Position numbers and translations under genes: made by a program
Part shown: positions 1-38,997 of the stretch, piece by piece
How the letters are laid out: each line of letters begins with the position of its first letter
Position numbering within the stretch: the first letter of the stretch is position 1
The notes under the pieces: generated by a model
Seen by the model: only the letters and a program-made list of their open reading frames with translations
Told to the model about the DNA's origin: nothing
Database searches by the model: none
Source of the DNA: Anaerolineae bacterium
Lineage (GTDB): Bacteria > Chloroflexota > Anaerolineae > Aggregatilineales > Phototrophicaceae
Assembly (NCBI GenBank): GCA_025454525.1
Contig: JALOOG010000028.1
Location: forward strand, 1 to 38,997
DNA: 38,997 nt
Direction: 5' to 3'

Positions 1-1224
1 CAAGATCACGATCGGCAACCCGATCAAGGCCAAGATCTCCGATTGTCCCCCTAATAACGTCTCTAACACCCGTAAGCCGATCACCAGGCCAAAGCCTAAG
101 GTAAGCGCAACCCCGCCATAGACCAATGAACGATTGATCACCAGATCGATGTCAAACAAGCGGAATCTTAAGACGGCGATCGCTAAGGACACCGGGACGA
201 TGCCCAACACAAATAACACCACATTCACATTTAACAGGTGTTGCAAGGTGGGCATCAACAGCGGCAAGACATACAACGGAAAGAACATCACCCCCGCTAA
301 GGAGGCGCTCCAAAAGATCCACAAGACTTGTGAGCGGATCATCGGGTCGTGTGCGCGGCGGAATTGACGGGCATAAGCGTAGAGGATCAACGCTTGGCCC
401 AATAACGCGCCTAAAAATGATACCCGATTGCTCTGATACAAGGCGGACGTGAGATCAGTCGGTGCGAGTAAAGCGGCAGTCAATAAAGGCGATCCAACAC
501 AGAAGCCGATCAAGGCCGTGATAAACAGGCGGGGATGACGCGCTAACCACGGATGTTTTAACGGGAAGCTCAACGCGAACAGCGCCCCGGTGACGTAACT
601 CATCTCATAGACGATATGTTCCAAAAAGAACTGAATCCAGAAAGGAATACGGTAAACCAACGCCACGATCTGAAAATTGAACAGATCGATATACAGTGAA
701 AGCGCCGCAAACATACAAAACAACATCATCAATCGGGCGGCGGAATCCCGCGGGCGCTTCCAAAAGACAAATGTGCCAACCGCACCGAACAGGATCAATA
801 CGATGATATTTGGATACTGATGCTGGAACTTTTCAGTTAACCACGCGCTATCCAAGGGGATCATCAGGGTCATCGGTTGGCCATCACGTAAGATCTCGTA
901 AGCGACTGTACCGCCGATCTGCCACTGGTCGCTCCGCTCCGCCCCGTATAACCATTCGGTGATCGTGCGACCATCCACTTTGAGGACAATATCACCACCC
1001 TGTAAGGGAGTCTCACGGGCTTCGATGCGATAGCGGATCAAGAATCCCGTGCCGTCGGCCGCAGCGAAACTTTCGAGATCGCCCGTGCGCCCGTCCGCAG
1101 GTAACAGGGTATACATCACCGCAAGTCCGATCGCGATCGCGATAAACAGACCCCATACCCCCCACCAGATCAAGACCCCACGATCCGTTTTATAAATTCT
1201 TTGTGTAAGACTACGCTCAAACAT
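1..1224 (-). CDS. Membrane sensor protein, N-terminal part (probably histidine kinase), cut by window edge
   Basis: An open frame of 408 codons runs from ATG at 1224 to the first base of the window without a stop, so the C-terminus is missing. AGGAG precedes the ATG by about 7 bases. Visible parts are one N-terminal membrane segment (about residues 18-40), an outside domain of about 90 residues with a PDZ-like sequence (GGDIVLKVDGRTI), then a series of hydrophobic segments. The segment RLFDIDLVINRSLVYG follows near residue 360. This last motif is common in Chloroflexota and ComP-like sensors just before cytoplasmic signalling domains. The family usually continues into GAF and histidine kinase or PP2C domains, but none is inside the window, so the output is inferred. 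A GTGACA/TACAAT promoter lies upstream. Confidence 0.7.
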   Translation of the reverse strand, partial: MFERSLTQRIYKTDRGVLIWWGVWGLFIAIAIGLAVMYTLLPADGRTGDLESFAAADGTGFLIRYRIEARETPLQGGDIVLKVDGRTITEWLYGAERSDQWQIGGTVAYEILRDGQPMTLMIPLDSAWLTEKFQHQYPNIIVLILFGAVGTFVFWKRPRDSAARLMMLFCMFAALSLYIDLFNFQIVALVYRIPFWIQFFLEHIVYEMSYVTGALFALSFPLKHPWLARHPRLFITALIGFCVGSPLLTAALLAPTDLTSALYQSNRVSFLGALLGQALILYAYARQFRRAHDPMIRSQVLWIFWSASLAGVMFFPLYVLPLLMPTLQHLLNVNVVLFVLGIVPVSLAIAVLRFRLFDIDLVINRSLVYGGVALTLGFGLVIGLRVLETLLGGQSEILALIGLPIVIL

Positions 1225-1246
1225 AACACGCTCCTATTACAAGTCT

Positions 1247-1276
1247 ATTGTAAGGGATCAAAACGTTTTTTGTCAC
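1247..1276 (-). promoter_or_regulatory. Candidate sigma-70 promoter for the membrane sensor gene
   Basis: Read on the minus strand, GTGACA (1276-1271) is separated by 18 bases from TACAAT (1252-1247). Each hexamer matches the consensus at 5 of 6 positions. The predicted start leaves a leader of about 15-20 bases before ATG 1224, which still contains the AGGAG ribosome binding site. Confidence 0.5.
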
Positions 1277-1388
1277 TTTTTCACGAATCAATTCACCGAT
1301 TCTGTGGCAACTCTAGCCGTAGGAATGGCCGTTCAGGCCCTTGTAGACTGTATAAAGGTGATCATGATCTCGTTAGGAGGACAATCCA

Positions 1389-1916
1389 ATGGTGGCGTTA
1401 CGTAAAACAGAAACCCCGATGTTGGTGACGACTTATCTCGAAATGACCAGTCGTAGCGGGTTTCGCCCCGCCTACATCAGCGGTACACATTTTACGATCG
1501 AACAGATGCAGACCTTGGATGTCAATTTCTATCGTTTCCTCTACAACGCGGTGGGCGAACAATGGTGCTGGCGTGAACGCAACTTGTTAAGTGACGCGGA
1601 GCTGACCGCGATCTTAGCCCAATCCAAAGTGTATGTGTTGTATTGTGACGGCGTGCCGGCCGGTTATGTGGAGCTTGCACCGCATGGATCTGAAATGGAA
1701 ATTGCCTATTTTGGCATTCGTCCGGCGTATTTTGGGCGCGGTTTCGGCAAACATTTGCTTAGCTATGGGATCGCGCAAGCGTGGGCCAGTGGCGCGAGTC
1801 GCGTGTGGTTGCATACCTGTAACTTAGACAGCCCCCAAGCGTTGGATAACTACCTGAAGCGCGGCTTTAAAGTTTACGATGTGCAACGCGAACGGATGCC
1901 GGAGTTGTTTTTGTAG
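1389..1916 (+). CDS. GNAT family N-acetyltransferase
   Basis: 175 residues, the usual size for a single-domain GNAT enzyme that moves an acetyl group from acetyl-CoA to an amine. The acetyl-CoA loop is visible as RPAYFGRGFGKHLL (about residues 117-130), preceded by the typical strand pair AGYVELAP and MEIAYFGI. The C-terminal strand reads VWLHTCNLDSPQALDNYLKRGFK, the usual last part of the fold. TAGGAGG lies 8 bases before the ATG. The substrate cannot be told from sequence. The gene is monocistronic: a divergent sensor lies upstream and a strong terminator follows. Confidence 0.88.
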   Translation: MVALRKTETPMLVTTYLEMTSRSGFRPAYISGTHFTIEQMQTLDVNFYRFLYNAVGEQWCWRERNLLSDAELTAILAQSKVYVLYCDGVPAGYVELAPHGSEMEIAYFGIRPAYFGRGFGKHLLSYGIAQAWASGASRVWLHTCNLDSPQALDNYLKRGFKVYDVQRERMPELFL

Positions 1917-1934
1917 ATATTGACCAAATGACCC

Positions 1935-1960
1935 AAAAGGGGGATTGAACCCCCTTTTTT
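1935..1960 (+). terminator. Rho-independent terminator shared by convergent genes
   Basis: AAAAGGGGG, a 6-base loop, then CCCCC and six T. The arms pair fully (5 G:C plus 4 A:T). The same hairpin read on minus also ends in four T, so it can serve both the acetyltransferase (plus) and the end of the sulfur operon (minus, stop at 1969). Confidence 0.85.
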
Positions 1961-1968
1961 GATCCCGT

Positions 1969-2688
1969 TTATGCGGGGGTTTCGCTCTCTAAGGTAAATA
2001 CCGCACGCTCAAACACCGGATTCATCACCACGTTGATCGGTTCAATCTCAAACGCGGGTTCTTGATCCCAATAGGCCGCTAACTTCGCGGGCAGTAAGAT
2101 CCCGTCAATTTCTACCAGATCTTCCGAAAGTCGCATCACAAATTGTTGGGTGCGTTGCGTCTCTGGGTTCACACATTCCACCTGCACCGCTTCGATCGTG
2201 TAATTAGGACGTAAGTGGACGCTGACTTGATCGTTGATCTGGGTGTTGGTTGCGTTAAAGCTACTGGGGCCATTTTGGGACAATTTGACAAAGCCCTCAC
2301 CCAAGGGGGTCAACAGGATCGCCGCGATCGCCCATAACCGCCGCCGCAAATAATTGATACTCGCTTCATCTGTCACTATAGACGGGGTTTTATTGCCGCG
2401 CCCTTGACGATATTCCCCATCGCATAACGCTTCGATCCCTCGTTGGATCGGCAACCCTAACGGCTTGACCGTAAAATCCCAGCGCATCGCGTTCGGAAAT
2501 TGAAAATAAGCGGTGGAGTCTACAGGAACACTGGTGGCAACCGGGCCCAATTTCACCCGTGCGCGTCCCTTAAAATGGACTTGCAACGCATCTAAAGCGA
2601 TCGGATGTAAGCCGTAACGCGCCTCAAGCGCTTTTTTTAAGAGGTCTTTGGCTACGGGATCGCCATAGGCAAGCAATAAAATTGGCAT
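1969..2688 (-). CDS. Unknown protein, last gene of the sulfur operon
   Basis: About 239 residues from ATG 2688. This start is preferred over ATG 2703 because only it has an upstream AGGA at proper spacing. I do not recognise the family. There is no signal peptide or clear membrane segment. The start MPILLLAYGDPVAKDLLKKA could resemble a small nucleotide-binding or regulatory fold, and a weakly hydrophobic stretch (RRRLWAIAAILLTPLGEG) lies near the middle. The C-terminal half is beta-rich by eye. It is the sixth gene of the operon, about 85 bases after the E1-rhodanese gene, so a role in sulfur or methionine metabolism is possible but unsupported by motif. Confidence 0.7.
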   Translation of the reverse strand: MPILLLAYGDPVAKDLLKKALEARYGLHPIALDALQVHFKGRARVKLGPVATSVPVDSTAYFQFPNAMRWDFTVKPLGLPIQRGIEALCDGEYRQGRGNKTPSIVTDEASINYLRRRLWAIAAILLTPLGEGFVKLSQNGPSSFNATNTQINDQVSVHLRPNYTIEAVQVECVNPETQRTQQFVMRLSEDLVEIDGILLPAKLAAYWDQEPAFEIEPINVVMNPVFERAVFTLESETPA

Positions 2689-2772
2689 AATATTCCTAGT
2701 CATCCGGTGAAATTCTGCAAGCTATTCTAACAGTTCACCGGACAACCGAACAGAAAAATTTACGTTTGTAAC

Positions 2773-4014
2773 CTAGTACGTTGGTAACGACGGGTCAATC
2801 TCTTTGGCCCATGCCAAGATCCCGCCTTCAAGATTGACCATTTGAGCGCGATCATAACCGACCTCAGTGAGCATCTCGATCACATCGGCGCTCCGTTTAC
2901 CGGATCGGCAATGCACCACGATCTCGCGGTGTTCAGGGATCTTGGCTAATACCGTTTCCTCACGCAAGCGGCGATGACCTAACACCGCATTTTTTGCGGC
3001 CAAGATGTCCCCTTTCGGGATTCGCAATGTGCCGTCTAAGGCGACGATCTCCCATTCATGCGGATCACGCACATCCATGATCAACAGATCTTCGCCGTGA
3101 TCGATCCGAGTTTTTAATTCTGTCACCGTGATCGATCGCATCGGCACGGTTTGAGATTGATCGTGTACCGTAAAGGTGCTGCGATCATGGGCTGGCATCC
3201 CGCAAAACAGTTCATAATCGATCAGCGTCACTTGTTCTTTCGGAAGGCTACACACCGGACAATTCGGGTTTTTACGCACGCGAATCGTGTTAAAGCTCAT
3301 CTCTAGCGCATCGTATAACAACATGCGCCCGATCAACGGCTCACCGATGCCTAACAGGATCTTGATCGCTTCGGTCGCTTGGAGTGTGCCAACCGTGCCG
3401 GGCAGAATCCCCAACACGCCGCCCTCCGCGCAACTTGGCACTAAGCCGGGAGGCGGTGGTTCTGGGAACATACAGCGATAACATGGGCCCTGTTCCGCCC
3501 AAAAGACACTCGCTTGCCCCTCAAACCGGAAGATGCTGCCATACACGTTCGGTTTTCCCAGTTTCACACACGCATCATTCACGAGGTAGCGCGTGGGGAA
3601 ATTATCTGTGCCGTCGATGATCACATCATAGGACTCGAATAGTTCTAGCGCGTTTTCAGAGGTCAACGGCACATTGTATTTTTCGATCGTGATGTGTGGG
3701 TTGATGTCTTTCAGGCGTTTTTCGGCGCTGTCCAGTTTCGACATGCCCAAGGTGCTTTGACCGTGGATCACTTGGCGATGTAAATTGCTCTCATCCACCA
3801 CATCGTAATCCACTAGACCGATCCGCCCGATCCCCGCCGCCGCGAGATACAACGCGGTCGGACTACCGAGTCCGCCCGTGCCGATCAATAACACACTGGC
3901 GCTTTTGAGCCGCCGTTGCCCTTCGATCCCTACCTCTGGCATGATCAAATGGCGGCTATAGCGTTTCACTTCTTCATTCGATAATTCGGCCGATACTTCT
4001 ACCAATGGCTGCAT
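2773..4014 (-). CDS. moeB: MoeB/ThiF-type E1 adenylyltransferase fused to a rhodanese sulfurtransferase
   Basis: 413 residues. The N-terminal E1 domain (about 10-260) adenylates the C-terminal Gly of a ubiquitin-like sulfur carrier. It shows the ATP loop GTGGLGSP, the LHRQ segment, DGTDNFPTRYLVND and two zinc cysteine pairs (CYRC and CPVC). The C-terminal rhodanese domain (about 295-405) carries the persulfide Cys in VVHCRSGKRS. This is the MoeZ/HcyF-like fusion able to both activate and thiolate its carrier. Its gene lies 42 bases after the GGR carrier gene and has GAGGAG before the ATG. Context beside metX and metY, with no molybdopterin genes in view, argues for homocysteine rather than molybdopterin synthesis. 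A dual role cannot be excluded. Confidence 0.92.
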   Translation of the reverse strand: MQPLVEVSAELSNEEVKRYSRHLIMPEVGIEGQRRLKSASVLLIGTGGLGSPTALYLAAAGIGRIGLVDYDVVDESNLHRQVIHGQSTLGMSKLDSAEKRLKDINPHITIEKYNVPLTSENALELFESYDVIIDGTDNFPTRYLVNDACVKLGKPNVYGSIFRFEGQASVFWAEQGPCYRCMFPEPPPPGLVPSCAEGGVLGILPGTVGTLQATEAIKILLGIGEPLIGRMLLYDALEMSFNTIRVRKNPNCPVCSLPKEQVTLIDYELFCGMPAHDRSTFTVHDQSQTVPMRSITVTELKTRIDHGEDLLIMDVRDPHEWEIVALDGTLRIPKGDILAAKNAVLGHRRLREETVLAKIPEHREIVVHCRSGKRSADVIEMLTEVGYDRAQMVNLEGGILAWAKEIDPSLPTY

Positions 4015-4056
4015 CCCCTACTCCTCTGTTTGATCGGATCTCAATTCAACTTGATA

Positions 4057-4329
4057 CTATCGCCCGCCCGCGATGCTAGGGATGATCCGCAACGGCGAAT
4101 CGTTTTGGACTTCGGTATCGAGTCCTTGTAAAAAGCGCACGTCTTCATCACCAACGAAGATATTGACAAAGCTACGGGGTTCATCGCCATTAAACAAATG
4201 GGGCTTGAGATCCGGATAGCGCGTCACCAGATCGCGCAAGGCCGCGCCCACCGTATCACCATTGACCACCACTTGCGCTTGATTATCGGTATACGCCCGT
4301 AACGGCGTAGGAATTTTAATGGATGGCAT
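4057..4329 (-). CDS. ThiS/MoaD-like sulfur carrier protein with a C-terminal Arg after Gly-Gly
   Basis: 90 residues from ATG 4329, chosen over ATG 4362 because AGGAG lies 10 bases upstream and the product then begins MPSIKIPTPLRAY, as CysO-type carriers do. It is a small beta-grasp protein: a short first strand, a helix around VGAALRDLVTRYPDLKPHL, then strands FVNIFVGDEDVRF and the tail SPLRIIPSIAGGR. The codons at the end read GCG GGC GGG CGA TAG, so Gly-Gly is followed by one Arg. In the family the thiocarboxylate forms on the terminal Gly, hence the Arg should need removal, and a JAMM protease is encoded in the same operon. Its likely partners are the E1-rhodanese downstream and MetY upstream. 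Confidence 0.9.
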   Translation of the reverse strand: MPSIKIPTPLRAYTDNQAQVVVNGDTVGAALRDLVTRYPDLKPHLFNGDEPRSFVNIFVGDEDVRFLQGLDTEVQNDSPLRIIPSIAGGR

Positions 4330-4377
4330 AACAGACTCGCTCCTAAAATGGGCTGATTTCACCAGACAAATAACACG

Positions 4378-5577
4378 TCAATTGCTGACAGATAAACTGA
4401 TCGGGAGCGCCTCACGTTCCCACTGACTCCGCAAATACCCGCCGATCACTTGAGTCATGGTTTCGACTTCAACCAGAAACGAGTCATGACCAAAATAAGC
4501 GGTAATGCGCTCATAACGCACCGGACGGCCGATCGTTTCTAAAACTTCAACCAATTCCCGCGCTTGTGCATCGGTATAGAGCCAATCACTGGTAAAACTC
4601 ACCACCAAAAATTGCGCTTGCGACCGACGTAACGCCGCTTCAATCGACTCATGGCCATGTGCGACATCGTAATAATCCAAGGCCTTGGTGATATACAAGT
4701 AGCTGTTGGGATCAAACCGTTCGGTAAACTTGACCCCTTGATGATGCAAGTAGCTTTCCACCGCAAAATCGACATCAAAGTGATAACCGAGTGTCGATCG
4801 GTTTTGCAAGCGCCTCCCGAACTTCTGCTCTAACGAGTATTCACTCATGTAGGTGATATGTCCGATCATGCGCGCAACCGCCAACCCCGCATCCGGATAA
4901 TCCCCGTCATAGTAATTGCCGTGTCGCCATTGTGGATCGGCGTAGATCGCTTGCCGTCCGATCTCGTTAAAGGCGATGTTTTGCGCGGAGGAGCGCGGGG
5001 TGCTGGCGATAAACAAGACGTGTTTCACCCGCCCCGGATGATCGACCGACCATTGCAAGGCTTGCATCCCGCCCATGCTGCCTCCGGCCACCGCGAACAA
5101 CGTTTCGATCCCCAAATGATCCAGTAGGAAGGTTTGAGCGCGCACCATATCCGCGATCGTCACCACCGGAAAACGCAGCGCGTAAGGTTTGCCGTCCGTT
5201 GCAAGCGAAGAAGGGCCGGTGCTGCCTCGACAACCGCCGATCACATTGGAACAGATCACAAAGTAACGATCGGTATCGAACATCTTGCCCGGCCCGACCG
5301 CCTCATCCCACCAGCCCGGTTTTTCCTCTGGATCATCGGTGTAATAACCCGCCACATGCGAGTCCCCCGATAGCGCATGACAGATCAAGATCGCGTTGGA
5401 ACGCTCCGCGTTAAGCCGCCCGTAAGTCTCATAAGCCAACGTGAACATCGGCAACGATCCGCCGGAGGCTAACGGCAAAGGCCGGTTAAACTGGACAAAT
5501 TCACGGCGCACCACCCCCACCGAATGCGGGTCATAGCGGCGTACCGGACGACGAGGCAACCATTGGCGTAAGTTCAT
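4378..5577 (-). CDS. metX: Homoserine O-acetyltransferase MetX
   Basis: 399 residues, normal for the family. It transfers acetyl from acetyl-CoA to homoserine, giving the substrate for MetY. It is an alpha/beta-hydrolase fold enzyme. Visible are the HALSGDSHVAG segment, the nucleophile elbow GGSMGGMQALQW (Ser near residue 167), the Asp region SFTSDWLYT and the catalytic His region YFGHDSFLVE near the C-terminus. GGGAGGAG lies 8 bases before the ATG. The gene sits between metY and the sulfur carrier with 79- and 48-base gaps, consistent with one transcript. A succinyltransferase activity is possible in this family but less likely next to metY. Confidence 0.95.
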   Translation of the reverse strand: MNLRQWLPRRPVRRYDPHSVGVVRREFVQFNRPLPLASGGSLPMFTLAYETYGRLNAERSNAILICHALSGDSHVAGYYTDDPEEKPGWWDEAVGPGKMFDTDRYFVICSNVIGGCRGSTGPSSLATDGKPYALRFPVVTIADMVRAQTFLLDHLGIETLFAVAGGSMGGMQALQWSVDHPGRVKHVLFIASTPRSSAQNIAFNEIGRQAIYADPQWRHGNYYDGDYPDAGLAVARMIGHITYMSEYSLEQKFGRRLQNRSTLGYHFDVDFAVESYLHHQGVKFTERFDPNSYLYITKALDYYDVAHGHESIEAALRRSQAQFLVVSFTSDWLYTDAQARELVEVLETIGRPVRYERITAYFGHDSFLVEVETMTQVIGGYLRSQWEREALPISLSVSN

Positions 5578-5656
5578 ACGGGCGACTCCTCCCTCTGCAC
5601 ATCTTATGAAGGCGCTCCCAAATAGAGCGCCTTCGTTACTTGTTGCTACCTTGATC

Positions 5657-7000
<1,344 letters not shown>

Positions 7001-7041
7001 TTAGGTTGATTAGGGCTGAAAACTCGCATCATGCGAGGATT

Positions 7042-7470
7042 TCACTCATGAATGACGAGTGCTGACTCGTCAAATTGACTCCGATCGGCCCGTAAGCGCC
7101 AAACGCGCATTTCGACGGCTTGTGAATCGATGACCGAAGTGATGATGTAGACAAAATTGGGCAAGGCGTGATCGCGATCGTAAATCGACGGGATCGCAGG
7201 AGAATCGGGATGACTGTGATAGTAACCGACGAGGATGAGGCCTTTGGCATCGGCTTCATCTTCTAAGCGCGCCCAATCTAACGGAGTCATGGCGTAACGG
7301 TGATATTGTTCGGCGGCCTCAAACACATTTTCGACTTGGGTAATATCGCGAATGGTGATCTGATCGCCCACGCTTTCGCCTAACAGAAAGCCGCCTCCTT
7401 CATTCGGATACGTCCCTTCCATCTGCCCGAAAATTCGTCCTTGTAAGTCTCGCGTTAGCTGAATGTGCAT
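7042..7470 (-). CDS. JAMM/Mov34 metalloprotease (Mec/HcyD-like)
   Basis: 142 residues, a single JAMM domain. The zinc motif is complete: an upstream Glu in YPNEGGGFLLGE, then HSH, seven residues, and SIYD, i.e. HxH-x7-SxxD. In bacteria such small JAMM proteins cleave after the Gly-Gly of sulfur carriers: Mec+ on CysO-cysteine, QbsD on QbsE, HcyD on HcyS. It is the first gene of the operon, 74 bases before metY, and directly follows a leader with an intrinsic terminator. The likely substrate is the GGR carrier encoded three genes on, either to strip the Arg or to release a homocysteinyl adduct. Confidence 0.93.
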   Translation of the reverse strand: MHIQLTRDLQGRIFGQMEGTYPNEGGGFLLGESVGDQITIRDITQVENVFEAAEQYHRYAMTPLDWARLEDEADAKGLILVGYYHSHPDSPAIPSIYDRDHALPNFVYIITSVIDSQAVEMRVWRLRADRSQFDESALVIHE

Positions 7471-7499
7471 AATGTCCCTTGATCACTTCCTTAGCTTAT

Positions 7500-7693
7500 C
7501 AAAAAAAAACAGGTCAACATCCCAAAAGACGTTGACCTGTTCGTGTTTCGATACCGGAGATTGGCACGGTAAATCGGTCAAGCGTCCCTTCTGAGTCGCG
7601 ACTCGCAACACATACACATGCTACAGCGTTGAGAGTTGATCATGACCACATCCATATTCCGTGCAAACGATCAGAGATCGATTTCCCTGAATT
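7500..7693 (-). ncRNA. Structured leader RNA with switchable terminator upstream of the sulfur operon (class unknown)
   Basis: Read on minus, the leader can form helix P2 (GCACGG 7664-7659 with CCGTGC 7569-7564) enclosing P3 (GGTCA 7647-7643 with TGACC 7580-7576). It also has local hairpins CGATC-TCT-GATCG (7680-7668) and GAGTC-GC-GACTC (7604-7593). TTGACC (7581-7576) can instead pair with GGTCAA in the 5' arm of the terminator that ends the leader, so P3 and an antiterminator exclude each other. That is the layout of an OFF-type riboswitch or attenuator. A further pairing, GATACC (7699-7694) with GGTATC (7555-7550), would close the structure only if transcription starts upstream of 7699. I do not recognise a SAM-I, SAM-II, cobalamin or T-box core. 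A free-standing small RNA such as 6S is an alternative. Confidence 0.5.
7501..7541 (-). terminator. Intrinsic terminator 30 bases before the sulfur operon
   Basis: On minus, AACAGGTCAAC (7541-7531), a 12-base loop and GTTGACCTGTT (7518-7508) form a perfect 11-bp stem. It runs into nine consecutive T, two of which are in the stem. It ends about 30 bases before ATG 7470 of the JAMM gene and no gene ends upstream of it on this strand, so its natural role is transcription attenuation rather than ending a gene. Confidence 0.88.
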
Positions 7694-7699
7694 GGTATC

Positions 7700-7728
7700 A
7701 GATTAGCGCACTTCTGTTTTTTTGGCAA
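7700..7728 (-). promoter_or_regulatory. Candidate promoter of the sulfur operon leader
   Basis: On minus, TTGCCA (7728-7723), 17 bases, then TAATCT (7705-7700). The predicted start near 7693 lies at the beginning of the structured leader. The -10 is only a 4 of 6 match, so a further upstream promoter remains possible. Confidence 0.45.
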
Positions 7729-7759
7729 GCGCTTTAATGAAATCTTTAAACGTTTAGCA

Positions 7760-7788
7760 TTGTGAGGGGGTTAAGGGGGTGTTATACT
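7760..7788 (+). promoter_or_regulatory. Candidate promoter of citrate synthase
   Basis: TTGTGA (7760-7765), 17 bases, then TATACT (7783-7788). The predicted start near 7795 gives a leader of about 80 bases, which holds a small inverted repeat CCCTG/CAGGG (7821-7836) and the AAGGAGA ribosome binding site. Confidence 0.55.
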
Positions 7789-7876
7789 GCCCATCAGTTT
7801 CTCACGATTGCGTTGACAATCCCTGAATCGACAGGGTTGAATTACAAATTTTTTTCTTCAAGGAGATTTCCCTAAT

Positions 7877-9028
7877 ATGACTGAAGTAACGACTGCTCAA
7901 AAGGGTTTACAGGGTGTTGTAGTTGGTAATAGCGTGTTGAGTCTGGTAGACGGTGAAAACGGCCGCCTGATTTACGGCGGTTATAAGATCGAAGATCTGG
8001 CCGAAAACGCCCTCTATGAAGAAGTGGTTTACTTATTGTTCCATGGCCGCTTGCCGAACGGAGCTGAATTACAAGAATTTACCGCGCATCTGGCTAAAGA
8101 AGCCGTGGTTCCCGCCCAGATCATCGACTTCATGCAAACGCAACCCAAAGATACCAACGGCATGGCCATGTTACGCACCACCACCTCCATGTTAGCGCAT
8201 TATGACCCCGAAGCAGAGGACATGAACATTGACGCGGTGCGCCGCCGTTCCTTCCGATTGATCGGGCAGTTGACCACGCTATGCGCGGCCTGGATTCGCA
8301 TCAGTCAAGGCAAAGACGCGATCGCGCCCAAGCCTAACTTTAACCTTGCCGAAAACTTTGTCTACATGATCACCGGTGACGAAAACTTGGATCGCGCCGC
8401 GGTGGATGCGATCAACGTTTATCAAGTGTTGTTAGCCGAACATGGCATGAACGCCAGCACCTTCACCGCCCGCGTAGTGACGGCCACCGGTGCGGATCTG
8501 TATAGCGCAATCGTGGCGGCGATCGGCGCGCTCAAGGGGCCCTCACATGGCGGCGCGAACAGCGAAGCGATGAAGATGTTCCTTGAGATCGGCGATCCTG
8601 GTCAAGTGGATGCTTGGTTCACCGAGAACATTAAATCCGGCAAACGCCGCATCATGGGGATCGGCCACCGGATCTACAAGGCATTAGACCCCCGCGCCAA
8701 CATTTTGAAGGCAAAAGCGCAAGCCTTAGCCCAAAGCTCTGGCAACGGCACTTGGTTTGAACTCGCGGCCAAGTTAGATGACACCGCCCGCGCCGATGAC
8801 TATTTCATTGAACGCAAGTTATACGCCAACGTCGATTATTACAGCGCGATCGTGTTATACACGCTCAATATCGACATCGATATGTTCACCCCCCTGTTTG
8901 CGATGAGTCGCGTGGCGGGTTGGACAGCTCATGTGATCGAACAATTAGGCGATAACCGCTTGATCCGTCCGGATGTCAATTATGTTGGGCCGATGGATCT
9001 GCAATGGACTTCGGCCGATCAACGTTAG
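7877..9028 (+). CDS. gltA: Citrate synthase
   Basis: 383 residues, the short bacterial type. It condenses acetyl-CoA with oxaloacetate to citrate at the entry of the TCA cycle. The catalytic residues are visible: His in LKGPSHGGANSEAM, His in GIGHRIYKALDPR, and Asp in NVDYYSAIVLY (usual form VDFYSG). The N-terminus GVVVGNSVLSLVDGENGRLIYGGYKIEDLAE is the usual small-domain start. AAGGAGA lies 10 bases before the ATG. It is transcribed alone, divergent from the sulfur operon, and ends at a strong terminator. A 2-methylcitrate synthase activity cannot be ruled out, but no propionate genes are nearby. Confidence 0.95.
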   Translation: MTEVTTAQKGLQGVVVGNSVLSLVDGENGRLIYGGYKIEDLAENALYEEVVYLLFHGRLPNGAELQEFTAHLAKEAVVPAQIIDFMQTQPKDTNGMAMLRTTTSMLAHYDPEAEDMNIDAVRRRSFRLIGQLTTLCAAWIRISQGKDAIAPKPNFNLAENFVYMITGDENLDRAAVDAINVYQVLLAEHGMNASTFTARVVTATGADLYSAIVAAIGALKGPSHGGANSEAMKMFLEIGDPGQVDAWFTENIKSGKRRIMGIGHRIYKALDPRANILKAKAQALAQSSGNGTWFELAAKLDDTARADDYFIERKLYANVDYYSAIVLYTLNIDIDMFTPLFAMSRVAGWTAHVIEQLGDNRLIRPDVNYVGPMDLQWTSADQR

Positions 9029-9050
9029 TCCCGTTTCCAAAGAATCATCG

Positions 9051-9090
9051 AATGCCTCGCAACTTAGCCGTTGTGAGGCATTTTTCTTTT
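9051..9090 (+). terminator. Rho-independent terminator after citrate synthase
   Basis: AATGCCTCGCAAC (9051-9063), a 6-base loop, then GTTGTGAGGCATT (9070-9082). This gives a 13-bp stem with one G-T pair, followed by TTTTTCTTTT. Confidence 0.9.
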
Positions 9091-9118
9091 CCGCTCCCAC
9101 AGAGGACATAATCATCCC

Positions 9119-10009
9119 ATGAAGGCCTATTTACGCGCTCTCGCCGCCCGTTTGACCGCCTATTTACTCCGTAAAACCTATAACGCCGATCATTTCCGCT
9201 ATTGGGAGCGGCAAGGCTATCATGTCACTCCGGTTCACTTTTATCAGCCGATCCCCAATACCGCCGAATTGGCTCAACGCTATCCCCCTAAATCCGACTT
9301 GATCGGGGTGAATTGGAACGCCGATGGCCAACTGGCGCTGTTAGAGCAGTTGCGCGCTTATGCAGCCGAAACCGAACACTTTCCGTTTCATGCCGATCCA
9401 GATGAGCCGGATCGCTTCTACCTCAATAACGGCTTGTTTATGGGGATCGATCCTCTGCTCTATCATGGTTTGATCCGCCATTTTCAACCGAGTCACATTA
9501 TCGAAATTGGCGCGGGCTTTTCGACGCTTTTGGCGGCACAAGCGACCAACGGCAAGATCACCGCGGTAGAGCCGTATCCGCGTCCATTTATCGAACGGGG
9601 AGCGTATGGGATTCAACATATCGCGCAACGAGTCGAAGATCTGCCGCTCACCTTTTTTGATCAGCTTGGAGCGGGCGATGTGCTGTTTATCGATAGTTCG
9701 CATGTCGTTCGCACGGGTAGCGATGTCAATTACCTGATCCTCAACGTGTTACCGCGCCTGAAAGCGGGTGTGTTGGTGCATCTGCACGATATTTTCTTGC
9801 CTTACGAATATCCGCCCGCATGGACACTCGAAAAACATTGGTTTTGGACGGAGCAGTATCTCTTACACGCTTTTTTGATCCACAATCCCCGCGTGGAGAT
9901 CGTCTTAGCCAATCACTTTTTAGAACGCGATCACGCGGATCGCTTGCGATCGATCTTTCCTAAAGCGACAGCATGGACAGGGGGCAGTTTCTGGTTACGT
10001 ATTTTGTGA
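9119..10009 (+). CDS. Class I SAM-dependent methyltransferase-like protein
   Basis: 296 residues. A Rossmann methyltransferase fold is recognisable from motif I HIIEIGAGFSTLLAAQA (about residues 120-137), the acidic end of strand 2 in KITAVEPYP, and the strand GDVLFIDSSHV followed by LPRLKAGVLVHLHDIFLP. The last part resembles the Methyltransf_24 group, often found with glycan or cell-surface genes. The N-terminal 100 residues are not recognised and include basic, Arg/Leu-rich sequence at the start (LRALAARLTAYLLRKTY). AGAGGA precedes the ATG by about 11 bases. The substrate is unknown and no biosynthetic cluster surrounds it. Confidence 0.75.
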   Translation: MKAYLRALAARLTAYLLRKTYNADHFRYWERQGYHVTPVHFYQPIPNTAELAQRYPPKSDLIGVNWNADGQLALLEQLRAYAAETEHFPFHADPDEPDRFYLNNGLFMGIDPLLYHGLIRHFQPSHIIEIGAGFSTLLAAQATNGKITAVEPYPRPFIERGAYGIQHIAQRVEDLPLTFFDQLGAGDVLFIDSSHVVRTGSDVNYLILNVLPRLKAGVLVHLHDIFLPYEYPPAWTLEKHWFWTEQYLLHAFLIHNPRVEIVLANHFLERDHADRLRSIFPKATAWTGGSFWLRIL

Positions 10010-10072
10010 AACTCTGCTATGATCAAATGCGTACACACACCAGATCAAATTGATGTGGAAAGTGAATAAACC

Positions 10073-10753
10073 ATGTTTCCCTTAAAAGCCAACCGCCCGA
10101 TCTCGCATACCCCGTGGATGACATGGGGGCTGATTGCGCTCAATATTGTCGTGTTCTTGTGGCAAACCACGCTCTCATCCGCTGAAATCACCAGTTTGTA
10201 TTTTCGATCCGGGTTTGTCCCGTGTCAGGTGCAAAGTAATTTCTTGAATCCGAGTTGGTTTACCAGCATGTTCATTCATGGCAGTGTGATGCACATTTTT
10301 AGCAACATGCTGTTTTTGATCGCCTTCGGGCCGGCGGTGGAAGATTACTTGGGAAAACGCCTATATCTGGTGTTTTACCTTGCGGCCGGCTTAGGGAGCG
10401 GGTTGATGCACTTGATCTTCTCATTAGGCAATTGTACCCCCGCGATCGGCGCAAGCGGCGCGATCTACGGGGTCATGGGCGGGTTTATGCTGCTCTATCC
10501 CGGTACCAAAATTTCGGCGATCCTGGTGTTACCCCCCAGTAAACACGATGTACAGGCGCTTTATCTGGTCGGGGTGTTTATCGTTTTTGATCTGCTCCAA
10601 GGGTTAGGCGCGTTAGTGCCGTTTGATCCGACTCAACTGTCAAGTGTGGCGGTATGGGGGCATATCGGCGGGTTTATTGTGGGCTTTTTGATGGCCTTCT
10701 TGGCCATGACGTTTAAGCCCTTGCCTCCGGTCGACATCATCGGAGTCGATTAA
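10073..10753 (+). CDS. Rhomboid family intramembrane serine protease
   Basis: 226 residues with about six membrane segments, the core rhomboid size. It cleaves transmembrane segments of substrates within the lipid bilayer. The motif HGSVMHIFSNMLFLIAFG holds the conserved His and Asn of TM2. The nucleophile Ser is in GASGAIYGVMGG (GxSG) and the partner His in VWGHIGGFIVGFLMA. The short start FPLKANRPISHTPWMTWGLIALNIVVFLWQ is typical of the group. A stem-loop follows the stop. The substrate is unknown. Confidence 0.92.
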   Translation: MFPLKANRPISHTPWMTWGLIALNIVVFLWQTTLSSAEITSLYFRSGFVPCQVQSNFLNPSWFTSMFIHGSVMHIFSNMLFLIAFGPAVEDYLGKRLYLVFYLAAGLGSGLMHLIFSLGNCTPAIGASGAIYGVMGGFMLLYPGTKISAILVLPPSKHDVQALYLVGVFIVFDLLQGLGALVPFDPTQLSSVAVWGHIGGFIVGFLMAFLAMTFKPLPPVDIIGVD

Positions 10754-10763
10754 TCGCTAACGT

Positions 10764-10796
10764 GGATCAAGGGTTATCCCTTGATCCGTACTTTTC
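10764..10796 (+). terminator. Stem-loop terminator after the rhomboid gene
   Basis: GGATCAAGGG, loop TTAT, CCCTTGATCC: a perfect 10-bp stem, followed by GTACTTTTC. The T-run is short and displaced, so termination may be partial. Confidence 0.6.
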
Positions 10797-10824
10797 AATT
10801 TGAATTTCAATTGAAGCAGGACTC

Positions 10825-11883
10825 ATGAGCCATTTACCACAACGGACTTCACAAGCGCTCCATACGGATGCACTCACCTTTAATTTTGTGACTGCCCTTC
10901 CCGGACGTGCCAGCAGTCGTCACACCGCCCGCGCTTATTTTCGGTGGGTGGATCAATATCTCGTCGATCTGACCGGTTTAAATCCCACCAAAGGCCCGTA
11001 TCGTGAAAAACGTATGTCCGCGCTTCCGGTGGAAAAATTGCAATTGATCTTATCGCGTCCCCAATTGCGCGCTTGGTTAGGTCAATTGGTGCAAGCTGGT
11101 CACGGAAAACAAGGTGTTGAACAGGCCCGTGCCGCGATCGTCACCCTCGCGGAGTTGTTCGCGGAGGCCGGTTGGCTGCCCGAAATGGAAGCCGCGGCGA
11201 TCTCACGGGTGCGCGCCCCGCGTGCCGAGGACGGTCAGCGGCCCGGGCGGTGGTTATCTGTTGAGCAACTCAAGCTGTTGATGGCCGCTTCAAGAGAGAT
11301 CGCCACATCGGATCTACAAGGGACTCGTAATCACTTGGTGGTCACGATCTTATGTACTATGGCCTTACGCCGTGAGGAGTTGTCCGTAGCGCGTTGGGGC
11401 GATCTTAGCCTTCAGAATAACCGTCCGGTGTTGCGTGTGCATGGCAAGGGCCGCAAAATCGCTACGATCGATCTTCCCCGTCCCGTGATGCGTGGCCTAG
11501 AGACTTGGCGTAGCATCGTCACCGCCAGCGATCATCCACCGTCCGATCGATCCCCGTTGATTCGGCGAGTCTGGAAAGGCGGCCGGATTTCCCGCGGCGG
11601 TCTCACCCCGGACGGCATTTGGTGGATCATCGATGCGACCGCCACTTATGCCGGAATCGGCCACGTTGCGCCGCACGATCTTCGGCGTTCTGTGGCCGGC
11701 GCATTACATGAGGCCGGAACGCCCGTCGATAAGATCAGCCAACTCTTGCGCCATAGTAGCATTTCAGTCACCGAACGTTACTTAAATCGTTTAGCCCGTG
11801 CCAATGAAGGCGCGATCTTGATGAGTAACGTCTTGGGCTTAGAAGATGCCGCCGAACAAGAAGAATGGCCTGGTTTTGATTAG
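10825..11883 (+). CDS. Tyrosine recombinase / XerC-like integrase
   Basis: 352 residues. There is an N-terminal SAM-like DNA-binding domain (about 20-110) and a C-terminal catalytic domain. Catalytic residues are visible: Arg in ALRREELSVARWGDL, Lys in VHGKGRKIATIDL, the HxxR box in VAPHDLRRSVAGALHEAG, His in LLRHSSISVTERYLN, and the nucleophile Tyr in that same segment. It could be a chromosome-dimer-type or lone integrase. No att-like repeats or phage genes adjoin it, so I do not call a mobile element. Upstream is the rhomboid terminator; downstream, a strong hairpin separates it from the convergent kinase gene. Confidence 0.88.
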   Translation: MSHLPQRTSQALHTDALTFNFVTALPGRASSRHTARAYFRWVDQYLVDLTGLNPTKGPYREKRMSALPVEKLQLILSRPQLRAWLGQLVQAGHGKQGVEQARAAIVTLAELFAEAGWLPEMEAAAISRVRAPRAEDGQRPGRWLSVEQLKLLMAASREIATSDLQGTRNHLVVTILCTMALRREELSVARWGDLSLQNNRPVLRVHGKGRKIATIDLPRPVMRGLETWRSIVTASDHPPSDRSPLIRRVWKGGRISRGGLTPDGIWWIIDATATYAGIGHVAPHDLRRSVAGALHEAGTPVDKISQLLRHSSISVTERYLNRLARANEGAILMSNVLGLEDAAEQEEWPGFD

Positions 11884-11912
11884 CACAATCGATCCGCTAG
11901 GGGATCAAATCA

Positions 11913-11935
11913 GCGGGGAGAGTCGCTCTCCCCGC
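11913..11935. terminator. Strong hairpin between convergent integrase and kinase genes
   Basis: GCGGGGAGAG, TCG, CTCTCCCCGC: a perfect 10-bp GC-rich stem with a 3-base loop between the stops at 11883 (plus) and 11944 (minus). No U-run follows on either side, so it may act as a bidirectional pause, processing site or weak terminator. Confidence 0.55.
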
Positions 11936-11943
11936 CAATTCAT

Positions 11944-14673
11944 TTAAGGGATGTGGCCCGGACACCCGCTATTTTGCGGTGGGCCGGGGTCAAACGGACA
12001 ACTATCTTCAGGATCGGGTGTGCCGTCCCCGTCGCTATCGGGGGGGATAACCGGACATCCATTCCCATGAATCCCATAGCCTTGATCGCCTTCATCCGGA
12101 CATGAGTCACTCGGATCGGGAACTCCATCCCCATCACGATCCGGCGGGGGTAATGGACACCCAGAACCATCTACCCCATAGCCATTTGAGCCTTGATTCG
12201 GGCAAGAGTCATTCGGATCCGGAACCCCATCCCCATCTGCATCTAAGATCGGACAACCATTGCCATAAACCCCATAACCCACTGACCCTTGATTCGGGCA
12301 AGCATCATTGGGATCGATGACACCATCTCCATCGCTGTCTGCGGGCGGAGGCGGATTCGGACATCCGGTGCTATCAATGCCGTGGCCTTCATTGCCGCGG
12401 CGCGGACACGAGTCGCTAGGATCTGGGATTCCGTCTCCATCGGTATCGGGAATCGGCGTGGGATTCGGACATCCGGTGCTATCCACGCCTTGACCTTCAT
12501 TGCCACGACGCGGACACGCATCCCGCGAATCAGGAATGCCGTCTCCATCGCTATCTTGACCGACCGCGGTGGGAACAATAGGACATCCCCGCCGATCGAC
12601 TCCGTGGCCTTGACTGCCTTGATCCGGGCAAGCATCGATCGGATCGGCCACGCCGTCAAAATCGCGATCCCCAGCTTGGGTGGGACGTGGGGTGCTGGTC
12701 GCACGTTGATCCGAGGGAGTCCGCGTAGGGGTGCGTTGTGTACCATCAGGAGTCGCGGTCAAAGTGCTACCGCAGCCATTGGTGGCACGACTACCGACTT
12801 GATCGGGACATTGATCGGAATCTCCGAACACTTGATCTTGATCCGAATCCACCAAAGCGATCAAACAAGCAGGGATCGCTTGTAAATCGCGTAAATCACG
12901 CGTGAGATCATAAAAGCGCAAGGCTTCGGCATAATCGATCGGCGTGGAGTCATCGATCGTTTCATCCAAGCGATTCAGATCGATCGTGAATTGTTGCCCT
13001 TCTGTCAGTTGATGCTCTTGATCGGTGATCTGAAGTTGACATTGACCATCGTAACAGCTAAATGTGACCTGTTTTGTAAACGGACGATAAGCGACGGAAA
13101 GGCAAGCGCTATTGGAGGTAAAACGCACATTGCGATCCTCTTTGAGGATCACCAGCACCCCGTTTTGAGCATATTGTCCATTTTCGATAAAAACCGCACC
13201 CTCTGGTTCTAAGAGCAGATCAAGGTCGTTTTCATCAATGTCATCGATCGTCAAGGCGGTATCAGGCATCAGATACAACACAGCGGGTTGTTCGGCATTC
13301 TGCCCCCCGTCCGCGATCAGATAACGCGCTTCACGTTTAGCATCAATCGCCTCACCTTCGATCACCTCGCTAGAGGTCGTGCCATTGGCGGTGAAGATCA
13401 AGCCCGCGCCCCGTATACTGGCGGTAGGACGGACGGTACTGGTCGCAGACGGGGTAAAGGTGATCGTGGGGGTGAAGGTAAAGGTCGGACTTATGATCGT
13501 CTCGATCAACGTCGGACTCGATTCCACGGTAGGCGCAAGGGTATCTGTGGGGAGATCGGTGTTTATTTGAGCGATCACCTCCGGCGTGGTATCGGTGGAT
13601 GAGTTGGAATTGAGCGCAAGCGCGCCCATCAAACCGATCAAAACGAGTGCGATCGCGATCACCCCCCCAAACACATAACGACGATCCACCGAACGCGGAT
13701 CGATCGTGGGAAGTGAGATCGAAGGGCGTGAACGTGTACCGGACGGGGTAGGCGGCGCAAGTAGAGTGCGATCGATCTTCTTACGGTTAACGGGTTCAGT
13801 AAAAAAGCCGTTCGCTACGCCGGAATCCGCCGCCACCGCTCGCGAAAAGGCATGTGCAAAGGCCCCGACCGAAGGATAGCGATCTTCTGCATCTTTGGCC
13901 ATCGCCTGCGCTAAAACTTCGGTAATTTCGGGAGAGAGGTCATCACGGATCACATGCACTGCTTCGGCATCTTCATACAGATGTTTGTGCATCAATTGGA
14001 AGGGTGTGGCAGCCGCAAAAGGCGGTTGACCACTTAAAAGGCGATAGACCAACACGCCTAGCGCGTATTGATCAGCGGCCGGAGTCAATTCCTCATTCCG
14101 CCATTGTTCCGGCGGCATATAAGTCGGTGTGCCGATCGTCATCCCGGTACTGGTGAGTCCGGTGGTTGCATCCATCAATTTTGCGATCCCAAAATCAGCA
14201 ATATAGGCATTGCCTTGATCGTCAAACATGATGTTGCTGTCTTTAATATCCCGATGAATCACGCCGCGTTTATGGGCATAATCCAAGCCGCTGGCTACTT
14301 GCTGAAGCATTTGTGCCACTTCGCCTAAAGACGGTAAGGGGTTTTTACTCTGGTGACGTTGAATCATTCGATCGCTCAACGTGCCTCCAGTTAAAAGACG
14401 CATCACCAGATAGGTATTGCCGCGTTGTGTGCCGTAATCAAAGACGGGGACGATATTGGGGTGTTCCAAAGCGGCGGCGGTTTCGGCCTCGCGATTAAAA
14501 CGCTCCACATAGCCCGGTTGCTTGGCAAATTCGGCGGGTAAAACCTTTACTGCGCGATCCACATTTAAATTAGTTTGACGCGCCCGATAGACCGTTCCCA
14601 TCCCGCCTTGTCCGATGAGTTCAATCAGGGTGTAATTTCCAAACGTTTGACCAGAAAAATCTCTAAATTGCAT
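11944..14673 (-). CDS. Membrane Ser/Thr protein kinase with thrombospondin type 3 repeats (kinase 1)
   Basis: 909 residues. The cytoplasmic Pkn2-type kinase domain covers about 14-275, with Gly loop GQGGMGTVYRA, Lys43 in AVKVLP, catalytic HRDIKDSN, DFG in IADFGIAK and MPPEQW. One membrane segment follows near 330-352, then a Thr/Pro-rich linker. Next comes an unknown module of about 200 residues (YLIADGGQN through the TFSCYDGQCQ segment to IPACLIALV), shared with the kinase at 17199. Eight thrombospondin type 3 repeats of about 30 residues fill the C-terminus (consensus DxDGDGxxDxxDxCP...GCP), the Asp-rich calcium-binding kind. The repeats should lie outside the membrane. The start matches that of its paralogues (MQFRDFSGQTFG). 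A terminator sits just upstream, 17 bases before the ATG. Confidence 0.93.
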   Translation of the reverse strand: MQFRDFSGQTFGNYTLIELIGQGGMGTVYRARQTNLNVDRAVKVLPAEFAKQPGYVERFNREAETAAALEHPNIVPVFDYGTQRGNTYLVMRLLTGGTLSDRMIQRHQSKNPLPSLGEVAQMLQQVASGLDYAHKRGVIHRDIKDSNIMFDDQGNAYIADFGIAKLMDATTGLTSTGMTIGTPTYMPPEQWRNEELTPAADQYALGVLVYRLLSGQPPFAAATPFQLMHKHLYEDAEAVHVIRDDLSPEITEVLAQAMAKDAEDRYPSVGAFAHAFSRAVAADSGVANGFFTEPVNRKKIDRTLLAPPTPSGTRSRPSISLPTIDPRSVDRRYVFGGVIAIALVLIGLMGALALNSNSSTDTTPEVIAQINTDLPTDTLAPTVESSPTLIETIISPTFTFTPTITFTPSATSTVRPTASIRGAGLIFTANGTTSSEVIEGEAIDAKREARYLIADGGQNAEQPAVLYLMPDTALTIDDIDENDLDLLLEPEGAVFIENGQYAQNGVLVILKEDRNVRFTSNSACLSVAYRPFTKQVTFSCYDGQCQLQITDQEHQLTEGQQFTIDLNRLDETIDDSTPIDYAEALRFYDLTRDLRDLQAIPACLIALVDSDQDQVFGDSDQCPDQVGSRATNGCGSTLTATPDGTQRTPTRTPSDQRATSTPRPTQAGDRDFDGVADPIDACPDQGSQGHGVDRRGCPIVPTAVGQDSDGDGIPDSRDACPRRGNEGQGVDSTGCPNPTPIPDTDGDGIPDPSDSCPRRGNEGHGIDSTGCPNPPPPADSDGDGVIDPNDACPNQGSVGYGVYGNGCPILDADGDGVPDPNDSCPNQGSNGYGVDGSGCPLPPPDRDGDGVPDPSDSCPDEGDQGYGIHGNGCPVIPPDSDGDGTPDPEDSCPFDPGPPQNSGCPGHIP

Positions 14674-14690
14674 ATCATCCCTGCCAGCTC

Positions 14691-14723
14691 AAAAAAGCAC
14701 GGCTATTATAGAAATAGCCGCGC
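14691..14723 (-). terminator. Intrinsic terminator between the two minus-strand kinase genes
   Basis: On minus, GCGCGGCTATT (14723-14713), a 5-base loop and AATAGCCGTGC (14707-14697) form an 11-bp stem with one G-T pair, followed directly by TTTTTT (14696-14691). It ends only 17 bases before the ATG of kinase 1, so kinase 1 expression would need read-through or anti-termination unless a promoter overlaps the hairpin. Confidence 0.85.
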
Positions 14724-14761
14724 ATTTTACAAAATAGTTCCTAAGTCATCTAAGAAGTGAT

Positions 14762-16999
14762 TTATGGCGGACTGGGACAACCGTTGAAACGCCGCCGCCC
14801 TGTTTCAAACGGGCAATCGTCATCCTCATCAAGCACCCCGTCGCCATCTTCATCATGATTACACGGATCACCGACAGGATCGTGATAAGGATCGTTTACA
14901 CAGTCATCATCCGGATCAAGAATCCCATCGCCATCGCTATCACCGGGCAGAATTGGGCATCCATTTTCACCCACGCCATATCCCTCATCGCCTCGCTCTG
15001 GGCATTCATCATAAATGTCAGACACACCATCATCATCCCCGTCGCCGACCGGGCAGCCGTTTTCATAAACACCGTGTCCCTCATCCCCTTGTTCCGGGCA
15101 TTCATCATAGAGGTCAGACACCCCATCGTTATCCCCATCGCCAATGGGACAGCCGTTAACGTAGATCCCGAACCCAAAATCCCCTTCATTCGGGCATTCA
15201 TCGCGGGAATTGGGGACTCCATCGCCGTCATTATCGCGGATCGGACATCCATCGCTATCGATTCCCGCGCCGCGATCCCCTTGATTCGGACAAACATCGC
15301 GATTATCGGGGACTCCATCGCCATCGCGATCGGTTACGCCGGGGTTTTCGTTCGGTAGTGGGGTATGGGTTGGGATCACAAGGGTCGGAGTCGCCGTGAA
15401 GCGTGGAGCGGGTTGGGTTTGAGCAATCGTGATCGCGACTCCAGTTGGGTTGATCCGCACGGTACTTGCGCTAATCCATGCGGTGCTATTACGATCGATG
15501 CGTTTGATCAAATACCATTGACGATCGCGTGATTGTGCCAATACTTCTAATTCTGTGCCGCGCACAAAGTTCGCGACCACGTTAAAACTTGTGCCGGGAC
15601 CGCTCCGCAAATTAGCGGTGACGGTGATGATCGTAGCCGTGATCCGTGTCGTGGCTAAGGTGAGCGCGCCGCTGTCTAAGGTATTGCCGGCCGTTGGGGT
15701 TAGGGTCAAGGTTGGGCTTGAGATCTTGGTCAATAACGCGGTGAAAGTCTCGGTTGGCGTTAGCGTGACCGTAGGCTTATCGGAATTATTGATCACTTGG
15801 GCGACGTTGGTCTGATAGATCTCCGTTAAAATGGGAGAGTTAAACGGATCTTCATCCAGATCAGCCCGTGCATCAAATGGACGTGCAAAAGCAAAGATCG
15901 CCACCCCCATCGCAAGGATTAAGGTGAGTAGGACAATGATGAACACCGAAGCGGGTGAAATCCCCCGCGAGGTCGGTGGCATCATCAGCGCAGGTGGGAT
16001 CGGAGGCACTGGAGGCGATGGGGCCGACGGTGCAAGCGGTGTCGTAAAAATGGGGGTTGGGGTGGTCATGACATCGGTCATCGCGGGACGGGGCGCGGGA
16101 CGCGATACGATCACCGGCATGGTAAAAAATTGGGTGGTCGCTTTTTGTGTATCGTTGATTGCCTCATCAAATGCACGGGAAAAGGCCATCACATGGGTAT
16201 AACGATCATCGGGATCTTTCGATAAGGCCCGTGCCAGAACCAATCCCACCGATTCCGGCAGTTCTTCGCGCACGCTGTGGGCTAACGGGGCGGCCTCAAA
16301 AATGTGTTTGTGCATCAATTGATAGGGAGTCAGCGCATCAAACGGAAAACTTCCCACCACCAATTGATAGACCATCACCGCTAAAGCATATTGATCGGCG
16401 GCGGGGGTCAAATTGCCGCCGCTCCATTGTTCCGGCGGCATATAGAGCGGTGTGCCGATCGTCAAACTAGATCCGGTGAGGCCGCTGGTCGCATCCATCA
16501 ATTTCGCAATGCCAAAATCGGTGAGATAAGCATTGCCTTGTTGATCAAACATCACGTTGCTGTCTTTGATGTCCCGGTGGATCACACCGCGGCCATGAGC
16601 ATAATCCAAAGCGCTGCTGATCTGCCGGAGCATCTGTGATACTTCACCCAGACCCGGCAAAGCGACTCCTTGACGGGCGCGCTGTGCCATGCGATGACTT
16701 AAAGTGCCGCCGTGCAGCAAGCGCATCACCAAGTAACTTGTACCACGTTGCGTGCCGTAATCAAAGACGGGGACAATGTTCGGATGTTCTAAAGAAGCGG
16801 AGGTTTCAGCCTCACGGGTGAAACGTTCCACATATCCCGGATTTTCGGAAAAAGCAGAAGGCAAGACCTTCACCGCACGTTCAACTTGTAAATTGACCTG
16901 AATCGCTCGGTAAACCGATCCCATGCCACCTTGACCGATGAGTTCAATCAGTTGGTATTGGCCAAAGGTTTGCCCTGAATAATCAATGAATTGTTGCAT
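14762..16999 (-). CDS. Membrane Ser/Thr protein kinase with SH3b domain and thrombospondin type 3 repeats (kinase 2)
   Basis: About 745 residues from ATG 16999. A TTG at 17017 is also in frame, but the ATG gives MQQFIDYSGQTFGQYQ, matching the paralogues. The kinase domain shows GQGGMGSVYRA, AVKVLP, HRDIKDSN, TDFGIAK and MPPEQW. A membrane segment (SVFIIVLLTLILAMGVAIFAF) lies near 345-370, then a Thr/Pro linker. An SH3b-type domain (TVTANLRSGPGTSFNVVANF, about 455-515) follows, a fold that often binds peptidoglycan or peptides. Six thrombospondin type 3 repeats end the protein; the fifth is atypical (DDDCVNDPYHDPVGDPC). The module shared by the other two kinases is absent here. Confidence 0.92.
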   Translation of the reverse strand: MQQFIDYSGQTFGQYQLIELIGQGGMGSVYRAIQVNLQVERAVKVLPSAFSENPGYVERFTREAETSASLEHPNIVPVFDYGTQRGTSYLVMRLLHGGTLSHRMAQRARQGVALPGLGEVSQMLRQISSALDYAHGRGVIHRDIKDSNVMFDQQGNAYLTDFGIAKLMDATSGLTGSSLTIGTPLYMPPEQWSGGNLTPAADQYALAVMVYQLVVGSFPFDALTPYQLMHKHIFEAAPLAHSVREELPESVGLVLARALSKDPDDRYTHVMAFSRAFDEAINDTQKATTQFFTMPVIVSRPAPRPAMTDVMTTPTPIFTTPLAPSAPSPPVPPIPPALMMPPTSRGISPASVFIIVLLTLILAMGVAIFAFARPFDARADLDEDPFNSPILTEIYQTNVAQVINNSDKPTVTLTPTETFTALLTKISSPTLTLTPTAGNTLDSGALTLATTRITATIITVTANLRSGPGTSFNVVANFVRGTELEVLAQSRDRQWYLIKRIDRNSTAWISASTVRINPTGVAITIAQTQPAPRFTATPTLVIPTHTPLPNENPGVTDRDGDGVPDNRDVCPNQGDRGAGIDSDGCPIRDNDGDGVPNSRDECPNEGDFGFGIYVNGCPIGDGDNDGVSDLYDECPEQGDEGHGVYENGCPVGDGDDDGVSDIYDECPERGDEGYGVGENGCPILPGDSDGDGILDPDDDCVNDPYHDPVGDPCNHDEDGDGVLDEDDDCPFETGRRRFNGCPSPP

Positions 17000-17028
17000 A
17001 AACCAACCTAACGTCAATGAATGCTTAG

Positions 17029-17058
17029 ATTATAAGCCTAATCGTAAAGCTAGGACAA
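17029..17058 (-). promoter_or_regulatory. Promoter of kinase 2
   Basis: On minus, TTGTCC (17058-17053), 18 bases, then a perfect TATAAT (17034-17029). It lies about 30 bases upstream of ATG 16999 and faces away from the kinase 3 promoter. Confidence 0.6.
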
Positions 17059-17140
17059 AAATTGACGATTTCGTAACAATTATCTGATTGATCAAGGATA
17101 GGCGTTTAAGCGAACGGTGTGCTTAATATTTTGAAATAGT

Positions 17141-17168
17141 TTGCATAAGTCGCTTGGGTTTATATAAT
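17141..17168 (+). promoter_or_regulatory. Promoter of kinase 3
   Basis: TTGCAT (17141-17146), 16 bases, then a perfect TATAAT (17163-17168). The predicted start near 17175 supports ATG 17199, since the upstream TTG 17154 would lie before the transcript start. Confidence 0.65.
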
Positions 17169-17198
17169 CACGGGACACGTTTCAAGTTTGGGGACACT

Positions 17199-19709
17199 AT
17201 GCAATCTCGTGATTTTTCAGGTCAGACCTTTGGACAGTACCAAATCCTTGAGCTGATTGGCCAAGGCGGGATGGGTGCAGTTTACCGCGCTAAGCAAATC
17301 ACTTTGGACGTAGAGCGGGCGATTAAGATCCTACCCGCAGAATTTGCCCAACACCCAGATTACACCCATCGCTTTACCCGGGAGGCAAAAACGGCCGCGG
17401 GACTACAGCATCCGAATATCGTTTCGGTGATCGATTACGGCACGTATCAAGGGAACAGTTACTTGGTGATGCCGCTTCTTTCGGGCGGATCGTTAAGCGA
17501 TCGCTTGGAGCAACGCCTACAAGGCAATCATCCTTTGCCGTCTTTGTCGGAGGTTGCGCGTCTGCTCACCCAGATCGCCAGCGCCTTAGATTATGCTCAT
17601 GGGCGCGGTGTGATTCATCGGGACATTAAAGACAGCAATATCATGTTTGATGACCAAGGCAACGCTTACATCGCGGACTTTGGGATCGCAAAATTGATGT
17701 ACGCCGCGACTCGGTTGACCACTACCAATATGACCATTGGCACACCCGCTTATATGTCCCCAGAGCAATGGCAAGGGGGATCAGGCATTGAGGCCCCGAC
17801 CGATCAATATGCGTTAGGGGTGTTGATCTATCAATTGTTAAGTGGTGAACCGCCCTTCCAAGGGGATACCCCGTTCCAATTGATGCACAAGCATCTCTAT
17901 CAAGACCCTGAACCGATTCAACAGTTACGCGATGATGTACCAGAAGCGCTTCAGGCCATTTTAGCGCGGGCCATGGCCAAAGATCCCGATGATCGTTATC
18001 CGACCGTGAGTGCTTTTGCGGATGCTTTTCGCGAGGCGATCCATGAGGTTGGATCCACCGCCGAAACACAATTCTTCACCATGCCGATTAAGCGTAAATC
18101 GACTAAGCCAACCGCGGGCCGCTCTGGTGTTTATGGCGCACCACCTCCGCCATTGCCATTACCTGTACCACCCGATCGGCGGTTAATTTTCGGCGGCGTG
18201 ATCGCGGCGGTGATGATCGCGATCGCCTTACTTGCGTTTCTAGCAGCGAACTTGAATCAGGACGCGGAGGATCCGGCGTTGATCGCGTTGGCGGCTTCCA
18301 CCGATCTATCCCCCACCTTGACGCTTACATCAACCATCACCGAGACGGCCGCCTTGACACCGACGATTGAACCCGTGGCCACGAATACCAGCACAGCGAT
18401 ACTAACTCCCACACTTCAATTCACCGCGTCACCGACAACAACTCCGCGTCCTACCGTGGCGGTCGAAAACGCAGGATCGATGTTTCGTGCGGGCGGTGCA
18501 TCTCCGGTGGAGGTGATGAATGGAGCGGAGATCGTACCGGTTAATGCACTCCGTTACTTGATTGCAGACGGTGGGCGAAATTTAAGCGCGCCGGGCGTTC
18601 TCTATCTGTCACCACAAACCGGCCTCACACTTGCCGACATTGACGATCAAGAGATCGAATTGCTGTTAGATCAAGGCGGCGATCTGTTTATCGAAAGCGG
18701 TCAATTCAGCGAAGGCGGCATTACGGTGATCCTTGCCGAAGATCGCAATATCCGTTACACCGCTAACGCCGCGTGCATGGCGGTTTTCTATGAGGATCGC
18801 GAGTCGCCATCGGCTGAAACCACCGACGTGAACTTTAGTTGTTATGGGCGTGAGGGGAATTGTCAGGTGTCGATCGGTTCTACAGAGATTGCGATCCCGG
18901 ATGGATCGCGCATCCGCTTGAATCTTGCCCAACGCGAACAGGTGGATGAAACCGTAGCCATTGATTACGCCGAAGCGTTGCGCTATTACGAGATGATCAC
19001 CGAGGCGCACGAACGCGATGATCAACCCGCCTGTTTAATACCGCTCGTTGATCCGGATCAAGACAGCTTGATCGGCGCGGATGATGAATGCCCGAATGAT
19101 CTCGGATCCGTGGGTGATAAGGGCTGCCCCGCTATCACCAATACACCCCGTCCGACTACGGCCCCTCGTGCGACCAATACGCCGCGCCCGACTGCGGTCG
19201 GGGATCGTGATTTTGACGGTGTGCTTGATCCCAACGACGCTTGCCCTGATCAAGGGAATGAAGGGCTTGGAATCGATAACCGTGGCTGCCCTATCCGTGT
19301 CCTTGATAGTGATGGAGATGGGGTACCAAATGAAAGCGATGCTTGTCCAAATGAGGGTGATCAAGGACTCGGCCTCTATCCAAGCGGTTGTCCAATTTTG
19401 GACAATGATGGTGATGGGGTGTTTAATCGTGATGATAATTGTCCCAATGAGGGATCAATAGGTTTTGGAGTCTATGGGGATGGTTGCCCAATTTTGGACG
19501 GTGATAATGACGGTATTCCCGATCCCGATGACGCTTGTCCACGCCGTGGCGATGAAGGCTTTGGTGTGTACGCAGATGGATGTCCGATTCCGGATAGTGA
19601 TGGGGATGGGATTCCCGATCCCAACGATGCTTGCCCAAATCGCGGCGATCAAGGTGGAGGGATTGATGGAAATGGTTGTCCGTTTCCAACACCAACGCCT
19701 TTTGGATAG
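17199..19709 (+). CDS. Membrane Ser/Thr protein kinase with thrombospondin type 3 repeats (kinase 3)
   Basis: 836 residues from ATG 17199. A longer TTG frame from 17154 is rejected because of the promoter and the paralogue alignment. The kinase domain shows GQGGMGAVYRA, AIKILP, HRDIKDSN, ADFGIAK and MSPEQW. The membrane segment FGGVIAAVMIAIALLAFLA is near 327-350, followed by a Thr/Pro-rich linker. The module beginning YLIADGGRNLSAPGVLYLS (about 445-610) is clearly the same as in kinase 1. Six thrombospondin type 3 repeats (about 617-830) follow, the first degenerate (DPDQDSLIGADDECP). It is divergent from kinase 2 with a 199-base promoter region between. GGGGA is the likely ribosome binding site. 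The phosphorylation targets are unknown. Confidence 0.93.
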   Translation: MQSRDFSGQTFGQYQILELIGQGGMGAVYRAKQITLDVERAIKILPAEFAQHPDYTHRFTREAKTAAGLQHPNIVSVIDYGTYQGNSYLVMPLLSGGSLSDRLEQRLQGNHPLPSLSEVARLLTQIASALDYAHGRGVIHRDIKDSNIMFDDQGNAYIADFGIAKLMYAATRLTTTNMTIGTPAYMSPEQWQGGSGIEAPTDQYALGVLIYQLLSGEPPFQGDTPFQLMHKHLYQDPEPIQQLRDDVPEALQAILARAMAKDPDDRYPTVSAFADAFREAIHEVGSTAETQFFTMPIKRKSTKPTAGRSGVYGAPPPPLPLPVPPDRRLIFGGVIAAVMIAIALLAFLAANLNQDAEDPALIALAASTDLSPTLTLTSTITETAALTPTIEPVATNTSTAILTPTLQFTASPTTTPRPTVAVENAGSMFRAGGASPVEVMNGAEIVPVNALRYLIADGGRNLSAPGVLYLSPQTGLTLADIDDQEIELLLDQGGDLFIESGQFSEGGITVILAEDRNIRYTANAACMAVFYEDRESPSAETTDVNFSCYGREGNCQVSIGSTEIAIPDGSRIRLNLAQREQVDETVAIDYAEALRYYEMITEAHERDDQPACLIPLVDPDQDSLIGADDECPNDLGSVGDKGCPAITNTPRPTTAPRATNTPRPTAVGDRDFDGVLDPNDACPDQGNEGLGIDNRGCPIRVLDSDGDGVPNESDACPNEGDQGLGLYPSGCPILDNDGDGVFNRDDNCPNEGSIGFGVYGDGCPILDGDNDGIPDPDDACPRRGDEGFGVYADGCPIPDSDGDGIPDPNDACPNRGDQGGGIDGNGCPFPTPTPFG

Positions 19710-19796
19710 GAGTTAGGTAGCCATTTCATAGTTTTTACCTAAAACTCAAAAGTTATCTGCTATCTCCAATGTTCAACCCCCACAATTTTGTATCAA

Positions 19797-19821
19797 CCTG
19801 CCCTAGTGAAAATAGGGCAGG
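19797..19821. repeat. Inverted repeat downstream of kinase 3
   Basis: CCTGCCCTA, a 7-base loop and TAGGGCAGG form a perfect 9-bp stem. No T-run follows on either strand. It lies just beyond the ABC-ATPase remnant and could be a weak terminator for either side. Confidence 0.4.
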
Positions 19822-19825
19822 TGAA

Positions 19826-19921
19826 TCACACCGCACGCACTTCCCCAGTTTGTCGCTTTTCTTCAATGATCTTGTCCTCAACTAAGGGAATATGCGCTTC
19901 GTCCGTGTCAGAATGATTCAT
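19826..19921 (-). pseudogene. Remnant of an ABC transporter ATPase C-terminus
   Basis: A 31-codon frame on minus whose last 19 residues (LVEDKIIEEKRQTGEVRAV) match the tail of the intact ATPase at 20655 (LVDGKIIEEKRQTGEIRTV) at 15 of 19 positions, including the stop. The DNA is also alike, sharing for example CGCTTTTCTTC and ATGATCTTG blocks in the same order. The first 12 codons (MNHSDTDEAHIP) only vaguely recall the THDAD segment. It is probably what is left of a duplicated ATPase gene, though translation of a 31-residue peptide from the ATG is formally possible. Confidence 0.7.
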
Positions 19922-19959
19922 TTACGATACCCCATTAAAAACTATAGAAAAAATTACAC

Positions 19960-20367
19960 TTATGGATAACGACCGACTTCAATCAATGCTTGCCGTTCAA
20001 ACAATCGATGTGACAAGTTGAGTTTTAATACGAAAATAGTCACTCGACCTACAGCCGTTCTTGGGATGATGGTGGGACCATTCAACTCAAAATGATCCTT
20101 CCAGACATCTTTACGCGGATGATATAACAGCGTCACTTGTTTATTGAGCGGATCGAAAGAGGCAAAATCACTTCCCTTAAAACGATTACAATCAAAACAA
20201 GCTAAACACAAATTGCTCTCAACAGTTTCACCACGATGCTTTTCTGGAATAATGTGATCGATTTCATGGACAAACAATGTATCTTGTTGATGAACCAAAC
20301 AATATTCACAACGTTGGTTTGCCTTTTCAATCACTTGACGGCGTAGGGACTCAGGAATGTAAGTCAT
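19960..20367 (-). CDS. HNH endonuclease
   Basis: 135 residues. The HNH (McrA-like) motif is clear: RCEYCLVHQ supplies the first Cys pair, HEIDHIIPEKHRGE the metal and catalytic His residues, and NLCLACFDCNRFKG the second Cys pair and the Asn/His-like position. The family cuts DNA with a beta-beta-alpha-metal fold. Its start overlaps the stop of the small upstream gene by 4 bases (ATGA), so the two are translationally coupled. Such small-protein/HNH pairs recur in cyanobacteria and Chloroflexota; their role is unknown and a toxin-antitoxin-like or defence role is only inference. Confidence 0.9.
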   Translation of the reverse strand: MTYIPESLRRQVIEKANQRCEYCLVHQQDTLFVHEIDHIIPEKHRGETVESNLCLACFDCNRFKGSDFASFDPLNKQVTLLYHPRKDVWKDHFELNGPTIIPRTAVGRVTIFVLKLNLSHRLFERQALIEVGRYP

Positions 20368-20618
20368 GAAGATTTCAAACGCTGATGGGCTTTCGCCTTG
20401 AGCAGGATAAAAAAGTGTTGAACGCGCCCGGCTTCCTCTAATTCCAGCTGCTCTGCATCGGTCAACCCGCCATTTCGATTTTTCGTCAATAAATCACGTA
20501 ATCGCGCTTGGGCTGCATCCGACGCATGAAACGCGATGATCGCTTGCGGTGTAGGGGAAGAGAGTAAAAACTCTAACACTTCATCCTGAATGCTGATTTG
20601 AGGCGCTAAATCGTTCAT
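20364..20618 (-). CDS. Small helical protein paired with the HNH endonuclease
   Basis: 84 residues, no cysteine-rich motif and no membrane segment. The sequence is helical by appearance, with SSPTPQAIIAFHASDAAQARLRDLLTKN, then an acidic segment DAEQLELEEAGRVQHFFILLKAKA. Similar small proteins often lie before HNH genes of this type. The 4-base overlap with the HNH start points to a coupled pair, and a binding partner or inhibitor of the nuclease would fit. It starts 36 bases after the end of the ABC ATPase gene, so it may share that transcript. Confidence 0.8.
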   Translation of the reverse strand: MNDLAPQISIQDEVLEFLLSSPTPQAIIAFHASDAAQARLRDLLTKNRNGGLTDAEQLELEEAGRVQHFFILLKAKAHQRLKSS

Positions 20619-20654
20619 CTCAACGGCTTTCCTTCTATATCGTGTTCCTGATCT

Positions 20655-21368
20655 TCACACGGTGCGGATCTCACCCGTTTGGCGCTTTTCTTCGATGATC
20701 TTGCCGTCAACCAAGGTCAACACCCGATCGGTTTGACGGGCCAAGTCCGCGTCATGCGTCACGATCACAATCGTTGTGCCGTATTCGGCGCGGATCGCAT
20801 ATAACGTCTCCCAGACCAACGCGCCGGACTCGGTGTCTAAATTTCCGGTCGGTTCATCGGCTAATAGCAACGGCGGGTTATTGGCTAAGGCCCGGGCAAT
20901 CGCCACGCGCTGCTGTTGACCGCCCGAAAGCTCCGCCGGCCGATGATGATACCGATCCCCTAATCCCAAGCGCGTCAAGAGGTCTTTCGCACGCTTTTCT
21001 GGCTTAAAATTGGGTTTTTGGGCGAATTGGATCGGTAACATCACATTTTCAAGCGCGGTCAATGTCGGGATCAAGTTAAAAAACTGAAAGATAAAGCCGA
21101 TCTTCTCATTTCGCAGATCGGTCAATTGATCCTCATTCATCCGGCTGATCTCAATGCCATCGATCGCAACTTGGCCACGGGTTGGCGTATCGAGTCCGCC
21201 AATAATGCCTAATAAAGTGCTTTTGCCACTGCCAGAAGGGCCAACGATCCCGACCAATTCCCCCGCTGTAATGGTCAGATCGACTCCGCGCAAAGCGTGG
21301 ATCACGATCTTGCCCAAGCGTAACTCCTTGGTGACATTCTGCACGCGGATCACCGCGTTTTGTGTCAT
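20655..21368 (-). CDS. ABC transporter ATP-binding protein (LolD/MacB-like)
   Basis: 237 residues from ATG 21368, just past the stop of the upstream gene at 21373. Visible are Walker A GPSGSGKST, Q-loop QFFNLIPTLTALENV, signature LSGGQQQR, Walker B LLLADEPTGNLD and H-loop IVIVTHDADLARQ. The short size and TPTRGQVAIDGIEIS style are those of the ATPases that partner FtsX-fold permeases and drive lipoprotein, macrolide or peptide export. No permease adjoins it, but a large FtsX-type permease is encoded at 30201-32756 on the same strand. A remnant of its 3' end lies beyond the HNH pair. Confidence 0.94.
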   Translation of the reverse strand: MTQNAVIRVQNVTKELRLGKIVIHALRGVDLTITAGELVGIVGPSGSGKSTLLGIIGGLDTPTRGQVAIDGIEISRMNEDQLTDLRNEKIGFIFQFFNLIPTLTALENVMLPIQFAQKPNFKPEKRAKDLLTRLGLGDRYHHRPAELSGGQQQRVAIARALANNPPLLLADEPTGNLDTESGALVWETLYAIRAEYGTTIVIVTHDADLARQTDRVLTLVDGKIIEEKRQTGEIRTV

Positions 21369-21372
21369 GCCG

Positions 21373-21771
21373 TTATTCGCCTTTCGTAGCGCGATCATGT
21401 TCGATCAACGCCAACGCTTCCTCAAAAGTCGCTATCAATTGCCACCGCTCCGTTCGAGTCGGATTAAGCCGTTTAAATGTGTGGATCATCGTATTCAAAA
21501 ACCGACTCCCCCCACAAATCACCAACAATCCAAGGTTGGGGGTCATGTTATTTGCACCCGACCGTAAAAACGGCATCATGTCAGGGCGTGGGATGTTTTT
21601 AGAGCGCGAAAAATCAAAGATCACATCTGCCCGTTGCGGTACACGTTGTAATAACCGTTGGATGCCCGTCTGCACCCCTAACGAATGTTCTTCCCAAGTC
21701 CATGGATCACTGTAACGATGACAAAGGATCAACCGCTGTTCATCTATCCATTCGATAGTTATACCCATCAC
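21373..21771 (-). CDS. Small STAS/SpoIIAA-like protein of unknown role
   Basis: 132 residues. No catalytic motif is recognised. The order of hydrophobic strands and helices (ITIEWIDEQRLILCHRY, a long helix QTGIQRLLQRV, RADVIFDFSRSKNIP, LGLLVICGGSRFLNTMI) resembles STAS-like domains seen in Chloroflexota and cyanobacteria. No clear phospho-acceptor Ser is identified. It lies 56 bases after ilvE and its stop directly adjoins the ABC ATPase start, suggesting co-transcription with the ATPase. Confidence 0.65.
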   Translation of the reverse strand: MMGITIEWIDEQRLILCHRYSDPWTWEEHSLGVQTGIQRLLQRVPQRADVIFDFSRSKNIPRPDMMPFLRSGANNMTPNLGLLVICGGSRFLNTMIHTFKRLNPTRTERWQLIATFEEALALIEHDRATKGE

Positions 21772-21827
21772 TAGCTCCGAAGTCGATCAGGAGCGATATA
21801 AAATCGCCCCTGTGAGTAGATTTACAG

Positions 21828-22769
21828 TTAATCCCCGACCACTTCCGGCACATAGACCGGGGTGAGCCAATCGCGATATTTCGCAACCTTGCCATTGACC
21901 ACCTCATGATAGTAATCGCGCAATTTCACGGTGATCTCCCCCATCGCACCGTCACCGATCAAACGATGTTCCACTTGGGTCACGGCCGCGATCTGTACCC
22001 CGGTGCCGCATAAGAACAGCTCATCCGCCAGATAGACCTCAGTACGATCGATGTCTCGTTCGATCACCTCAATCCCCAGATCATCGCGTAATAATTGGAT
22101 GATCGTGCGGCGGGTAATGCCCTCTAACACGTTGGCATTCACCGGCGGTGTGATCGCTACACCCTTCCGAATGATAAACACATTCGACGCACTGGCTTCC
22201 GAAACATGCCCATCATCGTTTAACACCAACGCCTCATCATAACCGGATAACACCGCGTCTGATTTGATCAAGGCAGAATTGGCATACGCACCGCTCACCT
22301 TACCCCGCGCCGGAATCGCGTTATCATCCACGCGCCGCCATGCAGAAAAACAGACGTGCGCGCCTTCTTCTTTTTGGATATAACGACCGAATGGCATGGC
22401 CCAGATCGTCAACGCATCGGACACATCATGCAAACGCACGCCGATCCCTTCAAACGATTTGTAAGCGATCGGACGAACATAACAATTTTCTTTAAAACCC
22501 TCTGTCCGCAACAGTTCTAAGAGAATATCACGTAATGCTTCGGCCGTATGTGGAACGTGAATCCGCATTAAACTGGCCGAGTTGATCAAGCGCTCAAAGT
22601 GATCCACTGGACGGAACACAAACAACTGTTGTTCTTGGTCACTCCAATAGCCGCGTAACCCGCCGAATACAGCCGTGCCGTAGTTAAAAGCATGGTTCAT
22701 CACGCTGACTTTTGCTTCAGCAATCGGGACGATTTTACCATCAAAAAAAGCATAATTTGCTGTTGCCAT
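21828..22769 (-). CDS. ilvE: Branched-chain amino acid aminotransferase
   Basis: 313 residues, a class IV PLP aminotransferase of usual length. It exchanges amino groups between glutamate and the keto acids of Val, Leu and Ile. Visible are the start YAFFDGKIVPIAEAKVSVMNHAFNYGTAVFGGLRGYW, the PLP Lys in PARGKVSGAYANSALIKSDA, then EALVLNDDGHVSEASASNVF and the phosphate-binding LEGITRRTIIQL. It follows the sigma factor gene after a terminator, so it probably has its own promoter in the 22770-22850 gap, though none is striking. Confidence 0.95.
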   Translation of the reverse strand: MATANYAFFDGKIVPIAEAKVSVMNHAFNYGTAVFGGLRGYWSDQEQQLFVFRPVDHFERLINSASLMRIHVPHTAEALRDILLELLRTEGFKENCYVRPIAYKSFEGIGVRLHDVSDALTIWAMPFGRYIQKEEGAHVCFSAWRRVDDNAIPARGKVSGAYANSALIKSDAVLSGYDEALVLNDDGHVSEASASNVFIIRKGVAITPPVNANVLEGITRRTIIQLLRDDLGIEVIERDIDRTEVYLADELFLCGTGVQIAAVTQVEHRLIGDGAMGEITVKLRDYYHEVVNGKVAKYRDWLTPVYVPEVVGD

Positions 22770-22850
22770 ACCCGCTCCTTAACTGTTCATAATTTCGATT
22801 GTACCTGATCGCTATCCGGTAAGATCAAGTACCATTTTAGCCCATCAATT

Positions 22851-22876
22851 AAAACGAGGGGAATTGTCCCCTCGTG
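22851..22876 (-). terminator. Terminator after the principal sigma factor gene
   Basis: On minus, ACGAGGGGA, loop CAAT, TCCCCTCGT, then TTTAATT. A 9-bp stem with a short U tract. The interval to the sigma stop also holds the direct repeat TTTAGGTCGT twice (about 22890 and 22929). Confidence 0.75.
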
Positions 22877-22940
22877 GAATAGTCACTGTTTAGGTCGTCA
22901 GTGTTGAATGGATCATTATTCAATTGTATTTAGGTCGTTC

Positions 22941-24116
22941 TCACCCCAAATAATCGCGAAGGTTGTGCGCTAAACGGGGGTGACGTAAACGGCGTAACGC
23001 TTCTTTTTCCAGTTGCCGAATCCGCTCCCGACTCAATCCAAATTTATTCGCAATTTCTTCTAGGGTGTGGGGTTCTCCGCCGCCTAATCCGAATCGGAGT
23101 CGGAGGATGTGGCTTTGGCGGGGGGTCAGTTCACTTAACACTTCTTCGATCGTCTCTTCTAACAGATGTTGCGTTGCTGCTTCTACTGGACTCGGCGAAT
23201 CTTGATCTTCAATAAAATCCCCAAATTCGCTATCGCCATCCTCACCCACCGGCCGCTCTAAGGCGATCGCGTGTTGACTGGCATCCATCATGCTGCGGAT
23301 CGCATCAGCGGGGATGTCCATTTCGGCCGCGATTTCTTCGGGACTTGGCCGGCGACCCATCAATTGTTCTAAGGATTGTGCGGTGCGATACATCTGGCGG
23401 ATGCGTTCGGTCATGTGCAGGGGGATGCGGATCGTGCGGGTTTTTTGTGCTAAGGCGCGGGTGATCGCTTGTCGGATCCACCAAGTTGCGTAAGTGCTAA
23501 AACGGTTGCCACGACGGTAATCGTATTTATCCACAGCGCGCATCAGCCCGACGTTGCCTTCTTGGATTAAATCGGGAAATGGCAACCCTTGTCCCATGTA
23601 GCGTTTCGCGATGCTGACCACCAAGCGGGTATTGGCCCGTCCTAGGTGTTCGCGTGCCAATTGACCATCCCGCATCAACCGCTCAACATGATCAATCCAT
23701 GAGGCGCTATGACGTTCGCGAGCCCCCGGTCGGTATAAACGCTCTTGCGCTTTTTTACCGATCTCGATGCGCCGCGCTAAGGTGATCTCTTCTTCGGCCG
23801 TCAATAGGGGTTCTTGGGCCATTTGCCGAAAATATAAACCCACCGGATCATCCGGTGAGACCGCGTTAATGTCACCCACTCCCGGATCTTGTAAAATTTC
23901 TTCCGGTTCAAATTCCATGTCAAGTTCATCAGTCAGCGGTAATCGTGTTGGGGTATTGTCACTTTCTTGTCGGAGTTCGATGCCGAGTTCATCTAATTCA
24001 TAAAGAATCGTCTCGATGGTGGTGATATCGTCGCCGTCTTCTTCCAATACTTCAAGAACGTCGTCAAAAGTGAGGTAGCCGCGCTGATCAGCGCGATTAA
24101 TAAGTTCTTGTATCAC
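22941..24116 (-). CDS. rpoD: RNA polymerase principal sigma factor (sigma-70, RpoD/SigA)
   Basis: 391 residues. Region 1.1-like N-terminus (RGYLTFDDVLEVLEE), region 1.2 DPVGLYFRQMAQEPLLTAEEE, region 2 NTRLVVSIAKRYMGQGLPFPDLIQEGNVGL with RFSTYATWWIRQAITRALA for -10 recognition, then region 3. Region 4 is ELTPRQSHILRLRFGL, with the helix-turn-helix TLEEIANKFGLSRERIRQLE that binds the -35 element. All conserved blocks of a primary sigma factor are present, in line with the canonical TTGACA/TATAAT-like promoters seen across the window. A distinct paralogue of the same group elsewhere in the genome cannot be excluded. Confidence 0.95.
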   Translation of the reverse strand: MIQELINRADQRGYLTFDDVLEVLEEDGDDITTIETILYELDELGIELRQESDNTPTRLPLTDELDMEFEPEEILQDPGVGDINAVSPDDPVGLYFRQMAQEPLLTAEEEITLARRIEIGKKAQERLYRPGARERHSASWIDHVERLMRDGQLAREHLGRANTRLVVSIAKRYMGQGLPFPDLIQEGNVGLMRAVDKYDYRRGNRFSTYATWWIRQAITRALAQKTRTIRIPLHMTERIRQMYRTAQSLEQLMGRRPSPEEIAAEMDIPADAIRSMMDASQHAIALERPVGEDGDSEFGDFIEDQDSPSPVEAATQHLLEETIEEVLSELTPRQSHILRLRFGLGGGEPHTLEEIANKFGLSRERIRQLEKEALRRLRHPRLAHNLRDYLG

Positions 24117-24486
24117 AGTATACCCCTATTCAATATACGAAGCTAGCTGGTCAATCAAAGCGTCTAAGATCTGCCACCCAACATTACGACTATTTACATA
24201 AGCGCCCATGCCTCACTCATCAAAGTGGATCGAAATTCTAAGTTAGCGTTGCTCTAATTGCATCACAATTTTCGTTTTATGGCAAACGCGAGTCTTAGCA
24301 TTACTTAACAATTCGCATTCTAGCACACATCCGGATTGTTTTTGAATTAATGATACCTAAGCGCCCGTAAAAATTTACGCAACTTAAGTCCCCTACCGAT
24401 ATTACACAATATAATCCTCTAATTCAATGCTCATTCTTTCTAAATGATCATCAAACAGATCATCAAACCCTCTGATCCGCGATCGG
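24117..24486. other. Intergenic region upstream of the sigma factor gene
   Basis: 370 bases without a supported gene, between the stop of the VWA protein gene and the sigma start. It holds one candidate minus-strand promoter (24317-24346) and a 14-base inverted repeat CGTAAAAATTTACG near 24366. It is AT-richer than its surroundings. No tRNA, terminator hairpin or conserved small frame was found. The long leader of the sigma gene (about 200 bases if that promoter is right) has no structure I recognise. Confidence 0.5.
24317..24346 (-). promoter_or_regulatory. Candidate extended -10 promoter of the sigma factor gene
   Basis: On minus, TTCAAA (24346-24341), 18 bases, TAGAAT (24322-24317), with TG at the extended -10 position (TGCTAGAAT). 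Confidence 0.35.
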
Positions 24487-27408
24487 TTACTGGGATTGAT
24501 CCCGATCTTTGCGTTTTTGCAACAATTTCGCGCCGATATTGCCCGTCGGCGCGCTGTTGGTCTCTTCGGTGGGTGTTGAACGCGGTGTATAACGCGGTTT
24601 CGCATCGCTTCCCGTGTTCAATGTCTCTGATGAGACTGGAGCGGCCTTGGTTTCGCTTTCAGCCTTGCGCGCACGCAAAGCCCCGATCGTATGAGACGGT
24701 GATTTTTCCTCTGCTTCAGTCTGTGTACGTTGACGCGCCCGGTCTCGCGCTTCTAACAGTGATCCTAATCGTTCGGTGGGTGTGCCAAGCGCCTGAGCGC
24801 GAGAAAACTTGCCCCCCACATAGGCGCGCAACCGTTGTAAATCGCTTTGGGTGATGATCAAACGCCGCACCGCCACATCTAACGGCAATAACAGCAACGC
24901 GATCAACATCAGCAACGGCGCAACGGGCGCTAATGTCCCTTGTGAGATGATCGTCCGATCAAAAGCGGACGTGATCTCCCCAGTTAAGGATCGCCCTTGT
25001 GTAATTTCAGCCAATACAGGCAAGATCGACTCGTCCGTGGCGGCGGTCAAATATTCTGGCGAATAACTCATCACCCACCCGGAAGTCTGACTCACGGTGA
25101 TCGGTTGCTCCACTTCCCCCCCTGCCCCCGCGATCCGCACCAGATACGCACCTTCCTCACCGGGCGTAAACACCGCTTCATATCGCCCCGGTGCTACTTG
25201 ACGCAAGGTGATCCGCTGATTCGCAAAACGTGGATCCACGATCGAAGCTTGCAGATCAAGCCCATTTAAAAACGCGCCGTCTCCATCCACCGCATCAACG
25301 ATGATCCGGGCCTGTTCGTTTTCCATCACCACTCGCATCTCAACCGAGTTATCACCGCCTTCGGTGATCGTCCAACGCACCGCTTGACTCCAAAAACGCG
25401 AAAAGTCCGCCCATGAAACCCAATTTGCCCCCCAACGGGCGGTCGCATCACTCATGAACGCCACGGAACGCCCTAACCCATATTGCCAAGACACCAAGAT
25501 CGGATCATTGAACTCATTCGGGGCGCGTAAAATCACTTGTGAGGCGGTTTTCGGTGTGACACCCACATAACCCAACAAGGAAGGAAGCTGATTAATGCCG
25601 TCTAAAATCGGGTTACGGGCAGTTAACACCGGGGTAAACGGTTCTTCAAAAATATAAGAGCGAGTCGCTAACACCGTCTCTTGTGAGAAAATCGTCGGGA
25701 TCGCGCTCACATCATTGGCGATGTGATAATTTCCGCCGCCGGCCCGCGCCATATCCGCCAATAATGGGGACGGCGCACCGATCGCGATCGTGGTCGTGGT
25801 GACACCATGATCGGTAAACAAGCGACTGGTCAATTCAACCAATCCCGTGGCATCAGCGAGGCCATCGGTGAGCAGGATGATATGTTTGATTTCGGCCGGT
25901 TCATTCACAATATCGGTTTCAACCAAGCGCATCCCCGCTAAAATGTCTGTGCCTCCACTGGGTCGCAATGTCCCCACGATTCGGCGCAATTCTTGTTGAT
26001 CGTTGACATTTTGAAAGCGTGCCACCCAAAATGCAGACGCATCAAATGACGCGATCCCGGCCCGATCGCGTGGCAATAACAAAGCGACGGAACGGTTGAT
26101 CGCCTCTTTAGCCAATTCGATCATCGGCACACCCGACGGCGCGATCGCGCCCATACTGCCCGAACGATCGATCACATAGGCGATCGTCAATTGTGGGAGA
26201 CGTTGTTGATCCTTGATCTGCATATCGACGGGTAAGGCGGCCTCTAATGGGGTGTTAAAATAACCGCCGGGGCCATAGGTCTGGGGCCCACCGACCACCA
26301 CCAACCCGCCACCTAAATCACGCACATAGGTTTCGATCGCTTCCATGCGACGCAAGGATAATTGTGTGGCCGAGACATTCACCAAAATCACACTTTTATA
26401 TTGTGCAAGGCCGGCGACTCCGGTCGGTAAGCTGTTGATCGTGATCTCATCTACGATCAACCCCGCTTCACGCAACGCGGGGGTTAAATAGCGCGTATCT
26501 TCTGGTGTTGCGCCGACCAATAAGACTCGCGAGGGGCCGATCACTTGGCTAAAGGTCGCTAACGTGTTGTTTTGATAAAAGACATCCCCTTGTTCCGGTT
26601 CAACCACCACCTGAAAATCGCGGAAACCGGTTTCTAGCGCGGTCAAGGTCAAAGTACGATTATTCGCACCGCGTTGTAGCTGGGTTTGCTCTCGGTAGAT
26701 CTCCTCACCCCCTGCAAACACCACAACCCGGGCCGGTGTATCAAGATCTGACTCAATGTTAATGGTGAGGTCAAATTGTTGCCCCTCCTGCACACTAGAC
26801 GGTACGTTGACTTCGGTAACGCGCACCTCTGGTTCTGGATTGCGTTGGAGCGGCACATAGCTAATTTCAACCTCCGAGGCCGCAGCTAATTGGGCCGCCG
26901 CTTCAGCATTCCCCAGAGTTTGAATGCCGTCACTAAAGATCACGATCCGTCGGGCAGCATCGGCGGGGAACATCGCCAGAGCCAAGCGGATCGCTTCGGC
27001 GATGTCGGTATTTCCCGTGTTAGGCGTTGCTCGTAATGTGACTCCCAACTCTAATGAAGCGCCGAGTCCACGCTCCACTTGAGCATCCCCCCCAAACACC
27101 ACCAACCCGGCCAAGTCATCCGGATTCATCGCATCCGTGGCAGCCCGCACCTGAGTCAGCGCTTGATCTACCCCAACCACCCCAACACTATCCGACGCAT
27201 CGATCAAGAAGATCACCGCTAATTTTTCGGCAGATTGAACCACTTGCGTTCCAGCCAGCGAAAAAACCAACAAGGTGATGATCACCACTCGGATCATCAA
27301 GCTGATAATGTCTCGACTCCGCCGGAAACGCTGCCGCGGCCAACCGATATATAACACGATTGGGATCGCGATAAACAAGATCAACGCTAGAGGGGTTGTA
27401 AAAACCAT
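24487..27408 (-). CDS. Large membrane protein with two VWA domains (Bat/YfbK-like)
   Basis: 973 residues. Two membrane segments open the protein (about 5-25 and 36-55). A first VWA domain starts at AVIFLIDASDSVG (MIDAS DxSxS). A segment of glutamine-amidotransferase-like shape follows (RVLLVGATPEDTRYLTPALREAG to GGGLVVVGGPQTYGPGGYF). A second VWA domain has TIAYVIDRSGSMGA and a LLTDGLAD segment. Then come beta-rich domains and a C-terminal membrane segment (APLLMLIALLLLPLDVAVRRLI) with a charged cytoplasmic tail rich in Arg, Lys, Glu and Thr. Proteins of this plan are common in Chloroflexota and are thought to act in envelope or stress functions. An extended -10 element (TGCTATGAT, near 27440) lies upstream. 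Confidence 0.9.
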   Translation of the reverse strand: MVFTTPLALILFIAIPIVLYIGWPRQRFRRSRDIISLMIRVVIITLLVFSLAGTQVVQSAEKLAVIFLIDASDSVGVVGVDQALTQVRAATDAMNPDDLAGLVVFGGDAQVERGLGASLELGVTLRATPNTGNTDIAEAIRLALAMFPADAARRIVIFSDGIQTLGNAEAAAQLAAASEVEISYVPLQRNPEPEVRVTEVNVPSSVQEGQQFDLTINIESDLDTPARVVVFAGGEEIYREQTQLQRGANNRTLTLTALETGFRDFQVVVEPEQGDVFYQNNTLATFSQVIGPSRVLLVGATPEDTRYLTPALREAGLIVDEITINSLPTGVAGLAQYKSVILVNVSATQLSLRRMEAIETYVRDLGGGLVVVGGPQTYGPGGYFNTPLEAALPVDMQIKDQQRLPQLTIAYVIDRSGSMGAIAPSGVPMIELAKEAINRSVALLLPRDRAGIASFDASAFWVARFQNVNDQQELRRIVGTLRPSGGTDILAGMRLVETDIVNEPAEIKHIILLTDGLADATGLVELTSRLFTDHGVTTTTIAIGAPSPLLADMARAGGGNYHIANDVSAIPTIFSQETVLATRSYIFEEPFTPVLTARNPILDGINQLPSLLGYVGVTPKTASQVILRAPNEFNDPILVSWQYGLGRSVAFMSDATARWGANWVSWADFSRFWSQAVRWTITEGGDNSVEMRVVMENEQARIIVDAVDGDGAFLNGLDLQASIVDPRFANQRITLRQVAPGRYEAVFTPGEEGAYLVRIAGAGGEVEQPITVSQTSGWVMSYSPEYLTAATDESILPVLAEITQGRSLTGEITSAFDRTIISQGTLAPVAPLLMLIALLLLPLDVAVRRLIITQSDLQRLRAYVGGKFSRAQALGTPTERLGSLLEARDRARQRTQTEAEEKSPSHTIGALRARKAESETKAAPVSSETLNTGSDAKPRYTPRSTPTEETNSAPTGNIGAKLLQKRKDRDQSQ

Positions 27409-27690
27409 TTTGATAAATCTCTTTGACCACGTTATCTCCTAATCATAGCACAAAATACACCTCATCATCTGGGTGGAGATCGCTAGACAAGCGGCAACAC
27501 CCGTTTTTCTCTCACATGCTCTGCTAAAACGTGATAATTGTCACCTCTTTTTGCCGCAACTTATGTTACGATCGATAAGCTGAATCACACCCAGTAAACA
27601 TCGGACAATGCTAACGAATTGCCTTTTGTCATTATCATCGTTGTTGTACACATCATTGGATCATCTATTACGGATTTATAGGAGAAACAG

Positions 27691-28572
27691 ATGACTCGAT
27701 CCGCTTTGCGTGTGGCTTTAGTTCAATTGCCTTGGACGGGGGATCGCGATACCATGATCGCCGCCTATCGCCCTTTGATCCATCAAGCGGCACATAAAGG
27801 CGCACAAGTGGTTTGTTTACCTGAATTTTCGCTTTCACCGTATTTCGCCGGCGTTCGAGATCAAGCCGGATATGGGTGGGCTGAACCGTTAATCGGTGGG
27901 ATGAGCGATCAGGTGTTTAGTGCGTTAGCCCGTGAACACAGGATCACGCTGATTAGCAGCATCTTTGAGCAGGATCACGCTGATTATTTTGATACCGCCG
28001 TCATTCACGGCCCCTCCGGCACACAGATCGGAAGCACACGTAAGATCCATATCCCCTCCGGGGACGGCTATCATGAGACCGATTATTTTAACGGTTGGCA
28101 TGAATATCCCGTTCATGACCTTGGCCTGCTCATGATCGCCACACCGACCTGTTATGATCAATGGTTTCCAGAGTTGGCGCGGATCTACGCCCTCAATGGC
28201 GCGCATTTTATCTTTTATCCGACCGCGATCGGTTCTGAACCCAATGCGCCGGAAGTGGATAGTATGGAGATGTGGCAAACGGTGATGCGTGGTCATGCGA
28301 TCGCTAACGGCGTGTTTATCGCGGCCGCGAACCGGATCGGACGGGAAAACCGCGTCACCTTTTACGGAAGCAGCTTTATCTGTGATCCCATGGGGCGGAT
28401 TTTGGCCCAAGCCGGACGCGATACCACCGAGGTGATCGTCGCCGATTTAGAGCCAGAGGTTTTATTGAAGTGGCGTGAATTGTTCCCGCTCTTGCATCAG
28501 CGCAAACCCGCGTTGTATACCCGTTTGACAGAACCCTATTCCGGTTCAGATCGTCCAGACTGGCTGAGCTAA
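27691..28572 (+). CDS. Nitrilase-family amidohydrolase (N-carbamoylputrescine amidase-like)
   Basis: 293 residues, the usual AguB size. The Glu-Lys-Cys triad is visible: Glu in VVCLPEFSLSPYF, Lys in TRKIHIPSGDGYHE and Cys in ATPTCYDQWFPELARIYALNGAHF. The CYDQWFPE box and YFNGWHEYPV region are close to N-carbamoylputrescine amidase (usually CWDQWFPE), which releases CO2 and ammonia to give putrescine. Beta-ureidopropionase is a second possibility. No agmatine deiminase gene is in the window. TAGGAG lies 6 bases before the ATG. The gene is alone on plus between divergent and convergent neighbours. Confidence 0.88.
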   Translation: MTRSALRVALVQLPWTGDRDTMIAAYRPLIHQAAHKGAQVVCLPEFSLSPYFAGVRDQAGYGWAEPLIGGMSDQVFSALAREHRITLISSIFEQDHADYFDTAVIHGPSGTQIGSTRKIHIPSGDGYHETDYFNGWHEYPVHDLGLLMIATPTCYDQWFPELARIYALNGAHFIFYPTAIGSEPNAPEVDSMEMWQTVMRGHAIANGVFIAAANRIGRENRVTFYGSSFICDPMGRILAQAGRDTTEVIVADLEPEVLLKWRELFPLLHQRKPALYTRLTEPYSGSDRPDWLS

Positions 28573-28614
28573 GATTTGAGTCGCGGAGCGTCCATGGCAA
28601 GGCTAAGATTTGAG
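28568..28614. repeat. 13-bp direct repeat spanning two convergent stop codons
   Basis: GCTAAGATTTGAG occurs at 28568-28580 and 28602-28614, 21 bases apart. The first copy contains the stop of the amidase gene and the second the stop of holB read on the other strand. Confidence 0.8.
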
Positions 28615-29598
28615 GCCGGGATAATCCAAAAACATCACTTCTAACGCGAGGCGCACATTGACATTGGTCGAAAGCTGACTCATCAAAGTTTGTGTGCCTT
28701 TCAACGCTTTGAGCGCTTCATCCGCCCCGAACTGATAGCGCATCCGCTCCATGTTCGGCAGACGATCGCTGTTACTTGGTTTGACCGGGCTGCCCTCCGC
28801 GTGTAGCAGAATATCACGCCAATAGGTCTGCCAAAGTTCTAAGAGCCGAATCAAGCTGGCCTTGTCTTTGCTTAGATCTTGCGCCACTTCAAACCGTTCA
28901 ACCCGCTTTTGGGTCAAGATCTGCTCTAAGAGGGTGAGGGCTTGATCGCGCTGTTCTAAGAAGGTGGTGTCTTGGATCGCGTTGATCGCCCAACCAATCC
29001 GGCCACTACTCAAACGGGCCACGAGTCCAGCACGTTCAGGATCGGCCGCATATTCGGTGATCAAGATCTCGCGAAGCGTCTCACTCGGCACGGGACGCAA
29101 ATAAAACACCTGACAACGGCTCAAAATCGTCGGGAGCAGGCCTTCGGTGCTAGATGCAAGTAACAGGATACGGGCATGGGCCGGCGGTTCTTCTAAGGTT
29201 TTGAGGATCGCATCTTGGGCTTGCCCTTTGGCATGATCAAAATCCGAAATGATCGCCAGTCGATAGCGACTCGCATAAGGCTTCAACGAGATCCGACGCA
29301 TCACCTCACGCAATGCCTCAATTTTGAGCGCGCCCGTGTTGGGATCTAATTCGGAATACACCAGATCAGGATGATTCCCGCTTAGCGTCAAGCGGCATGA
29401 AGCACACTCACCACACGGGCGTTGTGACAGATCCTCATGCTGACAGTTGAGCATCATCGCGAAATAATGGGCAAAACGGGTTTTACCGATTGAAGGCATC
29501 CCGACAATCAGATACGCTTGCCGCAAGCGTTGATGAATCAGCGCTTTGCGGAGAAAATTCACCGCCCAATCATGCCCAAAGACCTTAATACTATCCAC
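28603..29598 (-). CDS. holB: DNA polymerase III subunit delta-prime
   Basis: 331 residues, an AAA+ clamp-loader subunit that helps open and load the sliding clamp at replication forks. The N-terminus shows GHDWAVNFLRKAL and the P-loop GMPSIGKTRFAHYFA. A four-Cys zinc module follows (CQ, CGECASC), then HPDLVYSELDPNTGALKIEALREV, YRLAIISDFDHAKGQAQDAILKTLEEPP (the DExx-region and delta-prime box) and LLASSTEGLLPTILSRCQ with the SRC motif. The length is usual. It is followed upstream by the Uma2-like gene with a 18-base gap, so the two are likely co-transcribed. Confidence 0.93.
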   Translation of the reverse strand: MDSIKVFGHDWAVNFLRKALIHQRLRQAYLIVGMPSIGKTRFAHYFAMMLNCQHEDLSQRPCGECASCRLTLSGNHPDLVYSELDPNTGALKIEALREVMRRISLKPYASRYRLAIISDFDHAKGQAQDAILKTLEEPPAHARILLLASSTEGLLPTILSRCQVFYLRPVPSETLREILITEYAADPERAGLVARLSSGRIGWAINAIQDTTFLEQRDQALTLLEQILTQKRVERFEVAQDLSKDKASLIRLLELWQTYWRDILLHAEGSPVKPSNSDRLPNMERMRYQFGADEALKALKGTQTLMSQLSTNVNVRLALEVMFLDYPGLKS

Positions 29599-29616
29599 AC
29601 CGTGTCCCTTATCGTG

Positions 29617-30183
29617 TTAGAGAAGTTGTCGGTTTGAAAACAAGTTTGATAAACGCACTTGGAACCCCGGTAACAAGTCCCCGCCTTCTAAACAGGCGGT
29701 CACTTGCGCGGTCTCTAATTGGTGAGTCGCGACCGAGGCCCATTGCGCGATCACTATAGCTTTTTCTCGCATCGAAATCAACCACACCACATGCGTACCA
29801 TAACGCAAATAATGGCGCGCACGGGTCAGATCGACGGTCTCTTGGATCTCAATAGCGAGATCGGGCGCTTGGGGCAAATACGGATTAAGGCTGAGATCAG
29901 GCAAGTGTTGGATCGCGCTAAAACCGAAGGTCGGGATCAACACGTTATAAGGGTCAAGCGTGTACCCCGTATTCGGAGCGGTGATCTTGCCCACCGGATG
30001 ACAGCGGAGATACTGCTCTAAGAACGCTTGTAAGCGGACAGCGGTATCGTTCTCTAACCAACTAAGCGGCGTTTTTTCGATGATTTTGCCGTCGATCAAC
30101 TCAAGAGTGCGTTGTGCCGATTGTGGCATATGGGCGATCCGCCAAAGGTCATCAAGGTTGGAGAGTTCATTATACCGCTGCAT
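29617..30183 (-). CDS. Uma2-like (DUF820) protein, apparently degenerate active site
   Basis: 188 residues, usual length for this PD-(D/E)XK-fold family. The N-terminal part (RTLELIDGKIIEKTPLSWLEND) and the segment APDLAIEIQETVDLTRARHYLRYGTHVVWLI align well to the family pattern. However, the usual PDV motif is replaced by IPTFGF and the Lys expected after the ExE-like segment is not evident. Nuclease activity is therefore doubtful. It lies 17 bases after the permease gene and before holB. Such genes occur in many copies in Chloroflexota and cyanobacteria with unknown role. Confidence 0.75.
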   Translation of the reverse strand: MQRYNELSNLDDLWRIAHMPQSAQRTLELIDGKIIEKTPLSWLENDTAVRLQAFLEQYLRCHPVGKITAPNTGYTLDPYNVLIPTFGFSAIQHLPDLSLNPYLPQAPDLAIEIQETVDLTRARHYLRYGTHVVWLISMREKAIVIAQWASVATHQLETAQVTACLEGGDLLPGFQVRLSNLFSNRQLL

Positions 30184-30200
30184 CGCGTATGATCCTTTCT

Positions 30201-32756
30201 TTACTCGTTACGTAAAGCGCGGGCGGTGATCAAACGAGTCATTCGCCACGCTGGATAGAGTCCCGCTAACAACGCGGCGACCACGGCCACTGCAAATGCT
30301 TGCAGAAATTCAGCGGGGATCGGATGAAATTGCATTGTCCAACCGAAGCTGCGGACATTGATCACGTATAACAACACCATCGCTAAGGCCAGACCAATCG
30401 GTTGTGCTAACACCCCTGCCACCAAACCCATCAGTCCGGTTTGTAAAAGGGTGAAATTCCACAGTTGACGCGGAGTCATGCCTGTAGCGCGCATTAGTCC
30501 ATATTGACGGGTGTTCTCCAGTTGCAGCGAAAGTAACGCGCTTAAAATGCCAATGAAAGCGACGATCGTCGCAAGCAAGCGAAGCGCAATCGTGATCGCA
30601 AAGGCGTTATCGAATACCTCAAACACCCCGCCGCGTAATTCGCGATTGGCCTGAATCACCAACCCGTAAGCTTGCAAGGGGCCTGCGCGTAAACTGTTCA
30701 CCACTTGATTGATGTCAGCTTCAGGGGCGATAAACGCCGCCACAGATGAGATAAACGGGTCATTCCAATACTGTTGATAGACCGAATACAGCATGTAGAT
30801 GCTGCCTTGATCAGTGGTGTAATCATAAAACACACCGATCACCTCAAAGGTTTGTTCGCCTTGATCGGTCAAGAGTTTGATCTGATTTTCGGTAGGGGTG
30901 ATCCCGCGCCGATAAGCAAACGGTTCACTCACCATCACCGCGCCTTGTGCCATAGCCACGCGGTAATCCGGCACGGTTGTCCAGATAAATTCGCGAGTCG
31001 TGGCAATGTCGTAATCGATCGCGCTTAAATTTGCATCGGGTAGATTCGGATAATCTGGGGCCGCCACGCTCACACTACGGGCGGCGGATACCTCGATCAC
31101 CCCTGCCGTTTGACGCACGATCTCACGCACCGCCGGGTCAAGGTCAACGGAAGCGAGATTCGCATTTAACAGCGGTGGGGAAAGATAAATATCCGCGCCC
31201 AAGGTGGTCTGAAGCCAATCATCCACCGTTTCGCGAAAACTCCCGATCATCACGCTCACCCCTACGATCACGCTGATCGCGATCGTGAGCGCAGCGACCG
31301 CAACGGAGGTACGACTTAGCGATCGGACAACCGCACGCGGTGCAAGCCGTCCCAACACCCCAAAAATCCGCATGGTGAGCGGGGTTAACAGGTTCATCGC
31401 GCCGATCAACACGATTGGGGTAAATAAAGCACTTCCGACCACGATACAAAACAGCGCGGCAAAACTGATATACAGGTCTTGGGTGGGCAGATTTAACAAG
31501 ACTAACCCGATCACATTCAACCCGATCGCGATCACGGTGATCATCGGCACACGTTTACGGGTGGACTCTTCTTGATAAGAGCGGCGCATTGCCCCGGCGG
31601 GAAGGGTATTGGTTGCCTCATACGACGGGATCAACGCGGCGATGATGCTGGCAAATAACCCGATTCCCGCGCCTTTAAGCAGGGTAAAGGTATCGACCGA
31701 TACGCCTTGCACATTCACCGTAAAATAGAGGTTATTGATCGTTTGAGCGACCAATCCCACCGCACCCCGCCCGAAAATGATGCCAAGCCCAAGCCCAAAA
31801 ATCGTGCCGATCACGCCTAACAAAACCGCTTCTAACAGGATCAAGCTGAAAATTTGACGACGGGTTGCGCCGATCGATCGCAAAATCCCGATGATCGGGC
31901 GGCGCTGTACCACATTAAACGTGACCGTGTTGTAGATCAAAAAGACTCCAACCACCAACGCGAGTAAACTTAGCGCTTGGAGATTCAATTCAAAGGCGGC
32001 GGTCATTTGGGCGATCGTGTTGTTATCTTCACCCACCGCACCGATTCGCACCCCTTCCGGTAACAAGACGCGGATCTGATCGAGAAGCGTATTCGCTTGA
32101 TCGGCCGGTAACAATAGGTCGATGCGGGTGAGCAGTCCGGTAAAATTGAGCAGATCTTGGGCGGTGCTGATGTCCGTTAGGAGCAGGTCATCTAACGCTT
32201 GGGTGCTGACTCGATCGCTCGGTTGTAACAATCCGACAATGCGAACCTGTGACACCTCATTGATCGTGATCATATCACCCGTCGCTAAGCCCATGCGATC
32301 GGCTAAGGATTGGCTGATCAGCGCGGTGTAGGGTTGGGCGATAAAGGCGGTTAACGCATCAAAGGCGATCGGACTTTGCCCGTCGGCATGGGTGGTGGCG
32401 AGATAACTACGGAACGGGGGTTCAGCAAACGGATCAACTCCTAACAAGCGCAAATTGCCGATGTCCGTGGCGCGCACGTATTCGGTGACGATCGGCGCGG
32501 CCTCACGGAGACCCAACGTCAAACGCAATTGTCGATATAACTCGGTGGACATGCCCCCGGGCCCGGCGATGATCTGGTGTGTAGCGCGTCCGGTGATGCT
32601 TTCGGTACTGAGCGCAAAGGCGCGCTTAGCCGAACTGTTGGCGATGTCGATCGCGATCACCATCGCCACGCCTAGCGCTACCCCCAACACAAACAATAAA
32701 CTCTGCAAAAAACGACGACTGATATAACGACGTGCTAGACGGAATAAGACAACCAT
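30201..32756 (-). CDS. ABC transporter permease with two FtsX domains (MacB/LolC-type)
   Basis: About 851 residues from ATG 32756; an in-frame TTG at 32774 is also possible. A first hydrophobic segment (SLLFVLGVALGVAMVIAID) is followed by a long outside domain, three membrane segments around residues 265-400, a second transmembrane unit after 430, a second outside domain and a final three-helix block. This duplicated FtsX arrangement belongs to permeases paired with LolD/MacB ATPases. No ATPase is adjacent; the one at 20655 on the same strand is the only candidate in the window. The substrate is unknown: lipoprotein release, antimicrobial export and lipid transfer are family possibilities. 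Confidence 0.9.
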   Translation of the reverse strand: MVVLFRLARRYISRRFLQSLLFVLGVALGVAMVIAIDIANSSAKRAFALSTESITGRATHQIIAGPGGMSTELYRQLRLTLGLREAAPIVTEYVRATDIGNLRLLGVDPFAEPPFRSYLATTHADGQSPIAFDALTAFIAQPYTALISQSLADRMGLATGDMITINEVSQVRIVGLLQPSDRVSTQALDDLLLTDISTAQDLLNFTGLLTRIDLLLPADQANTLLDQIRVLLPEGVRIGAVGEDNNTIAQMTAAFELNLQALSLLALVVGVFLIYNTVTFNVVQRRPIIGILRSIGATRRQIFSLILLEAVLLGVIGTIFGLGLGIIFGRGAVGLVAQTINNLYFTVNVQGVSVDTFTLLKGAGIGLFASIIAALIPSYEATNTLPAGAMRRSYQEESTRKRVPMITVIAIGLNVIGLVLLNLPTQDLYISFAALFCIVVGSALFTPIVLIGAMNLLTPLTMRIFGVLGRLAPRAVVRSLSRTSVAVAALTIAISVIVGVSVMIGSFRETVDDWLQTTLGADIYLSPPLLNANLASVDLDPAVREIVRQTAGVIEVSAARSVSVAAPDYPNLPDANLSAIDYDIATTREFIWTTVPDYRVAMAQGAVMVSEPFAYRRGITPTENQIKLLTDQGEQTFEVIGVFYDYTTDQGSIYMLYSVYQQYWNDPFISSVAAFIAPEADINQVVNSLRAGPLQAYGLVIQANRELRGGVFEVFDNAFAITIALRLLATIVAFIGILSALLSLQLENTRQYGLMRATGMTPRQLWNFTLLQTGLMGLVAGVLAQPIGLALAMVLLYVINVRSFGWTMQFHPIPAEFLQAFAVAVVAALLAGLYPAWRMTRLITARALRNE

Positions 32757-32858
32757 GCAAGATTCGATCCACAATGTCTCTGAAAGTTTCTCTATCTATT
32801 AATTTTAAGGAAAGCTTTTGAAACAATGGGGATCAAGGGATAAGAATTGAATGAGCTT

Positions 32859-33626
32859 TTAACCCATTTCATTATCCGGGATGATCGGACGCTCCACCCG
32901 CCACACATGCACACGATTCGTATGCTGTTCATTGCCTCCATCGGAGATCACCAAATACGACTCGCGGGCGACACAATCCATCGGACGATACAGGGTGACA
33001 TGCGGCAGCCCATTGAGGGCCGCGTCTAGGCTGATCTCTTGATCATGGTTGCGATCAAACCAATGAGCGACATACAACACGGCCGTATCGTAATCATAGG
33101 GTTGATTGTCTTGATCCTGTTGCAGCTCTAAGGTGAGGTACGCCAACCGTAAGCGCCGACAGACAATATACAGATTCGGACGTAAGATCTCCGCTTCAGA
33201 CACCACATAACTTTCCGCCAATCCCAAGATCGCGGGCGCGGTGATCGGCAAGTTAAGACGACGGATCGCGGCCTGTTTATCTTGGATCGATAGCGGATGC
33301 ACCACCGAGTCGACACGCTCTAAGGCGCGCATCCCGCGATGACGTGGGCCAAGAAAATTAAGGCTCTTGGCGTGCCACCCCGGATGAGTGCGAATGATCC
33401 CTTCCGGGAGCGTTAAAGGACGCAAGTTCTTGTTTTTGCCGTAATCCTCATCAACCGATTGTAAGATCTCGCCTTCAAGTGTAATTTGATGTTGTGCGCC
33501 CCAAGCATCATCGGTGTAAATTTCCTCAACAAACAGCGTAAGATCGGGGGCAAAACCGATGATCCGACAATCCCCCTGATGCGGCAGTGGAATAGAGTTA
33601 AGATAATGTAAGGTGAGTGAGGTCAT
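32859..33626 (-). CDS. Unknown protein with one EF-hand-like calcium loop
   Basis: 255 residues from ATG 33626 (AGGCGA upstream); the longer frame from 33659 is not favoured. No family is recognised. It is beta-rich by appearance, with short repeated beta hairpins (CRIIGFAPDLTLFVEEIY; ITLEGEILQSVDEDYGKN). Near residue 205 the sequence FDRNHDQEISLDAA fits a DxNxDxxIxxxx EF-hand-type calcium loop. No signal peptide or membrane segment. It lies upstream of the FtsX permease on the same strand with a gap of about 100 bases, but its involvement with export is unproven. Confidence 0.65.
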   Translation of the reverse strand: MTSLTLHYLNSIPLPHQGDCRIIGFAPDLTLFVEEIYTDDAWGAQHQITLEGEILQSVDEDYGKNKNLRPLTLPEGIIRTHPGWHAKSLNFLGPRHRGMRALERVDSVVHPLSIQDKQAAIRRLNLPITAPAILGLAESYVVSEAEILRPNLYIVCRRLRLAYLTLELQQDQDNQPYDYDTAVLYVAHWFDRNHDQEISLDAALNGLPHVTLYRPMDCVARESYLVISDGGNEQHTNRVHVWRVERPIIPDNEMG

Positions 33627-33679
33627 AGTATCGCCTAATCGTAGCTGAATCAGTGCCAAAACATCAGAATTTTTAAATT

Positions 33680-33706
33680 TTGTTCATGTTGCGAGTGTGT
33701 TATAAT
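33680..33706 (+). promoter_or_regulatory. Candidate promoter of the response regulator gene
   Basis: Perfect TATAAT at 33701-33706, with TTGTTC at 33680-33685 and 15-base spacing (or TTTTGT with 17). The start near 33713 leaves about 35 bases before ATG 33748 and excludes the TTG at 33712 as a start. Confidence 0.5.
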
Positions 33707-33747
33707 ACTGATTGAATCATACCAGCGATTGCCGGGAATTTATCAAC

Positions 33748-34413
33748 ATGATCAACTCATCTACTTCAAGTTTAACTGAAAACATGGCAGAAGGCTTGCC
33801 GCGTCGTGGGGAAAACCCCGAACCGATCCATCCGTTACAAACCAGCTTGATCCCGATTATCTCAAGTGACACGCAACAACTCCCCCCGGCCTCTGAAACA
33901 GGTGTTTTACCCGTTGTGAAACTGGATTCGGAAAATCAGGATCAAAACGACTATCAAGACGCATCCTTAACCGCCGAAGAAGCCAAGCCTTCACCTCAAA
34001 GCGCCCTGTTATCACCAAAGGACTCCCAAGTGCCTGTGATCTTGATCATTGAAGATACTACCGAACTCGCCGAAGTCATTCAAGCCACTTTGGAACGGAT
34101 TAATCTCGAAACGGTGCATGAAACACACGGTCAACGGGCGATCAACCTACTAAACGAGAAAAACCCCGATCTGGTGTTGTTAGACATTCACCTACCGGAT
34201 ATGACCGGTTGGAAGATCCTTGACGCGATCAAGGAAAAACACGAACAACGCAAGATCCAAATGCCGATCGTGATCGTGATCTCCGCTTATGATGATCCGG
34301 CGAATCGTTTGGTGGGCAAATTGCAAGGGGTTCACAGCTACCTGATCAAGCCGTTTACAGCTGATGAGGTGGAACAAGCGGTGGTACAGGCATTGCGTGG
34401 CGCATCCAAATAA
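33748..34413 (+). CDS. Response regulator, receiver domain only
   Basis: 221 residues from ATG 33748. The first 95 or so are polar, low-complexity and probably disordered (rich in Ser, Pro, Gln, Glu). A receiver domain follows: VILIIEDTTELAEVI with the acidic pair, the phospho-acceptor Asp in LVLLDIHLPDMTGW, Ser in IVISAYDD and Lys in YLIKPFTADE. There is no DNA-binding or enzymatic output, so it would act by protein contact as a single-domain regulator. No kinase is next to it. The TPR gene follows by 47 bases and may share its transcript. Confidence 0.9.
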   Translation: MINSSTSSLTENMAEGLPRRGENPEPIHPLQTSLIPIISSDTQQLPPASETGVLPVVKLDSENQDQNDYQDASLTAEEAKPSPQSALLSPKDSQVPVILIIEDTTELAEVIQATLERINLETVHETHGQRAINLLNEKNPDLVLLDIHLPDMTGWKILDAIKEKHEQRKIQMPIVIVISAYDDPANRLVGKLQGVHSYLIKPFTADEVEQAVVQALRGASK

Positions 34414-34460
34414 CTGGGTAGGTGATACGCGAGTCCAATTGTGCCAATGAGAGGATCAGT

Positions 34461-35777
34461 GTCTTGCGTATCGTCGTAAGGCTGTGGAAAGTGTTAATGC
34501 CAAAATTCACGGTATTTATTGATCGCGTCTTAGCCACACTCGGACGAAACCCCGTGATCGTCGTGCTGGTGTGCATGATCCCCCTTGCAGCTCTACTCTT
34601 ATTATTGAACCGGCCGACTCCCCCCACCCCTACCCCACCATTTCATCCGGTGCAGGCACTCTATCAGCTTGAAGCCACCGCGATTCGACAGGGTTGGGAT
34701 GCGCCGCGTCATATTCAGGCGGGAGAGATCGCCTATGATCTAGGTGATGTTGACCGTGCCATCTCCCATTGGGAGGCCGCGCATGAATTAGATCCGCTTA
34801 ATGCGGTGACATTACAGCGACTTGCGGATCTTTATGTGCGTCAACAGGCGTGGACTCCGGCTGTAGATACGCTCCGATCTTGGATCGCATTAGATCCCGG
34901 TCAAACATGGGCGGCTTATCAATTAGGATTGATCCTAGCGCCATTAAATCCGCTTGAAGCCACCGACTACCTTGAACCGTTGACCACATTACCCGATTAT
35001 GCGATTCCGGTGTCACGGGTGTTACAGGCCATGGCACACCGGCCCTTTAGCGCATTTCGGGTGGGGATCGCATTAACTGATCAAGCGTTGTGGCCATATG
35101 CCGAACATGCCTTTACCCAAGCGTTATTTTTAGGGGAGTTCCCCGGTGAATCGATGGCCTACCTTGCGCTGATGCGTGGGATGCAAGGCAAATCCGGTGA
35201 GGTGTGGATGCGCGGTGCGCTACAGTTAGAACCCTTAAACCCCCAAGTGTATTATCTGGTCGGATTGTACTTGCGAGGGGACTTACGCTATAGCGAGAGT
35301 TTGATCGCGTTTAACAATGCTGTCTTGTTAGATCCCACCAATCCAGCTTATTACGCCGAAATGGGCCAGACTTATTTACAACTGCAAGATGTGATCAATG
35401 CGGATTTTTGGATTCGCCAAGCGGTCACTGTTTCAGATTATGAACCGCGCTTTGTGGAGATGCTGTCGATGTTCCGCAATCAACATACCCCTTTGTTACT
35501 GGCGGCGGGGGTGAGTGTAGAAGAACCCACAAACGCCGATGCTCAAGCGGATTTAGCGTGGACGTTGTATCGGGTTGGAGCAATTGATGAGGCGAATGCG
35601 GCCTTAGCGCGTGCTTTAGCGATCGCCCCGGACAATTTGCGCGCCGCCTTTTATCAGGGGCGGATCGCCTTAGAGCGTGGAGATGTAGCCACAGCGCGTC
35701 CATTATTAGAGCGTGTGGCTACATCCGAGTCGCCCTTGGCCGGGCAAGCACGGCAATTGTTAGCCGAAATGCCTTAG
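34461..35777 (+). CDS. TPR-repeat membrane-anchored protein
   Basis: About 438 residues from GTG 34461. AGAGG lies 6 bases upstream, making it likelier than GTG 34422; TTG 34464 would also fit. A membrane segment (VIVVLVCMIPLAALLLLL) is near residues 30-50, followed by tetratricopeptide repeats throughout, e.g. AYDLGDVDRAISHWEAAHELDPLNAVTLQRLADLY and YSESLIAFNNAVLLDPTNPAYYAEMGQTYLQL. TPR arrays scaffold protein contacts; here they would be exported or periplasm-side. No enzymatic domain is seen. Its stop overlaps the stop of the convergent membrane gene by 3 bases. Confidence 0.85.
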   Translation, partial: VLRIVVRLWKVLMPKFTVFIDRVLATLGRNPVIVVLVCMIPLAALLLLLNRPTPPTPTPPFHPVQALYQLEATAIRQGWDAPRHIQAGEIAYDLGDVDRAISHWEAAHELDPLNAVTLQRLADLYVRQQAWTPAVDTLRSWIALDPGQTWAAYQLGLILAPLNPLEATDYLEPLTTLPDYAIPVSRVLQAMAHRPFSAFRVGIALTDQALWPYAEHAFTQALFLGEFPGESMAYLALMRGMQGKSGEVWMRGALQLEPLNPQVYYLVGLYLRGDLRYSESLIAFNNAVLLDPTNPAYYAEMGQTYLQLQDVINADFWIRQAVTVSDYEPRFVEMLSMFRNQHTPLLLAAGVSVEEPTNADAQADLAWTLYRVGAIDEANAALARALAIAPDNLRAAFYQGRIALERGDVATARPLLERVATSESPLAGQARQLLAEMP

Positions 35778-36388
35778 ACGGTGCCACCGGCCGCTACAAA
35801 CATCTCTTTCACATCTGTGTCTTGTAATTTCGCGCCCTGAATGGTGTGTTCTAATCCGATCAAACCCACGATCGCGATCAATGCAAAAACGGTGTTTCCA
35901 CCGGCCATGAGTAGCAAGGTGATCGGTGCAGACAAGGCCTCAACAAACGAGAAGATCGCGGTCTTCTGGTCGCCCATAAAGATTAACGCGGGTTTCATCA
36001 CCAGATAAGCGCCTTGGATGCTGTGCATGAATTGGTTGAGGAAGGTAAAGACCGCCAACCCGATCACATGGCCTAACACGGGTGAATCTGGGAAGGCGCG
36101 CACGATCGCCAACCACGCGATCCAACAAAGCGCTTCTAAGACGGCGGTGATCGGTAAAACCAAGGCGATCGCCGTTTGGGGTGGTTTCGAGTTATAACGC
36201 ATCTGGAGCAGCATATAGACCGAGATCCGTTCAAACAGCAACCCACCCACTAAGGCGGCGATCCCGAGGCCGATGTTGGCAGGTTGTTGATGATCGATCA
36301 ACAACCAGATAAAAATCCCTAAACCTTCCCCCAACGTGGCGATCAACAAAATCAACAAATTATTGAGAGGTGTATCTTTAACCTGCAT
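35774..36388 (-). CDS. Polytopic membrane protein of unknown function
   Basis: 204 residues with about five to six hydrophobic segments (LLILLIATLGEGLGIFIWLL; IGLGIAALVGGLLFE; TAIALVLPITAVLEALCWIAWLAI; HVIGLAVFTFLNQF; SFVEALSAPITLLLMAGG; TVFALIAIVGLIGLEH). A short polar C-terminus follows (KLQDTDVKEMFVAAGGTV). No family motif is recognised. It is a single gene convergent with the TPR gene, with overlapping stop codons. Confidence 0.75.
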   Translation of the reverse strand: MQVKDTPLNNLLILLIATLGEGLGIFIWLLIDHQQPANIGLGIAALVGGLLFERISVYMLLQMRYNSKPPQTAIALVLPITAVLEALCWIAWLAIVRAFPDSPVLGHVIGLAVFTFLNQFMHSIQGAYLVMKPALIFMGDQKTAIFSFVEALSAPITLLLMAGGNTVFALIAIVGLIGLEHTIQGAKLQDTDVKEMFVAAGGTV

Positions 36389-36557
36389 GGGATTCCCCCT
36401 TTTTTATTTATCTAATACTCATCTTATTGTACCGTTTTTAGACGGATAAAGCATTAAAGATTAAATTCCAAGTTCGGGTTTTCTAACCTGCAAGGCGAGT
36501 CTTTGCAAACCGGTCAATGGCGCTATAATTTAGCGGACATGAAGCGTAAGGAAAGCT

Positions 36558-37403
36558 ATGTTAGGAAACCGTTGGACGAGTTTTGATCTGATCTTTTTTG
36601 ATTGCGACAGCACCCTCTCCACGATTGAAGGCATTGATGAACTCGCAAAACTCAAAGGCAAAGAGTTGCGCGTGGGCATCTTGACCCAAAAAGCGATGGA
36701 TGGTGAACTCGATTTAAAAGAGGTTTACGGTAAACGTTTGAGCGCGATCCGCCCTACCCGCGGTCAACTTAAGGCGATCGAAACCCTTTATTATGAGACG
36801 ATCGTGCCGGATGTAGAAGCGGTGTTAGAGGCGTTGCGCTTTTTAGAAAAACAGGTGTTTATCATTAGCGGCGGTTTGATGGAGCCGGTGCGCGGTTTTG
36901 GCAAACGTTTAGGTGTCCCGTCTGAAAACATCCGTGCGGTTGAACTCGAATACGACGAATTATCGGGGGAATGGTGGCGCTATTATGAGCCACAGACTCA
37001 ACATCGTCAGACCTATCTCGCTTATAACGAGGGTCCGTTGACGGTTAGCACCGGAAAACCCGAAATTATCCAAGAATTATCACAGGGCAAATATGGCCGC
37101 CGTCTCATGGTAGGAGATGGTGCGTCCGATCTGGCAACTCGCAGCGTGGTCGATCTGTTTGTGGGCTTTGGCGGCGTGGTGAGCCGTGAAAAAGTGTTAC
37201 AGGGGTCGGATCTGTTTATCCACAGCGCATCGATCGCGCCGATTTTACCGATTGCAGGGGGAGCAGCGGGTTATGCACGGGTGATCGGGACAGCGCATCA
37301 AGCGATCTTTGAAAAAGGGATCGCCTTGGCGTTAGGCGGACAATTGAGCATTAAGCCAGATGAATTGCGTCAAGCCTTTGAACAGACCTTTAAGCAAGGA
37401 TAA
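36558..37403 (+). CDS. serB: Phosphoserine phosphatase-like HAD hydrolase
   Basis: 281 residues. HAD motifs are complete: motif I FFDCDSTLSTIEGIDELAKLKG with DxDST, motif II Ser in VFIISGGLMEPV, and motif III LMVGDGASDLATRSV. The cap with GELDLKEVYGKRLSAIRPTRGQLKAIE matches phosphoserine phosphatases, which make serine from phosphoserine. It lacks the N-terminal ACT domain of longer SerB proteins. It is followed after 2 bases by a second HAD gene, so the two are likely coupled. Confidence 0.85.
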   Translation: MLGNRWTSFDLIFFDCDSTLSTIEGIDELAKLKGKELRVGILTQKAMDGELDLKEVYGKRLSAIRPTRGQLKAIETLYYETIVPDVEAVLEALRFLEKQVFIISGGLMEPVRGFGKRLGVPSENIRAVELEYDELSGEWWRYYEPQTQHRQTYLAYNEGPLTVSTGKPEIIQELSQGKYGRRLMVGDGASDLATRSVVDLFVGFGGVVSREKVLQGSDLFIHSASIAPILPIAGGAAGYARVIGTAHQAIFEKGIALALGGQLSIKPDELRQAFEQTFKQG

Positions 37404-37405
37404 TC

Positions 37406-38056
37406 ATGCACTTTCAAGCGATTGTATTTGATATGGATGGATTGTTGGTCAATTCCGAGGTCGTGTGGAATGATGCCGAAACAGAATTGATCGAGGCACG
37501 CGGTTATCAATATACCGAAGAAGCGCGGGCGCAAATTGTCGGCTTGCGCGTAGATGAGTTTATGGCCAAATTACACGCCCATTATGCGTTAACGGAATCG
37601 GTGGACGTGTTGGTGCGCGAATTGAATGACCGGATGTTGCAATTGATTCCGGTGAAGGTCTCTCCGATGGCCGGCGCGGCGGAGATTTTGCGTTATGTGG
37701 TCGAACACAATATCCCGCGGGCGATCGCGTCAAATTCTTCGCGAGCGATCATTGATGCGACTTTGGCCGCGCAAGGTTGGGAGGATATTTTTACGATCCG
37801 GTGTACCGCCGATGATGAAAAATTGGGCAAGCCGGCCCCAGATGTGTATTTACGGGCGGCGGAGCGCTTAGGGGTTGATCCGAAAGCGTGTCTTGGGATC
37901 GAAGATAGCGTGAATGGTGCGCGGGGAGTCGTGGCTGCGGGCATGACGTGTTTCGCAGTGCCGGATCTCTCGCATACCAATAAAGCGCGTTTTGCGGACA
38001 TCACGCCGCATGTGTTCAACGACCTGCATGAAGTGTTAGCGCATCTACAAGCGTAA
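37406..38056 (+). CDS. HAD-IA phosphatase (beta-phosphoglucomutase/HxpB-like)
   Basis: 216 residues. Motif I AIVFDMDGLLVNSEVVW, a helical cap with VGLRVDEFMAKLH, motif II Ser in AIASNSSRAIID, Lys in DDEKLGKPAPDVYL and motif III CLGIEDSVNGARGVVAAG. These are the signature of subfamily IA hydrolases acting on small sugar phosphates (hexitol, 2-deoxyglucose-6-phosphate or beta-phosphoglucomutase type). The exact substrate cannot be read. It starts 2 bases after the stop of serB, consistent with one transcript. Confidence 0.88.
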   Translation: MHFQAIVFDMDGLLVNSEVVWNDAETELIEARGYQYTEEARAQIVGLRVDEFMAKLHAHYALTESVDVLVRELNDRMLQLIPVKVSPMAGAAEILRYVVEHNIPRAIASNSSRAIIDATLAAQGWEDIFTIRCTADDEKLGKPAPDVYLRAAERLGVDPKACLGIEDSVNGARGVVAAGMTCFAVPDLSHTNKARFADITPHVFNDLHEVLAHLQA

Positions 38057-38097
38057 GAACAAGCGTAAGAATAAGAAGGGGCTTCATTTTGCGTTGG

Positions 38098-38125
38098 AAG
38101 ACCGTTTCAATTGATGAGCGGTCTT
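38098..38125 (+). terminator. Possible terminator after the HAD gene pair
   Basis: AAGACCG, a 14-base loop and CGGTCTT, with outer GGGG/CCCC arms (38078-38081 and 38133-38136) and a short T-rich tail. The long loop and lack of a clean U-run keep confidence low. Confidence 0.4.
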
Positions 38126-38175
38126 ATTCGATTCCCCATTTTATGTTATGGTTAGGTCAATCACTTGACAAATTG

Positions 38176-38184
38176 TGGTATAAT
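38176..38184 (+). promoter_or_regulatory. Extended -10 promoter element for the DUF5131 gene
   Basis: TGGTATAAT, i.e. TGn before a perfect TATAAT, about 35 bases upstream of ATG 38219. A TTGACA lies at 38165 but only 8 bases away, too close to act as its -35. Confidence 0.5.
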
Positions 38185-38218
38185 TTGAACAATTGTTCTA
38201 TTGGTATGGGATGAAGTG

Positions 38219-38997
38219 ATGAATAGACAAGGTAAGATCGTAAATAACAAAGTCGTGGGCGGGATCGAATGGGTGAAGACCGTCTTGCCGGATGGCACAG
38301 AACAACAAGGTTACACTTGGAATCCGGTGCGCGGATGCTTACATGGTTGCCGTTGGGAAATGCCGGATGGCAGCATCGCCGAATGTTATGCCGAGACAGT
38401 CGCAGAGCGAGTCGCGCAAAAAAATTATAAACATGGTTTTGAGCATCATTATTGGACTCCGGAAGTTTTGCATGAACCGTTGAAAATCAAAACACCGGCC
38501 AAGATTTTCTTGGATAGCATGAGTGATTTGATGGGCCATTGGGTGCCAGAAGAAGAGATCCGCCAAGTATTGGCGATCTGCCAAGAGGCGCATTGGCACA
38601 CCTTCCAACTGTTGACCAAGAACGCGCCGCGCCTGAAAGAATTTGATTTTCCGCCGAATGTATGGATTGGGGTGAGCGCACCACCCAGCCGGATGTTTGG
38701 GAAAAAGTTATCATCTGCCCAACAAAAACGCATGGTCAAGCGCATGATGGAAGTGTTGCAAGAGGTTAATGCGCCGATCAAGTGGATGAGCATTGAGCCA
38801 TTAAGCTTTGACATTGCCCCGCTGCTAATAAACAGTCCGCTAAAATGGGCGGTGATCGGCGCGGCCACCAATGGCCCGCGAGTCTATCAACCGGAGGCGG
38901 AATGGGTGCAAAATTTATTGGATTTATTTGATGCTCAAAAGATTCCGGTCTTTTTTAAGGGTAATCTTGAATGGCCGGATTGGCGTGAAGATTTTCC
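38219..38997 (+). CDS. DUF5131 / phage Gp37-Gp68-like protein, cut by window edge
   Basis: 259 codons visible from ATG 38219; the C-terminus is outside the window. The N-terminal half is diagnostic: YTWNPVRGCLHGCRWEMPDG, then AECYAETVAERVAQK, HHYWTPEVLHEPLKIK and KIFLDSMSDLMGHWVPEEEI. Further on are FQLLTKNAPRL, VWIGVSAPPS, KWMSIEPLSF and KWAVIGAATNG. Family members resemble radical SAM-type proteins with three Cys near the start; here the spacing is C-x3-C-x11-C. The biochemical role of the family is not established. The upstream extended -10 element suggests its own promoter. Confidence 0.85.
   Translation, partial: MNRQGKIVNNKVVGGIEWVKTVLPDGTEQQGYTWNPVRGCLHGCRWEMPDGSIAECYAETVAERVAQKNYKHGFEHHYWTPEVLHEPLKIKTPAKIFLDSMSDLMGHWVPEEEIRQVLAICQEAHWHTFQLLTKNAPRLKEFDFPPNVWIGVSAPPSRMFGKKLSSAQQKRMVKRMMEVLQEVNAPIKWMSIEPLSFDIAPLLINSPLKWAVIGAATNGPRVYQPEAEWVQNLLDLFDAQKIPVFFKGNLEWPDWREDF

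Follow-up and report, generated by a model that had tools for sequence, protein, structure and literature searches.

What controls the transcription of a sulfur operon in an Anaerolineae bacterium (GCA_025454525.1), and which signal does the control read? The question is raised by an intrinsic terminator found shortly before the first gene of the operon on contig JALOOG010000028.1, of which positions 1 to 38,997 were analyzed (hereafter the window). The original prediction for this region was an unrecognized riboswitch or attenuator, sensing SAM, methionine or a sulfur metabolite.

The sulfur operon and its terminator

The operon is on the minus strand and starts with a JAB/M67 metalloprotease gene (7042..7470), whose product scores over the cut-off of Pfam PF14464 and below that of the NCBIfam desampylase model, and which we take to be Mec/HcyD-like. 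It is followed by genes for MetY, an O-acetylhomoserine sulfhydrylase (5657..6967; TIGR01326), MetX, a homoserine O-acyltransferase (4378..5577; NF001209), a ThiS/MoaD-type sulfur carrier protein with the C-terminus GGR (4057..4362; PF02597), and a ThiF/MoeB adenylyltransferase with a rhodanese domain (2773..4014; PF00899 and PF00581), all over the respective cut-offs. A sulfur carrier, a ThiF-type activase, a JAMM/M67 protein and MetY are found together, which by gene content is the make-up of a putative protein-thiocarboxylate operon for Met/Cys biosynthesis. A protein-thiocarboxylate pathway of this kind is reported from Wolinella.

Other genes were observed in and around the operon. On the 3' side of thiF (1969-2703, minus strand) there is a gene for a 244-aa protein with no match in Pfam or NCBIfam, and a similar gene follows thiF in L037. 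In relatives, the operon after M67 contains a 277-284-aa protein that seems sulfurtransferase-like by eye (L046, L057, L078, L084, and L096) and a 150-159-aa membrane-like protein (L033, L037, L046, L057, L058, L084, and L089). Elsewhere in the window, two adjacent proteins (11944-14673 and 14762-17017, minus strand) look like serine/threonine protein kinases in translation, and both carry long C-terminal Asp-rich DxDxDGxxD repeats, by eye similar to thrombospondin type 3.

The gap before the operon is bordered by the start of the M67 gene (7470) and by a divergent citrate synthase gene (7877, plus strand). No ORF of at least 80 aa in the window's ORF list ends between them, in agreement with the earlier claim that no gene ends upstream. 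The terminator hairpin occupies 7542-7507 on the minus strand, with a perfect core of 11 bp (AACAGGTCAAC/GTTGACCTGTT) and a run of nine T (7509-7501) that ends 30 nt before M67, exactly as predicted. It was the one terminator found by scanning the minus strand, against a shuffle mean of about 0.3-0.5, and its segment folds at -23.7 kcal/mol (z -4.68 against shuffles). The fold of the whole leader is better than 200 of 200 dinucleotide shuffles.

A cysteine-rich ORF in the leader

Between the gap border and the terminator we found a short ORF (7655-7578, minus strand), assigned by sequence, encoding the peptide MDVVMINSQRCSMCMCCESRLRRDA. Its start codon is provisional, with in-frame alternatives at GTG 7649 and ATG 7643. 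The codons TGT ATG TGT TGC (Cys-Met-Cys-Cys; 7616-7605) form the putative regulatory cluster, with an additional Cys codon at 7625-7623, and Cys clusters are found in the leaders of relatives too.

A -35-like hexamer TTGCCA (7723..7728) and a -10-like hexamer TAATCT (7700..7705), both on the minus strand and separated by 17 nt, form the probable promoter (7728-7700). By our own count this pair has 8 of 12 consensus bases, and the assignment comes from comparison with relatives, in which position and spacing are the same and TAATCT is also the -10 box. The pair was under the threshold of a consensus promoter scan, which returned no promoter on the minus strand of the window. Transcription would start at about 7692.

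Where relatives have a leaderless ATG, 7 nt past the -10 box, the window has ATT. A leaderless start at this ATT was considered and rejected, since its frame is out of the Cys frame and ends before the Cys cluster. Leaderless ORFs of the mycobacterial type begin with an ATG that coincides with the transcription start or adjoins it; by sequence such an ATG is present in 88 of 122 relatives but missing in the window, whose leader is an exception among them. No strong Shine-Dalgarno sequence was seen by inspection before 7655 or 7643. An assembly error is a possible cause of the missing start signal.

Mutually exclusive pairings

According to the original prediction, TTGACC (7581-7576) can pair either with an upstream GGTCA or with GGTCAA in the 5' arm of the terminator, each pairing excluding the other. 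All three elements are correct (GGTCA at 7647-7643, GGTCAA at 7537-7532), and two aspects had been missed: the pairing extends to 14 base pairs, and the stop codon of the Cys-rich ORF (TGA, 7580-7578) is within TTGACC. We name as segment 1 the GGTCA (7643..7647), which can pair with segment 2 in the full-leader fold, and as segment 2 the 5' strand of the antiterminator (AAGGGACGCTTGACC, 7576..7590), which holds the stop codon. Segment 3, the 3' strand (GGTCAACGTCTTTT, 7524..7537), is at the same time part of the terminator 5' arm and loop; all are on the minus strand. The predicted antiterminator (7590-7576 with 7537-7524, one bulge) begins 14 nt past the last Cys codon. To judge from the sequence, this placement relative to the Cys codons and the stop is the geometry of ribosome-mediated attenuation.

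The antiterminator segment folds at -19.9 kcal/mol, a modest result against shuffles (z -2.10, with 7 of 200 as good), and the matched duplex of the window has -18.6 kcal/mol (z -4.7 against shuffles), a value matched by 1% of the segments from other genera when paired with the window terminator. The duplex of segments 1 and 2 in the window (-14.4 kcal/mol) is weaker than its own mismatched mean (-16.3 kcal/mol).

Folding was repeated with masks whose widths were set from ribosome footprints. An RNA cut off at 7523 and masked over the Cys codons is predicted to fold into the antiterminator. With the mask on the stop codon the antiterminator is excluded, because the mask itself covers segment 2. 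In the full RNA at equilibrium the terminator wins in every masked case, including that with the ribosome on the Cys codons. When free, the full RNA pairs GGTCA with TGACC, and the RNA ending at 7523 lacks this pairing and folds into the antiterminator, so that the folding of the window RNA gives no support to termination as the outcome expected when translation is absent. Since the masked full RNA prefers the terminator and the untranslated RNA to 7523 folds into the antiterminator, the switch must depend on timing.

We consider it highly probable that the element before the operon is a ribosome-mediated transcription attenuator with a Cys/Met-rich leader peptide. The peptide would be translated while the RNA is being made. 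When charged tRNA-Cys (here possibly also Met-tRNA) is scarce, the ribosome would stall at 7616-7605, leaving segment 2 free to pair with segment 3; the terminator would then come too late, and the M67-metY-metX-thiS-thiF operon would be transcribed. When cysteine is plentiful, the ribosome would reach the stop codon and cover segment 2, the terminator would form, and transcription would end.

Leaders before M67 in relatives

In the order of the window 154 genomes were searched, and an M67 protein was found in 122 of them (E <= 1e-20); the regions upstream of all 122, up to 420 nt, were analyzed. We looked for an ATG-initiated ORF having 2 or more Cys within 9 codons, with 3-10 nt allowed after TTGnnn-N16-18-TAnnnT. 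Such leaderless-type ORFs were found in 88 genomes, always starting 6-8 nt after the -10-like box (7 nt in 69, 8 nt in 10, and 6 nt in 9). Applied to the 122 reverse strands, the rule found none, and 20 dinucleotide-shuffle sets yielded 0.5 on average and 2 at most; with 3 Cys, 74 genomes remained, against 0 on the reverse strand and a shuffle mean of 0.1. The -10-like box begins 12-14 nt before the leader start. According to PMC3160421, leaderless genes are marked by a TANNNT box some 12 nt ahead of the start, and the agreement in spacing suggests that these 88 leaders are probably leaderless. A degenerate promoter-ATG pattern run over the window's own genome was uninformative, with 5 matches against 5 in the backward control.

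Six more leaders, including that of the window, were added by looser rules, making 94 from 27 genera. A hairpin and a T run follow each one of them by a lenient finder without a null control of its own. Both TGT and TGC are used in 70 of the 94, as expected if the meaning of the codons matters.

No leader was recognized by these rules in the remaining 28 of 122: in 3 the region is truncated by a contig end, in 17 cysM lies immediately upstream, and 8 are unexplained (G001, G012, G048, G052, G058, G104, G113, and G145). Like the window, genus g18 (G034) is without a leaderless ATG, and its GTG start was taken by eye. In L015 (genome G025), the codon 7 nt after the -10 box is ATC, in frame with the Cys cluster, which could be a non-AUG leaderless start or a result of drift.

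Outside the order, 40 of 52 matches in other orders of the class were checked, with the start codons relaxed to ATC, ATT, GTG or TTG, and four leaderless-type Cys ORFs were found, three of them before cysM. Short Cys-containing ORFs before cysM in other orders (L209, L218, and L205) read HCLCLRRGS, YCLCLRRGS and VCMCSGAGQ up to the stop, so the device may predate the order. The same operon type and leader were also observed in L069 and L041, from records titled Pleurocapsa minor and Proteobacteria bacterium; these titles may reflect mixed or misassigned assemblies, since L069 matches a genome of the window's order.

Matching of the pairing segments across genera

The sequences of the antiterminator pairing vary from genus to genus. 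We compared the duplex energy of the stretch after the last Cys codon with the terminator 5' arm and loop, within a genome and between genomes. Matched antiterminators are more stable than mismatched ones (-14.6 vs -12.3 kcal/mol), being better than the mean with other genera in 73 of 94 leaders and in 25 of 27 genera; the two exceptions, g19 and G021, go in the wrong direction. With one genome per genus, the sum z of the matched antiterminators is -7.1, and five controls with shuffled segment 2 gave -0.9 to +1.2. In relatives, the median gap between the last Cys codon and the start of the pairing is 17 nt. Plain shuffles of segment 2 are a weak test of the antiterminator (median z -0.88, with 28 of 94 below -2), and the within-genome matching is the stronger one. 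For segments 1 and 2, too, pairing follows lineage across genera, with z -4.7 and five controls between -0.3 and -1.7, but the window's own duplex does no better than mismatched ones.

Leaders before cysM and the amino acids probably sensed

A second leader is found in the window's genome, encoding MFTYLCCCVCHQPGR and followed by T runs, before a gene for a CysM-like cysteine synthase (best model TIGR01138, below cut-off). The cysM gene is present in 119 of the 154 genomes, and 70 of the 119 upstream regions were examined. Strong leaders, defined by at least 3 Cys in 6 codons and a T run, were found in 51 of these; 4 regions have none and 15 are weak or doubtful. For these leaders a T run situated 50-200 nt past the stop was taken to mark the terminator, with no hairpin fold required. 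In several genomes the peptides end with CLKRGR or CLKQGR. M67 directly follows cysM in 17 members of the order. Further upstream in 8 of these there is a Cys-rich ORF, with at least 4 Cys within 9 codons, such as MNTMRQNCMCCMCEKRGR, and the 6 that were read out are all before cysM. Since Cys leaders precede cysM as well as the M67 operon, cysteine seems to be the common signal.

Methionine behaves differently at the two loci. Of the operon leaders, 52 of 94 have Met codons interspersed with the Cys codons, vs 0 of 51 cysM leaders, a comparison in which the room for Met is 237 vs 31 non-Cys residues, respectively. When flanks are included, Met makes up 106 of 584 residues in operon leaders vs 17 of 520 in cysM leaders (48 genomes). 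Within 47 paired genomes, Met is found among the Cys codons in the operon leader only in 28, in the cysM leader only in none, and in neither in 19.

The presence of Met also follows gene content. Where MetY lies no more than 3 kb away, 17 of 18 loci show Met among the Cys codons, vs 11 of 42 loci without it (Fisher p 1.3e-6, with kinship ignored); a MetY farther off would be missed by this radius. Seven of 67 named loci were left out, five without a leader row, L097 with no MetY or ThiF in view, and L041, which was unmatched to a genome. As genus g17 supplies 27 of the 42 MetY-less loci (outside it, 8 of 15 have Met), the independent evidence for the association is modest. The window leader, with MCMCC and with MetY and MetX in the operon, fits the pattern of dual sensing, which we regard as likely but unproven. 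Taken as read from the leaders, the codons suggest sensing of cysteine throughout and of cysteine plus methionine in many met operons. The signal is likely to be charged tRNA-Cys, with Met-tRNA in many lineages, and not SAM or another free metabolite.

Alternative explanations

It is very improbable that the leader peptide acts mainly through translation-dependent Rho control or translational coupling, with the hairpin being secondary. Such a reading has a precedent in Actinobacteria, whose Cys leaders lack conserved terminators and for which Rho was proposed (PMC1262725); here, however, the hairpin and T run stand after all 88 + 6 leaders (by the lenient finder mentioned above), and segment 2 matches the hairpin 5' arm or loop lineage by lineage.

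A new metabolite-sensing riboswitch, responding to SAM, Met or another sulfur metabolite, with the terminator as expression platform and the Cys codons as a coincidence, is very improbable. The leader does fold well (z -3.44) and the operon is related to methionine and sulfur. Against this, the part that recurs is a Cys-rich frame with mixed Cys codons, whose spacing from a promoter-like box is constant (88 of 122), and a similar peptide precedes a cysteine synthase gene. The covariance search against Rfam that had been recommended gave no match in the whole window to any riboswitch, T-box or other family at the gathering score. With E <= 10 in 7400-7900 there was again no riboswitch or T-box, the single hit being SNORA40 (E 1.1, plus strand, below cut-off). 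The riboswitch and the T-box were dropped as main readings for want of Rfam support. Of the two mechanisms first proposed, a riboswitch is thus very unlikely here; the termination switch itself is strongly supported, with both structures lineage-matched, and in place of the proposed sensing of SAM, methionine or a sulfur metabolite we find a Cys-codon reading frame that recurs in relatives. The variable sequence of the antiterminator may be the reason why Rfam holds no matching model.

That the terminator belongs to another transcript, or to a free-standing small RNA lying before the operon by chance, is hardly credible: the window promoter is below the scan threshold, but no ORF of at least 80 aa ends upstream, the order of leader ORF, terminator and M67 recurs in 94 genomes of 27 genera, and the Rfam searches described above matched no RNA family at its cut-off. 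A match to 6S RNA or another free-standing RNA had been named in advance as one that would refute the switch.

Comparison with known attenuators

In the attenuators of trp, his and ilv operons, leader segments pair alternatively, the stop codon is at segment 2, and more than one amino acid can be regulatory. The ribosome-mediated attenuator proposed here has the same layout, differing in its Cys and Met codons and in the leaderless-type initiation of relatives. Leaderless polycysteine short ORFs were reportedly described in mycobacteria by Canestrari et al. in 2020. In contrast with those, the present leaders are in another phylum and before another operon, have an intrinsic terminator with a lineage-matched antiterminator, and in many cases interleave Met with Cys, and the leader in the window is not of the leaderless kind.

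The candidate Cys leaders described from Actinobacteria (PMC1262725) are short ORFs with runs of Cys codons, placed upstream of cys or cbs genes. The short ORF with a Cys run is shared with our leaders, but conserved terminator hairpins are absent there, whereas terminators and matched antiterminators recur here. The uORFC-8-2 motif before cysS in Rhodobacterales (PMC8632094) has tandem Cys codons followed by an intrinsic terminator and is read as ribosome-mediated attenuation, like our case. It differs in its target (a tRNA synthetase), in being from Alphaproteobacteria, and in having a consensus RNA structure, while the pairing sequences here vary by genus. A survey from 2010 states that leader peptides were known from Proteobacteria and Actinobacteria only, before it added Firmicutes (PMC2965389). 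In the open-licence literature we found no leader-peptide attenuator described in Chloroflexota.

A possible sulfur regulon in Anaerolineae

These leaders could belong to a regulon extending over a whole order of Anaerolineae (Aggregatilineales and kin), a proposal for which we see belief and doubt evenly balanced. Its leader peptides, many of them leaderless, would read sulfur supply with codons that suit the operon behind them. Those before cysteine synthase, and before most M67-thiS-thiF operons in one large genus, would use Cys alone; where metY/metX are part of the operon, Met would be added. If true, attenuators would be seen, from sequence, to acquire or drop a second sensed amino acid when the operon takes up or sheds genes, a natural experiment in which the sensed amino acids change with operon content. 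The family unites initiation that looks leaderless with a Cys sensor and with an intrinsic terminator whose antiterminator varies by genus. It suggests that unannotated attenuators could be hunted through leaderless short ORFs instead of RNA structure. A further hint is that, to these cells, the thiocarboxylate sulfur operon may serve cysteine and methionine alike.
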